This document shows, piece by piece, positions 1 to 64,000 of a DNA stretch of 64,000 nt. How positions within the stretch are numbered: the first letter of the stretch is position 1; each line of letters starts with the position of its first letter. The notes beneath the pieces were generated by a model that was not told the DNA's origin, made no database searches, and was given only the letters and a program-made list of their open reading frames with translations. Origin of the DNA: Xenophilus azovorans DSM 13620 (GTDB lineage: Bacteria > Pseudomonadota > Gammaproteobacteria > Burkholderiales > Burkholderiaceae_C); the NCBI RefSeq assembly GCF_000745855.1, contig NZ_KN050766.1, forward strand, positions 465,567-529,566, written 5' to 3'. Both the position numbers and the translations under genes were made by a program.

Positions 1-1152
1 GCCGTGCTGGCCGCCCTGGTGCTGTTCAACATCGCCAGCCTGCTGCGCTGGCGCACCCGCCGCGAGGTGACCAACGCCGAACTGCTGTTCGCCCTGCTGG
101 TGGACGTGGGCATGCTCACGGCGCAGCTCTACCTGGCCGGCGGCGCCGCCAACCCCTTCGTCTTCCTGTACCTGCTGCAGGTGATCCTCGGCGCGGTGTT
201 GCTGCCGGCCTGGGCCACCTGGACGATGGTGGCCGTCACCAGCGCCTGCTTCGCGGGGCTGGCGCTGTTCGCGCAGCCGCTGCCGCTGCGCCCGGACCAC
301 GACCGCGGCCTGGCCAGCCCCTACGTGCTGGGCATGCTGGTGTGCTTCGCCCTCAACGCCGCACTGCTGGTCACCTTCATCGGCCGCATCGCCGCCAACC
401 TGCGCGAACGCGACACGCGGCTGGCCGCGCTGCGCCAGCGCGCCGCGGAGGAAGAGCACATCGTGCGCATGGGCCTGCTGGCCTCCGGCGCGGCGCACGA
501 GCTGGGCACGCCCCTTTCCACGCTGGACGTGATCCTGGGCGACTGGCAGCACCTGCCGCACTTCAGCTCCGACCCCGAACTGGCGCAGGACGTCGCCGAG
601 ATGCAGACGCAGGTGCGGCGCTGCAAGTCGATCGTCAGCGGCATCCTGCTGTCAGCCGGCGAGACGCGCGGCGAATCCTCCAGCGCCACCACCGTCTGCA
701 CCTTCCTGGACGACGTGGTGGCCGACTGGCGCCGCCGGCGGCCCGACAACCGGCTGAGCTACCTCAACCGCTTCGGACAGGACCTGCCCATGGTGTCGGA
801 CTCCGCACTCAAGCAGATGATCGGCAACGTGCTGGACAACGCCTTCGAGGCCTCGCCCGGCATGCAGGAATTCGAGGCCACGCGCACCGACGACGCGCTG
901 CTGCTGGCGGTGCGCGACCAGGGCCCCGGCTTCGCGCCCGCCATGCTCCAGCACATCGGCAAGCCCTACCAATCGACCAAGGGCCGGCCGGGCGGCGGGC
1001 TCGGCCTGTTCCTGGTCGTCAACGTGGCGCGCACCCTGGGCGGCAGCGTGGCGGCGCGCAACCGCGCCGAGGGTGGCGCCGAGCTGCTGATCACCCTGCC
1101 GCTGACGGCGATCGTGCTGCCGGCGGATGATGCGGAGGATGCGCATGGATGA
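1..1152 (+). CDS. regB: RegB/PrrB/ActS-like redox sensor histidine kinase (5' end outside window)
   Basis: Membrane histidine kinase of the RegB family, which senses quinone pool and thiol redox state and phosphorylates RegA. The reading frame is open at base 1, so the start and first membrane helices are missing. Counting from the GTG at base 4, hydrophobic segments fill residues 1-125. The RegB quinone motif GGAANPF lies at 46-52, the phosphoacceptor His of the H-box (AAHELGTPLSTL) at 165, the RegB-type redox Cys in QVRRCKSI at 207, and the ATPase N, G1 and G2 boxes ([23 protein letters not shown]) follow. It overlaps the next gene by 8 bases. The family assignment is firm because three family-specific motifs are present; what it controls here is not visible. 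Confidence 0.93.
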   Translation, partial: AVLAALVLFNIASLLRWRTRREVTNAELLFALLVDVGMLTAQLYLAGGAANPFVFLYLLQVILGAVLLPAWATWTMVAVTSACFAGLALFAQPLPLRPDHDRGLASPYVLGMLVCFALNAALLVTFIGRIAANLRERDTRLAALRQRAAEEEHIVRMGLLASGAAHELGTPLSTLDVILGDWQHLPHFSSDPELAQDVAEMQTQVRRCKSIVSGILLSAGETRGESSSATTVCTFLDDVVADWRRRRPDNRLSYLNRFGQDLPMVSDSALKQMIGNVLDNAFEASPGMQEFEATRTDDALLLAVRDQGPGFAPAMLQHIGKPYQSTKGRPGGGLGLFLVVNVARTLGGSVAARNRAEGGAELLITLPLTAIVLPADDAEDAHG

Positions 1153-1699
1153 AGAAGACGCCCCCGCCCGCCGGCTGGTCCTCGTCGAGGACGACGACGC
1201 CTTCGCGCGCACCCTGGCCCGCTCCTTCGAGCGGCGCGGCTACCAGGTGCGCGTGGCCGCCAGCCTGGAGGCGATGCAGGCGGTGCTGCAGGAGGGCAGC
1301 TTCGCGCCCACCCACGCCGTGGTCGACCTCAAGCTGCAGGGCGAGGCCTCCGGCCTGGCCTGCGTGCAGGCGCTGCACGCCCACGACGAGGACATGCTCA
1401 TCGTCGTGCTCACCGGCTTCGCCAGCATCGCCACCGCCGTGGAGGCCATCAAGCTCGGCGCCTGCCACTACCTCGCCAAGCCTTCCAACACCGACGACAT
1501 CGAGGCCGCCTTCGGCCGCGCCGAGGGCACCACCGAGGTCGAGCTGACCAACCGCGCCAGCTCCATCAAGACGCTGGAGTGGGAGCGCATCCACCAGACC
1601 CTGGCCGAGACCGGCTTCAACATCTCCGAGACCGCGCGGCGCCTGGGCATGCACCGCCGCACGCTGGCGCGCAAGCTGGGCAAGCAGCAGGTGAAGTGA
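1145..1699 (+). CDS. regA: RegA/PrrA/ActR-like response regulator
   Basis: DNA-binding response regulator of 184 residues, the usual RegA size. The receiver domain (about 10-125) has the acidic pocket at Asp16-Asp18, phosphoacceptor Asp61 in VVDLKL, Thr90 and Lys112. A linker leads to a Fis-type helix-turn-helix at 150-180 (ETARRLGMHRRTLARKLGK), the RegA signature. Three in-frame ATGs lie at 1127, 1130 and 1139. I chose the one at 1145 because it overlaps the kinase stop by 8 bases as coupled pairs do and leaves the normal N-terminus. It forms a redox-responsive pair with the preceding kinase. RegA orthologues control respiration, carbon and nitrogen genes; the regulon in this organism cannot be read from the window. 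Confidence 0.93.
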   Translation: MDEEDAPARRLVLVEDDDAFARTLARSFERRGYQVRVAASLEAMQAVLQEGSFAPTHAVVDLKLQGEASGLACVQALHAHDEDMLIVVLTGFASIATAVEAIKLGACHYLAKPSNTDDIEAAFGRAEGTTEVELTNRASSIKTLEWERIHQTLAETGFNISETARRLGMHRRTLARKLGKQQVK

Positions 1700-1717
1700 G
1701 GCGCGGGCGGGCCGCCG

Positions 1718-2485
1718 TCAGCGTCTGGCCGGTGCGCGCTGCGTGCCGTCCGGGCGCCGGGCGGCGGCCGCCCGCTTGCGCGGCGCCGCGGCCGCGCCCG
1801 CCTCGCCGGCGCGCGCCGTGCGCATGAAGCGGCTTTCGGTCGAGGTCACCCCCACGATGCGCGCGAGCTGCCTGCTGGTGCTGACGTAGGCGTGGCCGAT
1901 GCGGCTGTCGAAGTACAGCGAGTCGCCGCGCCCGAGGCGCACCACCTCGCCCGTCTCGAAATGCACCTCGATCGTGCCCGAGAGCACGTAGGCGAATTCC
2001 TCGCCCTCGTGCCGCGCGAAGTCCTCCGGGCCGGCGATGCGCCGCGCGTGCACCGTGCCGACCACCGGGCTCATGAGCTTGCCGGCGGCCGTGGTGCCGA
2101 GGAATTCGTAGGCGAAGGACAGCCCGCGGTAGACCATGCCCTCGCCGGCGCGCGTCACCACCGGCGCCTCCAGGCCGGTGGTCTTGACGCCCTCCCCGGC
2201 GAACATGGCGTTCATGTCCATCTGCAGCGCGCGGCCCAGGGCGGCGAAGTTCTCGTAGCCCAGCGCCAGCTGCCCGCGCTCGGCGCGCGAGATGGTCGGC
2301 ACCGACACCCCCGACAGCGCCGACAGCTGCTGCAGCGTCCAGCCGAAGCCCTTGCGCGCCGTGCGCAGCCGGCGGCCGAAGGTCTCGCGGTCGAGCGAAT
2401 GCGCTGCGTCCCCGGCGTGCCCGCTCTCGCGCGCGTCCACGGGCTTCTTCTGCGCGGTGCTTCCGCGTCCGGTTCGACTGCTCAT
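1718..2485 (-). CDS. XRE-family transcriptional regulator with C-terminal cupin domain
   Basis: Predicted DNA-binding regulator of 255 residues. After a low-complexity N-terminus of about 30 residues there is an XRE/HTH_3 domain (about 36-92, with LQQLSALSGVSVPTISRAER). A small cupin barrel follows (about 140-212, with HEGEEFAYVLSG), which in this architecture usually binds the inducer. The last 40 residues are Ala/Arg-rich. It is transcribed away from the D-amino acid/peptide operon starting at 2701, and the 215 bases between them hold two identical palindromes. I infer that it is the local regulator of that operon and perhaps of itself. PuuR and SutR share this layout, but neither name fits the context. 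Confidence 0.9.
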   Translation of the reverse strand: MSSRTGRGSTAQKKPVDARESGHAGDAAHSLDRETFGRRLRTARKGFGWTLQQLSALSGVSVPTISRAERGQLALGYENFAALGRALQMDMNAMFAGEGVKTTGLEAPVVTRAGEGMVYRGLSFAYEFLGTTAAGKLMSPVVGTVHARRIAGPEDFARHEGEEFAYVLSGTIEVHFETGEVVRLGRGDSLYFDSRIGHAYVSTSRQLARIVGVTSTESRFMRTARAGEAGAAAAPRKRAAAARRPDGTQRAPARR

Positions 2486-2538
2486 GCGCCGGCATTCTGC
2501 CAGCGGCGCGCCGCGCGGCCGCGCAGCGCTCGCGCGGA

Positions 2539-2556
2539 ATTTGCGTCACTGCAAAT
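2539..2556. promoter_or_regulatory. Candidate operator 1 (ATTTGC-N6-GCAAAT)
   Basis: Perfect 6+6 inverted repeat with a 6-base spacer (GTCACT), 54 bases upstream of the XRE-cupin start. The same half-sites with the same spacing recur at 2618-2635. A repeated palindrome between a divergent regulator and its neighbour operon is the usual picture of the regulator's own operator. Which protein binds is inferred. Confidence 0.6.
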
Positions 2557-2619
2557 CCAACAGGCACGGATCTCGCTTGAGAGAAGGTCCGGTGTTTACC
2601 CTAGGGGGCTCTGCAAAAT

Positions 2620-3867
<1,248 letters not shown>

Positions 3868-3901
3868 CGCCCTCCTTCCTCCCGCCTCACAGGAGCCCCA
3901 C

Positions 3902-5353
3902 GTGCGTGTCTTCAGCGCCTCCCTCGCCACCGAGACCAACACCTTCGGCCCCATGCCCACGGGCATGGCCTCGTTCCGCGACCGCGGCTACTTCCCGGCC
4001 GGCCGGCATCCCGACCACCTCACGCTGTTCTCGGGCCCGCTGTGGGCCGCGCGCCTGCGCGGCAAGGACCAGGGCTGGACGCTGCTCGAAGGCATGGTGG
4101 CGGCGGCCCAGCCCAGCGGCACGACCACGCGGCACGCCTACGAGTCGCTGCGCGACGAGCTGCTGGCCGACCTGAAGGCCGCGATGCCGGTGGACGTGGT
4201 GCTGCTGGGCCTGCACGGCGCCATGGTGGCCGACGGCTACGACGACTGCGAGGGCGACCTCCTCCAGCGCGTGCGCGCCCTGGCCGGCCCCGGTGTGGTG
4301 GTGGGCGCCGAGCTCGACCCGCACTGCCACGTCACGCCCGAGATGGTGGACAGCGCCGACGTGCTCATCACCTTCAAGGAGTACCCGCACACCGACGTGC
4401 TCGAGCGCGGTCTGGAGCTGGTGGACCTGTGCGTGGCGGCGGCGCAGAAGAAGATCCGCCCGGTGGCGGCGGTGGTCGACACCGGCCTGATCCTCACCAT
4501 CCACACCTCGCGCGAGCCGGCCCGCGGCTTCGTGCAGCGCATGCAGTCGCTGGAGGGCCGCGACGGCGTGCTGTCCGTCTCGCTCGCGCACGGCTTCAGC
4601 TGGGGCGACGTGCCGGGCATGGGCACCAAGGTGCTGGTCTACGCCGACGGCGACGCCGCGAAGGCGCAGGCGCTGGCGCGCCAGCTGGCCGACGAGGTGA
4701 TCGGCATGCGCGACGCGCTGACGGTGAACTACCCCGACATCGACGCGGCCCTGGACGAAGCCCTGGCCACGGCGGGCCCGGTGGTGATGGCCGACGGCGC
4801 CGACAACCCCGGCGGCGGCGCGGCGAGCGACTCCACCTTCGTGCTGCGGCGCATGCTGGAGCGCGGCATCGGCAACGCCGCCGTCGGCCCGCTGTGGGAC
4901 CCGATCGCCGTGCGTATCGCCTTCGAGGCCGGCGAAGGCGCGCGCCTGCCGATGCGCATCGGCGGCAAGATCAGCCCGCTGTCGGGCCAGCCGCTGGACC
5001 TGGACTGCACCGTCAAGGCGCTGAAGACCGACATGGTCATGACCGGCCTGGCCGGCACGCCCACGGCCCTGGGCGACTGCGCCCTGGTCGAGGCCGGCGG
5101 CATCGAGATCGTGCTGATCACGCTGCGCAACCAGGCCATGGGCACCGACCTGTTCACGCAGCTCGGCTGCGACCTGGCCTCCAAGCGCCTGATCGTGGTG
5201 AAGTCCTCGCAGCACTTCTACGCCTCCTTCTCGAAGGTGGCCCGGCACGTGATCTACGTGGCCGCCCCCGGCGCCGTGACGCTGGACCTGAGCACCCTGC
5301 CCTACCGGAAGATCCAGCGCCCCAAGTGGCCGCTGGATGCCCTGCCCGCCTGA
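3902..5353 (+). CDS. M81 family metallopeptidase (MlrC-like)
   Basis: Protein of 483 residues matching the MlrC family: an N-terminal DUF1485 region (about 1-290) and a C-terminal MlrC_C region (about 300-470). Family-type histidine segments are visible at ELDPHCHVTPEMV and FKEYPHTD, with the conserved GLHGAM and ADNPGGGAASDS. MlrC from microcystin-degrading bacteria is a zinc peptidase acting on linearised peptides that contain D-residues; most family members are uncharacterised. GTG start with an AGGAG site about 8 bases upstream. It sits between the D-amino acid dehydrogenase and a peptide ABC importer, which suggests hydrolysis of an imported D-containing or modified peptide. The exact substrate is unknown. 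Confidence 0.88.
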   Translation: MRVFSASLATETNTFGPMPTGMASFRDRGYFPAGRHPDHLTLFSGPLWAARLRGKDQGWTLLEGMVAAAQPSGTTTRHAYESLRDELLADLKAAMPVDVVLLGLHGAMVADGYDDCEGDLLQRVRALAGPGVVVGAELDPHCHVTPEMVDSADVLITFKEYPHTDVLERGLELVDLCVAAAQKKIRPVAAVVDTGLILTIHTSREPARGFVQRMQSLEGRDGVLSVSLAHGFSWGDVPGMGTKVLVYADGDAAKAQALARQLADEVIGMRDALTVNYPDIDAALDEALATAGPVVMADGADNPGGGAASDSTFVLRRMLERGIGNAAVGPLWDPIAVRIAFEAGEGARLPMRIGGKISPLSGQPLDLDCTVKALKTDMVMTGLAGTPTALGDCALVEAGGIEIVLITLRNQAMGTDLFTQLGCDLASKRLIVVKSSQHFYASFSKVARHVIYVAAPGAVTLDLSTLPYRKIQRPKWPLDALPA

Positions 5354-5385
5354 TTTTTCTTGTGTCCCCCTCAGGAGTCCCGACC

Positions 5386-6972
5386 ATGAAACGACGCACG
5401 CTCGCCGCCCTGGCCGCCTTCGGCGCCCTCACCCTGGGAGGCATCGGCCCGATGGCGCAGGCCCAGACGCCGCCCAAGACCCTGCGCGTGGTGGCGCACG
5501 CCGACCTGAAGATCCTCGACCCGACCTTCACCACGGCCTACATCTCGCGCAACTTCGGCTACATGGTGTACGACACCCTGTTCTCGCAGGACGCCAGCGG
5601 CAAGCCGCAGCCGCAGATGGTGGAGAAGTTCACCCAGTCGCCCGACGGCAAGGCATGGAGCTTCACCCTGCGCCCGGGCCTGAAGTTCTCCGACGGCACG
5701 CCCGTGACCACGGCCGACGTGATCGCCTCGCTGCAGCGCTGGACCGGCCGCGACAGCCTGGGCCGCGCCATGGTGGCCGGCGGCGCCGAGTGGAAGGCGG
5801 TGGACGAGCGCAGCTTCACGCTCGCGCTGGGGCAGCCCTTCGGCATGGTGCTGGACGCGCTGGCCAAGCCCTCGGGCTACCCCGCCTTCATCCTGCCCGA
5901 GCGGCTGGCCAAGCTGCCCACCACCGCGCCGATGACCGAGGTGCTGGGCTCCGGCCCCTTCGTCTTCAAGCGCGACGAATGGGTGCCGGGCAACAAGGCC
6001 GTGTTCGTGCGCAACGCGCAGTACGTGCCGCGCACCGAGCCCGTCAGCGGCCTGGCCGGCGGCAAGAAGAGCAGCTTCGAGCGGGTCGAGTGGCTGTACC
6101 TGCCCGACGCCAACAGCGCCGTCGCGGCCCTGCAGCGCGGCGAGGTGGACATGGTCGAGCAGCTGCCGCCCGACTACATCGCGCCGCTGCGCGCGGACAA
6201 GAACATCAAGGTCGGCAGCGGCGGGGCCTATCAGGCCTTCCTGGTGCTCAACCAGCTGCACCCGCCCTTCGACAACATCAAGGCGCGCCAGGCCTTCCAG
6301 ATGGCGGTGAACCAGGAGCGCTTCGTCGCGGCCATGGGCTACCCGGCCGACATGCGCAAGGCCTACTGCCACACCTTCTTCATCTGCGGCAGCCCCAACG
6401 ACACCGCCGCCGGCTCGCAGGCCTGGGCCAAGCCCGACGTGGCCAAGGCCAAGGCGCTGCTGGCCGAGTCGGGCTACAAGGGCGAGAAGGTGGTGCTGCT
6501 GGTGCCCACCGACATCACCTACCTCAACGCGCTGGCGCTGATGGCCGCGCAGACCCTCAAGAGCATCGGCGTGAACGTGGACATGCAGTCCATGGACTGG
6601 GCCTCCATCGGCGCGCGGCGCGCCAAGCGCGACGCCCCCGCGGCCGGCGGCTGGAACGTCTACGTGACGGTGGCCGGCGAGTTCGACGTCAACTCGCCCA
6701 TCACCAACGCCTACCTGAGCCCCGCCTGCGGCAACTCGCTGCCCGGCTGGCCCTGCGACAAGCAGCTGGACGAGCTGCGCACCGCCTGGCTGCAGTCCGC
6801 CGACGCGGCCCAGCGCAAGGAGCGGCTGGACGCCTTCCAGGCCCGCGCCTTCGAGACCGTGCCCTACGTCAACGCCGGCCAGTATTCGGCCGCCTACGCC
6901 GCGCGCGCCAGCCTCAAGGGGCTGGACAGGCTGTGGGGCGGCATGCCCATCGTCTGGGCGCTGGACAAGTAA
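5386..6972 (+). CDS. Peptide ABC transporter substrate-binding protein (SBP family 5)
   Basis: Periplasmic binding protein of 528 residues, family 5 (DppA/OppA/DdpA type). It has a Sec signal peptide (MKRRTL, hydrophobic core, cleavage after about AQA-26). The family pattern follows: ILDPTFTTAYISRNFGYMVYDTLF near the mature N-terminus, FSDGTPVTTADVIASLQRW, and a C-terminal YVNAGQYSA segment. An AGGAG ribosome binding site lies at 5373-5377, nine bases before the ATG. It delivers ligand to the permease pair that follows. Family 5 proteins bind di-/oligopeptides, opines or other cationic compounds; the neighbours suggest a D-amino-acid-containing ligand. Confidence 0.93.
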   Translation: MKRRTLAALAAFGALTLGGIGPMAQAQTPPKTLRVVAHADLKILDPTFTTAYISRNFGYMVYDTLFSQDASGKPQPQMVEKFTQSPDGKAWSFTLRPGLKFSDGTPVTTADVIASLQRWTGRDSLGRAMVAGGAEWKAVDERSFTLALGQPFGMVLDALAKPSGYPAFILPERLAKLPTTAPMTEVLGSGPFVFKRDEWVPGNKAVFVRNAQYVPRTEPVSGLAGGKKSSFERVEWLYLPDANSAVAALQRGEVDMVEQLPPDYIAPLRADKNIKVGSGGAYQAFLVLNQLHPPFDNIKARQAFQMAVNQERFVAAMGYPADMRKAYCHTFFICGSPNDTAAGSQAWAKPDVAKAKALLAESGYKGEKVVLLVPTDITYLNALALMAAQTLKSIGVNVDMQSMDWASIGARRAKRDAPAAGGWNVYVTVAGEFDVNSPITNAYLSPACGNSLPGWPCDKQLDELRTAWLQSADAAQRKERLDAFQARAFETVPYVNAGQYSAAYAARASLKGLDRLWGGMPIVWALDK

Positions 6973-6996
6973 GGCGGCCGGCCGCAGCAGCGCGCG

Positions 6997-7932
6997 ATGA
7001 GCTACGTCCTGCGCCGCCTCGTCGCCACCCTGCCCGTCATGGCGGTGGTGGCGATCGTGGTCTTCCTGCTGATCCACCTCTCGCCCGGCGACCCGGCGGC
7101 GCTCATCGCCGGCGACCTGGCCACCGAGGAGGACATCGCGCGCCTGCGCGATGCGCTGGGCCTGAACCTGCCGATCTGGCAGCAGTTCCTCATCTGGATC
7201 GGCAAGCTGGCCACCGGCGACCTGGGCATCTCCATCTTCACGCAGGTGCCGGTGACGGCGCTGCTCGCGCAGCGGCTCGAACCCACGCTGGCCATCGCGC
7301 TCGTGACCATGCTGCTGACCATCGCGGTCGCGGTGCCGCTGGGCACGCTGGCCGCCTACCGCGCGGGAAGCTGGGTCGACCGGCTGGTCATGCTCTTCGC
7401 GGTGCTGGCCTTCTCGGTGCCCTCCTTCCTGGTCGGCTACCTGCTGGTCTACGGCTTCGCGATCCGCCTGCCGTGGTTCCCCGTGCAGGGCTACGTGCAC
7501 ATGGGCGAGGGCCTGGGCCCCTGGCTGCGCAGCCTGGTGCTGCCGTGCCTGAACCTCGCGCTGGTCTACATCGCGCTGGTCACCCGCATGACGCGCGCCA
7601 CCGTGATGGAGGTGCTGCACGAGGACTACATCCGCACCGCGCGGGCCAAGGGCCTGGGCGTGCTGCCGGTGCTGGGCCACGCGCTGCGCAACGCGGCCGT
7701 GCCCATCGCCACCACGGTGGGCGTGGGCATCGCGCTGCTGATCGGCGGCGTGGTCGTGACCGAGACCGTGTTCGCCATTCCCGGCGTGGGCCGGCTGGTG
7801 GTCGATTCGGTGCAGCGCCACGACTACCCGGTGATCCAGAGCGTGCTGCTGCTCTCCGCCGGCGTCTACGTGCTGATCAACCTGCTGATCGACCTGAGCT
7901 ACCGGCTGTTCGATCCGCGCATCCGCTACTGA
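6997..7932 (+). CDS. Peptide ABC transporter permease, DppB type
   Basis: Inner-membrane permease of 311 residues with six predicted helices, a first helix right at the N-terminus (SYVLRRLVATLPVMAVVAIVVF) and the long periplasmic loop after helix 1 typical of DppB/OppB. The EAA loop that contacts the ATPases is ARAKGLGVLPVLGHALRNA at about 210-228. It starts 24 bases after the binding-protein gene and is followed after 9 bases by its partner permease. Confidence 0.94.
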   Translation: MSYVLRRLVATLPVMAVVAIVVFLLIHLSPGDPAALIAGDLATEEDIARLRDALGLNLPIWQQFLIWIGKLATGDLGISIFTQVPVTALLAQRLEPTLAIALVTMLLTIAVAVPLGTLAAYRAGSWVDRLVMLFAVLAFSVPSFLVGYLLVYGFAIRLPWFPVQGYVHMGEGLGPWLRSLVLPCLNLALVYIALVTRMTRATVMEVLHEDYIRTARAKGLGVLPVLGHALRNAAVPIATTVGVGIALLIGGVVVTETVFAIPGVGRLVVDSVQRHDYPVIQSVLLLSAGVYVLINLLIDLSYRLFDPRIRY

Positions 7933-7941
7933 CCCGAGGCC

Positions 7942-8832
7942 ATGTCTTCCACCCTTCCCCTCCACGACGGTGCGGCGCCGGCCGACGAGCCGGTGTTCGT
8001 GCCGCCGCGCTGGCGCTGGGCGCGCAAGCACCCCACGCTGATCGCCGGCGCGCTGCTGCTGGTCGCGATGGCGGTGCTGGCGCTGGCCGCGCCGTGGATC
8101 GCCACGCACGACCCGCAGGACATCGACCCGCTGGCGCGCATGCAGGCCCCCTCGGCCGAGCACTGGTTCGGCACCGACGCGCTGGGCCGCGACGTGTTCA
8201 GCCGCGCGGTGTGGGGCGGGCGCGTCTCGCTGGTCGTGGGCGTCAGCGTGGCGCTGGTGTCCACCGCGCTGGGCGTGCTGCTGGGCCTGGCGGCCGGCTT
8301 CGTGCGCCGCCTGGACGGCTTCGTCATGCGCATCATGGACGGGCTGATGGCCATCCCGGGCATCCTGCTGGCCATCGCGCTGATGGCCGTCACGCGGGCC
8401 AGCCTCGCCACCGTGATCGTGGCCATCGTGGTGCCCGAGATCCCGCGCGTGGTGCGCCTGGTGCGCTCGCTCGCGCTGACGCTGCGCGAGCAGCTCTTCG
8501 TCGAGGCCGCCCATGCCGTGGGCACGCGGCTGCCGGTGATCCTGGCGCGCCACGTGCTGCCGAACATGGTGGCGCCGCTGGTGGTGCAGGCCACCTTCAT
8601 CGCGGCCTCGGCCGTGCTGTACGAGGCCGCGCTGTCCTTCCTCGGCGTGGGCGTGCCGCCCACCACGCCCAGCTGGGGCAACATGATGGCCGAGGGCCGC
8701 AACTTCGTGGCGGTGGCCTTCCACATCATCCTCTACCCGGGCATGCTGCTGGCCGCCACGGTGCTGGCCATCAACCTGCTGGGCGACGGCCTGCGCGACG
8801 CGCTGGACCCGCGCCTGGCGCGCCAGTTGTGA
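7942..8832 (+). CDS. Peptide ABC transporter permease, DppC type
   Basis: Second permease, 296 residues. The cytoplasmic N-terminus of about 30 residues is followed by a first helix ([20 protein letters not shown]), then the DppC-type segment [21 protein letters not shown]. The EAA loop is at about 190-205 ([20 protein letters not shown]) and the C-terminal motif is [19 protein letters not shown]. It pairs with the DppB-type subunit to form the channel. An ATPase gene follows after 16 bases. Confidence 0.94.
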
Positions 8833-8848
8833 AGCGGGAGACGCCACG

Positions 8849-10872
<2,024 letters not shown>

Positions 10873-10891
10873 ACCCTTCCTGGAGACCCGG

Positions 10892-12346
10892 ATGACACCC
10901 ACCCACCACGACCTGCTGATCCGCGGCGGCACCGTGATCGACGGCACGCGGGCGCCGCGCTTCGACGCCGACGTGGCCGTGCGCGACGGGCGCATCTCGG
11001 CCATCGGCCGCCTCGGCGGGCACGGCGCCGACACGGTCATCGAGGCGCACGGGCGCATCGTCGCGCCCGGCTTCATCGACTCGCACACGCACGACGACCA
11101 GGCGCTGCTCTCGCAGGCCACCCTGCCCTTCAAGGTCTCGCAGGGCGTCACCACCGTGGTGGCTGGCAACTGCGGCATCAGCGCCGCGCCGCTGCGCCCC
11201 GGCATGGAACTGCCTATGCCGCTGAGCCTGCTCGACAGCCCCGACGAGGGACGCTTCACCACCTTCCGGGCCTACCTGGACGCGCTGCGCGCGCGGCCCG
11301 CCTCGGTCAACGTGGCGGCGATGGTGGGCCACTCGACGCTGCGCGCGGTGACGATGGCCTCGCTCGACCGCGAGGCCACGCCGGACGAGATCGCCGCCAT
11401 GCAGGCGCTGGTGGAGGAAGCCATGCAGGCCGGCGCCATCGGCCTGTCGACCGGCACCTTCTACCCGCCGGCGGTCAAGGCGACCACCGAGGAGATCATC
11501 GCCGTCGGCCAGCCGCTGCGCGCGCGGCAGGCGCTGTACGTCACTCACATGCGCGACGAGGCCGACCGCGTGATGGAGGCGCTGGACGAGACCTTCCGCA
11601 TCGGCCGCGAACTGGGCGTGCCGGTCGTCGTGTCGCACCACAAGGTGCAGAACACCCAGAATTTCGGCCGGTCGCAGGTCACGCTGCCGCACATCCGCGA
11701 GGCCATGAAGACGCAGCGCATCTGCCTGGACTGCTACCCCTACACCGCCGGCTCGACCATGATCCGCACCGACCGCGGCATGCTGGGCGGGCGCGTGCTG
11801 ATCGCCGCCAGCCAGCCGCACCCCGAGTGCGCCGGCCGCGACCTGGCCGACATCGCGCGCGAATGGGGCGTCGAGCCCGACGAGGCGGCGCGCCGGCTGC
11901 AGCCGGGCAGCGCGATCTACTTCCTCATGGACGAGGGCGACGTGCAGCGCATCCTGGCCTTCGACGACACCATGATCGGCTCCGACGGCATCCCGGTGGG
12001 CGAGAGCCCGCACCCGCGCCTGTGGGGTACCTTCCCGCGCGTGCTGGGCCACTACAGCCGCGACGTCGGCCTGTTCCCGCTCGAAACCGCGGTCTGGAAG
12101 ATGACCGGGCTGACGGCCCGCAACTTCGGGCTGCACCAGCGCGGCACGCTCGCGCCCGGGCACCACGCCGACATCGTGGTGTTCGACGCCGCCACCGTGC
12201 GCGATGCCGCCACCTACGAAACCCCGACCCGGCCCGCCGAAGGCATCGACGCCGTGATCGTCAATGGCGCCGTCACCTGGCGCCAGGGCGCTCACACCGG
12301 TGCGCGCAACGGCCAGGTCATCACCCGCACGGAGTCTTCCCGATGA
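10892..12346 (+). CDS. D-aminoacylase (N-acyl-D-amino-acid deacylase)
   Basis: Amidohydrolase of 484 residues with every metal-site residue of the D-aminoacylase family at the expected place. These are the His65-x-His67 pair in SHTHDD, the bridging Cys94 in GNCGIS, His219 in THMRDEAD, His249/His250 in SHHKV, and the catalytic Asp365 in GSDGIP. The protein removes an acyl group from the nitrogen of a D-amino acid, giving free D-amino acid plus carboxylate. N-acyl-D-Glu and N-acyl-D-Asp enzymes share the motifs, so the side-chain preference is open. The product is the type of substrate used by the DauA-like dehydrogenase at the head of the operon. The stop overlaps the next start by 4 bases. 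Confidence 0.92.
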   Translation: MTPTHHDLLIRGGTVIDGTRAPRFDADVAVRDGRISAIGRLGGHGADTVIEAHGRIVAPGFIDSHTHDDQALLSQATLPFKVSQGVTTVVAGNCGISAAPLRPGMELPMPLSLLDSPDEGRFTTFRAYLDALRARPASVNVAAMVGHSTLRAVTMASLDREATPDEIAAMQALVEEAMQAGAIGLSTGTFYPPAVKATTEEIIAVGQPLRARQALYVTHMRDEADRVMEALDETFRIGRELGVPVVVSHHKVQNTQNFGRSQVTLPHIREAMKTQRICLDCYPYTAGSTMIRTDRGMLGGRVLIAASQPHPECAGRDLADIAREWGVEPDEAARRLQPGSAIYFLMDEGDVQRILAFDDTMIGSDGIPVGESPHPRLWGTFPRVLGHYSRDVGLFPLETAVWKMTGLTARNFGLHQRGTLAPGHHADIVVFDAATVRDAATYETPTRPAEGIDAVIVNGAVTWRQGAHTGARNGQVITRTESSR

Positions 12347-12711
12347 GCCAGATCGAACGCATCCCCTCGCCGCTGCCCGTTCCCTTCTCCAAGGCGGTGC
12401 GCGCCGGCGGCTTCCTCTTCCTGTCGGGTGTGCTGGCCATGGATGCGCAGGGCCGCGTCATCGAGGGCGACGTGCAGGCGCAGACCCGCGCCGTCCTCGA
12501 ACGCATCGCCCAGAACCTGAAGGACTGCGGCACCGGCATGGCGAGCGTGGTGCGCGCCACCATCTGGCTGGCCGACCTGGGCGACTTCGCCGCCTTCAAC
12601 CAGGAATACGCCCGGCACTTCCCCGAAGGGCTGCCCGCGCGCTCGTGCGTGCAGGCGGTGCTCTACCAGGGCGCGAAGGTGGAGATCGAGGTGCAGGCCT
12701 GGGTCGGCTGA
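12343..12711 (+). CDS. RidA family (YjgF/YER057c) 2-imino acid deaminase
   Basis: Small protein of 122 residues of the RidA/YjgF superfamily. Visible are FLFLSGVLAMDAQGRV near the N-terminus, the trimer-core helices, and the conserved Arg in LPARSCVQAVLYQGAKVEIE (about 90-115), which binds the carboxylate of imino acids in active members. RidA proteins hydrolyse enamine/imine products of amino acid oxidation to 2-oxo acids and ammonia, fitting a role directly after the D-amino acid dehydrogenase of this operon. Coupled to the deacylase gene by a 4-base overlap. Last gene of the operon, converging on guaA. Confidence 0.9.
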   Translation: MSQIERIPSPLPVPFSKAVRAGGFLFLSGVLAMDAQGRVIEGDVQAQTRAVLERIAQNLKDCGTGMASVVRATIWLADLGDFAAFNQEYARHFPEGLPARSCVQAVLYQGAKVEIEVQAWVG

Positions 12712-12784
12712 GCGCCTTTTCCTCGGGCGATGAACCGGCGAAGGAATTCAGCGGCGGCCGGCCGATGCGGTGGCCGGTGCGTCG

Positions 12785-14401
12785 TCACTCCCACTCGATC
12801 GTCGCCGGCGGCTTGGAACTCACGTCGTAGGTCACGCGGTTGATGCCGCGCACCTCGTTGATGATGCGGCCCGACACTTTCTTGAGCAGCGCGTAGGGCA
12901 GCTCGGCCCAGTCGGCGGTCATGAAGTCGCTGGTCTGCACGGCGCGCAGCGCCACCACGTAGTCGTAGGTGCGGCCGTCGCCCATCACGCCCACGCTCTT
13001 GACGGGCAGGAAGACGGTGAAGGCCTGGCTGGTCAGGTCGTACCAGGTCTTGCCGGTGGCCTCGTCGCGGAAGTTGCGCAGTTCCTCGATGAAGATGGCG
13101 TCGGCGCGGCGCAGCAGGTCGGCGTAGTCCTTCTTCACCTCGCCGAGGATGCGCACGCCCAGGCCGGGCCCGGGGAACGGGTGGCGGTACACCATCTCGG
13201 GCGGCAGGCCCAGCGCCACGCCCAGCTCGCGCACCTCGTCCTTGAACAGATCGCGCAGGGGCTCCAGCAGCTTCAGGCCGAGCTGCTCGGGCAGGCCACC
13301 GACGTTGTGGTGGCTCTTGATGGTGACGGCCTTCTTGCTCTTGGCGCCGCCGCTCTCGATCACGTCGGGGTAGATGGTGCCCTGGGCCAGGAAGCTGGCG
13401 CCCTTGTGCCCTGCCCCGCCGGCCTTCAGCTTCGCCGCCTCGGCCTTGAAGACCTCGACGAACTCGCGGCCGATGATCTTGCGCTTCTGCTCCGGGTCGC
13501 TCACGCCCTTGAGGTGGCCGAGGAACTGCTCGCTGGCGTCGACGTGGATCACGCGCGCGTGCAGCTTGCCGGCGAACATCTCCATCACCATCTTGCCTTC
13601 GTCCAGGCGCAGCAGGCCGTGGTCGACGAACACGCAGGTGAGCTGGTCGCCGATGGCGCGGTGGATCAGCGCGGCCGCCACGCTCGAATCCACGCCGCCC
13701 GAGAGGCCGAGGATCACTTCCTCGTCGCCCACCTGTTCGCGGATCTTCTCGACGGCCTCGGCGATGTGGTCCTTCATCACCCAGTCTGGCTTCGCACCGC
13801 AGATGCCCAGCACGAAGCGCTCCAGGATCGCGCGACCCTGCTGCGTGTGCGTGACCTCGGGGTGGAACTGCACGCCGTAGAAGTGCCGCGCCTCGTCGGC
13901 CATGCCTGCGATGGGGCAGCTTCCGGTGCTGGCCATGAGCCTGAAGCCCGGCGGCAGCTCGGTCACCTTGTCGCCGTGGCTCATCCACACCTTGAGCATG
14001 CCGTGACCCTCGGGTGTGGTGACGTCGGCGATGTCCTTGAGCAGGTCGGTGTGGCCGCGCGCGCGCACCTCGGCATAGCCGAACTCGCGCTGGTGCGAGC
14101 CCTCGACCTTGCCGCCCAGCTGCTGCGCCATCGTCTGCATGCCGTAGCAGATGCCCAGCACCGGCACGCCCAGCTCGAACACCGCCTGCGGCGCGCGGTC
14201 GTCCACCTCGTACACGCTGGCATGGCTGCCCGAGAGGATCACGCCTTTCAGGTGGCCGTCCTTCGCGTACTCGCGCACCCAGTCGTCGGTCACGTCGCAG
14301 GGGTGCACCTCGCTGTAGACATGCGCCTCGCGCACCCGGCGCGCGATGAGCTGCGTGACCTGGGAGCCGAAGTCGAGGATGAGGATCTTGTCGTGTGACA
14401 T
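12785..14401 (-). CDS. guaA: GMP synthase (glutamine-hydrolysing)
   Basis: Converts XMP to GMP using glutamine and ATP. The 538-residue protein has a class I glutaminase domain at about 1-200 (nucleophile Cys85 in GICYGMQ, then FHPEVTHT). The ATP pyrophosphatase domain (P-loop [12 protein letters not shown]) and the C-terminal dimerisation domain ([15 protein letters not shown], ending TIEWE) follow. ATG 14401 is preferred over an upstream in-frame start at 14440 because [14 protein letters not shown] is the usual N-terminus. It lies downstream of guaB on the same strand with a 76-base gap containing a strong hairpin. Confidence 0.97.
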
Positions 14402-14436
14402 GGGACGCTTCGATGAAAAGGCGCTTCGCTGGAACA

Positions 14437-14465
14437 ACAAGGCCGGTGCGTTGCACCGGCCTTGT
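14437..14465 (-). terminator. Hairpin between guaB and guaA
   Basis: Perfect 13-bp inverted repeat (ACAAGGCCGGTGC and its complement) with a 3-base loop, just after the guaB stop. The run of T after the stem on the guaB-guaA strand is poor (TGTTCC), so it may act as a partial terminator or 3'-end stabiliser that lowers guaA relative to guaB. Confidence 0.6.
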
Positions 14466-14477
14466 CCTTCTTGTGGA

Positions 14478-15947
<1,470 letters not shown>

Positions 15948-15969
15948 GGGTGAGGCTCCAAAAGAAGGA

Positions 15970-15975
15970 TTGTAA
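15970..15975 (-). promoter_or_regulatory. Candidate -10 box for guaB
   Basis: TACAAT (5 of 6 matches) on the minus strand, 23 bases before the guaB ATG, with a GGAG ribosome binding site between. No convincing -35 is seen at 16-18 bases. Confidence 0.4.
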
Positions 15976-16093
15976 CGAGGGCCCTGGTTTTCCCTGAAGC
16001 GGCAGGGTCGCCGGCACGCACGCCGGGGCGGCCGGCGTTGCGGATTGACGCCAGATTCGTGGCGCATGCCGCGCTCGCGGCCTCTGCCGCGTG

Positions 16094-16120
16094 TTGCCAA
16101 ACGTAAGCGGACGCTACACT
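16094..16120 (+). promoter_or_regulatory. Candidate promoter of the DUF4124 gene
   Basis: TTGCCA at 16094-16099 and TACACT at 16115-16120, with a short 15-base gap. The ATG begins only 9 bases after the -10 box, so the message would be leaderless or nearly so. Confidence 0.35.
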
Positions 16121-16128
16121 TCCGCCCC

Positions 16129-16632
16129 ATGAAGCCGATCCACGCCGTCCTTGTCGCCTGCGCTCTCGTGATGCCGGTGGCCGCCTCGGCCCAGTGGCAG
16201 TGGCTGGATGCGCAGGGCAAGAAGGTGTTCAGCGACCAGCCGCCGCCGCTGGACGTGCCCGAGAAGAACATCCTGCGCCGCCCGCACGGCAGCCGTGCCG
16301 CCGCCGCGCCGGCCCCTGCTCCCGCCTCCGACCAGGCCCCTGCCGCGCCCGCGGCGCCGGCCGGCAAGGCGGCCGGGGTGGACAAGGCGCTGGAAGAGAA
16401 GGCCCGCCAGGCCGAGGAAGCCGAGAAGGCCAAGCGCGCCGCCGAGGAGAAGAAGATCGCCCAGGCCAAGGCCGACAACTGCAGCCGCGCGCGCCAGGGC
16501 AAGGCCACGATGGACAGCGGCATGCGCGTGGCCCGCGTCAACGACAAGGGCGAGCGCGAGATCCTCGACGACAACGCCCGCGCGGTGGAGCAGCGCCGCC
16601 TGCAGTCGATCATCGACAGCGACTGCAAGTAG
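16129..16632 (+). CDS. DUF4124 domain-containing periplasmic protein
   Basis: Exported protein of 167 residues. A Sec signal peptide ([21 protein letters not shown]) is followed directly by the DUF4124 core [19 protein letters not shown]. An Ala/Pro-rich linker comes next, then a charged Ala/Glu/Lys helix (about 85-115, likely coiled) and a C-terminal segment with two Cys. DUF4124 proteins are common in Betaproteobacteria and have no settled function. ATG 16129 is chosen because the upstream in-frame start at 16045 would place 28 charged residues ahead of the signal peptide. Confidence 0.85.
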
Positions 16633-16661
16633 CAGCCGCCCGGCCCGCCCCCTTCAATCGG

Positions 16662-16994
16662 TCAGTAGCCGGCCTTGGCCCCTTCGCGCCGCCGCGCGAA
16701 CAGGCCGGCCGTGCGCGCCCCCTGGCGCTGGAAGCGCTCGCGCCGCGCCACCTTCGGATCGACGGTGAGGGGCCGGCACAGCTCCACGCGGTCGCCGTCG
16801 GCCAGCGGCCGGGACCATTCCGCCGCGCGGCCCCACACGCCCGGATGCATCGCGCGCCAGTCCAGCGCCGGCAGCGCCTGCGCCAGCGTGCTGGCCTCGA
16901 CGGCTGCCTCCAGCGTGCAGCCCTCGGGCACGCACAGCGCCTCCTCGTGCACCTGCCGCGGCGCCGGGGCGCAGCACAGGACGATGCGGATCAT
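16662..16994 (-). CDS. RnfH family protein (RatB-like, ubiquitin fold)
   Basis: Small protein of 110 residues with the RnfH/UPF0125 pattern: a beta-grasp start (MIRIVLCCA), GCTLEAAVEAS, and the family motif LADGDRVELCRPLTVDPKVAR at about 64-84. The molecular role is not established. It is almost always found beside ratA and smpB, as here. Its ATG overlaps the ratA stop by 4 bases. Confidence 0.88.
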   Translation of the reverse strand: MIRIVLCCAPAPRQVHEEALCVPEGCTLEAAVEASTLAQALPALDWRAMHPGVWGRAAEWSRPLADGDRVELCRPLTVDPKVARRERFQRQGARTAGLFARRREGAKAGY

Positions 16995-17443
16995 GGCGCC
17001 GGCTCGCCGTAGGTCTGCTCGGCCCGCTTGACGAAGGCCTCGACAAGGCTGGAGGCGATCTTGTCGAACACCGGCCCGACCAGCGCCTGCAGCGCGAAGT
17101 TGCTGAAGCCGTAGCTCAGGTCGAGCTGCACGCGGCAGGCGCGTTCGCCCTCGCCGCCCACGGGGGTGAATTTCCACACCCCGTCGAGGTTGGAGAAGGG
17201 GCCGTCCACCAGCTTGAGGTGGACTTCGCGCCCCGGCACGTGGGTGTTGCGGGTGGTGAAGCTCTGGTGGATGCCGCCGAAGGCGAGGCCGACTTCCGCC
17301 GTCATGCCGGCCTCGTCCTGCTCGATCACGCGGGCGCGGTCGCACCAGGGCAGGAACTCCGGGTACCTCGCCACGTCCGTCACCAGGCCGTACATCTCCT
17401 CGGCGCTGTACCAGATGAGGACGGACTTGTGCACACTCTTCAT
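16991..17443 (-). CDS. ratA: RatA/Coq10 family START-domain protein
   Basis: Protein of 150 residues with the polyketide cyclase/START (COQ10) fold: SVLIWYSAEEMYGLVTDVARYPEFLPWC at the N-terminus and the C-terminal helix FVKRAEQTYG. E. coli RatA was reported to bind 50S subunits. Mitochondrial and bacterial Coq10 homologues bind ubiquinone, and the two roles are still debated. ATG 17443 gives the normal start; an upstream ATG at 17491 overlaps the promoter region. Divergent from smpB, the usual arrangement. Automatic annotation may call it a toxin, but no antitoxin partner is present. Confidence 0.9.
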   Translation of the reverse strand: MKSVHKSVLIWYSAEEMYGLVTDVARYPEFLPWCDRARVIEQDEAGMTAEVGLAFGGIHQSFTTRNTHVPGREVHLKLVDGPFSNLDGVWKFTPVGGEGERACRVQLDLSYGFSNFALQALVGPVFDKIASSLVEAFVKRAEQTYGEPAP

Positions 17444-17511
17444 AGAATCGCGGGTTCGGGGGAAGCGAGCGGCCGATTGTAGGGACGCCATGCGCCCCCA
17501 ACTGAGCCCCC

Positions 17512-17988
17512 ATGGCCACCAAGAAGCAAGACCCCAACGCCCGCATCGCCGACAACAAGAAAGCCGCCTTCAACTACTTCTTCGAGGAGAAGTTCGAGGC
17601 GGGCATGGTGCTCGAAGGCTGGGAGGTGAAGGCGCTGCGCGAAGGCAAGGTGCAGCTGACCGACGGCTACGTGGTCATCCGCGACGGCGAGATGTTCGTC
17701 ATCGGCTGCCAGATCAACCCGCTCAAGAGCGCCTCCACCCACGTCAACCCCGACGCCGTGCGCACCAAGAAGCTGCTGCTGCACAAGGAGCAGATCAAGC
17801 GCCTGATGGGCAAGGTCGAGCAGAAGGGCTACACCCTGGTGCCGCTGAACCTGCACTGGAAGAACGGGCGGGTCAAGTGCGAGATCGCCCTGGCCAAGGG
17901 CAAGGCCGAGCACGACAAGCGCGACACCATCAAGGAGCGCGAGGGCAAGCGCGAGGTGGAGCGGGCGATGAAAAGCCGGCACCGCTAA
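17512..17988 (+). CDS. smpB: SsrA-binding protein SmpB
   Basis: Binds tmRNA and brings it to stalled ribosomes in trans-translation. 158 residues with the OB-fold core: [23 protein letters not shown] split over the N-terminus, [14 protein letters not shown], then [21 protein letters not shown] and [11 protein letters not shown]. The basic C-terminal tail (about 130-158, [15 protein letters not shown]) enters the ribosomal A site. The tmRNA gene itself is not in this window. Confidence 0.97.
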
Positions 17989-18080
17989 GGCCGCCCGAAT
18001 GCGCGGCTGCCGCCGACACGGGCCGTCGGCGCGGGCGCCTACACTGCCCGGGCCGGTTTTTTCAACGAAGGAGAAAGTCC

Positions 18081-18461
18081 ATGAAACTGCTCAGTGCATC
18101 CGTCCTTGCTGTCGCCCTGCTTGCCGGGGGCTGCGCCACCCGGTCCGCACCCGACACGCCCACGCGCACGGTCGATGGCGTGCTCATCGGGCCCAGCGGC
18201 ATGACGCTCTACACCTTTGCGCGCGACACGCCCGACAGCGGCAAGTCGGTGTGCAACGGGCAGTGCGCCGCCAACTGGCCGCCCCTCATCGCGCCGGACA
18301 ACGCCAAGCCCATGGGCGGCTACTCCGTCGTGACGCGCGACGACGGCAAGAAGCAGTGGGCCTACAAGGGCCAGCCCCTGTACTACTGGGTGAAAGACAC
18401 GAAGGCCGGCGACCGCACGGGCGACGGCGTGGCGGGCGCGTGGAGGATCGCGCGCCCCTGA
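18081..18461 (+). CDS. COG4315 family lipoprotein
   Basis: Predicted lipoprotein of 126 residues: a signal peptide with lipobox LAGGC (Cys18) and then a secreted lipoprotein repeat domain (COG4315) with GPSGMTLYTFARDT, SVCNGQCAANWPPLIAP and GKKQWAYKGQPLYYWVKD. These short proteins are frequent in Proteobacteria and have no proven function. An AGGAG site precedes the ATG by 9 bases and a TACACT -10-like box lies at 18040-18045. Monocistronic, ended by the bidirectional hairpin at 18489-18512. Confidence 0.87.
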   Translation: MKLLSASVLAVALLAGGCATRSAPDTPTRTVDGVLIGPSGMTLYTFARDTPDSGKSVCNGQCAANWPPLIAPDNAKPMGGYSVVTRDDGKKQWAYKGQPLYYWVKDTKAGDRTGDGVAGAWRIARP

Positions 18462-18488
18462 GGCCGCGGCCATCCCGCCCCCGATGAA

Positions 18489-18515
18489 AAAGCCGACCCT
18501 CGGGTCGGCTTTCTT
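18489..18515. terminator. Bidirectional intrinsic terminator
   Basis: 11-bp stem (AAAGCCGACCC with its complement, 2-base loop) followed by TTTCTT on the plus strand and A-rich sequence on the other side. It separates two convergent genes, 28 bases after one stop and 4 bases before the other. Confidence 0.8.
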
Positions 18516-18518
18516 GCG

Positions 18519-18956
18519 TCAGCAGTTGCCCTTCTTGGCCTGCCCCGGCGGGCAGTGATAGCCGCCATGGCCATGGCCATGGCCGCGGCGCGGGCCGTCG
18601 TGCCAGCGCTCCTCGCGCTGCCGCTCGCGCGCGGCGCGGCGCCAGTCGCCGTCGCGCCAGCGCCAGCCGCCGTCGACCTGCACCCAGCCGCCGGGCACGT
18701 AGGCGTAGTCGGGCCGCGCTGCCTGCCAGTAGCCGCCCCGCCACGCATAGGCGTGACCGCTCCATTGCCAGTGGCCCGGCACCCAGACCCGGCCCTGCCG
18801 TGGCCCAGGCACCGCCTCCCAGCGCGGGGGCGGCGGCGCCACGGCCACCAGCCCGGGCACATTGATGTTGACCGACACCTGGGCGCCTGCCGCCAGCGGC
18901 GCGGCGGCTACCGTGACGGCAGCGGCGATCGTGAGGAGGGACAGCTTCGTTTTCAT
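18519..18956 (-). CDS. YXWGXW repeat-containing secreted protein
   Basis: Exported protein of 145 residues: a signal peptide (MKTKLSLLTIAAAVTVAAA, cleavage near AGA-25) followed by Trp/Pro-rich YXWGXW-type repeats (VWVPGHWQWSG, YAWRGGYW, YVPGGWVQVDGGWRW). The tail is His/Gly-rich with two Cys. Such proteins are widespread in Burkholderiales as uncharacterised envelope proteins. ATG 18956 is chosen because it starts the signal peptide; an upstream in-frame ATG at 19034 would add 26 basic residues. Confidence 0.83.
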   Translation of the reverse strand: MKTKLSLLTIAAAVTVAAAPLAAGAQVSVNINVPGLVAVAPPPPRWEAVPGPRQGRVWVPGHWQWSGHAYAWRGGYWQAARPDYAYVPGGWVQVDGGWRWRDGDWRRAARERQREERWHDGPRRGHGHGHGGYHCPPGQAKKGNC

Positions 18957-19061
18957 CGTGGAGGACTCCCGGTTGTTGGACCCGATATAACGCAGCCGGG
19001 CCCGGCGGCGTTGTCGGACAAGGCCGAACCGCATCGGCGCAGGCGTCGCGCGCGCGACGGG

Positions 19062-19934
19062 CTACCGCCCCGCACGCCAGCCCAGCCACTCGTTGGCGAC
19101 CAGGGCACCGACCACCAGCACCCCGCCGATCAGCACGCTGGGCGCCGGGATCTCCCCGGCGCCGATCCATGCCAGCGCGATGCCAAAGATCACCTCCAGC
19201 AGCGCCAGCAGGGCCACCTCGGGCGCCTTCAGCACCCGGGCGCACACCATCGCCAGCATGCTCGGGATCGCCAACTGGAAGACGCCGAGGAAGGCGAGCA
19301 GCCCCAGGTCGTGCACGGTGGCGTGCAGCGGCCAGGCCAGCGGCAGCGTGGCCAGCGCCGACAGCGACGCGCCGATCAGCACAGCCGGCACCAGGTCGAT
19401 GTCGCGGCCCTGGGCATGGGCGTGCTGCACCACCGTCCAGTTGCAGGCCAGCGCCAGCGGCACGCACAGGGCCACCAGCGTGCCGGCCAGCTCGCCCTGC
19501 CCCAGCTTGGTCGCATACATCCAGCCGATGCCCAGACCCGCCACGACGATCGCGCCCCACGTGCGAAGCGGCAACCGGTGCCCGATGAACAGGCGGGCCG
19601 CCAGCGCGGTGAACAGCGGCCCCACCGCCATCGTCACCAGCACGTTGGCGGTGGAGGTGAGCGTGAGCGCCACCATGAAGGCGGTGAACATCACGCTCCA
19701 GCACAGGCCCGAGAGCCACAGCGCCACGCCGCCGCCGCGCAGCGTCCGCAGCACCGCCCGGCCGCGCCAGGCGGGCAGGATGACGAGCAGCGCCAGCACG
19801 GTGAAGGCGCTGCGCCAGAAGGTGACCTCGAAGCTGCGCGCGCTCTCCAGGTGCCGCGTGACGACGCCGGCGGTGCCCCACATCAGCGTCGCGCCGACCA
19901 TCAGCCACACCGCGCGGGCATGCGTCAGGGCCAT
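19062..19934 (-). CDS. EamA/DMT family transporter
   Basis: Ten-helix inner-membrane protein of 290 residues with two EamA halves (about 10-140 and 155-285), starting LMVGATLMWGTAGVVTRHL. Members export metabolites or take up various small molecules; the substrate cannot be predicted. It lies 18 bases downstream of the next gene on the same strand, so the two are probably co-transcribed. Confidence 0.88.
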   Translation of the reverse strand: MALTHARAVWLMVGATLMWGTAGVVTRHLESARSFEVTFWRSAFTVLALLVILPAWRGRAVLRTLRGGGVALWLSGLCWSVMFTAFMVALTLTSTANVLVTMAVGPLFTALAARLFIGHRLPLRTWGAIVVAGLGIGWMYATKLGQGELAGTLVALCVPLALACNWTVVQHAHAQGRDIDLVPAVLIGASLSALATLPLAWPLHATVHDLGLLAFLGVFQLAIPSMLAMVCARVLKAPEVALLALLEVIFGIALAWIGAGEIPAPSVLIGGVLVVGALVANEWLGWRAGR

Positions 19935-19952
19935 GATGGCGATGCCCTTCGC

Positions 19953-20723
19953 TCAGCGCGGGCCGTTGCGGGCAGCCAGCTCGCACAGCGCCTCGCAGCG
20001 GGTGTCGGACATCGCGTCCAGCACCTTCTGCCAGGCCGCACGGCGCGCGCCCTGCGCCCGGGCGATCTGGTCCGCCGCCAGGCTGCGCGGCACGGCGCGC
20101 GAGGCGACGGACAGCGCCCGGGCGTGCGCCGGCGCGCTGTCGGCCAGCGCACCGAGCAGCGCATCGACATACGCCGCGCCGAAGCGCGCATCGCCCACAG
20201 CCGTCGCCAGGCCGGCATAGAGCTGCAGCACGCCCGTCTGGCCGCGCCGCAGCCCGCCCAGGCGCAACTGGCCGGCCATCTTCGGATCAAGCCGCCGCAG
20301 CGTCTCTTCCGCCAGCGGCACCTGGCGCGCGATGCAGTGCGCGAGGAAGGGCTGCAGCAGCGCCAGCTCGTCCTGGTAGGTGGCGGCGTTGCCCGCCACC
20401 ACCGAGGCCACGAACCGGCCGTCCTGCATCGCGCCGAAGGACAGGTAGGCCAGCGACGCCTCCTGCGCGTGATCGCAGATATCCGAGACGGCGGCCAGGT
20501 CGGCCGAGGCGCCTTCGGCGGGCAGCGCGCGGGGGTCGGCCAGGGCGCGCAGCACCGGGCCGGCGTCGGCCTCCGCCAGCCGCGGCATGCGCTCCGGGTG
20601 GGCCGAGCGCAGCGACGCGAAGGTGCGCGCCGCCTCGGCCTGTTCAGCCGCCGCCTGCGCGTGGCCGAAGAGCGGCCACGCACCCAGCGCCATGCACAGG
20701 ACGATGGCTGCCCGCTTCTTCAT
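19953..20723 (-). CDS. Uncharacterised periplasmic protein
   Basis: Hypothetical exported protein of 256 residues: a signal peptide (MKKRAAIVLCMALGAWPLFGHAQA) followed by a mostly helical Ala/Leu-rich region. Three of its four mature-region Cys occur as DICDHAQE, LAHCIARQ and TRCEALCEL (the last with two), so disulfides are likely. I do not recognise the family. The start at 20723 is supported by the signal peptide; the in-frame start at 20819 lies inside an intergenic repeat. Confidence 0.7.
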   Translation of the reverse strand: MKKRAAIVLCMALGAWPLFGHAQAAAEQAEAARTFASLRSAHPERMPRLAEADAGPVLRALADPRALPAEGASADLAAVSDICDHAQEASLAYLSFGAMQDGRFVASVVAGNAATYQDELALLQPFLAHCIARQVPLAEETLRRLDPKMAGQLRLGGLRRGQTGVLQLYAGLATAVGDARFGAAYVDALLGALADSAPAHARALSVASRAVPRSLAADQIARAQGARRAAWQKVLDAMSDTRCEALCELAARNGPR

Positions 20724-20852
20724 CTCAGTCTTCCATGGCGTTACGCCGCCACCCGCATCGCATGAAACGCCTGGCAGGCAGCCGCTCCGAAGGCGGCGGA
20801 GCAGGCCATGCGGGAACATCCGCGGAACTGGCTTTGCCAGGCCGCAGGATGT

Positions 20853-20904
20853 GCCCCCTTGAGGGGGTTGGCGAAGCGGAACGAAGTCCGCGAAGACTGG
20901 GGGT
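20853..20904 (-). repeat. C/G-hairpin intergenic repeat, type B, copy 1
   Basis: GCCCCCTTGAGGGGG hairpin followed by an AGCGGA-CGAAGTCCGCGAAG segment and ending in TGGGGG. A second copy at 55013-55058 has the same plan, and both lie within about 10 bases of the 3' end of a minus-strand gene (typA, hrpA). It probably acts as a 3'-end hairpin or terminator; similar elements are common in Comamonadaceae genomes. Confidence 0.65.
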
Positions 20905-20912
20905 GTTTCATT

Positions 20913-22741
<1,829 letters not shown>

Positions 22742-22745
<4 letters not shown>

Positions 22746-23719
22746 GGTGCAAGGGCCTCGGTCAGAGGCGTTCGATTCACAAGGATCTGCTGGATTTCGG
22801 TGGGGGCCAGCAAGCGCCCCGGGATCAGTTCGCCGGCCTTCACGTGGGCGGTGCCCAGGAAGGCATGCGGCAGGGTGCCGAAGACGGCCACCGCCCCGGC
22901 GTCGGGCCAGCCGCCGCGGCGGCGCATGCCGCTGAGGAAGCGGCCGGCATCGTCCTCGCCCAGCGTGACGGGCGTGTGGCCGGCCACCAGGCATTCGACG
23001 GGCTGCAGCAGCGCCAGGCGCCCGTCTTCGGGCAGGGCTTCGAGCGCCTCCAGCGTCACGCACTGCGAGACCTCGAAGCCGCCCGTGGCGACGCGGCGCA
23101 GGAAGCCCAGGTGGCCGCCGCAGCCCAGGGCTTCGCCGATGTCCTCGCCCAGGGTGCGGATGTAGGTGCCCTTGGAGCAATGCACGCGCAACCGCAGGCC
23201 CGGCGTCTCGCCCGAGAGCTGCATCTCCAGCAGCTCCAGCGCATGGATGACCACCTGGCGCGGCTCGCGCTCGACGGTTTCGCCGTCGCGCGCATATTCG
23301 TAGAGCGCCTTGCCGTCCTTCTTGAGGGCGCTGTGCATGGGCGGCACCTGCTCGATCGGGCCGGTGAAGCGGTCCAGCGCCTCCACCACCTGGCCGGCCG
23401 TGCATTGCACGGGGCGCTCGCTCAGCACCTCGCCTTCCGCATCGCCCGTCGCCGTGCGCACGCCCAGGCGCACCACCGTCTCGTAGGTCTTGTCGGCGTC
23501 GAGGTGCAACTGGCTGAACTTGGTCGCCGCGCCGAAGCACAGCGGCAGCACGCCGGTGGCCAGCGGGTCCAGCGTGCCGGTGTGGCCCGCCTTTTCTGCG
23601 CGCAGCAGCCACTTGGCCCTCTGCAAGGCCTGATTGCTGGACAGGCCCAGCGGCTTGTCGAGCAGCAACACCCCATGCACAGGGCGCCGCTGCACCCTGA
23701 CACGGGATGGCGACGACAT
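22742..23719 (-). CDS. truB: tRNA pseudouridine-55 synthase TruB
   Basis: Makes the universal pseudouridine 55 in the T-loop of tRNAs. 325 residues. The catalytic Asp is in [14 protein letters not shown] (about residue 51), with KTYE (about 78-81) and the C-terminal PUA-like domain. It lies 5 bases after rbfA and overlaps typA. Confidence 0.96.
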
Positions 23720-23724
23720 GGGGG

Positions 23725-24096
23725 CTAGTCTTCCTTGCCGCGCGAGGAAACGGCCTTGGCGATCAAGGCGTTCATGTCCGCCGCACGCTCGGTGGTGCGG
23801 TCGAACACGAAGTGCAGCGTCGGCACGGTGTGGATGTGCAGCCGCTTGAACAGGTGGTTGCGCAGGAAGCCGGCCGCCTGGTTGAGCGCGTCCTGCGTCT
23901 CCTGCGGGTCGCCCACCAGCACGCTGAAGAACACCTTGGCGTGGGCGTAGTCGGGCGTCACCTCCACGGCCTGCAGCGTGACCATGCCCACCCGCGGGTC
24001 CTTCAGCTCGCGCGCGATGATCTCCGTCAGATCGCGCTGGATCTGGTCGGCGACGCGGTAGCCGCGGTTGGGCGTGGTCTGCTTCTTCGAGGCCAT
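23725..24096 (-). CDS. rbfA: 30S ribosome-binding factor A
   Basis: Cold-responsive 30S maturation factor, a single KH-type domain of 123 residues ([26 protein letters not shown], then the AKVFFSVL strand). It is in the standard position between infB and truB. Confidence 0.95.
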
Positions 24097-24119
24097 GGTT
24101 CAGGTGCCGCGCCGGGCGC

Positions 24120-27014
24120 TCACAGCGTCCGTGCGATCTCCTTGATCTCGAAGATCTCGAGCTGGTCGCCTTCGCGGATGTCGTTGTAGTTGCGCAGCTT
24201 GATACCGCACTCGAAGCCCTCGCGGACTTCCTTGACGTCGTCCTTCATGCGCTTGAGCGACTCGATCTCGCCGGTATAGACCACCACGTTGTCGCGCAGC
24301 AGGCGGAAGTGGCCGTCGCGGCGCACCACGCCGTCCAGCACGTACGAGCCGGCCACGGTGCCGATCTTGGAGGCCACGAACACCGTGCGGATCTCGGCAT
24401 GGCCGATGACTTCCTCGCGGCGCTCGGGGGCCAGCATGCCGGCCATCGCGGTCTTCAGCTCGTCCACGGCGTCGTAGATGATGCTGTAGTACTTGATGTC
24501 GACGTCGTTGCCCTCGGCCAGCTTGCGCGCGCCGGCATCGGCGCGCACGTTGAAGCCGATCACGATGCCCTTGGAGGCGATCGCCAGGTTCACGTCCGAC
24601 TCGCTGATGCCGCCCACGCCGGCGTAGACGATCTGCACCCGCACCTCGTCGGTCGACAGCTTGAGCAGCGACTGCGACAGCGCCTCCTGCGAGCCCTGCA
24701 CGTCCGCCTTGATGATGATGGGCAGGTTCTTCACCTCGCCCGCCGTCATGTCGGAGAACATGTTCTCCAGCTTGGCGGCCTGCTGGCGGGCCAGCTTGGT
24801 GTTGCGGAACTTGCCGGCGCGGTAGGTGGCGATCTCGCGCGCGCGGCGCTCGTCGGCCATCACCATGAACTCGTCGCCGGCCTGCGGCACCTCGGTCAGG
24901 CCCTGGATCTCCACCGGGATGGAGGGACCCGCCGACTTGGTGTTGCGGCCATCCTCGTCCAGCATGGCGCGCACGCGGCCGGAGGTGGAGCCGGCCAGCA
25001 CCACGTCGCCCACCCTGAGCGTGCCGGACTGCACCAGCACCGTGGCCACGGGGCCGCGGCCCTTGTCGAGCTGCGCCTCGATGACCAGGCCCTTGGCGGC
25101 GGCATCCACCGGCGCCTTCAGCTCCAGCACCTCGGCCTGCAGCAGCACCTGTTCCAGCAGGTCGTCGATGCCCTTGCCCGTCTTGGCCGAGACCTCGACG
25201 AAGGGCGAGTCGCCGCCGAATTCCTCGGGCACGACCTCCTCGGCCACCAGCTCGCTCTTCACGCGCTCGGGGTTGGCCTCGGGCTTGTCGATCTTGTTGA
25301 CCGCCACCACGATCGGCACACCCGCCGCCTTCGCGTGCTTGATGGCTTCCTTGGTCTGCGGCATCACGCCGTCGTCGGCCGCCACCACCAGGATGACGAT
25401 GTCGGTGGCCTGCGCGCCGCGGGCGCGCATGGCAGTGAAGGCCTCGTGGCCCGGGGTGTCGAGGAAGGAGACCATGCCGCGCGGCGTCTCGACGTGGTAG
25501 GCGCCGATGTGCTGCGTGATGCCGCCGGCCTCGCCCGCCGCCACCTTGGCGCGGCGGATGTAGTCCAGCAGCGAGGTCTTGCCGTGGTCGACGTGGCCCA
25601 TGACGGTGACCACCGGTGCGCGCGGCAGGGCCTCGGCGGTCTGCGCCTGCACTTCTTCCTCGGTGAAGGCCTCGGGGTCGTCCAGCGCGGCGACCACCGC
25701 CTTGTGGCCCATCTCCTCGACGAGGATCATGGCCGTGTCCTGGTCCAGCGACTGGTTGATGGTCGCCATCTGGCCCAGCTTCATCAATTGCTTGATGACC
25801 TCGGAGGCCTTGACCGCCATCTTGTGCGCCAGCTCCGACACCGTGATGGTCTCGGGCACGTGCACCTCGATGACGCGCTGCTCCGCCGGCTGCGCCTGGT
25901 GGTGCGAGTCGTCGCGGTCGCGGTCGTTGCCGCGCCGGCCGCGCGGGCCGCCGCGCCAGTTGCCGCGGCCCACGCCGCCGCTGGCGTCGCCGCGGGTCTT
26001 GATCTCCTTCTTCTTGCCGGCCTCGCCCGCCCAGCTGGACGACAGCTTGGCCGACTTGATCTCCTTGCCGGCGCCGGGCGCCGGTGCCGCCGCCCCGCCG
26101 GCGGCCGGGCGCGCGCCCGTACCGGTGGCCGGCTTGTGCAGCGTGCCGCGCGCGGCCGGCTTGGCTTCGGCCGGCTTGGGCTCTTCCTTCTTGGCCACGA
26201 GCACGCGCTTGGGCGCGTTCATCATCTCGCGGATGGCCTCGGCCTCGGCCAGCGCCTTGCGGCGGCGCTCTTCCAGGTCGCGGGCGCGGGCCGCCTCTTC
26301 GTCGGCGCGCGCCTTGGATTCGGCGGCGGCCTTGGCCTTGGCCTCTTCCTTGGCCTTCTCGGCGGCGGCCTTCTCGGCAGCGGCCTTCTCCTCGGCCGCC
26401 TTCTGGGCCGCAGCCTCGGCGGCCGGCGCGTTGCGCGCCTCGGCCGCCGCGGCGTTGATGGCGGCGGCTTCCGCACGGGCCTTCTCGGCCTGCGTCTCGC
26501 GGTCGCGCTCGGCGCGCTCTTCCTTCTCGGCCGCCTCGCGTTCGGCCGCCTCGGCAGCCTCGCGCTCGCGGCGGCGGGCGGCGAGTTCCTCTTCCTGGCG
26601 GCGCAGCAGCTCGGCGTTGCGGCGCGCCTCTTCCTCGCGGCGGGCGAGCTCGGCCTCGTCGATGCGCGGCGCGGCCGGCGCGGGTGCCGGAGCCGGCGCC
26701 TCGGCCGGCGCGTCGTCGCGCTGGATGAAGGTGCGCTTCTTGCGCACTTCCACCTGAATGGTGCGCGCGCGGCCCATCGCGTCGGCCTGCTTGATCTCGG
26801 TGGTCGACTTCTTGGTCAGCGTGATCTTCTTGCGCTCGGGGGCAGCCGTGCCGTGGCTGGCCTTCAGGTGGCCGAGCAGGCGCTGCTTGTCGGCTTCGGT
26901 CAGCGCGTCCGACGCGGCCGACTTGGCCACGCCGGCACTGCGCAACTGGTCAAGCAGCGTTTCGGGTGTCTTCTTGAGTTCCTGAGCGAACTCTGCAACG
27001 GTGGTGCTGGACAT
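24120..27014 (-). CDS. infB: Translation initiation factor IF-2
   Basis: Brings fMet-tRNA to the ribosome. 964 residues. An IF2_N domain (about 1-55) is followed by a long Ala/Glu/Arg/Lys-rich linker (about 100-300) and a short Arg/Gly patch. The G domain follows from about 460, with G1 [16 protein letters not shown]3 DTPGHEAF and G4 NKIDKPEAN, and then the C-terminal IF2 domains. ATG 27014 gives the canonical [14 protein letters not shown] start; the in-frame ATG at 27041 overlaps the nusA end. The long charged linker is usual for Burkholderiales. Confidence 0.97.
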
Positions 27015-27037
27015 ATCTGTTTCGTGCTCCCATGACA

Positions 27038-28525
27038 TCACTCTTGCGCGCCAGCGAACCAGTGTTCGCGCGCCTTGAGGATGAGGGCCTTGGCGTCATC
27101 GGCGCTCTGGCCGGTGATCTCGGTGAGTTCGTCGACCGCGAGGTCGGCCAGGTCGTCGCGCGTGTTCACGCCCGCGGTGGCCAGCTTGGCGATCAGCTCG
27201 GGGGTGAGGCCTTCGAGGTCGCGCAGGTCCTGCGAGACGCTCTCGACGCTCTCTTCCCGCGCGATTTCGAGGGTCAGCAGCGCGTCCTTGGCACGGGCGC
27301 GCAGCTCGTTGACGGTCTCCTCGTCGAAGGCCTCGATCTCGAGCATCTCGGCGATGGGCACGTAGGCCACCTCTTCCAGGCTGGTGAAGCCTTCGGCGAT
27401 CAGGATGTCGGCGATCTCCTCGTCGACGTCCAGCTTCTCCATGAAGAGCTGGCGGATGGCGCTGGTCTCCTCGGCCTGCTTCTGGGCCGATTCGTTGGCG
27501 TCCATGATGTTGATCTTCCAGCCGGTGAGCTCGGAAGCCAGGCGCACGTTCTGGCCGCCGCGGCCGATGGCGATGGCGAGGTTTTCCTCGTCCACCACCA
27601 CATCCATGGCGTGCTTCTCTTCATCTACCACGATGGACGACACGTTGGCCGGGGCCAGCGCGCCGATGACGAACTGCGCCGGGTCCTCGGACCACAGCAC
27701 GATGTCCACCCGCTCGCCGGCCAGTTCGTTGGTGACGGCATTCACGCGGGTGCCGCGCACGCCGACGCAGGTGCCGATCGGGTCGACGCGCTTGTCGTGG
27801 CTGAGCACGGCGATCTTGGCGCGCGAACCGGGGTCGCGGGCGCAGCTCTTGATCTCCAGCAGGCCCTGCTCGATCTCGGGCACCTCGTTGCGGAACAGCT
27901 CGATCATGAACTCGGGCGCGGTGCGCGAGAGGATGATCGGCGCGCCGCGCAGCTCGAGGTTGACCTCCATGATCATGGCCCGCACGCGGTCGCCGTTGCG
28001 CAGGTTCTCCTTGGGGATCATCTCGCTGCGGCGCAGGCGCCCCTCGACGCGGCCGGACTCGACGATGATGTCGCCCTTGTCCATGCGCTTGACGGTGCCG
28101 GTGAAGATCTTCTCCCCGCGCGACATGAAGTCGTTGAGCAGCATCTCGCGCTCGGCGTCGCGGATCTTCTGCAGGATCACCTGCTTGGCGGCCATGGCGC
28201 CGATGCGGCCGATGGGCAGCGACTCGACCGGCTCCTCGATGTACTCGCCCAGCTCGATGTCGGGCAGCTCTTCCTTGGCCTCGAACAGCAGGATCTCCTG
28301 GTCGGGCAGCTGCAGGCCGGCCTCGTCGGGCACCACGTGCCAGCGGCGGAAGGTCTCGTAGGCGCCGGTGTCGCGGTCGATCGCCACGCGGATGTCCACG
28401 TCGCCCTGGTACAGCTTCTTGGTGGCCTGCGCCAGCGCCGACTCCACGGCGCCGAAGACGACGTCGCGCTCGACGTTCTTCTCGCGCGAGATCGCATCCA
28501 CCAACATCAACATTTCGCGATTCAT
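27038..28525 (-). CDS. nusA: Transcription termination/antitermination protein NusA
   Basis: RNA polymerase-binding elongation factor, 495 residues: the N-terminal RNAP-binding domain, S1 (about 135-200), two KH domains (with [12 protein letters not shown]), and two acidic helix-hairpin-helix repeats at the C-terminus as in gammaproteobacterial NusA. ATG 28525 gives the normal start [13 protein letters not shown]. It lies between rimP and infB. Confidence 0.97.
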
Positions 28526-28544
28526 GCCACTGGGCTCCTTGCTG

Positions 28545-29150
28545 TCACTCCGGCTGTACGCCGCCGGTCCTGGGCTTGCGCCCCTTGAAATCCACGATCG
28601 GGGCGAGCCGCGCGTCGCGCAGCTCGTCCAGCCGGAAGCCGAGCGCATGCAGCGGCGCGGCCTCCCGCTTCTTCTGGCTCACCTTCTGTCCGGGCTTGGC
28701 GGGCGCCGGCTCGTCGCGCCAGACGATCTGCCAGCCGCGCTCGCCGCCGGGGCCCTCCGTGCGCTCCAGCGTGCCGCGGAACTTCTTGCGGTTGGCATTC
28801 ACCTGCCCCGCCGCGGCCTCGCCCATCGGCGCCTTGAGGGTGATGTCGATCACCTCGCCGGCGAAGCGCTCGAAATCCTGCTCGTGGCGCAACGGCCGGT
28901 CGATGCCGGGCGAAGACACCTCCAGGCGCCGGTAGTCGACGTTCTCGACCTCCAGCGCATATTGCAACTGGCGCGTGACCTTCTCGCAATCCTCGACGGT
29001 GACGAAGGCGTCGCCGCCGCCGTCGGCAGCCGCGCCGGCCCAGGGCAGATCGATGGTGACGCGCAGCAGTCCCCCTGCCGAGCGTTCGATCTCGACCAGG
29101 TCGTAGCCGAGCCCGGCCACGGTTGTTTCGACGGTCTGCTGCAATGCCAC
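28545..29150 (-). CDS. rimP: Ribosome maturation factor RimP
   Basis: 30S assembly factor of 201 residues with the RimP N-terminal (LGYDLVEIE, then [10 protein letters not shown]) and C-terminal SH3-like domains. The motif [19 protein letters not shown] is diagnostic. The start is GTG at 29150, with AAGGAAG about 11 bases before it; no ATG lies near. First gene of the nusA operon, preceded by a structured leader of about 210 bases. Confidence 0.93.
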
Positions 29151-29312
29151 CGGGATGCGTGCTTCCTTGTGAATCTGCCTGTGCCTCGTGCCCGCCCCAC
29201 CCGCCATGCCCGCGCGCCGAGCCGGCCGGTGCCGCGGCCGGCGGCCCTGGTGACAGGCCGCCCGGGCATCGAAGACGAGCCTCAAGCGTGGGCGAGAGCG
29301 AAGAAAGCGAAG

Positions 29313-29354
29313 CGACCAAAAAAAAAGGGCGGTTGGTACCCGCCCGTTTGGTCG
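29313..29354 (-). terminator. Intrinsic terminator upstream of rimP (candidate attenuator)
   Basis: On the minus strand: a GGGCGG/CCGCCC stem with a 7-base loop followed by nine T residues, all enclosed by a perfect outer repeat CGACCAAA/TTTGGTCG. It lies after the MFS gene stop, so it can end the yej-MFS transcript. It also lies just downstream of a consensus TATAAT box pointing toward rimP, so transcripts starting there meet it after about 40 bases. Confidence 0.75.
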
Positions 29355-29364
29355 TGAGCCTTCG

Positions 29365-29370
29365 ATTATA
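29365..29370 (-). promoter_or_regulatory. Perfect -10 box (TATAAT) upstream of the rimP leader
   Basis: TATAAT on the minus strand in a region otherwise near 70% GC, with a weak -35 (GTGCAA, 17-base gap). Initiation near 29358 would transcribe into the terminator at 29313-29354 and then the overlapping hairpins at 29221-29262 before rimP. Confidence 0.55.
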
Positions 29371-29415
29371 GGGCCTGCGCGGCGCTTTTGCACGGCCCGA
29401 GGGCGCCCGGGCGCC

Positions 29416-30636
29416 TCATGCCGCACCCGCCGGGCGCAAGGCGTGGCGCCCGACCCACGCGAACAGCGCCGCCCCGCCCGCCAGCGCCAGCGCCGCCACC
29501 AGCAGCGGCACGGTGAAGCTGCCCGTGCGGTGCGCCAGGGGAGCCGCGAAGATCGGGCCGACGATCTGCCCGATGCCGTAGGACGCGGTGGCGTAGCCGA
29601 TCAGCCCGGCCGACGCGTTGCCCTTGAGCCGCCGCGCTTCGCGCATGGCGAACAGCGTGATGGCCGTGAACGGCAGGCCCAGGAGCAGGCTGCCCAGCGC
29701 CAGCCCGGCCACGTCGGGCCAGGCCACCGACAGCAGGACGCCCGCGGCCTGCATCGCGTAGGCGGCGGCCAGCAGGAGCCGGTTGTCCCAGTGCTGCGGC
29801 GCCTGGGCGCCCACCAGCGCGCCGGGGATGACGGCCAGGCCGAACAGCGGCCAGAACAGGTCGGGCCATGCCGACCCCGGCAGCGCCTGGCGGGCGATGA
29901 CCGGCAGGAAGGTGGCGGTGATGATGTAGCCGAAGCCGGCCAGGCCGTAGAGGATCACCAGGGCGCGCGCGTCGCCGCTGCCGCCGTCCTGGCCCGCCGC
30001 GGCACGCGACGCGGCCGGGGCGGGAGCCGCCGGGGTGGCAGCGGGCATCCGCTCGCTCGCATGGCCGCCGTCGTCGAAGACCCGCCAGATGCCGGCGATG
30101 AGCAGCAGCGCCACCGCGCCGAAGCCGATCCAGGCCGCATCGGCGCCCCAGCGGGAGGCCAGCCCGCCCAGCAGGCCGGTGGCGGCGATGCCGATGCCGG
30201 GCCCGGTGTAGATCACCCCGCCCAGCCGGTGCATGCCGGTTTCCGCCAGCCGGCGCAGGCCCCAGCCGGAGGCGAAGACGAAGGTCCAGGCGCTGGCGAC
30301 GCCAGCGGCGGTGCGCAGCACACCCCAGAGGGTGAAGCCGTGCAGCAGCCCCATGCCCAGCAGCAGCACCGCGGTGGCGACCAGGCCGCCGCGCACCATC
30401 GCCGCCGCCGGCACCCGGATGGCGGCACAGGACAGCGCCCCGATGAAGTAGCCGAGGTAGTTGAGCGAGGCCAGCACGCCGCCGCCCTCCAGGTCCAGCG
30501 AGCCTTCGTGCAGCATCACGGGCAGCATCGGCGTGAAGGCAAAGCGGCCCAGCCCCATCGCCACGGCCAGGGCCACCATGCAGGCCAGGGCAGCCCGCCA
30601 GCCGTGGCGGGGTTCGTATCCGAAATTCGACATCAA
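29416..30636 (-). CDS. MFS transporter, YbfB/YjiJ family
   Basis: Inner-membrane protein of 406 residues with 12 predicted helices and a low-complexity central loop (about 200-225, Ala/Pro-rich). It matches the YbfB/YjiJ family start (HGWRAALACMVALAVAMGLGRFAFTPMLP). The substrate is unknown; the family is often annotated as a putative exporter. It follows yejF by 17 bases on the same strand and is followed by the terminator before rimP, so it is probably the last gene of the yej operon. Confidence 0.88.
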   Translation of the reverse strand: MMSNFGYEPRHGWRAALACMVALAVAMGLGRFAFTPMLPVMLHEGSLDLEGGGVLASLNYLGYFIGALSCAAIRVPAAAMVRGGLVATAVLLLGMGLLHGFTLWGVLRTAAGVASAWTFVFASGWGLRRLAETGMHRLGGVIYTGPGIGIAATGLLGGLASRWGADAAWIGFGAVALLLIAGIWRVFDDGGHASERMPAATPAAPAPAASRAAAGQDGGSGDARALVILYGLAGFGYIITATFLPVIARQALPGSAWPDLFWPLFGLAVIPGALVGAQAPQHWDNRLLLAAAYAMQAAGVLLSVAWPDVAGLALGSLLLGLPFTAITLFAMREARRLKGNASAGLIGYATASYGIGQIVGPIFAAPLAHRTGSFTVPLLVAALALAGGAALFAWVGRHALRPAGAA

Positions 30637-30653
30637 TCCGGCTTCTTCTTTTT

Positions 30654-32273
30654 CTAGTCGGCCAGCGCGGCCGCCACGAGCTGGCGTGTATAGGGATGCT
30701 GCGGGCGCTCCAGCACGGCATCGACCTCGCCCTGCTCCAGGATCGCGCCGTCCTTCATCACCACCACCCGGTGCGCCATGGCGCGCACCACCTCGACGTC
30801 GTGGGTGATGAGCAGGTAGGCCAGGCCGCGCTCGCGCTGCAGGCGTTGCAGCAGGCCCAGCACCTGCTTCTGGATGGTGACGTCCAGGGCGCTGGTGGGC
30901 TCGTCCAGCACCAGCAGTTGCGGATCGACCACCAGCGCACGCGCGATGGCCAGGCGCTGGCGCTGGCCGCCGGAGAACTCGTGCGGATAGCGCTCCAGCA
31001 GGCCGGGGAACTGGTCTTCCGTCAGGCCCACGTCGGCCAGCGTGGCCAGCACGCGGCCGCGCCGGGCGGCCGCATCGGGCGCGCCGCCGTGCACCTGCAG
31101 CCCCTCGCCGACGATCTGGCCGACCGTCATGCGCGGCGAGAGCGAGGAGAACGGGTCCTGGAAGACCACCTGCACCACGCGCCGCAGCGGCCGGTCGGCC
31201 GTGGTGCGGCCGCTCCAGGCGCGGCCGGCGATGCGCAGTTCGCCTTCGGCCGGCAGCAGGCCGAGCGCCGCCAGCGCGAGGGTGGATTTGCCCGAGCCGG
31301 ACTCGCCCACCACGCCCAGCGTCTCGCCGCGCCCGATGCGCAGCCCGGCGCCCTGCACCGCGACGAAGGCATCGCGGCCGAACCAGCCGCGGATGCCGGG
31401 ACGGGGCACCGGGTAGCTGACGCGCAGGCCGTCCGCCTGCAGCACCGGCGGCGCGTCGTCGGCCGCGGGCGGCGGGGCCACGTCGCGCACGGGGCGGCTG
31501 TCGATCAGCCGGCGGGTGTAGGCGTGCCGCGGGGCGGAGAAGACCTCGGCCACCGCGCCCTGCTCCACCAGGTGGCCCTTTTCCATCACCGCCACGCGGT
31601 CGGCGAAGCGGCGCACCAGGTTCAAGTCGTGGGTGATGAGCAGCACCGCCATGCCGTGCTCGCGCTGCAGGCGCTCCAGCAGCTCCAGGATCTGGGTGCG
31701 CAGCGTGACGTCCAGCGCGGTGGTCGGCTCGTCGGCCAGCAGCAGCCGGGGTTTGCAGGCCAGGGCCATCGCGATCATGGCGCGCTGGCGCTGGCCGCCG
31801 GAGAGCTGATGCGGGAAGGCCCGCGCCCGGCGCGCCGGCTCCGGCACGCCGGTCTCGGCCAGCAGTTGCACCGCGCGTTCATGCGCCTCGCGGGCCGGCA
31901 GGGCCTCGTGCAGCTCGAGCACCTCGGCGATCTGCTCGCCCACCGGGTACAGCGGGTTCAGCGCCGTCATCGGCTCCTGGAAGATCATCGCGATCTCGCG
32001 GCCGCGGATGCCGCGCAGTTCGCGTTCCGGGACGCTCAGCAGCTCGCGCTCGCCCGCCGGCCCCGCCAGGCGGGCCGAACCGGCGAGCTGCGCGCCCTGC
32101 GCCAGGCGCAGCAGGCCCAGGGCGGTGACGGTCTTGCCCGAACCCGATTCGCCCACCAGCGCCAGCTTCTCGCCGGGAGCGATGTCGAAGTCCACGCCAT
32201 GCACCACCTCGTGGCCGTCGAAGGCCACGCGCAGGCCGCGCACGGACAGCAGGAAGGCGCCGCGGTCGGTCAT
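30654..32273 (-). CDS. yejF: Duplicated ABC transporter ATP-binding protein, YejF type
   Basis: Single-chain double ATPase of 539 residues. Both halves have Walker [17 protein letters not shown], signatures LSGGQRQRA and FSGGQRQRL, and Walker [17 protein letters not shown]. The fused arrangement is characteristic of YejF, the motor of the YejABEF peptide importer (uptake of microcin C and defence-related peptides in Enterobacteria). ATG 32273 overlaps the yejE stop by 4 bases. Confidence 0.94.
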
Positions 32274-33310
32274 GCATCGGCCTTTCGCGGGTCCATGGCA
32301 TCGCGCAGCGCGTCGCCCATGAAGGTCAGCAGCATCAGCGTGAGCACCAGCACGGCGAAGGTGGACATGGAGATCCACCACGCGTCGATGTTGGCCTTGC
32401 CCTGGTTGAGCAGCTCGCCCAGCGAGGGCGTGCCCGGCGGCACGCCCAGGCCGAGGAAGTCGAGCGAGGTCAGCGCCAGGATCGCCGCGCTCATGCGGAA
32501 GGGCAGGAAGGTGACGACCGGCACCATGCTGTTGGGCAGGATGTGGCGCCACATGATCGCCAGGTTGCCCACGCCCAGCGCTCGGGCGGCGCGCACGTAG
32601 TCCATCTGCCGGTTGCGCAGGAACTCGGCGCGCACGTAGTCCGACAGGCCCATCCAGCCGAACAGCGAGAGCAGGATCAGCAGCAGCGCCACGCTGGGCG
32701 CGAAGATGGCGCTGAAGATGATCAGCAGGTACAGCTCCGGCATCGAACCCCAGATCTCGATGAAGCGCTGGAAGGCCAGGTCGGTCTTGCCGCCGAAGAA
32801 GCCCTGGATGGCGCCGGTGATGACGCCCAGCACCACGCCGATGACGGTGAGCGCCAGCCCGAACAGCACGCTGACGCGAAAGCCGTAGATCAGTTGCGCC
32901 AGCAGGTCGCGGCCGCGGTCGTCGGTGCCCAGCAGGTTCTCGCCCGAGGGCAGCGCCGGGTTCGGCTGCTTCGCGAAGTAGTTGAGCGTGCGCGGGCCGT
33001 AGGGATTGGGTGCGTAGACGGCCCAGTTGCCGCCCTCGGTGATGCGCTGGCGCACGAACGGGTCGAGGTAGTCGGCCGGCGTCTCGAAGTCGCCGCCGAA
33101 GGCCGTCTCGGGGTAGTCCTTGAGGATCGGGAAGTAGGTCTGCCCCTGGTAGCGCACGACGAGCGGCTTGTCGGTGGACAGCACCTCGGCGAACAGGCTC
33201 AGCACCACCAGCACGCTGAACAGCACCAGGCTCCAGAAGCCCAGCCGGTTGCGGCGGAAGCGCCGCCAGGCGCGGCGCCCGGGCGACGCCGACTCGACGG
33301 AAGCAGGCAT
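32270..33310 (-). CDS. yejE: Peptide ABC transporter permease, YejE type
   Basis: Permease of 346 residues. The long segment between helix 1 and helix 2 (about 45-140, with [14 protein letters not shown] and [19 protein letters not shown]) is specific to YejE among DppC-like subunits. The EAA loop is [22 protein letters not shown] 33310 is chosen; an in-frame TTG at 33328 would overlap the yejB stop. Confidence 0.93.
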
Positions 33311-33320
33311 GGTGACGGCG

Positions 33321-34334
33321 CTAGTCAAACTTCACCCTCGGGTCGACCCACACGTAGCACAGATCGCTGATCAGCTTGGTGACCAGCCCGATCAGCGTGA
33401 ACAGGTACAGCGTGCCCAGCACCACGGGGTAGTCGCGCCGCATCACGCTCTCGTAGCTCAGGAGGCCCAGGCCGTCGAGCGAGAACAGCGTCTCGATCAG
33501 CAGCGAGCCGGTGAAGAAGGCGCCGATGAAGGCCGCCGGGAAGCCGGTGATGATGGGGATGAGCGCGTTGCGGAAGATGTGCTTCCACAGCACCTGCTTT
33601 TCCCTGAGGCCCTTGGCGCGGGCGGTCAGCACGTACTGCTTGCGGATCTCCTCCAGGAAGGCGTTCTTGGTCAGCATGGCCGTCACCGCGAAGCTGCCCA
33701 GCACCATCGCCGTGACGGGCAGCGTGATGTGCCACAGGTAGTCGACGATGCGCGCGCCCCAGCTCAACTGATCCCAGTTGGCCGAGGTCAGCCCCCGCAA
33801 CGGGAACCACTGCAACTGCCCGCCGAAGATCACCAGCAGCGCCACGCCCAGCACGAAGCCCGGGATGGCATAGCCGATCAGCACGAACAGCGTGGTGACG
33901 AAGTCGAAGCGCGTGCCCGCGCGCACCGCCTTGGCCACGCCCAGCGGCACCGCGATCAGGTAGCTGATGAAGAAGGTCCACAGGCCCAGGCTGACGGACA
34001 CGGGCAGCTTCTCCTTGATGAGCTGGGCCACCGTCTTGTTCTGCGAGAAGCTCTTGCCCAGGTCGAAGCGCAGGTACTGCCCCAGCATCTTCACGAAGCG
34101 CTCGGGCGCCGGCTTGTCGAAGCCGTAGAGCGCCTTGATCTCCTCCAGCTGCCGGGCGTCCAGCGCGCGGCCGCCCGGCCCGGCGCTCAGGCGCGCCTCG
34201 CGGTCGGTCATGCGCGCGGTGAGCTGTTCCACCGGGCCGCCCGGCACGAACTGGACCACCACGAAATTGAGCAGCAGCACCCCCAGCAGCGTGGGGATGA
34301 ACAGCAGCAGGCGGCGAAGGACGTAGGAACCCAT
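33321..34334 (-). CDS. yejB: Peptide ABC transporter permease, YejB type
   Basis: Permease of 337 residues starting MGSYVLRRLLLFIPTLLGV, with the periplasmic insert typical of YejB (RLSAGPGGRALDARQLEEIK region, about 50-75), six helices and the EAA loop ARAKGLREKQVLWKHIFRN. Five bases separate it from the preceding binding-protein gene. Confidence 0.94.
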   Translation of the reverse strand: MGSYVLRRLLLFIPTLLGVLLLNFVVVQFVPGGPVEQLTARMTDREARLSAGPGGRALDARQLEEIKALYGFDKPAPERFVKMLGQYLRFDLGKSFSQNKTVAQLIKEKLPVSVSLGLWTFFISYLIAVPLGVAKAVRAGTRFDFVTTLFVLIGYAIPGFVLGVALLVIFGGQLQWFPLRGLTSANWDQLSWGARIVDYLWHITLPVTAMVLGSFAVTAMLTKNAFLEEIRKQYVLTARAKGLREKQVLWKHIFRNALIPIITGFPAAFIGAFFTGSLLIETLFSLDGLGLLSYESVMRRDYPVVLGTLYLFTLIGLVTKLISDLCYVWVDPRVKFD

Positions 34335-34339
34335 GGGAA

Positions 34340-36256
34340 TCAGCGCGGTGCCATCCACCACATGGTCAACAGCCAGGAGCGTGCCAGGAGCCGCTGCGGC
34401 AGGGCCGCCTCGGGATGGCGCAGATGCGTCTTGCGGGCGATGAAGTACTGCTTGCCGTAGTACATCGGCACCAGGTAGCGCTGGTGCAGCAGGTAGCGGT
34501 CGAGCAGGCGCGCCGCTGCGGCGAGCGACGACCGGTCGTGGCTGCCCACGATCAGCTCCACCAGCTCGTCCACCACCGGGTCGGCGATGCCGGAAAGGTT
34601 CTGCGAGCCCTTCTCCTGCGCCGACTTCGAGCCGAAGTCGTCGTACAGCTCGTTGCCGGGGCTGGAGGAGCCGCCCAGGATCTGCACCGCCATGTCGAAC
34701 TCGAAGTCGTCCAGCCGCTTCTTGATCAGGCTCGGGTCGCGCACCAGGTATTCGAGCCGGATGCCCAGCTTGGCCAGGTTGCGCGCGTAGGGCGCCATCA
34801 CCACGTTCGAGGCGCGGTCGGCGAAGTCGATGCGGATGACGAAGGGCTCGCCCTTGTCGTTGCGCAGCGCCCCGTCGCGGAACTGCCAGCCGGCCTCCCG
34901 CAGCAGCGACTGGGCCTGCACGAGCTGCGCGCGCAGGCCCGCCGCGGTGTCGCCCGTCGATGCCGCGCGCGGCAGCGGCCCCTGGGTGCGGGCCAGGTAG
35001 TCGGCCTTGTGCTTCAGGCCGTCCAGCAGCTCGCGCTCGGGCGCCGACATCTCCGGCGCGGCCATGAGGTCCTGGCTGTTCTGGAAGTAGCTCTGCGTGC
35101 GCGCGCGGCGGCCGTAGAACAGGTGGGCGTTGAGCCAGTCGAAGTCGAAGGCCAGCTCCAGCGCCTGGCGCACCCGGATGTCCTGGAAGCGCGGCTGGCG
35201 CAGGTTCACGATCAGCCCCTGCATGCCGGTGAAGCGGGCGTGGGGGATCTCCTCCTTCACCAGTTCGCCGGAATCGAAGCGCCGTCCCTTGTAGCGGCGC
35301 ACCCAGGCGATGATGGAGCCCTCCTCCAGCGCATCGAGCATGCCGGCCTTGAGGGACTCCTCCTCCCCGATGCGGTCCTTGAAGTACTGGTAGCTGACGC
35401 TGCCGAAGTTGAACATGCCGCGCCGCACGGGCAGCTCGGCGGCCCAGTGGTCGGGCCGCCGGCGGTAGGTGATCGACTTGCCGAAGTCCACTTTCTCCAC
35501 CACGTAGGCGCCGCTGGCGATGGGCGGCTCGGTCACGATCTGGTCGAAGGGCTTGCCCTCGCCCCACTTGGGCGAGAACACCGGCAACTGGCCGATGATC
35601 ATGTGCAGCTCGGCGTTGCGCCGCTTGAAGTCGAAGCGGATCGCCCGCTCGCCCACCACCACCGCCTCCTTGATGTCGCTCCAGTAGGAGCGGAAGGTGG
35701 GCGAGGCCTGCCGGCTCATCAGGGTGTCGAAGGAGTACTTCACGTCCTTCGCCAGCACCGGGTCGCCGTTGGAAAAGCGCGCCTTCGGGTTGAGCCGGAA
35801 GGTGACGCTCAGGCGGTCCGGCGCGAGGGCGATGTCCTCGGCCAGCATGCCGTACTGCGAGAAAGGCTCGTCCTCGCTGGGCGTGGTGAGCGACTCGAAC
35901 ATCAGCCCGTACTCGGAGAACACGAAGCCGTTGGCGCTGTAGCCCATGCCCTCCGGCGGCGTGCCCTTGAGGGTGAAGGGGTTGAGCTTGTCGAAGCCGC
36001 CGCTGGACGAGAGCACCAGATCGCCGCCCTTGGGCGCGTCGGGGTTCACGTAGTCGAAGTGGGTGAAACCCGGGCCGTACTTGGGCTCGTAGCCCATGCC
36101 CTGGCCATGCACGGCCCAGGCGCTGCCGAGAGGGGCCGCGAAGAACGTCAATGCCATGAGCAGCCCAAGAAAACGCCGGGCCGCCCCGAGTTTTCTTGCT
36201 CCCCTCGGGGGACGGGTTGGGCGCAGCCCAGCCCTGGGGGCCGTCAATACTCGCAT
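34340..36256 (-). CDS. yejA: Extracellular peptide-binding protein, YejA type
   Basis: Family 5 solute-binding protein of 638 residues feeding YejBEF. The mature part has the YejA pattern: [28 protein letters not shown]-like [25 protein letters not shown] and [21 protein letters not shown]. The N-terminus is unusual. Residues 6-29 (from ATG 36256) are translated from a dispersed 70-bp repeat, which supplies a basic segment (RKLGAARRF) ahead of the hydrophobic core [17 protein letters not shown]. Starting at ATG 36157 would lose these charges; a GTG at 36271 is also in frame. The true start is therefore uncertain, but the function is well supported. Confidence 0.9.
36170..36241 (+). repeat. 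70-bp dispersed repeat, type A, copy 1
   Basis: Begins AAAACGCCGGGCCGCCCC, contains a CCCCTCGGGG hairpin and GGGCGCAGCCC hairpin, and ends AGCCCTGGGGGC. Two further copies lie at 41769-41842 (opposite orientation) and 59376-59444. The complementary strand is open in a frame reading [14 protein letters not shown], which continues into yejA. Confidence 0.8.
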
Positions 36257-36261
36257 GCGAG
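36250..36261. promoter_or_regulatory. 12-bp perfect palindrome between yejA and fabI
   Basis: CTCGCATGCGAG, overlapping the candidate ATG of yejA and 45 bases before fabI. It may be an operator serving the divergent pair, or chance; no second copy is seen nearby. Confidence 0.25.
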
Positions 36262-36305
36262 AATTCTGCACAACTTTTTCATCGAGTCAGACAAAGGGCA
36301 GATTC

Positions 36306-37100
36306 ATGGGCTTTCTCAGCGGCAAGAAACTTCTGATCACCGGCGTGCTCTCCAACCGCTCCATCGCCTACGGCATCGCCAAGGCCTGCCACCAGCAGGG
36401 CGCGGAACTCGCCTTCAGCTACGTGGGCGAGCGCTTTAAGGACCGCATCACCGAGTTCGCCGCCGAGTTCGGCTCGACGCTGGTGTTCGACTGCGACGTG
36501 GGCGACGACGCGCAGATCGACAAGCTCTTCGCCGACCTGGCGCAGACCTGGCCGAAGTTCGACGGCTTCGTGCACAGCATCGGCTTCGCGCCGCGCGAGG
36601 CGATCGCGGGCGACTTCCTGGAAGGCCTCTCGCGCGATGCCTTCAAGGTGGCGCACGACATCAGCGCCTACAGCTTCCCGGCGATGGCCAAGGCCGCCCT
36701 GCCCTACCTGAACGACCGCGCGGCGCTGCTCACGCTGACCTACCTGGGCGCCGTGCGCGTGGTGCCCAACTACAACACCATGGGCCTGGCCAAGGCCAGC
36801 CTCGAAGCCTCGGTGCGCTACCTGGCCGGCTCGCTCGGCCCCCGGGGCATCCGCGTCAACGGCGTCAGCGCCGGGCCGATCAAGACGCTGGCCGCGAGCG
36901 GCATCAAGGGCTTCGGCAAGCTGCTGCCTGCCGTGGCGGCCGTCTCTCCGATCCGCCGCAACATCACGATCGAGGACGTGGGCAACGTGGCGGCCTTCCT
37001 GCTGTCCGACCTGGCCGGCGGCGTGACGGCCGAGATCACCTACGTGGACGGCGGCTTCAGCAACGTGGTGGGCGGCATCGACGAGCCGGCCGAGGGCTGA
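36306..37100 (+). CDS. fabI: Enoyl-[acyl-carrier-protein] reductase (NADH), FabI
   Basis: Last reductive step of the fatty acid elongation cycle. A 264-residue short-chain dehydrogenase-fold protein of FabI type, with [13 protein letters not shown] at the cofactor site, [14 protein letters not shown], and the catalytic Tyr146 (TYLGA), Tyr156 and Lys163 ([14 protein letters not shown]). An AAAGGG ribosome binding site is 8 bases before ATG 36306. Divergent from the yej operon; the next gene follows after 14 bases. Confidence 0.97.
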
Positions 37101-37114
37101 GCCCTGCAGGCCCG

Positions 37115-37966
37115 ATGAGCCTCACCCGCCGGCAATGGCTGTGGGGTGCGGCCCTCGGGGCGGGCACCCTGCCGTGGCTGCCTTCGCATGCCGCCGCGCC
37201 GGCGCTGATGCTGGCCGACACCTGGCGCCCCGGCATGCCGCTGGCGGGTTACTGGGTCAGCGAGAAGTACGACGGGATGCGCGGCTACTGGGACGGCCGC
37301 CAGCTCTGGACGCGCGGCGGCGAGCGCGTCTTCGCCCCGGCCTGGTTCACCGCCGGCTGGCCTGCCCAGCCCATGGACGGCGAACTGTGGGCCGGCCGCG
37401 GCCGCTTCGGGTTCACCGCCGCCACCGTGCGAAGCCAGGTGCCCGACGAGAAGGCCTGGCGCGAAGTGCGCTTCATGGTCTTCGACCTGCCCGCGCAGCC
37501 CGGCGACTTCGATGCGCGCCTGGCCGCCCTGCGCCGGTTGCTGCCGCTGCCGGCAATCCCCTGGCTGGTGGCGGTGCAGCAGCAGCGCGCGACCACCGCG
37601 CAGGCTCTGCAGGCGCTGCTGGACAGGACCGTGCAGCAGGGCGGCGAAGGACTGATGCTGCACCTGGGCAGCGCGCCCTACCGCTCCGGCCGCAGCGCCG
37701 ACCTGCTCAAGGTCAAGCCGCACGACGACGCCGAGGCGGTGGTCGTCGGGCACCTGCCCGGCCAGGGCCGTCACGCCGGGCGGCTGGGTGCATTGCGTGT
37801 GCGCACGCCGGAGGGCCGGCTGCTGCGCATCGGCAGTGGCTTCACCGACGCCCAGCGCCAGAGCCCGCCGCCGGTGGGCAGCACCATCACCTACCGCTAC
37901 AACGGGCTGAGCGCGCAGGGTGTGCCGCGCTTCGCGCGCTTCCTGCGCGTGCGCGACGGTGCCTGA
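37115..37966 (+). CDS. Periplasmic ATP-dependent DNA ligase, LigE type
   Basis: Minimal ATP-dependent ligase of 283 residues. The adenylation motif SEKYDGMRGYW has nucleophile Lys51. Motif III-like VFDLPAQ, motif IV GGEGLML and motif V DLLKVKPHDD follow, and the OB-fold ends the protein with TYRYNGLSAQGVPRF. An export signal of twin-arginine appearance (TRRQWLWGAALGAG) begins the protein, as in LigE of other Proteobacteria, where the enzyme acts outside the cytoplasm and is linked to DNA uptake or extracellular DNA. It is 14 bases after fabI and overlaps the next gene by 1 base. Confidence 0.9.
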   Translation: MSLTRRQWLWGAALGAGTLPWLPSHAAAPALMLADTWRPGMPLAGYWVSEKYDGMRGYWDGRQLWTRGGERVFAPAWFTAGWPAQPMDGELWAGRGRFGFTAATVRSQVPDEKAWREVRFMVFDLPAQPGDFDARLAALRRLLPLPAIPWLVAVQQQRATTAQALQALLDRTVQQGGEGLMLHLGSAPYRSGRSADLLKVKPHDDAEAVVVGHLPGQGRHAGRLGALRVRTPEGRLLRIGSGFTDAQRQSPPPVGSTITYRYNGLSAQGVPRFARFLRVRDGA

Positions 37967-38367
37967 TGGACTCCCCCGACGACGATCCGCCACCCCGCCC
38001 CGCCCAGGGCCCGCTGCGCTGGCTGATGGTCGCGCTGGCCATCGTCTCGCTGGCGCTGGCCGTGCTCGGCGTGGTGCTGCCCGGCCTGCCGACCACGCCC
38101 TTCGTGCTGCTGGCGGCCTGGGCGGCGGCGCGCAGTTCGCCGCGGCTGGCGGCGTGGCTGGAACAGCATCGGCTGTTCGGACCGCTGATCCGGGACTGGC
38201 GCCGCGGCGGCCGGGTCAGCCGCCGTGCCAAGCGCAGCGCGGCCATCGCGATGGCCGCATGCGCGGCGCTGCTGCTGTGGCTGTCGCCCTCGCGCTGGGG
38301 TGCGCTGGCCGGCATCGGCGCGATGGCCTGCGTACTGGCCTGGCTCTGGCACCGGCCGGAGCCCTGA
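37966..38367 (+). CDS. YbaN/DUF454 family membrane protein
   Basis: Small inner-membrane protein of 133 residues. The DUF454 signature GVVLPGLPTTPFVLLAAWAAA covers helix 1-2 (about 34-55), followed by the cytoplasmic segment HRLFGPLIRDWRRGGRVSRRAK and two more helices. Function unknown. The start overlaps the ligase stop (TGATG), implying coupled translation. Confidence 0.9.
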   Translation: MDSPDDDPPPRPAQGPLRWLMVALAIVSLALAVLGVVLPGLPTTPFVLLAAWAAARSSPRLAAWLEQHRLFGPLIRDWRRGGRVSRRAKRSAAIAMAACAALLLWLSPSRWGALAGIGAMACVLAWLWHRPEP

Positions 38368-38438
38368 CCGAGGAACGAGGTGCACGCCGCGCCGCGATGA
38401 CATAGACAATCCCCTCCAGGAAAGGCAGCCGCATCATC

Positions 38439-38498
38439 ATGGCCGAACGCAGGATCCCGTCCCACGCCGCCGTTGCACCACGGTCGGGCGCGGCATGA
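38439..38498 (+). CDS. Short upstream ORF (19 residues) coupled to the EamA gene
   Basis: ATG 38439 with an AGGAAAGG-like site about 11-18 bases upstream reads MAERRIPSHAAVAPRSGAA and ends in a TGA overlapping the EamA ATG (ATGA). The EamA start has no ribosome binding site of its own, so coupling is plausible. No homologue recognised. Confidence 0.35.
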   Translation: MAERRIPSHAAVAPRSGAA

Positions 38499-39364
38499 CG
38501 CTCACCGGCCCGGTCGCGCTCGCGGTGCTGTTCGGCGCACTGCTGCACGCGAGCTGGAACGCGCTGATCAAGTCGTCCACCGACAAGTCGCTCGACACCG
38601 CGCTGATCCACGGCCTGGGCGTGTTCTTCGCGGTGCCGATGCTCGTCTTCACCGGCCTGCCCGCCCTGGCCTCGTGGCCCTACCTGGCCGCATCGACCGT
38701 CGTCCACATCGGCTACTACATCGCCCTGGCCGGCGCCTACAAGCACGGCGACCTGGGCCTGGCCTACCCGGTGATGCGCGGCAGCGCACCGCTGCTGGTG
38801 GCGCTGGGCAGCCACGCGCTGCTGGGCGAGGCGCTTTCCGCCGGCGCCTGGCTGGGCGTGGCGGGCGTGTGCGCAGGTGTGTTGCTGCTGGGACTGGCGC
38901 CGGCGCGTCTGCAAACCGCCGGCGGACACCGCGGCAAGGCGCTCGGCTTCGCACTGGCCAACGCCGGCATCATCGCCGTCTACACCGTCATCGACGGACT
39001 TGGCGTGCGCGCCAGCGGCAATGCCGGGGCCTATGTGGCGTTGTTGTTCGTCTTCGACGGCCTGCCCTTCCTGCTGCTGGTGCTGTGGCGGCGCGGGCCC
39101 GCGCACCGTGCGGCAGCGCTGGCCTACATGGCGCGGCGGTCGCGCGTGGCCTGGCTGGGCACGGTGGCCTCGCTCGGCAGCTACGGCATCGCGCTGTGGG
39201 CGATGACGCGCGCACCGGTGGCGGTGGTGGCGGCGCTGCGCGAGACCTCGGTGCTCTTCGCCGCGCTGATCGGCGCCGTATGGCTGCGCGAGCGCTTCGG
39301 CCTGCAGCGCGTGCTGGGCACCGCGGCCGTGCTGGCCGGGGTGATGACGCTGCGCTTCGGCTGA
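38495..39364 (+). CDS. EamA/DMT family transporter
   Basis: Ten-helix membrane protein of 289 residues, starting LTGPVALAVLFGALLHASWNALIK, the pattern of the subgroup annotated as EamA family/YdcZ-like exporters. The second half begins near residue 150 (ALGFALANAGIIAVYTVIDG), and an AVVAALRETSVLFAALIG signature is near the C-terminus. Substrate unknown. It converges on the decarboxylase gene with only 12 bases between the stops. Confidence 0.88.
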   Translation: MTLTGPVALAVLFGALLHASWNALIKSSTDKSLDTALIHGLGVFFAVPMLVFTGLPALASWPYLAASTVVHIGYYIALAGAYKHGDLGLAYPVMRGSAPLLVALGSHALLGEALSAGAWLGVAGVCAGVLLLGLAPARLQTAGGHRGKALGFALANAGIIAVYTVIDGLGVRASGNAGAYVALLFVFDGLPFLLLVLWRRGPAHRAAALAYMARRSRVAWLGTVASLGSYGIALWAMTRAPVAVVAALRETSVLFAALIGAVWLRERFGLQRVLGTAAVLAGVMTLRFG

Positions 39365-39376
39365 CGCCGCCGGGCG

Positions 39377-41662
39377 TCAGGCCCTGACGCAGTCCGCGTA
39401 GTAGCGCTTCTGCCCGCTCTCGTCGACGCGCGCCACCAGCCCGTGGATGTCGGTCTCGAAGCCCGGGCACTCCAGGTTGAACTGGCGGGCGAACTTCAGG
39501 TAGTCGACGATCTTCTTGTTGAACACCTCGCCCGGGATCAGCAGCGGGATGCCGGGCGGGTACGGCGTGATCAGGCTGGTGGTGATGCGGCCTTCCAGCT
39601 CGTCGATCTCCACGCGCTCGGTCTTGCGGTGCGCGATGTGGGCGAAGGCGTCGCTGGGCTTCATCGCCGGCGTCAGGTCCGACAGGTAGATCTCGGTGGT
39701 CAGCCGCGCCACGTCGTAGCGGGCATACAGCTCGTGCACGCGCTGGCACAGGTCGCGCAGGCCCATGCGCTCGTAGCCGGGGTGCTGCTGGCAGAACTCC
39801 GGCATGATGCGCCACATCGGCTGGTTGCGCGCGTAGTCGTCCTTGAACTGCTGCAGCGCCGTCAGCAGCGTGTTCCAGCGGCCCTTGGTGATGCCGATGG
39901 TGAACATGATGAAGAAGCTGTACAGGCCCGTCTTCTCCACGATCACGCCGTGCTCGGCCAGGAACTTGGTGACGATGGAGGCCGGGATGCCCGTCTCGGC
40001 GAACTTGCCGTTCAGGTCCAGCCCCGGCGTGACGATGGTGGACTTGATCGGGTCCAGCATGTTGAAGCCGTCGGCCAGCTTGCCGAAGCCGTGCCAGTTG
40101 CGCGCCCCGTTCTTGCCGTTGCCCTTGCCTTCGGCCTTGATGATCCAGTCGTCGGCGCGGCCGATGCCCTCGTCCACCAGGTGCTCGGGGCCCCAGACCT
40201 TGAACCACCATTCGTCCTCGCCGAACTCGGCTTCGACCTTGCGCATGGCGCGGCGGAAGTCCAGTGCTTCCAGAATGCTCTCTTCGACCAGCGCAGTGCC
40301 GCCGGGCGGCTCCATCATGGCGGCGGCCACGTCGCAGCTGGCGATGATGGCGTACTGCGGGCTGGTCGACGAGTGCATGAGATAGGCCTCGTTGAACAGG
40401 TCGCGGTCGAGCTGGCGGTTCTGCGAGTCCTGCACCAGCACGTGGCTGGCCTGGCTGATGCCGGCCAGCAGCTTGTGCGTGGACTGGGTGGCGAACACCA
40501 GCGACTCCTTGGGCCGCACGCGCCGCTTGCCCATCGCGTGGTACGGCCCGTAGAAAGGGTGGAAGGCCGCGTGCGGCAGCCAGGCCTCGTCGAAGTGCAG
40601 CGTGTCGACGTAGCCGTCCAGCATGCCCTTGATCGTCTCGGTGTTGTAGATCACGCCGTCGTAGGTGGACTGCGTGAGCGTCAGCACGCGCGGCTTGACC
40701 TTGTCGGCGTCCACGTCCTTGAGCAGCGGGTTGGCGCGGATCTTGGCCTTGATCGCCTCGGGCTCGAACTCGCTCTTCGGGATCGGGCCGATGATCCCGA
40801 AGTGGTTGCGCGTGGGCTTCATGAAGACCGGGATCGCGCCCGTCATCACGATCGCGTGCAGGATCGACTTGTGGCAGTTGCGGTCCACCACCACCACGTC
40901 GCCCGGCGCCACCGTGTGGTGCCACACCATCTTGTTGCTGGTGCTGGTGCCGTTGGTGACGAAGAAGCAGTGGTCGGCGTTGAAGATGCGCGCCGCGTTG
41001 CGCTCGCTGGCGGCCACGGGGCCGGTGTGGTCCAGCAGCTGGCCCAGTTCCTCCACCGCGTTGCACACGTCGGCGCGCAGCATGTTCTCGCCGAAGAACT
41101 GGTGGAACATCTGGCCCACCGGGCTCTTGAGGAAGGCCACGCCGCCCGAGTGGCCGGGGCAGTGCCAGGAGTAGGAGCCGTCCTCCGCGTAGTCGATCAG
41201 CGCCTTGAAGAACGGCGGCTGCACGCTCTCCAGGTAGCTCTTGGCCTCGCGGATGATGTGCTTGGCCACGAACTCCGGCGTGTCCTCGAACATGTGGATG
41301 AAGCCGTGCAGCTCGCGCAGGATGTCGTTGGGCAGGTGGCGGCTGGTCTTGGTCTCGCCGTAGATGTAGATCGGCACGTCGGCGTTCTTGCGCCGCACCT
41401 CGCCGATGAAGTTGCGCAGGTTCAGCACCGCCGGATCGACGTCGGGGCCGGCGCCGAACTCCTCGTCGTCGATCGACAGGATGAACGCGCTGGCGCGGCT
41501 TTGCTGCTGCGCGAACTGGCTCAGGTCGCCGTAGCTCGTCACGCCCAGCACCTCGAAGCCCTCGCTTTCGATGGCCTGGGCCAGCGCCCGGATGCCCAGG
41601 CCCGAGGTGTTCTCGGAGCGGAAGTCCTCGTCGATGATGACGATCGGGAAGCGGAATTTCAT
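39377..41662 (-). CDS. Orn/Lys/Arg decarboxylase (PLP-dependent, biodegradative class)
   Basis: Large PLP enzyme of 761 residues with the three-part layout of the class: an N-terminal flavodoxin-like wing domain (about 1-145), the PLP domain with SWHCPGHSGG, TNGTSTSNK, Asp358 in HFDEAW and the Schiff-base Lys397 in STHKLLAG, and the C-terminal domain with TPYPPGIPLLIPGE. It decarboxylates ornithine, lysine or arginine to a polyamine precursor. The length is closest to arginine decarboxylase AdiA, but specificity cannot be fixed from motifs alone. Monocistronic, divergent from nfeD. Confidence 0.93.
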   Translation of the reverse strand: MKFRFPIVIIDEDFRSENTSGLGIRALAQAIESEGFEVLGVTSYGDLSQFAQQQSRASAFILSIDDEEFGAGPDVDPAVLNLRNFIGEVRRKNADVPIYIYGETKTSRHLPNDILRELHGFIHMFEDTPEFVAKHIIREAKSYLESVQPPFFKALIDYAEDGSYSWHCPGHSGGVAFLKSPVGQMFHQFFGENMLRADVCNAVEELGQLLDHTGPVAASERNAARIFNADHCFFVTNGTSTSNKMVWHHTVAPGDVVVVDRNCHKSILHAIVMTGAIPVFMKPTRNHFGIIGPIPKSEFEPEAIKAKIRANPLLKDVDADKVKPRVLTLTQSTYDGVIYNTETIKGMLDGYVDTLHFDEAWLPHAAFHPFYGPYHAMGKRRVRPKESLVFATQSTHKLLAGISQASHVLVQDSQNRQLDRDLFNEAYLMHSSTSPQYAIIASCDVAAAMMEPPGGTALVEESILEALDFRRAMRKVEAEFGEDEWWFKVWGPEHLVDEGIGRADDWIIKAEGKGNGKNGARNWHGFGKLADGFNMLDPIKSTIVTPGLDLNGKFAETGIPASIVTKFLAEHGVIVEKTGLYSFFIMFTIGITKGRWNTLLTALQQFKDDYARNQPMWRIMPEFCQQHPGYERMGLRDLCQRVHELYARYDVARLTTEIYLSDLTPAMKPSDAFAHIAHRKTERVEIDELEGRITTSLITPYPPGIPLLIPGEVFNKKIVDYLKFARQFNLECPGFETDIHGLVARVDESGQKRYYADCVRA

Positions 41663-41768
41663 GGGGGCGGCTCCGGTGGCGGCTGCGCGAAGAAGGCGCG
41701 AAGTGTAAGGAATTCAAGTGACCGTACGCTGAGCGTTCTGTCTCACAATGGCGGCCTTTGCCGAGAGC

Positions 41769-41842
41769 GCCCCCCAGGGCCGGGCTGCGCCCGACCCGCC
41801 CCCCGCGGGGGACAAGAAAACTTGGGGCGGCCCGGCGTTTTT
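41769..41842 (-). repeat. 70-bp dispersed repeat, type A, copy 2
   Basis: Reverse-complement orientation relative to copy 1. It has the same AACGCCGGGCCGCCCCAAG start, TTTTCTTG, C/G hairpins and CCCTGGGGGGC end. It ends 14 bases before the nfeD ATG, leaving just the GAGGAG ribosome binding site outside. Confidence 0.8.
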
Positions 41843-41856
41843 CTCGAGGAGATCTC

Positions 41857-42282
41857 ATGGCGAATTCGACCCTGTGGTGGCTGCTGGCCGGCGTCGCCGT
41901 CGTGCTCGAACTGCTGTCAGGCACCGTCTACCTGCTGCTGGTGGGCATCGGCCTTGCCGCCGCCGCCATCGCCGCCCACCTGGGCCTGGCGCTGACGACG
42001 CAGATCGTGGTGGCGGCGCTGGTCGGGGTGGGTGCCGTCGCCCTGTGGTACGTCACGCACCGCCGCGGCGCCAGCGGCGTGCCCAGCCAGGCCGACCCGA
42101 ACCTGAACCTCGACGTGGGAGAACAGGTCAGCGTCGAGGAATGGAACGCCGACGGCACCGCGGTCGTGCGGCACCGCGGCGCGCAGTGGACCGCCGTGGT
42201 CCGCCCGGGTGCCGTGCCCGTGCCGGGCCTGCACCGCGTCGTCGAAATCGTGGGCAACCGCCTGGTGCTCGAAAGAATCTGA
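41857..42282 (+). CDS. NfeD family protein (YbbK-like)
   Basis: Membrane protein of 141 residues: two or three N-terminal helices (about 6-65) and a C-terminal OB-fold NfeD domain (about 85-141, DVGEQVSVEEWNADGTAVVRHRG). It is a partner of the stomatin/SPFH protein encoded 36 bases downstream, the usual pairing in bacteria, thought to work in membrane microdomain or membrane protein quality control. ATG 41857 with GAGGAG six bases upstream; an in-frame ATG at 41758 starts inside the repeat region and is unlikely. Confidence 0.9.
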   Translation: MANSTLWWLLAGVAVVLELLSGTVYLLLVGIGLAAAAIAAHLGLALTTQIVVAALVGVGAVALWYVTHRRGASGVPSQADPNLNLDVGEQVSVEEWNADGTAVVRHRGAQWTAVVRPGAVPVPGLHRVVEIVGNRLVLERI

Positions 42283-42318
42283 ACCGCCATCAACGCAAGC
42301 AATCAAGGAGAAGCAGGA

Positions 42319-43245
42319 ATGGAAGTCGCCGTCGTCATCCTCGTCATCGCCCTCATCTTCATCTGGCAGTCGATCAAGTTCGTGCCCCAGCAGAACGCCT
42401 GGATCCGCGAGCGCCTGGGCAAGTACCACGGCACCATGACACCGGGCCCCAACTTCCTCATCCCCTTCATCGACAAGGTGGCCTACAAGCACAGCCTGAA
42501 GGAGATCCCGCTGGACGTGCCCAGCCAGGTCTGCATCACGCGCGACAACACGCAGTTGCAGGTGGACGGTATCCTGTACTTCCAGGTCACGGACCCGATG
42601 CGCGCCAGCTACGGCAGCAGCAACTACATCGTGGCCGTCACCCAGCTGGCGCAGACCTCGCTGCGCAGCGTGATCGGCAAGCTGGAGCTGGACAAGACCT
42701 TCGAGGAGCGCGACATGATCAACGCCCAGGTCGTCTCCGCCATCGACGAGGCGGCGCTGAACTGGGGCGTGAAGGTGCTGCGCTACGAGATCAAGGACCT
42801 GACCCCGCCCAAGGAAATCCTGCAGGCCATGCAACGCCAGATCACGGCCGAACGTGAGAAGCGTGCGCTGATCGCGGCGTCCGAGGGCCGGCGCCAGGAG
42901 CAGATCAACATCGCCACCGGCGAGCGCGAAGCCTTCATCGCCCGCTCCGAGGGCGAGAAGCAGGCGCAGATCAACAACGCGCAGGGCGAGGCCGCTGCCA
43001 TCACCGCCGTGGCCGTGGCGACGGCCGAGGCCATCGAGCGCGTGGCCGCCGCCATCCGCCAGCCGGGCGGCGAGCAGGCCGTGCAACTCAAGGTGGCCGA
43101 GCGCGCCGTGGACGCCTACAGCAAGGTGGCGGCCGACGCGACCACCACCCTCATCGTGCCCAGCAGCATGAACGAGACCGCCACCCTCATCGCTTCGGCC
43201 ATGCGCATGGTGCAGGCCGGCAAGGCGCCCTCTTCCGCAGGTTAG
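42319..43245 (+). CDS. SPFH/Band 7 (stomatin-like) membrane protein, QmcA type
   Basis: 308 residues: a single N-terminal membrane helix (VAVVILVIALIFIWQSIKFV), then the Band 7 domain (about 20-190, with ERLGKYHGTMTPGPNFLIPF and KTFEERDMINAQVV). A long coiled helix rich in Ala/Glu/Gln follows (about 170-240) and a C-terminal stretch with IVPSSMNETATLIASAM. Such proteins form large ring or cage oligomers with NfeD and associate with FtsH-type proteolysis in several bacteria. The stop lies 15 bases before a tRNA gene. Confidence 0.93.
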   Translation: MEVAVVILVIALIFIWQSIKFVPQQNAWIRERLGKYHGTMTPGPNFLIPFIDKVAYKHSLKEIPLDVPSQVCITRDNTQLQVDGILYFQVTDPMRASYGSSNYIVAVTQLAQTSLRSVIGKLELDKTFEERDMINAQVVSAIDEAALNWGVKVLRYEIKDLTPPKEILQAMQRQITAEREKRALIAASEGRRQEQINIATGEREAFIARSEGEKQAQINNAQGEAAAITAVAVATAEAIERVAAAIRQPGGEQAVQLKVAERAVDAYSKVAADATTTLIVPSSMNETATLIASAMRMVQAGKAPSSAG

Positions 43246-43260
43246 AATGGCCGGCTTCGC

Positions 43261-43351
<91 letters not shown>

Positions 43352-43394
43352 GAATTGAGTCCACCGACATCCGCCAACGTGCGGTAGGTCATTG

Positions 43395-43422
43395 AAAAAG
43401 CCCGGGTCATCCGGGCTTTTTT
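43395..43422. terminator. Intrinsic terminator after tRNA-Ser
   Basis: 11-bp stem AAAAAGCCCGG with its complement, 5-base loop, followed by T residues. It serves the tRNA transcript on the plus strand and, having A-rich sequence on the other side, the convergent minus-strand gene ending at 43442. Confidence 0.88.
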
Positions 43423-43441
43423 GTGCGCTGACGCCAGGAAC

Positions 43442-43969
43442 TCAGCAGCGCGCGCGGAACTGCGCGTCCCGTACTTCCTTGCGCCGCTCGGCGATCCACG
43501 ACTGCGATACGCCGCTGTGCGGCTGCCGTGCCATGCGGTCGTAGTAGGCCACCTGCTCATTGAAGTGGGCGCAGCGCGACGGGTCGCCGCCGGTGGCCCC
43601 CGGCGTGCTCGCCCCGCGCTGGCTCATCACCTGCCGTTGCACCGCGTAGCCTTGCCGGGTCTGCTGATCGGCGATCTGGACCTGCTGGTCCCACGGCAGT
43701 CCTGCCGGCACCGACTCGATCCGTTCGATCAGCGCGCCGCGCTCGCGGCAGTGATTCGATGACCAGAACCGGCCGCCGCTGTTGCTCACGCACAGGTACA
43801 CCTGGGCAGCGCCGGCGGCGTCGAGGTTGCGCACCGGCGGCGACACGTCCACCACCCGGCCCTTGCCGCAGGGTTCGCTGCTGTACTGGTTGCCGCAGCG
43901 ATAGACCTGCTGGGCCTGCATGGAGGAACTGGCGGCGACCAGCAGCAAGGCGACGAGAGCGGAGCGCAT
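43442..43969 (-). CDS. Uncharacterised exported Cys-rich protein
   Basis: Secreted protein of 175 residues: a signal peptide (MRSALVALLLVAASSSMQAQ) and then a short N-terminal region reminiscent of DUF4124 (VYRCGNQYSSEPCGKGRVVD). A second Cys pair lies in the middle (VYLCVSN, SSNHCRERG), a Gln-rich middle section follows, and a C-terminal motif RCAHFNEQVAYYDRMARQPHSG (split by family variation) with a final Cys closes it. Six Cys suggest disulfides in the periplasm. I know similar proteins only as hypothetical in Burkholderiales. The start at 43969 is set by the signal peptide. Confidence 0.75.
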   Translation of the reverse strand: MRSALVALLLVAASSSMQAQQVYRCGNQYSSEPCGKGRVVDVSPPVRNLDAAGAAQVYLCVSNSGGRFWSSNHCRERGALIERIESVPAGLPWDQQVQIADQQTRQGYAVQRQVMSQRGASTPGATGGDPSRCAHFNEQVAYYDRMARQPHSGVSQSWIAERRKEVRDAQFRARC

Positions 43970-44252
43970 CCGGGGGATCGTAGCGCCGCGGCCGAGAGCG
44001 AGGCGCGGCCTGTCGAAGGACGAGGTCGGACATCCCACACCCATGCGGGCCTGCATCCGGTGATGTGACCCGCCCTGACTATGCCTTTCGGCCGAGTCAG
44101 CCGTTTGGCGGGCTCGGTTGGCCACCGGTTCAATCTACAGTTGTTGACATTTGTCCGATCCGGTCGATGTCCGCCTTCAACTGCCAGCTTTCCTGCGCCT
44201 TCCGCCCTGCCGCCTTTCCAGGCCGGCTGGGCGGTGCCGGGCGCTTCCGGGG

Positions 44253-44576
44253 ATGAAGCAGGCCCTCGTCGGGGTGCTCGGCGGTGCGGTGATGTTCGTG
44301 GCCGTGATGGCGCAAGCGGAAGAAGCGGCGCCCTGCCCGACGCCGTGCCTCGCCCTTCCGCCCGCGAAGGTCGAGACGCCGCCCGACAAGGCGCCGAAGC
44401 AGCCGCCCCCTGCGGCGAAGGCACGGCAGGCGCCCTCGCCGCGCAGCGCGCCCTCGCCCACGCCGGCTGCGGCACGGCCGCCGCTGTCCCGCCGCTGCGC
44501 CGACATCATGATGCGCGCCCAGGTGGGCGAGCCGGTTTCCGATCGCGACATGGCCTACCTGAGGAACGATTGCTGA
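44253..44576 (+). CDS. Small exported Pro/Ala-rich protein
   Basis: 107 residues: a signal peptide (MKQALVGVLGGAVMFVAVMAQA), a linker dominated by Pro, Ala and Lys with a CPTPC pair at its start, and a compact C-terminal segment RRCADIMMRAQVGEPVSDRDMAYLRNDC bounded by two Cys (shown in the sequence at 80-107). No known domain name. Its stop overlaps the start of the OmpA-like lipoprotein by one base, so both are made together and probably act together in the envelope. A TTGACA box lies at 44144-44149. Confidence 0.7.
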   Translation: MKQALVGVLGGAVMFVAVMAQAEEAAPCPTPCLALPPAKVETPPDKAPKQPPPAAKARQAPSPRSAPSPTPAAARPPLSRRCADIMMRAQVGEPVSDRDMAYLRNDC

Positions 44577-45787
44577 TGAATGCCCCCATTGCCGTGCGCC
44601 GCCTGAACGGCTGGCTGCCCCGAATCGCCGCGCTTCTGGTCCTCGCCTGCGGCCTGGCCGCCTGCGCGAACCGCCCTTCGGGGAACACGGCCGCAGTGCC
44701 CTTCGAGCAGGCCGTTCAGCAGGCGGTGGACGACCTGATGGTGCAGACGCAGAAGCTGCCCGCCTTCCTTGCCAAGGTCGAGTCCAGACTGAAGCCCAAC
44801 CGCATCGTCATCGATCCGCTGCTGGACGGCGCCAGCGGCCAGCAGACCGAGGTGACGCGCGCCATCGAGCAGCGCGTGGTGCAGCGCATGCAGGAGCGCT
44901 TCAGCCAGTTCACGGTGGCGCCGTTCGCAGGCGACGAGGTGGAGAAGGCCCAGTACGTGCTCAACGGCACGCTGTCGCGCCACAAGGACGGCGGCCCCTA
45001 CCGGCTCGCCCTGGCGCTGACGGACCTCAAGAGCGGCACCGTCATCGCCCAGGCGGCCGCGCGCATCAGCGACGACAAGCTGGACACGCGCCCCACGGCC
45101 TTCTACCGCGACAGCCCGGTCAACCCCAAGGACCGTGCCACCGAAGGCTACATCCGCACCAGCGAGACACCCGCCGGGCAGCCCGCGGATGCGCTGTACC
45201 TGGAGCGGCTGTCCACCTCGGCCGTGCTGCAGGAGGCCATCGCCGCCTACGAGGAAGGCCGCTGGCAGGATGCGCTGGCGCGCTACGAGTCGGCCGCACG
45301 CCGCCGGGACGGGCAGCAGTTGCGCGTCTACAGCGGCCTGTATCTCACGCAGATGCAACTGGGCCGCGCCGCCGACGCCGAGGCCAGCTTCGGCAAGCTG
45401 GCGCGGCTGGGGCTGGAGACCAACAACCTCAGCGTCAAGTTCCTGTTCCGGCCCGGCTCCACAGACTTTCTGGGCGACCCCAAGATCAGCGGCGTCTATC
45501 CCATGTGGCTGCGCCAGATCGCCCGCCAGGCGACGCAGACCGAGTCCTGCGTGGTCGTGACCGGCCACACCAGCCGCACCGGCTCCGAAGAGGTGAACGA
45601 GCGCCTGTCGCTGCAGCGGGCGCAGGCCGTGAAGGCGCGCCTGGCGGCCGAGACGCCGGCCCTGTCGAGAAAGCTGCGCGAGGCGGGCAAGGGCTTCCAC
45701 GAGAACATCGTGGGCACCGGCACCGACGACGCCAGCGATGCGCTGGACCGGCGCGTGGAGTTCAAGGTTGTGCCCTGTGAGGCGTGA
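44576..45787 (+). CDS. OmpA-like domain lipoprotein
   Basis: Predicted lipoprotein of 403 residues. The N-terminal helix is followed by lipobox GLAAC (Cys30). A middle region (about 40-170) has the fold pattern of LpoB/FlgO-like proteins (VVQRMQERFSQFTVAPF, YVLNGTLSRH). A TPR-like stretch follows (about 225-285, AIAAYEEGRWQDALARYESAARR), and the C-terminal OmpA domain (about 295-403) has the peptidoglycan-binding residues in VTGHTSRTGSEEVNERLSLQRA and LDRRVEF. It likely links the outer membrane to peptidoglycan. Coupled to the small exported protein upstream. Confidence 0.82.
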   Translation: MNAPIAVRRLNGWLPRIAALLVLACGLAACANRPSGNTAAVPFEQAVQQAVDDLMVQTQKLPAFLAKVESRLKPNRIVIDPLLDGASGQQTEVTRAIEQRVVQRMQERFSQFTVAPFAGDEVEKAQYVLNGTLSRHKDGGPYRLALALTDLKSGTVIAQAAARISDDKLDTRPTAFYRDSPVNPKDRATEGYIRTSETPAGQPADALYLERLSTSAVLQEAIAAYEEGRWQDALARYESAARRRDGQQLRVYSGLYLTQMQLGRAADAEASFGKLARLGLETNNLSVKFLFRPGSTDFLGDPKISGVYPMWLRQIARQATQTESCVVVTGHTSRTGSEEVNERLSLQRAQAVKARLAAETPALSRKLREAGKGFHENIVGTGTDDASDALDRRVEFKVVPCEA

Positions 45788-45814
45788 CCTTCCCGCGCGA
45801 GTCCCATGAATGAC

Positions 45815-45840
45815 AAAGCCCCGCTTGGCGGGGCTTTTTG
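45815..45840. terminator. Intrinsic terminator after the OmpA-like gene
   Basis: 10-bp stem AAAGCCCCGC with its complement, TTG loop, five T residues. It lies 28 bases after the stop and also faces the small minus-strand ORF ending at 45861. Confidence 0.88.
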
Positions 45841-45860
45841 TCGTGGATGCGTCGCTTCGG

Positions 45861-46052
45861 TCAGATCAGCGTGTGCACCGCATCGTCCTCGGCCAGTTCG
45901 CGCGGCACGCCCGTCAGGCGGGGCGCGGCACAAGACACGGCCACCGTCAGCAGCACCAGGGCCAGGCACCCGAACAGCACCTCGATGCCGAACAGGCTCA
46001 CCAGCGCGATCGACAACACCGGGCCGGCCAGGAGTGCGAGGGTTCTGATCAT
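45861..46052 (-). CDS. Possible small membrane protein (63 residues)
   Basis: Two hydrophobic helices (TLALLAGPVLSIALVSLFG and VLFGCLALVLLTVAVSCA) and a short acidic tail. It is flanked by terminators on both sides (45815-45840 and 46138-46165), which favours a separate transcription unit. There is no clear ribosome binding site before ATG 46052, and no family is recognised. Confidence 0.45.
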   Translation of the reverse strand: MIRTLALLAGPVLSIALVSLFGIEVLFGCLALVLLTVAVSCAAPRLTGVPRELAEDDAVHTLI

Positions 46053-46137
46053 GGTGGCAGAGATGCAAACAAATGGATACAGGTAGCTTAGGGCCTGCCA
46101 TCCTGGCCGGCAATCCATCCAAAGTACTCATGCCAAG

Positions 46138-46165
46138 AAAAAGGGGCCCCGAGGGCCCCTTTTTT
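46138..46165. terminator. Intrinsic terminator after the branched-chain amino acid binding protein gene
   Basis: 12-bp stem AAAAAGGGGCCC with its complement and a 3-base loop, giving T tracts on both strands. It lies 27 bases after the minus-strand stop at 46192. Confidence 0.88.
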
Positions 46166-46191
46166 CACGCTTTTGCAACAACCGCAGAGGA

Positions 46192-47406
46192 TCAGCGGAC
46201 CACGGCGATCTGCGTGCGCTGGCCGCCCTTGTAGGTGTACAGCGTCAGGGCGCCGTTCTTGATGTCGCCCTTCTCGTCGAAGGTGATCGGGCCGGTCACG
46301 CCCTTGTAGTTGGTCTTGCCGACTTCCGGCAGGTACTTCTCGGGGTCGGCCGAGCCGGCACGCACCATGGAATCGGCCAGCACCTGCACCGCGTCGTAGA
46401 CGTACGGCGCATAGATCTGCACGTCGACGCCGTTCTTGGCCTTGAAGTCGGCCTTGAACTTCTCCAGCGGCTCCTTGAACTCGCCGTCCACACCGCCGGC
46501 CTCGGCGCAGTAGACCATCTCCTCGCCGACCGCGTCGCCGGCCAGCTTGGCCAACTCGCCCGTGCACAGGCCGTCGCCACCCATGAACTTGACGTTCAGG
46601 CCCAGTTGCTTGACCTGCTTGAGCATGGGGCCGCCCACCGCGTCCATCCCGCCGAAGAACAGGATGTCGGGCTTGGCGCCCTTGAGCTTGGTCAGGATGG
46701 CGTTGAAGTCGGTCGACTTGTCGGTGGTGAACTCGTGGCCCACGATGGTGGCGCCGGCAGCCTTGGCGGCCTTCTCGAACTCCTCGGCGACGCCCTGGCC
46801 GTAGGCCGTGCGGTCGTCGATCACGGCGATGTTCTTGCCCTTGAGCGTCTCGACGGCGTAACGGCCGAGGGTGCCGCCCAGCTGGGTGTCGTCAGCCACG
46901 ACGCGGAAGGTCGTCTTGAAGCCCTGGCGGGTGTACTTCGGGTTGGTCGCCGAAGGCGAGATCTGCGGGACGCCGGCGTCGCTGTAGATCTTGGAGGCCG
47001 GGATGGTGGTGCCGGAGTTCAGGTGGCCGACCACGCCGTTCACCTTCTCGTCCATCAGCTTCTGCGCGACGGCCGTGCCCTGCTTCGGGTCGGCAGCGTC
47101 GTCCTCGGCCACCAGTTCGAACTTGGCGACCTTGTCGCCGATCTTGACCTGCTTGGCGTTGAGGTCGTCGATCGCCATCTTGGCGCCGAGTTCGTTGTCC
47201 TTGCCCAGGTGGGCGATGGGGCCGCTGGTCGGGCCGACGTGACCGATCTTCACCACCAGCGTTTCGCCGGCGGGCGGAGGCGCGGCCGGGGCAGGCGCTG
47301 CTGCAGTGGGTGCGGCGGCCGGAGCGGGCGCAGCCGCCTCTTCCTTCTTGCCGCAAGCCACGACAGAGAGTGCAGCCAGGGCGACCGCAGTCCATTTCAA
47401 TTGCAT
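46192..47406 (-). CDS. Branched-chain amino acid ABC transporter substrate-binding lipoprotein (LivJ/K type)
   Basis: Periplasmic binding protein type 1 of 404 residues. A lipobox-like VVAC (Cys18) begins a mature chain with a 30-residue Ala/Pro linker, then KIGHVGPTSGPIAHLGKDNELGAKMAIDDLN, VVGHLNSGTTIPASKIY, QISPSATNPKYTRQG and DDRTAYGQGVAEEF. An in-order LivJ layout carries over the rest. Membrane and ATPase subunits are not adjacent, so the partner transporter is encoded elsewhere. A GGAGG site is 7 bases before the ATG and the gene stands alone between terminators. Lipidation with a Pro/Ala spacer is common in Comamonadaceae members. Confidence 0.92.
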   Translation of the reverse strand: MQLKWTAVALAALSVVACGKKEEAAAPAPAAAPTAAAPAPAAPPPAGETLVVKIGHVGPTSGPIAHLGKDNELGAKMAIDDLNAKQVKIGDKVAKFELVAEDDAADPKQGTAVAQKLMDEKVNGVVGHLNSGTTIPASKIYSDAGVPQISPSATNPKYTRQGFKTTFRVVADDTQLGGTLGRYAVETLKGKNIAVIDDRTAYGQGVAEEFEKAAKAAGATIVGHEFTTDKSTDFNAILTKLKGAKPDILFFGGMDAVGGPMLKQVKQLGLNVKFMGGDGLCTGELAKLAGDAVGEEMVYCAEAGGVDGEFKEPLEKFKADFKAKNGVDVQIYAPYVYDAVQVLADSMVRAGSADPEKYLPEVGKTNYKGVTGPITFDEKGDIKNGALTLYTYKGGQRTQIAVVR

Positions 47407-47529
47407 GGGAACCTCCAGGTATGAGGAATAGGTGTTGATGAATCGGTCGTTCGACCCGGGCCTTCGCTCAGCACATTCCGCGCCAGCCCGGCGGTGGACC
47501 CGCGGCGCAGTTTAGCCCAGCGCAGAGCG

Positions 47530-47952
47530 TCAAGAACGCGTCTGGGACTCGGTGTTTCCCGGAAGTTCGCGGGCCAGCGCCTCGATCACCAGCGCCCGCA
47601 AAACGGCCTCGATCTCGCCGCGAAGCTGCGGCACCATGGCGTCGAGCTGGCGCTGCACCGCCGCCGAGACGACCTCGGTCAGCCGCTCCTCCAGCGACAG
47701 GTCGATCCGCTGCAGCACGCGGTGCAGGAGTTCCTCTTCGAGCCGGAAGGCATCGGCATCGTCCAGCGCGACCATCGACGCCGGCGCGGCTGCCGGCGCG
47801 GCGGTTTCAACGGGAGCGGATGCCGGTTCGGCCGGGGGCGGCGGCGGCGCTTCCTGCTGCACCGCGGGCGGCGCATCGTCCGGCCGCTGCGGGTCCACCA
47901 CGGCCGTCAGCGTGGGCACGAAGCGCGGGGGAACGCGGGCCGGGCCGTCCAT
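47530..47952 (-). CDS. Uncharacterised Pro/Ala-rich acidic protein
   Basis: 140 residues with no signal peptide. The Pro/Ala-rich first half is followed by a predicted amphipathic helical half (LEEELLHRVLQRIDLSLEER, then a Val/Leu-rich C-terminal helix). I do not recognise a function. It starts 11 bases after holC on the same strand, so it is probably the last gene of pepA-holC. Confidence 0.65.
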   Translation of the reverse strand: MDGPARVPPRFVPTLTAVVDPQRPDDAPPAVQQEAPPPPPAEPASAPVETAAPAAAPASMVALDDADAFRLEEELLHRVLQRIDLSLEERLTEVVSAAVQRQLDAMVPQLRGEIEAVLRALVIEALARELPGNTESQTRS

Positions 47953-47963
47953 CGATGGATGTC

Positions 47964-48401
47964 TCAGCGACGGGCGCCGACGTCGTGGCGCGTGATGGCG
48001 TAGCCGCGGTCGGCATAGTGGCGCCAGCGCAGGCGGCCGGCGCGGCGCTCGTCCTCGTCCTCGCCGACCAGGTCGATCAGGCGTTCGAAGCGCTCGAAGC
48101 CGTCGGGCAGCTCCACGCCGAGGTTCACGATGATTTCGCGGTGCGGCGGCGAGGCCGCGTGCCGCGCCGGCCACATGACGACGGGCGTGCGGGCCAGCAT
48201 CCACCCGGGCACGTCGTGGCGGCAGTGCGGCACGAATTCGGTGGGCGCGATGCCCCAGAGCGCCGCATCCAGCGCATCGAGCTGCGCCGCGTCGCCGACC
48301 ACCACCACGCGCGCACCCGCCGCCACCGCCGCCTTGCGCAGCAGCCGGCAGGCATGGTGCAGCTTGTCCGCCGCGTTGTAGTGGACGTCGATCTCGGTCA
48401 T
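47964..48401 (-). CDS. holC: DNA polymerase III subunit chi
   Basis: HolC links the clamp loader to SSB at the replication fork. 145 residues with the family pattern TEIDVHYNAADKLHHACRLLRKA at the start, LWGIAPTEFVPHC, PVVMWPA and the C-terminal RWRHYADRGYAI. The 4-base overlap with pepA is the classical pepA-holC arrangement. Confidence 0.92.
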   Translation of the reverse strand: MTEIDVHYNAADKLHHACRLLRKAAVAAGARVVVVGDAAQLDALDAALWGIAPTEFVPHCRHDVPGWMLARTPVVMWPARHAASPPHREIIVNLGVELPDGFERFERLIDLVGEDEDERRAGRLRWRHYADRGYAITRHDVGARR

Positions 48402-49897
48402 GCGGCAGCGCCGCGGCTGCGGCGCGAAGCCTTGCGCGCGGCCGGCGCCGCGCCCTCGGCGCGGTCCAGCAGGTAGCGCAGCAGCAGCCCGACGGGACGC
48501 CCCGTCGCGCCCTTGGCCGCCCCGCTCTTCCAGGCGGTGCCGGCGATGTCCAGGTGCGCCCAGGGCGCTTCGCCGGCGAAGCGCTGCAGGAACTTGGCGG
48601 CGGTGATGGCGCCGCCGGCGCGGCCGGCGACGTTCGCGACGTCGGCGAAGGAGGTCTTCAGGCCCTCGGCGTACTCGTCGTCCAGCGGCATGCGCCAGCA
48701 GCGGTCCTGCGCGGCCTCGCCGGCGGCGGCCAGGGCGCCGGCCAGGCCGTCGTCGGTGGCGAACAGGCCGCTGCGCACGCCGCCCAGCGCGATCACGCAG
48801 GCGCCGGTGAGCGTGGCGATGTCGACCACGGCGGCCGGATCGAAGCGGGCCGCATAGGCCAGCGCATCGCACAGGATGAGGCGGCCTTCGGCATCGGTGT
48901 TGAGCACCTCGATGGTCTGGCCGCTCATGCTGGTGACGACGTCGCCGGGCTTGAGCGCGCGGCCGTCGTTCATGTTCTCGCAGGTGGGGATGAGGCCGAC
49001 GACGTTGACGGCGGGCTGCAGCTCGCCCAGCGCGCGGAACACGCCCAGCACCGAGGCGGCGCCGCACATGTCGAACTTCATCTCGTCCATCTCGGCGGCG
49101 GGCTTGAGCGAGACGCCGCCGGTGTCGAAGGTGATGCCCTTGCCCACCAGCACCTGCGGCGCGTCGGCCTTGCCCGCGCCCTGGTAGCGCAGCACGATGA
49201 AGCGCAGCGGCTCAGCCGAGCCCTGCGCCACGGCCATGAAGGCGCCCATCTTCAGCGCGGCGACCTCCTTCGGGCCCAGCACCTCGCACTTGATGCGCGG
49301 CGCCTTGGCCAGCGAGCGCGCGGCCTCGGCCAGCATCGTCGGCGTGCAGTGGTTGCCGGGCCGGTTGCCCCATTCCTTGGCGAATTCCACGCCGCGCACC
49401 GCGGCCACCGCCTCGGCCAGCGCGGCCTTGCAGGCGCTCGCCTGCGGCACGCCCACGACCACCTGCCGCAGCGCGCGCGGCTCCGCCTTCGACTTGGTGT
49501 GGGTGTAGACGTAGCTCGCATCCGCCAGCGCGACGACCGCGGCCTGCAGCGCCGCCGGCACCACCCCGCCGGACCACACCAGCACCACGCGCTTGGGGTT
49601 GGCCGCCCTGATCTGCTGCCAGGCGGCCAGCACCGCGCTGCGCGCGGCCGTGGCGGCGGGTCCGTCACCCAGGCTCGACAGCACCACGCGCGCCGCGGCG
49701 ATGCCCTGCGGGCGATAGAGCATCAGGCACTTGCCGGCCTTGTCGGGCAGGTCGCCGGCCTTGCGCGCCGCGCCGATCAGGCCGCCGAGCGCGCCCGGGG
49801 CCTGCTCCCCATCGCCTGGCGACACCAGCACGATCAGCGCATCCGCCTTTTCGGACGCCGCCTGGGCCAGGCCGAGGGTCTTGAGTTGAAAGTCCAT
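48398..49897 (-). CDS. pepA: Leucyl aminopeptidase (M17)
   Basis: Di-metal cytosolic aminopeptidase of 499 residues, a hexamer in known members. An N-terminal macro-like domain (about 1-160) precedes the M17 catalytic domain, with metal and catalytic residues in GKGITFDTGGVSLKP, MKFDMCGAA and the signature NTDAEGRL. ATG 49897 gives MDFQLKTLGL, the standard start. Divergent from lptF with 22 bases between starts, so their promoters must overlap; E. coli shows the same neighbourhood. Confidence 0.95.
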   Translation of the reverse strand: MDFQLKTLGLAQAASEKADALIVLVSPGDGEQAPGALGGLIGAARKAGDLPDKAGKCLMLYRPQGIAAARVVLSSLGDGPAATAARSAVLAAWQQIRAANPKRVVLVWSGGVVPAALQAAVVALADASYVYTHTKSKAEPRALRQVVVGVPQASACKAALAEAVAAVRGVEFAKEWGNRPGNHCTPTMLAEAARSLAKAPRIKCEVLGPKEVAALKMGAFMAVAQGSAEPLRFIVLRYQGAGKADAPQVLVGKGITFDTGGVSLKPAAEMDEMKFDMCGAASVLGVFRALGELQPAVNVVGLIPTCENMNDGRALKPGDVVTSMSGQTIEVLNTDAEGRLILCDALAYAARFDPAAVVDIATLTGACVIALGGVRSGLFATDDGLAGALAAAGEAAQDRCWRMPLDDEYAEGLKTSFADVANVAGRAGGAITAAKFLQRFAGEAPWAHLDIAGTAWKSGAAKGATGRPVGLLLRYLLDRAEGAAPAARKASRRSRGAAA

Positions 49898-49919
49898 AAT
49901 CTTCGTTTTTCCCTCGACG

Positions 49920-51014
49920 ATGTTATTCCATTCCTCATTACGCAAGGAGCTGTCGCGCAGCTTCGGCGCGACCTTGGTGGTGCTGGTCACGATCGTCATG
50001 ACGATCATCCTGATCCGCACGCTGGGCCTGGCCTCCAAGGGCAGCGTGAACCCGTCCGAGGTGTTCCTGATCATGGCCTACACCGTGGTCGGCTACATGC
50101 CCACGATCCTCAGCCTGGCCCTGTTCATCGCCATCGTCGGCACGCTCTCGCGCATGTACCGCGACAGCGAGATGGTGATCTGGCTGTCCAGCGGGCGCGG
50201 GCTGGCCGACTTCGTCGCGCCGCTGTTCCAGTTCGCCTGGCCGGTGCTGCTGCTGATCGCCGCGCTGGCCTTCGTCGGCTGGCCCTGGGCCAACCTGCAG
50301 ACGCAGGGCATGCGCGACCAGTACGAGCGGCGCGGCGACATCGATCGCGTCACGCCCGGGCAGTTCCAGGAGTCCTCCGGGCGCAACCGGGTGTTCTTCG
50401 TCGACAAGGACACGGCCGACGGCACGACCGCCTCCAACGTGTTCATCTCCTCCATCGAGCGCGGCCTGCAGATCGTCACCACCGCCCGCAGCGGCCGGGT
50501 GGAGGACATCGACAAGGGCCGCTACCTCGTGCTCAGGGACGGCCAGCGCCTGGAGCGCCGCCTGGACAACACCGGGCTGAAGGTCAGCGAGTTCGCCAGC
50601 TACGGCGCCAAGGTGGGCAGCGACGCGCCCACCTCCGCCGACCAGACGCCCCCGCGGGCGCGCTCCACGCTGGCGCTGCTGGCCGAGCCGACCGACCCGA
50701 ACCGCGGCGAGCTGGGCTGGCGCATCGGCATGGTGCTGGCCGCGGTCAACTTCGTGCTGCTCGCGCTGGTGGTCTCGGGCGTCAATCCGCGCGTGGGGCG
50801 CAGCGGCAACCTGGTGTTCGCGCTGTTCGCCTTCGTCGTCTACTACAACCTGCTGAACCTGGGCAACAGCTGGATCAGCAGCGGCCGCCACGGCCTGGGC
50901 ACCTTCCTGACGGTGCTGCACGGCGGCGCGCTGCTGCTGACGCTGCTGTGGCTGGCCAAGCGGCACAACAACTGGGGCCGCCGCGCCCGCTCCACCCGCC
51001 TGCCCCTGCGATGA
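49920..51014 (+). CDS. lptF: LPS export ABC transporter permease LptF
   Basis: Inner-membrane subunit that, with LptG and LptB, extracts lipopolysaccharide to the periplasmic bridge. 364 residues with six helices, a jellyroll-like periplasmic domain between helices 3 and 4 (about 125-270) and the N-terminal ELSRSFGATLVVLVTIVMT. It overlaps lptG by 4 bases. Confidence 0.94.
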   Translation: MLFHSSLRKELSRSFGATLVVLVTIVMTIILIRTLGLASKGSVNPSEVFLIMAYTVVGYMPTILSLALFIAIVGTLSRMYRDSEMVIWLSSGRGLADFVAPLFQFAWPVLLLIAALAFVGWPWANLQTQGMRDQYERRGDIDRVTPGQFQESSGRNRVFFVDKDTADGTTASNVFISSIERGLQIVTTARSGRVEDIDKGRYLVLRDGQRLERRLDNTGLKVSEFASYGAKVGSDAPTSADQTPPRARSTLALLAEPTDPNRGELGWRIGMVLAAVNFVLLALVVSGVNPRVGRSGNLVFALFAFVVYYNLLNLGNSWISSGRHGLGTFLTVLHGGALLLTLLWLAKRHNNWGRRARSTRLPLR

Positions 51015-52117
51015 AGACCATCCGCCGCCTGATCTACGTCGAGGTGCTGCGCGCCGTGGCCTTCGTGAGCCTGGGCTTCCTGTGCCTGTTCTTCTTCTTC
51101 GACTTCGTCGACGAGTTGCAGGCCATCTCCAGGCAGCGCGTGTTCGGCTACGGCGTGCCGCAGGCGCTGCTGTACGTATCGCTGCTGGTGCCCAGCCACC
51201 TGTACGAGCTGCTGCCCATCACGGTGCTGATCGGCACCATCTTCGTGATGGCGCGCTTCGCGCAGAGTTCCGAGTACACCATCCTGCGCACCAGCGGGCT
51301 GGGGCCCTGGCGCGCGCTGCGCACGCTGCTGATGCTGGGCCTGGGCTTCGTGCTGCTCACTTTCGCCGTCGGCGATTACCTGGCGCCGGCCTCGGACCGG
51401 GCGGCGCAGTTGCTCAAGACGCGCTACCAGGGCGCCTGGGCCATGACGGGCAACACCGGCGCCTGGCTGCGCGAGAAGCAGGGCGAGATGAGCTATGCCG
51501 TCAACGTGGCCTCGATGGAGCGCGACGGCACGCTCAAGAACGTGCGCATCTTCGCCTTCGACGGGCGCGGCTTCGTCGCCTCGCAGACCACCTCGCTGCT
51601 CGCGCGCATCGGCGACGGCCGCTGGACGCTCTACGGCGTGGAGCAGGAGACCTACGACACGGCCGACGCCAACCAGGCGCACGTCGAGCGCAGCACGCAG
51701 CCCGAGCTGCAGTGGCCCAGCACGCTGACCAACGACATGGTCTCGGTCGCCCTGCTGCGCCCCGACCGCATGAGCACCATCGACCTGTTCGAGTACACGC
51801 GCCACCTCGACGCGAACGGGCAGACCACCCAGCGCTACGCGATCGAGTTCTGGCGCAAGGTGTTCTATCCGCTGTCCTGCCTGGTGATGGTGGTGCTGGC
51901 CCTGCCCTTCGCCTACCTGCACTTCCGCCAGAGCGGCATCACCAGCTACGTGTTCGGCGGGGTGATGATCGGCATCAGCTTTTTCCTGCTGAACAACGTG
52001 TTCGGCTACATCGGCAACCTGCGCGAGTGGTGGCCCTGGCTCACGGCGGCGGCGCCGGGAATGATCTATTCGGTGCTCTCGCTGGGCGCCTTCGGCTGGC
52101 TGGTGCTGAGGCGGTGA
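51011..52117 (+). CDS. lptG: LPS export ABC transporter permease LptG
   Basis: Partner of LptF, 368 residues, with the family start MKTIRRLIYVEVLRAV, helices grouped at both ends, and a periplasmic beta domain (about 125-265). The C-terminal half has FWRKVFYPLSCLVMVVLALPFA, the coupling region with LptB. It overlaps the next start by one base. Confidence 0.94.
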   Translation: MKTIRRLIYVEVLRAVAFVSLGFLCLFFFFDFVDELQAISRQRVFGYGVPQALLYVSLLVPSHLYELLPITVLIGTIFVMARFAQSSEYTILRTSGLGPWRALRTLLMLGLGFVLLTFAVGDYLAPASDRAAQLLKTRYQGAWAMTGNTGAWLREKQGEMSYAVNVASMERDGTLKNVRIFAFDGRGFVASQTTSLLARIGDGRWTLYGVEQETYDTADANQAHVERSTQPELQWPSTLTNDMVSVALLRPDRMSTIDLFEYTRHLDANGQTTQRYAIEFWRKVFYPLSCLVMVVLALPFAYLHFRQSGITSYVFGGVMIGISFFLLNNVFGYIGNLREWWPWLTAAAPGMIYSVLSLGAFGWLVLRR

Positions 52118-52509
52118 TGGACGGCCGGCGGGGCATCGTGCTGTTCGCGCACGGCTCGCGCGATGCGCGCTGGCGCGAGCCGGTGGAGGCGGTGGCGCGG
52201 CGCGCGGCCGAGCTGGACCCGGCCGCCGTGGTGCGCTGCGCCTACCTGGAACTGGCCGCGCCCGACCTGCCCCAGGCGGCCGCCGAGCTGGCCGCCGCCG
52301 GCGTGCGCACGGTGCGCGTGGTGCCGCTGTTCCTCGGCATCGGCCGGCACCTGCGCGAAGACCTGCCCCGCCTGATGGACGAACTGCGCAGCGCCTGGCC
52401 CGGCATCGCGTTCACCCTGGCTCCGGCCGTGGGCGAATCTCCCGCCCTCGTCGACCTGATGGCCCGGCTGGCGCTGCAGGAAAACCACAGCGGCCCGCCC
52501 ACTCCTTAG
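52117..52509 (+). CDS. CbiX/SirB sirohydrochlorin chelatase
   Basis: Short single-domain chelatase of 130 residues with the conserved LFAHGSRDARW (metal-binding His) at the N-terminus and VVPLFLGIGRHLREDLP in the middle. It inserts cobalt or ferrous iron into sirohydrochlorin; the short form is the likely route to siroheme, the cofactor of sulfite and nitrite reductase. Its position just ahead of a CysB-type regulator supports a link to sulfur assimilation. Coupled to lptG by a one-base overlap, perhaps only through genome compaction. Confidence 0.88.
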   Translation: MDGRRGIVLFAHGSRDARWREPVEAVARRAAELDPAAVVRCAYLELAAPDLPQAAAELAAAGVRTVRVVPLFLGIGRHLREDLPRLMDELRSAWPGIAFTLAPAVGESPALVDLMARLALQENHSGPPTP

Positions 52510-52524
52510 ACACAGAAGGCATAA

Positions 52525-52550
52525 TGATTTCCGTGGTAATTCTGAAATCA
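52525..52550. promoter_or_regulatory. Inverted repeat TGATTTC-N12-GAAATCA before the CysB-type gene
   Basis: Perfect 7-bp half-sites separated by 12 bases, ending two bases before the ATG, with a CATAAT -10-like box at 52520-52525 just upstream. LysR-type regulators commonly repress themselves through such sites, so this is a candidate autoregulatory operator. Confidence 0.5.
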
Positions 52551-52552
52551 AT

Positions 52553-53494
52553 ATGAACCTTCATCAGTTCAAGTTCGTCCAGGAGGCCGTCCGGCGCAAC
52601 CTGAACCTCACCGAGGCGGCCAAGGCGCTGCACACCTCGCAGCCCGGCGTGTCCAAGGCCATCATCGAGCTGGAGGAGGAACTGGGCGTCGAGATCTTCG
52701 CGCGCCACGGCAAGCGCCTCAAGCGCATCACCGAGCCCGGCCAGCACGTGGTCGCCAGCATCGAGCTGATCATGCGCGAGATCGGCAACCTGCGCCGCAT
52801 CGGCGAGCAGTTCAGCGCCCAGGACAGCGGCACCCTGTCCATCGCCACCACCCACACGCAGGCGCGCTACGTGCTGCCGGTGCCGGTGGTCAAGCTGCGC
52901 GAGGCCTACCCCAAGGTCAACGTGAGCCTGCACCAGGGCTCGCCCGACCAGGTGGCGCGCATGGTGATCGACGAGATCGCCGAGATCGGCATCGCCACCG
53001 AGTCGCTGGACGCGTACCCCGAGCTCGTCACCCTGCCCTGCTACGAGTGGCAGCACGTGCTGGTGCTGCCCAAGGGCCACCGGCTGGCCGACAAGGAGCG
53101 CGTCACGCTGGAGGACCTGGCGGCCGAGCCGATCATCACCTACCACCCCTCCTTCACCGGCCGCACGCGCATCGACCACGCCTTCGCGCAGAAGAAGCTC
53201 GCGCCGCGCATCGCGCTGGAGGCGATCGACTCCGACGTGATCAAGACCTACGTGCGGCTGGGTCTGGGCGTGGGCATCGTGGCCGAGATGGCGGTGCAGG
53301 GCGAGGCCGACAGCGACCTGGTGGTGCGCCCGATGGGCCAGGTGATCGGCCAGAACGTGGCGCGCGTGGCCTTCAAGCGCGGCGCCTACCTGCGCAACTT
53401 CGTCTTCAGGTTCGCCGAACTGCTGTCGGACCGCCTGGACCGCAACCTGATCGCCAAGGCCCTGTCCGGCCACCGCGACGACTACGATCTTTGA
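52553..53494 (+). CDS. cysB: CysB family LysR-type transcriptional regulator
   Basis: 313 residues. The winged HTH at about 1-60 (MNLHQFKFVQEAVRRNLNLT, ALHTSQPGVSKAI) carries the CysB-specific N-terminus; the effector domain (about 93-300) has LSIATTHTQARYVLP, the CysB/Cbl ligand-site motif, and YHPSFTGRTRID. CysB activates sulfate assimilation genes with N-acetylserine as co-inducer. The start ATG lies against a candidate operator with no clear ribosome binding site. The close paralogue Cbl cannot be fully excluded. Confidence 0.92.
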   Translation: MNLHQFKFVQEAVRRNLNLTEAAKALHTSQPGVSKAIIELEEELGVEIFARHGKRLKRITEPGQHVVASIELIMREIGNLRRIGEQFSAQDSGTLSIATTHTQARYVLPVPVVKLREAYPKVNVSLHQGSPDQVARMVIDEIAEIGIATESLDAYPELVTLPCYEWQHVLVLPKGHRLADKERVTLEDLAAEPIITYHPSFTGRTRIDHAFAQKKLAPRIALEAIDSDVIKTYVRLGLGVGIVAEMAVQGEADSDLVVRPMGQVIGQNVARVAFKRGAYLRNFVFRFAELLSDRLDRNLIAKALSGHRDDYDL

Positions 53495-53514
53495 CCACCC
53501 CCGTTTCTCGCGAA

Positions 53515-54675
53515 ATGACCACCCCGCGCACGCCTGAGCCCGGCACCCGGCTGCCCTCCGTCGGCACCACCATCTTCACCGTCATGTCGGCCCTGGCGGC
53601 CGAAAAGAACGCCGTCAACCTCGGCCAGGGCTTCCCGGACTTCGGCTGCGACCCGAAGCTGACGCAGGCCGTCACGGACGCCATGGCCGCAGGCCACAAC
53701 CAGTACCCGCCGATGCCCGGCGTGCCGGCGCTGCGCGAGGCCATCGCGGCCAAGATTGAGGCGCTGTACGGCCGCCGCTACGACCCGGCCACCGAGATCA
53801 CCGTCACCGCCGGCGCCACGCAGGCCATCATCACCACCGTCCTGGCGCTGGTGCGGCCGGGCGACGAGGTGATCGTGCTGGAGCCCTGCTACGACAGCTA
53901 CGTGCCCAACATCGAGCTGGCCGGCGCCGCCGTGGTGCGCGTGCCGCTCACGCCCGGCAGCTTCCGTCCCGACTTCGACCGCATCGCCGCCGCGCTGACG
54001 CCACGCACGCGGATGATCCTGATCAACACGCCGCACAACCCCAGCGCCACCGTGTGGACGGAGGGCGAGATGCGCCGGCTGGAGGAACTGCTGGCCCCGA
54101 CCGACGTGTTCGTCATCAGCGACGAGGTCTACGAGCACATGGTCTACGACGGCGCCCGGCACGAGAGCGTGGCGCGCTTCCCGGGCCTGGCCGCGCGCAG
54201 CGTGATCGTCAGCAGTTTCGGAAAGACCTACCACGTCACCGGCTGGAAGGTCGGCTACGTGGCCGCGCCCGCGCCGCTGACGGCGGAGTTCCGCAAGGTG
54301 CACCAGTTCAACGTGTTCACCGTCAACACGCCGATGCAGCACGCCCTGGCCGCCTACATGGCCGACCCGGCGCCCTACCTGGAACTGCCCGCCTTCTACA
54401 GCGCCAAGCGCGACCTCTTCGCCGAGGGCCTTGCGAGGACGCGGCTCAAGCTGCTGCCCAGCCAGGGCAGCTACTTCCAGTGCGTGGACATCTCGGCCGT
54501 GAGCGATCTGCACGAGGCCGAGTTCTGCCAGTGGCTGACCGCCGAGATCGGCGTGGCGGCGATCCCGCTGTCGGCCTTCTACGGCGACGGCTTCGACCAG
54601 CGCGTGGTGCGCTTCTGCTACGCCAAGAAGGACGAGACGCTGCGCGCCGCGCTGGAGCGGCTGGCCCGTCTCTGA
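53515..54675 (+). CDS. Pyridoxal-phosphate aminotransferase, methionine/aromatic (YbdL-like)
   Basis: Fold-type I class I/II aminotransferase of 386 residues: VNLGQGFPDFGCDP near the N-terminus, ITVTAGATQAI, NTPHNPSATVW, the SDEVYEHMVYDG motif and the PLP Lys in SFGKTYHVTGWKVGY (about residue 238). YbdL in E. coli is a methionine aminotransferase, and annotation of this group as pyridoxal phosphate-dependent aminotransferase is common. It starts 20 bases after the CysB-type gene, consistent with a role in sulfur amino acid metabolism. Confidence 0.88.
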   Translation: MTTPRTPEPGTRLPSVGTTIFTVMSALAAEKNAVNLGQGFPDFGCDPKLTQAVTDAMAAGHNQYPPMPGVPALREAIAAKIEALYGRRYDPATEITVTAGATQAIITTVLALVRPGDEVIVLEPCYDSYVPNIELAGAAVVRVPLTPGSFRPDFDRIAAALTPRTRMILINTPHNPSATVWTEGEMRRLEELLAPTDVFVISDEVYEHMVYDGARHESVARFPGLAARSVIVSSFGKTYHVTGWKVGYVAAPAPLTAEFRKVHQFNVFTVNTPMQHALAAYMADPAPYLELPAFYSAKRDLFAEGLARTRLKLLPSQGSYFQCVDISAVSDLHEAEFCQWLTAEIGVAAIPLSAFYGDGFDQRVVRFCYAKKDETLRAALERLARL

Positions 54676-54780
54676 CAAGCGCGCTGGCCCGCGCCTGACG
54701 CCGGGCCACGCCGCCCGCCGCCTCCCGGCAGCCGGCCGGCGGAGGAGCATGGGTTCCTTCGCAACTGCCGGAGACCTCTG

Positions 54781-54936
54781 ATGCTTTCGACCATTCTCCT
54801 GATCGTGCTGATACTGCTGCTGGTCGGCGCGCTGCCGAACTGGGGCTACAGCCGTGGCTGGGGTTGGGGCCCGAGTGGCGGCCTGGGCCTGGTGGTCATC
54901 ATCGTGATCATCCTGCTGCTGACCGGGCGCATATAG
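54781..54936 (+). CDS. DUF3309 family small membrane protein
   Basis: 51-residue protein with two hydrophobic segments (LSTILLIVLILLLVGALP and LGLVVIIVIILLLTGRI) separated by a Trp/Gly loop (PNWGYSRGWGWGPSGG), the DUF3309 pattern. Function unknown. A CGGAGA site lies seven bases before the ATG and an intrinsic terminator follows the stop. Confidence 0.85.
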   Translation: MLSTILLIVLILLLVGALPNWGYSRGWGWGPSGGLGLVVIIVIILLLTGRI

Positions 54937-54959
54937 CAGCGCCTCCCACCCGCCGACCG

Positions 54960-54982
54960 AGCCCGCCGCGCGCGGGCTTTTT
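54960..54982 (+). terminator. Intrinsic terminator after the DUF3309 gene
   Basis: 7-bp stem AGCCCGC with its complement, 5-base loop, followed by five T residues, 24 bases after the stop. Confidence 0.82.
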
Positions 54983-55012
54983 CATCGCCGGGCCGTCCCA
55001 GGATGAAAAGCA

Positions 55013-55058
55013 CCCCCTCGGGGGGCAGCGGACCGCGCGAAGCGGGGGAGCGTGGGGG
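55013..55058 (-). repeat. C/G-hairpin intergenic repeat, type B, copy 2
   Basis: CCCCCTCGGGGGG hairpin, then AGCGGA, CGCGAAGCG and a terminal GTGGGGGC, seven bases after the hrpA stop. Same plan and same position relative to the neighbouring minus-strand gene as the copy at 20853-20904. Confidence 0.65.
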
Positions 55059-55065
55059 CCATTTT

Positions 55066-58000
55066 TCATGTCTGAAGCTGCGCCCAGGCCTTGTCCAGCC
55101 GCTTGGCCGACACCGGCTGCGGCGTGCGCAGCTCCTGCGCGAAGAAGCTCACCCGCAGTTCCTCCAGCAGCCAGCGGAACTCCAGCATGCGCTCGTCCGT
55201 GGCGCCCTTGCGCTCGGCCACCAGGCGCCAGTAGCGCTGTTCCTGCGGCTTCAGCTCGGCCAGCTTCTGCGCGTCGCGCGCCGGGTCTGCTCGCAGCTTG
55301 TCCATGCGCAGCACGATGGCCTTGAGGTAGCGGGCGAAGTGCTGCAACTGCGGCCAGGGCGTGTCGGCGACGAAGCGCCTGCCGACCAGGCGGTTCAGTT
55401 GCTCGGTGGCGTCCTTCACCGCCTCGGGCGCGTTCTTGGTGTCCTTGAGCTTGCGCGCGGCGACCGCGTACTCGGCCAGCACGGTGGCGGCGAGCCGCGC
55501 CACCTCGTTGGCGATCAGCGTCAGGCGCCCTCGCCCTTCGTCGATGCGCCGCTTGAAGGCTGCCTCGTCCGCGGGCAGCGGGTCGGCCAGGAAGGCGCGG
55601 TCCAGCGCCACGTCGATGATCTGCGCCCGCAGCTCCTCCAGCGTGCCCAGCGGCATGTAGGCCACGGCCATCTTCTGCAGGTCGGGGATGTTCTTTTCAA
55701 GGTACTTGAGCGCGTCCCTGAGCTGCAGCGCCACCAGCCGGCGCAGGCCGGCGCGGTGCTTCGCGGCGGCCACCTCCGGCTCGTCGAACACCTCGATCGT
55801 CACCGCATCGCCGGCGTCGATCAGCGCCGGGAAGCCGATCAGCGACTGCGAACCGCGGCGCACCTCCATCAGTTCCGGCAGTTCGCCGAAGGCCCAGGAC
55901 GTGTAGCGCTGCGTCGCGCTGGCGGCCGGCGCCGCCTTGGCCGCGGGGGCCGCCGCGGCCTGCCGGGCCGGTGCGGGTGCCGCAGGCGCATCCGCCTGCG
56001 CCTCCTTGCGCAGCGACAGCCCCGCCAGCGCCTGGAAGGCGCCGCGCGCCTGCCGCCCCCATTCGCCCTTCAGCGCGCCCAGGTTGCGGCCCATGCCGAG
56101 CTGGCGGCCGTCTTCATGGACCACCCGCAGGTTCATGAACAGGTGGGCGGGCAGCATGTCGAGCTTGAAGTCGGCGCGCTTCACGTCGAGGCTGGTCGCC
56201 TCGCGCACCTGCCTGAGCAGCGCATCGGTCAACGAACCGTGGCCGAAGACCTCCGGCGCGCCCAGCACCTCGGCCAGCCGCGCCGCCGACTCGGGCAGCG
56301 GCACGAAGCGCGAGCGCGGCTTCTGCGGCAGGCTCTTCAGCAGCGCCTGGATCTTGTCCTTGAGCATGCCCGGCACCAGCCACTCGCAGCGCTCCTCGCT
56401 GACCTGGTTGAGCACGAAGAGGGGCACCGTCACCGTGATGCCGTCCTTCGGGTCGCCCGGCGCGTGCAGGTAGCCGGCCGCGCAGTCCACGCCCCCCAGC
56501 TTCACCGTCGGCGGGAAGGCCTGCGTGGTGATGCCGGCGGCCTGGTGGCGCATCAGCTCGTCCCTGGAGAGGAACAGCAGGCGTGGATTCGCCTTCGACG
56601 CCTCGCGGTACCAGTGCTCGAAGGCCTGTCCCCCCGCCACGTCGGCGGGCACGTGCGCGTCGTAGAAGGCGTAGATCAGCGCGTCGTCCACCAGCACGTC
56701 CTGCCGGCGCGACTTGTGTTCCAGCCCCTCGACCTCACGGATCAGCCGGCGGTTGGCGGCCAGGAAGGGCAGGCGCGTCTCCCATTCGCCGTCCACCAGC
56801 GCCTCGCGCAGGAAGATCTCGCGCGCGCCGGCCGGGTCGGCCTTGGCGAAGTCCACCCGCCGGCCGCTGTAGACCACCAGCCCGTAGAGCGTGGCGCGCT
56901 CGAAGGCGGCGACGCGCGCCTCCTTCTTCTCCCAGTGCGGGTCGAGCAGCTGCTTCTTCAGCAGGTGCGAGGCCACCTCCTCGATCCACTGCGGCTCGAT
57001 GGTGGCGATGCCGCGGCCGAACAGGCGGGTGGTCTCCACCAGCTCGGCGGCGACGATCCAGCGGCCGGGCCGCTTGCGCAGGTGCGCGCCGGGGTGGCGG
57101 TGGAACTTGATGCCGCGGGCGCCCAGGTAGGCGTCCTCATCCTCCATCTTCCAGCCCACGTTGCCCAGCAGGCCGGCCAGCATCGACTTGTGGAGGGCCT
57201 CGTAGCTCGCCGGGGCGGCGTTCAGCTTCCACTTGTGCTCCGTCACCACCGTGAGCAGTTGCGAATGGATGTCGCGCCACTCGCGCACGCGGCGCACGTT
57301 GACGAAGTTCTGGCGCAGCAGTTGCTCGTACTGGCGGTTGCTGAGCTTGTGCGTGGGATGCGCCTGCGCCGCGGCGGGCGCCGGCGCTGCGACGGTGCGC
57401 TGCGTGATGGGCAGCACCGCCGCGCTCGCCTTCTTCGGGCCCTGCGCCGTCGCCTGCATCTCGCGCGTGGTACGCGCCACGGGCATGCCGCCGCGCGCGT
57501 CGTTGATCCACTTCCACAGCGTCAGGTAGCCGCTGAACTCACTCTTCTCGTCGTCGAACTTGGCATGCGCCTGGTCGGCCTGCTGTTGCGCCTCCAGCGG
57601 GCGGTCGCGCACGTCCTGCACCGACAGGGCCGCGGCGACGACCAGCACCTCCTGCAGGGCGCCGCGCTCGCGCGCCTCCAGGATCATGCGACCCACGCGC
57701 GGGTCCAGCGGCAGCTTCGCCAGCTCGCGGCCGATGGGCGTCAGCTCGTTGTCTTCATGAACCGCGCCCAGCTCGCCCAGCAGCTGGTAGCCGTCGGCAA
57801 TGGCGCGGCCCGAGGGCGCCTCCAGGAAGGGAAAGCGCGCCACGTCGCCCAGGTGCAGCGACTTCATCCGCAGGATCACGCCGGCCAGCGAGGAGCGCAG
57901 GATCTCGGGGTCGGTGAAGCGCGGGCGGCCGGCGAAGTCCTTCTCGTCGTACAGGCGGATGCAGATGCCGTTGGCCACCCGGCCGCAGCGGCCGGCGCGC

Positions 58001-59076
58001 TGGTTGGCCGCGGCCTGGCTGACCGGCTCGACCAGCAACTGCTCCACCTTGCTGCGGAAGGCGTAGCGCTTCACGCGCGCCGTGCCGGTGTCGATCACAT
58101 AGCGGATGCCCGGCACGGTGAGCGAGGTCTCGGCCACGTTGGTCGCCAGCACGATGCGCCGGCCGGTGTGGCCGTCGAACACGCGGTCCTGCTCGGCCTG
58201 CGACAGCCGGGCGAACAGCGGCAGCACATCGGCGCTGCGCAGCACAGGATGGTGCGACAGGTGCTTGCGCAGGTGGTCGGCCGCCTCGCGGATCTCGCGC
58301 TCGCCGGGCAGGAAGACCAGGATGTCGCCGGCGGCGTTGCCCGCCCACAGTTCGTCCACGCCGTCGGCGATGGCGTCGTTCAGGTCGAACTCCTTCGATT
58401 CCTCGAAGGGCCTGTAGCGCATCTCCACCGGATAGGTCCGGCCCGACACATAGATCACCGGCGCCCTGCCCTTCGCAGAGGCGAAATGCTCCGCGAAGCG
58501 GTCCGCGTCGATGGTGGCCGAGGTCACGATCACCTTCAGGTCCGGCCGGCGCGGCAGGATCTCCTTCAGGTAGCCCAGCAGGAAGTCGATGTTCAGCGAG
58601 CGCTCGTGCGCCTCGTCGATGATCAGCGTGTCGTAGGCCTTGAGCAGCGGGTCGGTCTGCGTTTCGGCCAGCAGGATGCCGTCGGTCATCAGCTTGACCG
58701 AGGCGTCGCGCGAGAGGCGGTCCTGGAAGCGCACCTTGTAGCCCACCACCTCGCCCAGCGGCGTGTGCAGCTCCTCGGCGATGCGCTTGGCGACCGAGCT
58801 GGCCGCGATGCGACGCGGCTGCGTGTGGCCGATCAGCCGGCCCCTGCCGGGCGCGGCGTTCAGCTTGCCCCGCCCCATCGCCAGCGCGATCTTCGGCAAC
58901 TGCGTGGTCTTGCCCGAGCCTGTCTCGCCGCACACGATGACGACCTGGTGCGCCGCGATGGCGGCCATGATCTCCTCGCGCTTGCCGGAAACCGGCAGCG
59001 ATTCGGGGAACTCGATGCGCAAGGAAGGACGGGCGGCCGGCGCGTTCGCGGCCGTGGGGGACTCGGGCTGGGACAT
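55066..59076 (-). CDS. hrpA: ATP-dependent RNA helicase HrpA
   Basis: DEAH-box helicase of 1336 residues. Walker A GETGSGKTTQLPK is at about 43-55, with DEAH in LIIDEAHERSLN and motif VI QRAGRCGRV. The helicase-associated and OB domains and the long C-terminal DUF3418 region are specific to HrpA. In E. coli it rescues stalled ribosomes on mRNA and processes some fimbrial messages. ATG 59076 gives MSQPESPTAAN; the in-frame ATG at 59229 would place the start inside the divergent leader region. Confidence 0.95.
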   Translation of the reverse strand: MSQPESPTAANAPAARPSLRIEFPESLPVSGKREEIMAAIAAHQVVIVCGETGSGKTTQLPKIALAMGRGKLNAAPGRGRLIGHTQPRRIAASSVAKRIAEELHTPLGEVVGYKVRFQDRLSRDASVKLMTDGILLAETQTDPLLKAYDTLIIDEAHERSLNIDFLLGYLKEILPRRPDLKVIVTSATIDADRFAEHFASAKGRAPVIYVSGRTYPVEMRYRPFEESKEFDLNDAIADGVDELWAGNAAGDILVFLPGEREIREAADHLRKHLSHHPVLRSADVLPLFARLSQAEQDRVFDGHTGRRIVLATNVAETSLTVPGIRYVIDTGTARVKRYAFRSKVEQLLVEPVSQAAANQRAGRCGRVANGICIRLYDEKDFAGRPRFTDPEILRSSLAGVILRMKSLHLGDVARFPFLEAPSGRAIADGYQLLGELGAVHEDNELTPIGRELAKLPLDPRVGRMILEARERGALQEVLVVAAALSVQDVRDRPLEAQQQADQAHAKFDDEKSEFSGYLTLWKWINDARGGMPVARTTREMQATAQGPKKASAAVLPITQRTVAAPAPAAAQAHPTHKLSNRQYEQLLRQNFVNVRRVREWRDIHSQLLTVVTEHKWKLNAAPASYEALHKSMLAGLLGNVGWKMEDEDAYLGARGIKFHRHPGAHLRKRPGRWIVAAELVETTRLFGRGIATIEPQWIEEVASHLLKKQLLDPHWEKKEARVAAFERATLYGLVVYSGRRVDFAKADPAGAREIFLREALVDGEWETRLPFLAANRRLIREVEGLEHKSRRQDVLVDDALIYAFYDAHVPADVAGGQAFEHWYREASKANPRLLFLSRDELMRHQAAGITTQAFPPTVKLGGVDCAAGYLHAPGDPKDGITVTVPLFVLNQVSEERCEWLVPGMLKDKIQALLKSLPQKPRSRFVPLPESAARLAEVLGAPEVFGHGSLTDALLRQVREATSLDVKRADFKLDMLPAHLFMNLRVVHEDGRQLGMGRNLGALKGEWGRQARGAFQALAGLSLRKEAQADAPAAPAPARQAAAAPAAKAAPAASATQRYTSWAFGELPELMEVRRGSQSLIGFPALIDAGDAVTIEVFDEPEVAAAKHRAGLRRLVALQLRDALKYLEKNIPDLQKMAVAYMPLGTLEELRAQIIDVALDRAFLADPLPADEAAFKRRIDEGRGRLTLIANEVARLAATVLAEYAVAARKLKDTKNAPEAVKDATEQLNRLVGRRFVADTPWPQLQHFARYLKAIVLRMDKLRADPARDAQKLAELKPQEQRYWRLVAERKGATDERMLEFRWLLEELRVSFFAQELRTPQPVSAKRLDKAWAQLQT

Positions 59077-59145
59077 GAAGCCCCCGATTATCCGAAGCGT
59101 GCGTTGCCGATGCACAACGCGATGCGCCAAACACCCGCTTCGTGC

Positions 59146-59174
59146 TTGCATGGCATGCGCAGCCTCCCAATAAT
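59146..59174 (+). promoter_or_regulatory. Candidate promoter of the leader-peptide transcript
   Basis: TTGCAT at 59146-59151, a 17-base gap and AATAAT (5 of 6) at 59169-59174. Initiation would fall near 59181, 67 bases before the 9-codon ORF. Divergent from hrpA. Confidence 0.5.
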
Positions 59175-59247
59175 CGCGCCCTTCGCTCTTTCCGCCGACG
59201 CAACGAGCAACCTTGCGCCGGCTCCCCAATCCAGGAGCACCTTCTTC

Positions 59248-59277
59248 ATGTCGTACTTGTTCAACACCTTCCTCTGA
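59248..59277 (+). CDS. Leader peptide MSYLFNTFL
   Basis: Nine-residue ORF with a good AGGAG site at 59233-59237, ten bases before ATG 59248, and TGA at 59275-59277. It contains Tyr, two Phe and three Leu/Phe-adjacent codons in nine. It lies 18 bases before a set of alternative hairpins ending in a T tract, the layout of an amino acid operon attenuator. Too short to be a folded protein; a regulatory role is inferred. Confidence 0.6.
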   Translation: MSYLFNTFL

Positions 59278-59294
59278 ACACGGTTCCCCGCCCC

Positions 59295-59363
59295 GGCTGA
59301 CCGTGCTCGCACCACGTCAGCCCAGGCGCCGCGAAGCCCTGGCCTGCTCAGCCGGGGCTTTTT
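59295..59363 (+). terminator. Attenuator-like hairpin set with intrinsic terminator
   Basis: Four segments can pair in sequence: 1:2 GGCTGAC (59295-59301) with GTCAGCC (59316-59322); 2:3 CCAGG (59322-59326) with CCTGG (59338-59342); 3:4 GCCCTGGC (59336-59343) with GCCGGGGC (59351-59358), followed by five T. Segments 2:3 and 3:4 exclude each other. An alternative long stem GCCCCGGCTGA (59290-59300) with TCAGCCGGGGC (59348-59358) is also perfect. Whether the 3:4 terminator responds to leader translation is inferred. Confidence 0.6.
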
Positions 59364-59375
59364 GCTTTCAGGGCC

Positions 59376-59444
59376 ACGCCGGGCCGCCCCAAATGATCCT
59401 GTCCCCCTCGGGGGGCGGGACGGGCACAGCCCGGTCCTGGGGGC
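59376..59444 (+). repeat. 70-bp dispersed repeat, type A, copy 3
   Basis: ACGCCGGGCCGCCCC start, diverged AAATGATCCTG centre, CCCCCTCGGGGGG hairpin and GTCCTGGGGGCGC end. It separates the attenuator-like terminator from the next gene. Confidence 0.78.
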
Positions 59445-59466
59445 GCACATTTCAGGAACCGCACGC

Positions 59467-59712
59467 ATGAGTGCAAAGAAGCGATCCCGCGCCTTCACCG
59501 AAGGCCGGGTCAAGGCCTTGCGCCGCATGAAGCAGCCGATGGTGCTGCACATCGAGAAGACCGCCGCGCCGCCGCGCAACCCGGTCGCACGCGCCCTGGC
59601 GGGCACGCGCGCCTCGGGCGCCGGGCGCCATGTCCGCAGCCAGGGCGCGCAGCGGCGCGCCGACCGCGTGGCGCTGCTGCGCCTGGCCGCGGCCCGGCAC
59701 GACAACGACTAG
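59467..59712 (+). CDS. Small basic protein of unknown function
   Basis: 81 residues, strongly basic (many Arg and Lys, few acidic residues), without signal peptide or membrane segment. The middle MKQPMVLHIEKTAAPPRNPVARALA looks like a conserved core; the tail is Arg/Ala-rich and probably helical. No known domain is recognised. A CAGGAA site lies 10 bases before ATG 59467, and ATG 59527 is a possible shorter start. It is followed after 9 bases by the AAA+/M41 gene, so the two are co-transcribed and it could be a substrate, adaptor or nucleic-acid-binding partner. Confidence 0.65.
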   Translation: MSAKKRSRAFTEGRVKALRRMKQPMVLHIEKTAAPPRNPVARALAGTRASGAGRHVRSQGAQRRADRVALLRLAAARHDND

Positions 59713-59721
59713 AAGAAGAAC

Positions 59722-61716
59722 ATGAACGACCCGACTTCCAACGCCCTGCCCGATGCGCAGGCCCTGCGCGCCCAGCTCGCCGAGCGCAGCGCGCACCTCC
59801 AGGCCGCGGCCGCCACGCTCAAGCAGGAGCTGTTCGGCATCGACGCGGTGATCGACCGCGTGATCGAGTCCGTGCGCGCCTGGTACGTGCTGCCGAAGAT
59901 CGTCACGCGGCCCGTCATCGTCTGCCTGTGGGGCCTCACCGGCACCGGCAAGACGCAGCTCGTGCGCCGGCTCGCGCAACTGCTGGGCTTCCAGGACCGC
60001 TTCGTCGAGGTGCAGATGGACGGCTTCAGCCATGGCGCCAGCGGCCGCGGCCCGGCCACGATCTCGGGCCTGCTGGCGCAGGGCGGCATGGCCGAGGGCG
60101 CGCCCGGCGTGCTGGTGCTCGACGAGTTCCAGCGCTACCGCACCGTGGACGAGCAGCGCAAGGACGCGCGCGTCGAGCGCTACCAGGACGTCTGGGCGCT
60201 GCTCTCCGACGGCCGCCTGCCGCTGCCGCTGTCGCTGCTGGGCGAGATCGAGACCGCCATCGCCGGCGCCCTGTACGACGCCGACCGGGAGGCCGCCGGG
60301 AACGACGGCGACGGCGATGCGCCGGCGCGGCGGCGCCGCTTCAGCCTCTCGACCTGGGAAGCCGAGGAGCTGCGCCGCAACCTCAAGCTCGACGCGCCGC
60401 TGACCGAGGTGATGGCCTGGACGCCCGGGCAGATGCTCGATCGCCTGCGCGCCTTCCAGGAATCGCGCACGCAATGGGAGACCGACTACAGCCGGCTGCT
60501 GGTCTTCGTCTGCGGCAACCTGGACGAGATGTACGAGGAGATGGCCACCCGCGTGGAGGACTGCGACACCGACGCCGACATCTTCCACGCGCTCACGCGC
60601 GGCCTGTCGGTCATCGACGTGAAGAAGGCCCTGGCCGAGCGCTTCAAGCCGGAGCAGATCGCGCGGCTGGGCAACGACCACGTGATCTACCCCTCGCTCT
60701 CGCGCGCGGCCTACGAGCAGTTGATCCGCCACACCTGCGAACGCTACGTCGAGGAGACGCGCGCCAGCGCCGGCGTGGGCTTCGTGCTGGACGCGTCCGT
60801 CCACGCGCAGCTCTACGCCGACGGCGTCTTCCCGGCGCAGGGCACGCGGCCGCTGTTCTCGTCGATCCATGCGATCCTGAGCGCCACGCTGGTCCAGGCG
60901 GCCCTGTGGGCGCTGGAGCATGGCGCCGCGCCCGGCGACACCGTGCATCTGTCGATGGCCGGCGGCCGGCTGCGCGCACGCTTCGAGGCGCACGAGCGGC
61001 ACTTCGACGCGCCGCTGGACCTCAGCCGCGCCCGCCGGCGCACCAGCGAGGACTTCCGCTGCCTGCTGGCGATGCACGAAGCCGGCCACGGCCTGGCCTA
61101 CGCGCTGCTCTTCGGCCATGCCCCGCTGGAGGTGCGCATCAACGTCGCCTCCTTCGAGGGCGGCTACAACAGCTATGCGCCGCGCAAGGCATGGTCGCGC
61201 CGCAACCTGCTGGACTCCATCTGCGTGAGCCTGGCCGGCCGCGCGGCCGAGCGCCTCGTCTTCGGCGATGCGCACGCGACCAGTGGCGCCGAGGGCGACC
61301 TGCGCAAGGCCACCGCCACCGCAGCGCGCATGGTGCGGCACCTGGGCTTCGGCCCCCGGCTGTCGCACACCGACGTGGCCGACGGCGCGGGCGAGAACGT
61401 CAACACCTCCCTGGCGCCGACCAACGCCGCCATCGAGGCTCTGCTGCGCGAACAGCAGAGCCGCGCCGACGGCCTGATCGCCGCCCACACGGTCGAACTG
61501 CTGACGCTGGTGGACGAACTGCTGCGCTGCGGCAGCATCGCGCCCGCGCGCTTTGTCGAACTGCTGAAGCTGCGCGCCGCGGCGGCCCCGTCGCCGGGCG
61601 AGCCGATCGACGCCTATGCGATGCGCCTGGCGGCCTTCCGCGCCGCAGCCGCGCCGAGGCGGCGGGCGCCCGGCAGAAGGCCGTCGCGGTCGTCCGGCTG
61701 CGCGGAAGCCCTCTGA
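59722..61716 (+). CDS. Clp-type AAA+ ATPase fused to an M41 (FtsH-like) zinc peptidase
   Basis: Protein of 664 residues with an unusual architecture. Residues 1-415 form a Clp/Hsp100-type AAA+ module: Walker A GLTGTGKT (71-78), Walker B LVLDEF (131-136), sensor-1 Asn266 in VCGNLDE, a Clp-like ERFKPEQIARLG segment (306-317) and a sensor-2 GTRPL (374-378). Residues about 440-620 form an M41 peptidase: zinc motif HEAGH (452-456) and third ligand Asp526 in TSGAEGDLRKAT, preceded by LAGRAAERLVFG. FtsH pairs M41 with its own AAA subtype and has N-terminal membrane helices; here no membrane segment exists and the AAA domain belongs to another subfamily. All catalytic residues are intact, so a soluble ATP-dependent protease is expected. 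Start ATG 59722, 9 bases after the small basic protein. Confidence 0.88.
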   Translation: MNDPTSNALPDAQALRAQLAERSAHLQAAAATLKQELFGIDAVIDRVIESVRAWYVLPKIVTRPVIVCLWGLTGTGKTQLVRRLAQLLGFQDRFVEVQMDGFSHGASGRGPATISGLLAQGGMAEGAPGVLVLDEFQRYRTVDEQRKDARVERYQDVWALLSDGRLPLPLSLLGEIETAIAGALYDADREAAGNDGDGDAPARRRRFSLSTWEAEELRRNLKLDAPLTEVMAWTPGQMLDRLRAFQESRTQWETDYSRLLVFVCGNLDEMYEEMATRVEDCDTDADIFHALTRGLSVIDVKKALAERFKPEQIARLGNDHVIYPSLSRAAYEQLIRHTCERYVEETRASAGVGFVLDASVHAQLYADGVFPAQGTRPLFSSIHAILSATLVQAALWALEHGAAPGDTVHLSMAGGRLRARFEAHERHFDAPLDLSRARRRTSEDFRCLLAMHEAGHGLAYALLFGHAPLEVRINVASFEGGYNSYAPRKAWSRRNLLDSICVSLAGRAAERLVFGDAHATSGAEGDLRKATATAARMVRHLGFGPRLSHTDVADGAGENVNTSLAPTNAAIEALLREQQSRADGLIAAHTVELLTLVDELLRCGSIAPARFVELLKLRAAAAPSPGEPIDAYAMRLAAFRAAAAPRRRAPGRRPSRSSGCAEAL

Positions 61717-61737
61717 AGGCGCCGGGATCGCCGCCTG

Positions 61738-64000
61738 CTACCAGGCGACCTTCACGCCGGCCTGTGCGCCCCACGCGTGACCGCGGCTTCCGCCCAGCGC
61801 GCGGCGGTAGCTGGCCGAGCCGTACAGCGAGACGGCTTGCGTCAGCCGCGCATCCACGCCGGCCGTCAGCGCCAACGAGCGGCCGTGCACGCTGCTGTCG
61901 AAATTCACGCCGTGCAGGCCCGCCAGCGACGACACGGTGGTCGTGCTGCGGCCCTGGAATTCGTTGAGCAGGTCCAGCCGCGCCCAGGCCGCCAGCTTCG
62001 GCGTGGCGTAGCCCAGCTTCAGACCGGCGCGGCCGACCAGCGAGTCCACGTCGCCGTAGTTCACGCGGCCGGCCAGGTCTGCGCCGCCGCCCAGGTCGGC
62101 CTGCTGGCGGCGCACCTGCAGTTGCGGCTCCAGCGTCCAGGCACCGCCCAGGCTGAACGGCAGCCCGCCCTCGACCGACACGTCGTAGCCCGTACCCGAA
62201 CTCTTCACACCCGGCATGCGGGTGGAGGTGGCCTTCACGCCGTAGTGGCTGCCCTGGGCAACGAAATCCACGTAGCCGCCCTGCGCGCCCAGCAGCGTCC
62301 AGTACAGGCCCAGCGAGGTGACGTCCAGCTTGGCACTGCCCGCCGCGGTGCCGTTGAAGTGCCGCACGTCGCCGCTGGTCTGACCGGTGGCGAAGTACAG
62401 GCCGGCATGGGTGCGGCTGCCGTCCTCATTGCGGCCCTGGTAGAAGTCGCCGCCGAGCTGCAGCGCGGCGGTCTTGTGGTCGTAGGCGGGGCCGCTGCGG
62501 CCGTAGACGCCCAGCGCATCGCCCTTGCGCTTGCCGTTGCTGCCGATCAGGCGAACCCACAGGCGCGCAGGCCGGCTGTCCTCGCCGGCGGCGGCATAGC
62601 CGGCCGCGCCCATGCGCTCGTGGAAGCTGTCCATCGTCGCAGCGCTGTGCAGCGCGGCCAGCGAGGGCACGGCGGCGTAGAGCGAGGTTTCCTGGCGGTA
62701 GTTGGGCAGGCTGACGGCCGGCGGCGTCACGGTGCCGGGGTCCGTGGGCGCGCCCGGATCGACCGGCGGCGTGGTGATCAGGTCGGAACTGAGGTACCAG
62801 CTCTGGTTGGCGCGGCGCACCAGCGAATAGTCGTACGCGCCGGCGCTCACCGGGCCGGCCAGCGAGAAGGCGCCGGTGCCGGTGGTGGCGCCGTTCTGCG
62901 CGTCGACCACCAGGATGCCGTTGCCGGTCGTTCGCGCACCGGTACCGCCGGTGTTGGTGATGCCCAGACGCGTGCTGCCGGTGGCGCTGCCGCCGTCGAT
63001 CACCAGCCGGTCGCTGGGCGAGCCGTCGTCGCCCAGCCAGGTGTTGAGGTTGATCTGCCCGCCCTGGCCGACGTAGTTGCCGACGGTGACGATCTTGTAG
63101 GTCCCTCCCACCGGCACGGTGTAGGTGACGGTGCCACTGTTGCTCAGGGAGGTGAGCACGGAGTCGCCGGTATTGGTCCACAGGCCGGCGTTGCTCAGGT
63201 CGATCTGCCCGCCTGCCGCCTGCACCGTGCCGTGGATCAGGCCCGTGTTGGTGGCGCCAAGGGTACCGGCCGTCGCACGGATGGCCTCCGGCGCACGCAA
63301 GGTACCGCTGTTGCTCAGGCTCAGGCTGCCGGGCGTCTGCGACAGCACGGCGGTCGAGCCGGCCAGCAGGCTGCCGCTGTTGTCGATGGCACCGCCCATC
63401 GCCACATTGCCGGAGACGTCCAGCGCCACCGCGGCGCTCTCGGCCACAAGGCCGGCGTTGGTGATGTCCAGGCTGCCCGCGCTGTGAGCGGAGATGCCTG
63501 TCGACTGCGCATCGATGCGCCCACTGTTGTCCAGCGCCAGCAGCGCCGACGGCGAATTCACAGCACCCCAAACACCCGTACCCACAGGCACCGCGGGGGT
63601 ACCAATTGTGCCGGCATTGACCAGCGACACGTTGCCCGCGCCGGCCGCCACGGCAGACATTCCCATGGCGAGCTTGCCCTGAGCGGCAATGCTGCCCTGG
63701 TTCTCCACCGTCAACGTACCGGACGGACCGCTGTGGGACATGGCGATGCCCGCCCCGCCGCCCAATGGACCGGCCGTGATGGCGCCGGTGTTGACAATGC
63801 GTGCATCACCCGCGATGTCGTGGCCCGCCATGCCGGTGCCCGCAATGGGAGAATTGAAAGTGATGGTGCCGCTGTTGGTGACGTCGGCGCCGCCGGCGGC
63901 GCCGTCGATCATGAGACCGCTGATGCTCAACCCACCCGCCACCAGTTCTCCCGCATTGGAAAAGGCGACCTTTCCTGCCGGACTGGACAGGTAGACGGGA
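61738..64000 (-). CDS. Autotransporter with haemagglutinin-like passenger (5' end outside window)
   Basis: Type V secreted protein, open to the window edge, so the signal peptide and part of the passenger are missing. The part nearest the edge (VYLSSPAGKVAFSNAGEL, then VAGGLSISG) resembles the filamentous haemagglutinin-type N-terminal domain. A long beta-helix with Asn-Ser/Thr-Gly repeats follows (VTNSGTITF, VNAGTIG, LDNSGRID, LSNSGTL). A Pro-rich linker (TTPPVDPGAPTDPGTVTPP) leads to the C-terminal outer-membrane beta-barrel (about the last 290 residues, ending WGAQAGVKVAW with a terminal aromatic). Probable surface adhesin. Confidence 0.9.
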   Translation of the reverse strand, partial: PVYLSSPAGKVAFSNAGELVAGGLSISGLMIDGAAGGADVTNSGTITFNSPIAGTGMAGHDIAGDARIVNTGAITAGPLGGGAGIAMSHSGPSGTLTVENQGSIAAQGKLAMGMSAVAAGAGNVSLVNAGTIGTPAVPVGTGVWGAVNSPSALLALDNSGRIDAQSTGISAHSAGSLDITNAGLVAESAAVALDVSGNVAMGGAIDNSGSLLAGSTAVLSQTPGSLSLSNSGTLRAPEAIRATAGTLGATNTGLIHGTVQAAGGQIDLSNAGLWTNTGDSVLTSLSNSGTVTYTVPVGGTYKIVTVGNYVGQGGQINLNTWLGDDGSPSDRLVIDGGSATGSTRLGITNTGGTGARTTGNGILVVDAQNGATTGTGAFSLAGPVSAGAYDYSLVRRANQSWYLSSDLITTPPVDPGAPTDPGTVTPPAVSLPNYRQETSLYAAVPSLAALHSAATMDSFHERMGAAGYAAAGEDSRPARLWVRLIGSNGKRKGDALGVYGRSGPAYDHKTAALQLGGDFYQGRNEDGSRTHAGLYFATGQTSGDVRHFNGTAAGSAKLDVTSLGLYWTLLGAQGGYVDFVAQGSHYGVKATSTRMPGVKSSGTGYDVSVEGGLPFSLGGAWTLEPQLQVRRQQADLGGGADLAGRVNYGDVDSLVGRAGLKLGYATPKLAAWARLDLLNEFQGRSTTTVSSLAGLHGVNFDSSVHGRSLALTAGVDARLTQAVSLYGSASYRRALGGSRGHAWGAQAGVKVAW

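Follow-up and report, generated by a model that had tools for sequence, protein, structure and literature searches.

Among described AAA+ proteases, FtsH and the m-AAA and i-AAA proteases are closest to the protein considered here, which shares with them the M41 fold, the zinc site and the combination of motor and peptidase in one chain, but differs from them in having a Clp D2-like motor and no convincing membrane anchor. The D2 modules of ClpB and ClpA, as well as ClpX, resemble it in the layout of the Walker, sensor, box VII and sensor 2 elements and in the D2-small domain; in contrast to these, it has a fused metallopeptidase and no separate ClpP, one AAA module, a long insert between Walker B and sensor 1, and no GYVG-like pore loop. 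Lon is likewise a one-chain AAA+ protease and is soluble in bacteria, but its peptidase is of the serine-lysine type, whereas the present protein has a zinc peptidase. The nearest parallel to the region upstream of the gene is provided by the trp-type leader-peptide attenuators, in which a short leader ORF is combined with competing hairpins and an intrinsic terminator.

The gene lies in a window of 64,000 nucleotides from Xenophilus azovorans, the whole stretch of DNA analyzed here. The overall explanation that we favor, and hold to be reasonably probable, is that it encodes a soluble, one-chain, ATP-dependent protease derived from phages, which is accompanied by a small partner protein and by an attenuator that would read translation.

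Domain architecture and affinities of the protease

The protease gene occupies positions 59722..61716 (+) of the window, a span filled exactly by a 664-residue ORF. An AAA+ motor of the Clp D2 type with its D2-small domain extends over about residues 20–432 (59779..61017, +). It is followed by a Peptidase_M41 domain at residues 442–607 (61045..61542, +), which includes the HEAGH zinc motif (61075-61089, +) and the presumed aspartate ligand, Asp 526 (61297-61299, +). In Pfam, the Peptidase_M41 model matches residues 442–607 with 76.2 bits (cut-off 29.9) and the AAA model PF00004 matches residues 67–150 with 32.4 bits (cut-off 21.2). The first-pass annotation had named three Pfam models as a check on this architecture, and only Peptidase_M41 came out positive: AAA_2 has no match in the window protease, and ClpB_D2-small matches just 3 of 62 family members. 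The protease has no match to the Lon protease domain in Pfam or NCBIfam, and Lon models reach residues 21–110 only.

A separate FtsH is encoded elsewhere in the same genome. Among the proteins of this genome, a profile of the motor half scores best against a ClpB-like protein (51.8 bits) and gives FtsH 6.2 bits, while a profile of the peptidase half gives FtsH 90.4 bits and every Clp protein at most 3 bits. One ordinary phage FtsH receives 15.3 bits from the motor profile, which is a point against a clean Clp assignment. In NCBIfam the protease is matched by ClpA (35.9 bits) and ClpB (30.8 bits, best stretch 299–418), and the FtsH model covers residues 436–602 only, all of these matches being far under the models' own cut-offs. 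The PDB matches of the motor half also place it with Clp/Hsp100. The motor shows the D2-type AAA+ core, the GxRP sensor 2 and the D2-small domain of the Clp/Hsp100 proteins; of the features of FtsH, the protein has an M41 domain with HExGH and the Asp ligand, and lacks an AAA motor of the FtsH subtype. An FtsH-type motor was rejected on the own-genome scores and on the restriction of the NCBIfam FtsH model to the peptidase end. The earlier claim that the N-terminal half falls outside the FtsH AAA subtype is thus upheld by NCBIfam, the PDB matches and the own-genome profiles alike.

The structure model of the protease monomer has a pLDDT of 72.6 and a pTM of 0.49, with residues 294–325 poorly modeled. 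In VIA-align, FtsH-like chains come out on top, as the protein aligns with them over both domains; that other families are missing from the ranking is no evidence. Judged by its sequence affinities, the protein is a single polypeptide that combines a predicted Clp-D2-type unfolding motor with a predicted FtsH-type zinc peptidase.

For comparison across bacteria we used a set of 81 proteins, comprising the window protein and those of 80 loci kept of 108 relatives in a genome scan, nearly all from Burkholderiales. The profile search scored few candidates per genome, and ORFs in the fetched loci were called by simple scripts of our own. The hydropathy of the window protease over 19-residue segments has its maximum of 1.46 at residue 378, whereas the FtsH of the same genome attains 2.09 close to its N-terminus; such segments reach 1.6 or more in 6 of the 81 bacterial proteins, with a top value of 1.82. 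The protease is predicted to be soluble: it has no convincing membrane helix, as the first-pass annotation had stated, and the N-terminal membrane helices of FtsH are absent. The accompanying statement that known M41 proteases are membrane-anchored needs to be corrected in view of a protein annotated as 'AAA family ATPase' (WP_130696050) from a plasmid of Rhizobium sp. C104 (L142:1693-3669), in which M41 stands behind an FtsH/PAN-type AAA domain and hydropathy peaks at 1.51. This protein resembles the window protease in having M41 and motor in one chain and no strong hydrophobic segment, but its motor is of the FtsH/PAN type, and it apparently represents a second kind of soluble M41 protein. 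The gene that follows it is annotated as a metallophosphoesterase.

Gene neighborhood and the small basic protein

Genes that we take to be hrpA and argA are found near the protease in 43 of the 81 loci each, and in the Roseateles-like loci neither of them is one of the three genes that flank it; their recurring vicinity is taken as local synteny. Downstream in the window is a convergent ORF (61738-63999, -) which is rich in Ser, Thr and Gly, has by eye an autotransporter-like C-terminus, and continues past the window edge.

Upstream of the protease, positions 59467..59712 (+) encode a small basic protein of 81 residues. Its homologs, of about 80 residues and rich in Arg and Lys, precede the protease in 57 of the 81 bacterial loci. 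In the Roseateles-like loci and a few others, the small gene overlaps the start of the protease gene; elsewhere it lies at most 190 bases away, except in L039 (794 bases). Of the 24 loci without it beside the protease, 18 are from Variovorax, and some contigs have little upstream sequence. The window protein has no match in Pfam, NCBIfam or PHROGs, and a few of its relatives give weak family matches, the best with an E-value of 0.012. Its structure model (pLDDT 67.6, pTM 0.29) offers nothing interpretable beyond helices. The dN/dS of the small gene is about 0.1–0.35 in four pairs, one of which has very few changes.

In a family sample of 349 genomes, the window genome included, 36 have a protease match with an E-value of 1e-20 or better. 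The small gene is found in 32 of these 36 genomes versus 15 of the 313 others, or, with a broader profile, in 32 of 36 versus 31 of 313; going by match coordinates, it sits at most 350 bases upstream of the protease in 28 of the 32. These co-occurrence counts are no independent test, because the genomes are relatives of one another and some of them duplicate the named loci; at the protease, for example, three Variovorax genomes (G379, G602 and G671) do not differ from L008, L020 and L025. These three have a diverged copy of the small gene at another locus. The small protein is most likely an adaptor or a dedicated substrate of the protease.

A predicted leader RNA

Between hrpA and the small gene of the window lies a conserved leader that contains a Shine-Dalgarno-like AGGAG (59233..59237, +) and, after it, a short ORF, MSYLFNTFL*, with a TGA stop (59248..59277, +). 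By eye, GGAG stretches are also seen upstream of the leader ORF in many other loci. Strand 1, ACACGGTTC (59278..59286, +), starts directly after this stop and pairs with strand 2, GGCTGACCGTGC (59295..59306, +), which can instead pair with strand 3, GTCAGCC (59316..59322, +). The loop GCCCCGGCT (59290..59298, +) is invariant and complementary to the 3' arm of an intrinsic terminator, AAGCCCTGGC...GCCGGGGCTTTTT (59334..59363, +), situated about 100 nt before the small gene. A pattern search finds the leader in 46 of the 57 small-gene loci, and a covariance model adds others. An ORF of 6–10 codons is read in 43 of the 46, the other three not fitting the ORF pattern.

In an alignment of 39 of these 46 leaders, the share of paired cells is 87.6% in helix 1:2, 87.8% in helix 2:3 and 94.9% in the main helix of the terminator. 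Of the 9 pairs of helix 1:2, 3 show changes on both sides. Helix 1:2 and the terminator together have 91.6% of cells paired, above every shuffle (mean 88.6), and 32 double changes versus a shuffled mean of 11.4; the number of pairs with a double change is not unusual (86 of 500 shuffles), and additional pair types are more numerous in the shuffles (497 of 500). In helix 2:3 the double changes are not above those of the shuffles (297 of 500), and the covariation score stands at 2 of 500. RNAalifold favors helix 2:3 plus the terminator, choosing five pairs of helix 2:3. The Roseateles-like group has a different strand 3. Between the loop and the 3' arm of the terminator, pairing is possible in 99.0% of cells, but covariation gives no evidence for it because both sides are nearly invariant. 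As helices 1:2 and 2:3 share part of strand 2, the leader is likely to be a transcription attenuator, a reading drawn from the short ORF, the competing hairpins and the intrinsic terminator. It resembles the trp-type attenuators in these parts, but the leader peptides differ in sequence among loci, no run of one amino acid was seen in them, and Rfam offers no match. Rfam finds only a tRNA in the window, and the matches of the window and L007 leaders are far under threshold; with none above the gathering score for either, a known RNA family was rejected. A sigma-32-like heat-shock promoter before the small gene was likewise rejected, the strict pattern being present in 0 of 57 upstream regions (shuffled mean 0.08).

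The covariance model finds one leader copy in the window genome at an E-value of 0.01, and the leader has a match in 10 of 60 genomes searched, six of which, judged by scores, have weak matches only. The small gene occurs without the protease at three loci (L130, L131 and L132), at one of which (L131) the leader is also present, and with a protease remnant at a fourth (L133). In three Variovorax genomes (L124-L126) the leader accompanies the relocated small gene (26.7–32.1 bits), and at two further loci (L134:2099-3637 and L135:2689-4270) divergent small genes stand directly before argA, presumably encoding N-acetylglutamate synthase, with no protease in the locus. These cases would be expected if leader and small gene formed an independent unit, of which the protease is merely a frequent neighbor. 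We regard this as rather unlikely, since small gene and protease overlap or nearly abut even in differing surroundings, such as the Roseateles-like loci, and since in Cupriavidus pauculus (L075), whose locus lacks a small gene, the protease follows the leader directly. Moreover, two predicted viral contigs of about 15 kb (L144 and L145) carry together the leader (27.4 and 34.9 bits), the protease and a partial homolog of the small protein, which matches model positions 33–64 only (E about 1e-7). Among the viral loci the small protein is found only on contigs of these two types, each under two locus identifiers; a search of 42 viral loci found no leader next to the protease and gave three weak matches elsewhere in them (E 0.12 or worse).

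Conservation in bacterial and viral homologs

The Walker A motif, LDEFQR (Walker B), GNLD (sensor 1), RF[KR]PEQ[IV]ARLG (box VII) and the HEAGH zinc motif are present in all 81 bacterial proteins. The sensor 2 motif reads GTRPLFSS in 75 of the 81, its GTRP being invariant in 62 of 62 aligned proteins. A narrow pattern for the third zinc ligand fits 77 of the 81, and Asp 526 is itself invariant in the 62 aligned. The Clp-type motor and the M41 zinc site are accordingly both intact, as first proposed. The presumed pore loop is not GYVG-like; it contains an aromatic residue in 68 of the 81 proteins but none in the window protein, which makes strong unfolding activity of this copy somewhat less likely. 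According to our own Nei-Gojobori script, dN/dS between the window protease and that of L003 is 0.43, indicating weak constraint, and about 0.08–0.14 in three other pairs. As dN is below dS in all four pairs, the ORF is not a chance reading frame.

The fused protein is also encoded at 53 distinct loci on predicted viral contigs (IMG/VR predictions, not isolates), 16 of which are on contigs of at least 200 kb, the largest having 547,943 bases. The scans of viral contigs gave 4, 8, 2, 3 and finally 53 distinct loci, which overlap, and several contigs share one protein. The protease is no isolated case but one branch of a family found on many predicted viral contigs. Walker A, D[ED]xQ, sensor 1 and HExxH are present in each of 40 distinct full-length viral proteins, and GxRP in 37; the third-ligand pattern fits 26 of the 40, and the Asp is invariant in a 13-row alignment that includes ten viral rows. 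One viral homolog, shared by two contigs (L209:7980-9416 and L213), ends after the motor and has no M41 in that ORF, and on a 548-kb viral contig (L180:7920-9933) a homolog is split over two frames.

The protein might instead be a remodeling factor, whose motor unfolds or disassembles complexes and whose M41 domain has mainly a structural role, like that of the FtsHi subunits of chloroplasts. The full-length fold matches of the protease model do include FtsHi complexes, and the viral homolog that stops after the motor fits this reading as well. The zinc motif, however, is retained in every bacterial and every distinct full-length viral protein, and Asp 526 in every aligned one, making such a factor improbable; an active protease is preferred in what follows.

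Origin and phyletic distribution

ORFs around the viral protease genes include those for thymidylate synthase, NAD-dependent DNA ligase, helicases and Thg1. On a 339-kb viral contig (L157, 7914-13308) genes for Hsp70 and DnaJ lie directly 3' of the protease, a run that is a possible phage proteostasis cassette, and in L154 clustering identifies homologs of both, located at some 3 and 5 kb downstream of the protease. Antitoxin- and VapC-like ORFs, identified by eye, adjoin the protease in L144 (3412-4460).

Phage and plasmid records were searched with the window protein, and phage records only with those of L147, L146, L199 and the longer L180 piece; no record covers 80% of any query. Two queries have no match, and the others mostly have matches in the M41 region. 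Three of these matches were inspected: the Rhizobium protein described above, a phage FtsH of the ordinary kind that has FtsH_ext, and an Arthrobacter protein whose sequence looks like that of an FtsH and includes a strong hydrophobic segment.

A tree was built by a quick method from 66 proteins, 26 of the 81 bacterial and the 40 distinct full-length viral ones, with a midpoint root and no outgroup; the split L180 protein and the short L209/L213 protein were left out. The 26 bacterial rows form one side of a branch with an SH-aLRT of 88, and the protein of L144, a predicted viral contig of 14.7 kb, joins them with an SH-aLRT of 100. The placement of the bacterial branch among viral proteins under the midpoint root suggests that the gene moved from phages into bacteria, on a root that is not fixed and with L144 and L145 as possible prophage edges. 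The opposite course, in which the fusion arose in Burkholderiales and was picked up by phages, draws on the facts that the midpoint root serves for drawing only and that the bacterial rows make up one side of a branch. It has a low probability in our estimation, given that the aligned bacterial relatives are 52–73% identical to the window protease and the viral proteins 24–52%, and that the bacterial distribution is patchy. Besides the 36 of 349 genomes of the family sample, matches occur in 2 of 398 genomes of a phylum sample at an E-value of 1e-30, both from the same family and one of them the window genome. In an order sample 25 of 300 genomes match, the window genome alone at full length and the remaining 24 in the peptidase part only, like FtsH.

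Of the 36 family-sample matches, two are remnants (G655 and G714) and two are split (G534 and G686); three others (G675, G529 and G431) have one internal stop, though in G529 one ORF spans model positions 9–634. The protease remnants of G655 (L136:1454-7437) are flanked by two ORFs with HELHH or HEVTH motifs reminiscent of DUF4157-type proteins. That the gene is a degenerating selfish remnant with no present role in the window organism is very improbable: the broken copies, the weaker constraint on the window-L003 pair and the lack of a match in four other genomes of the same genus in the family sample would agree with it, but the window copy is intact in catalytic motifs, small gene and leader, and leader, small gene and protease are likewise present in G1009, a genome of the same genus whose sequence is identical to that of L003 over 3.1 kb.

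Proposed function and implications

Under the favored explanation of a phage-derived protease with a small partner, the protein would form a hexamer that, by analogy with FtsH, threads cytosolic substrates into an M41 chamber, where they would be degraded through the joint action of the Clp motor and the M41 site. The fusion may have arisen or diversified in phages, acting there on host or phage proteins, before one phage branch entered Burkholderiales, where the protease would usually be made together with the small basic protein as its adaptor or dedicated substrate. A ribosome on the stop codon of the leader ORF could cover strand 1, leaving helix 2:3 to form, so that the terminator would fold and the operon be off; if the leader ORF were untranslated, helix 1:2 could form, and its loop could capture the 3' arm of the terminator and leave the operon on. 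The direction of this switch is a guess. More tentatively, and with somewhat less than even confidence, we propose that the fusion is a soluble Clp-M41 protease standing beside Lon, which came from huge phages and was domesticated in Burkholderiales as a translation-sensing stress operon with an attenuator and a small adaptor or substrate.

A paper that treats jumbo phages records ClpP, ClpS, ClpA, ClpX and Hsp70 cochaperones, and the portions of it considered here do not name a Clp-M41 fusion (PMC7824862); neither do the corresponding portions of two other papers (PMC13282480, PMC12363816). Among the matches listed from the open-licence literature, we found no description of the Clp-motor/M41 architecture, in agreement with the first-pass annotation, nor of the leader RNA.

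If the architecture is correct, it would be a new one for AAA+ proteases, showing that M41 chambers can work with a Clp motor, and it would put a name to a protein encoded by many predicted huge phages. A natural M41 enzyme that is soluble would also be free of the membrane anchor that complicates the biochemistry of FtsH. Should the leader prove to be a translation-sensing attenuator, it would be a so far undescribed RNA regulator linked to proteolysis, and the operon would then be induced when translation of the leader ORF falls.
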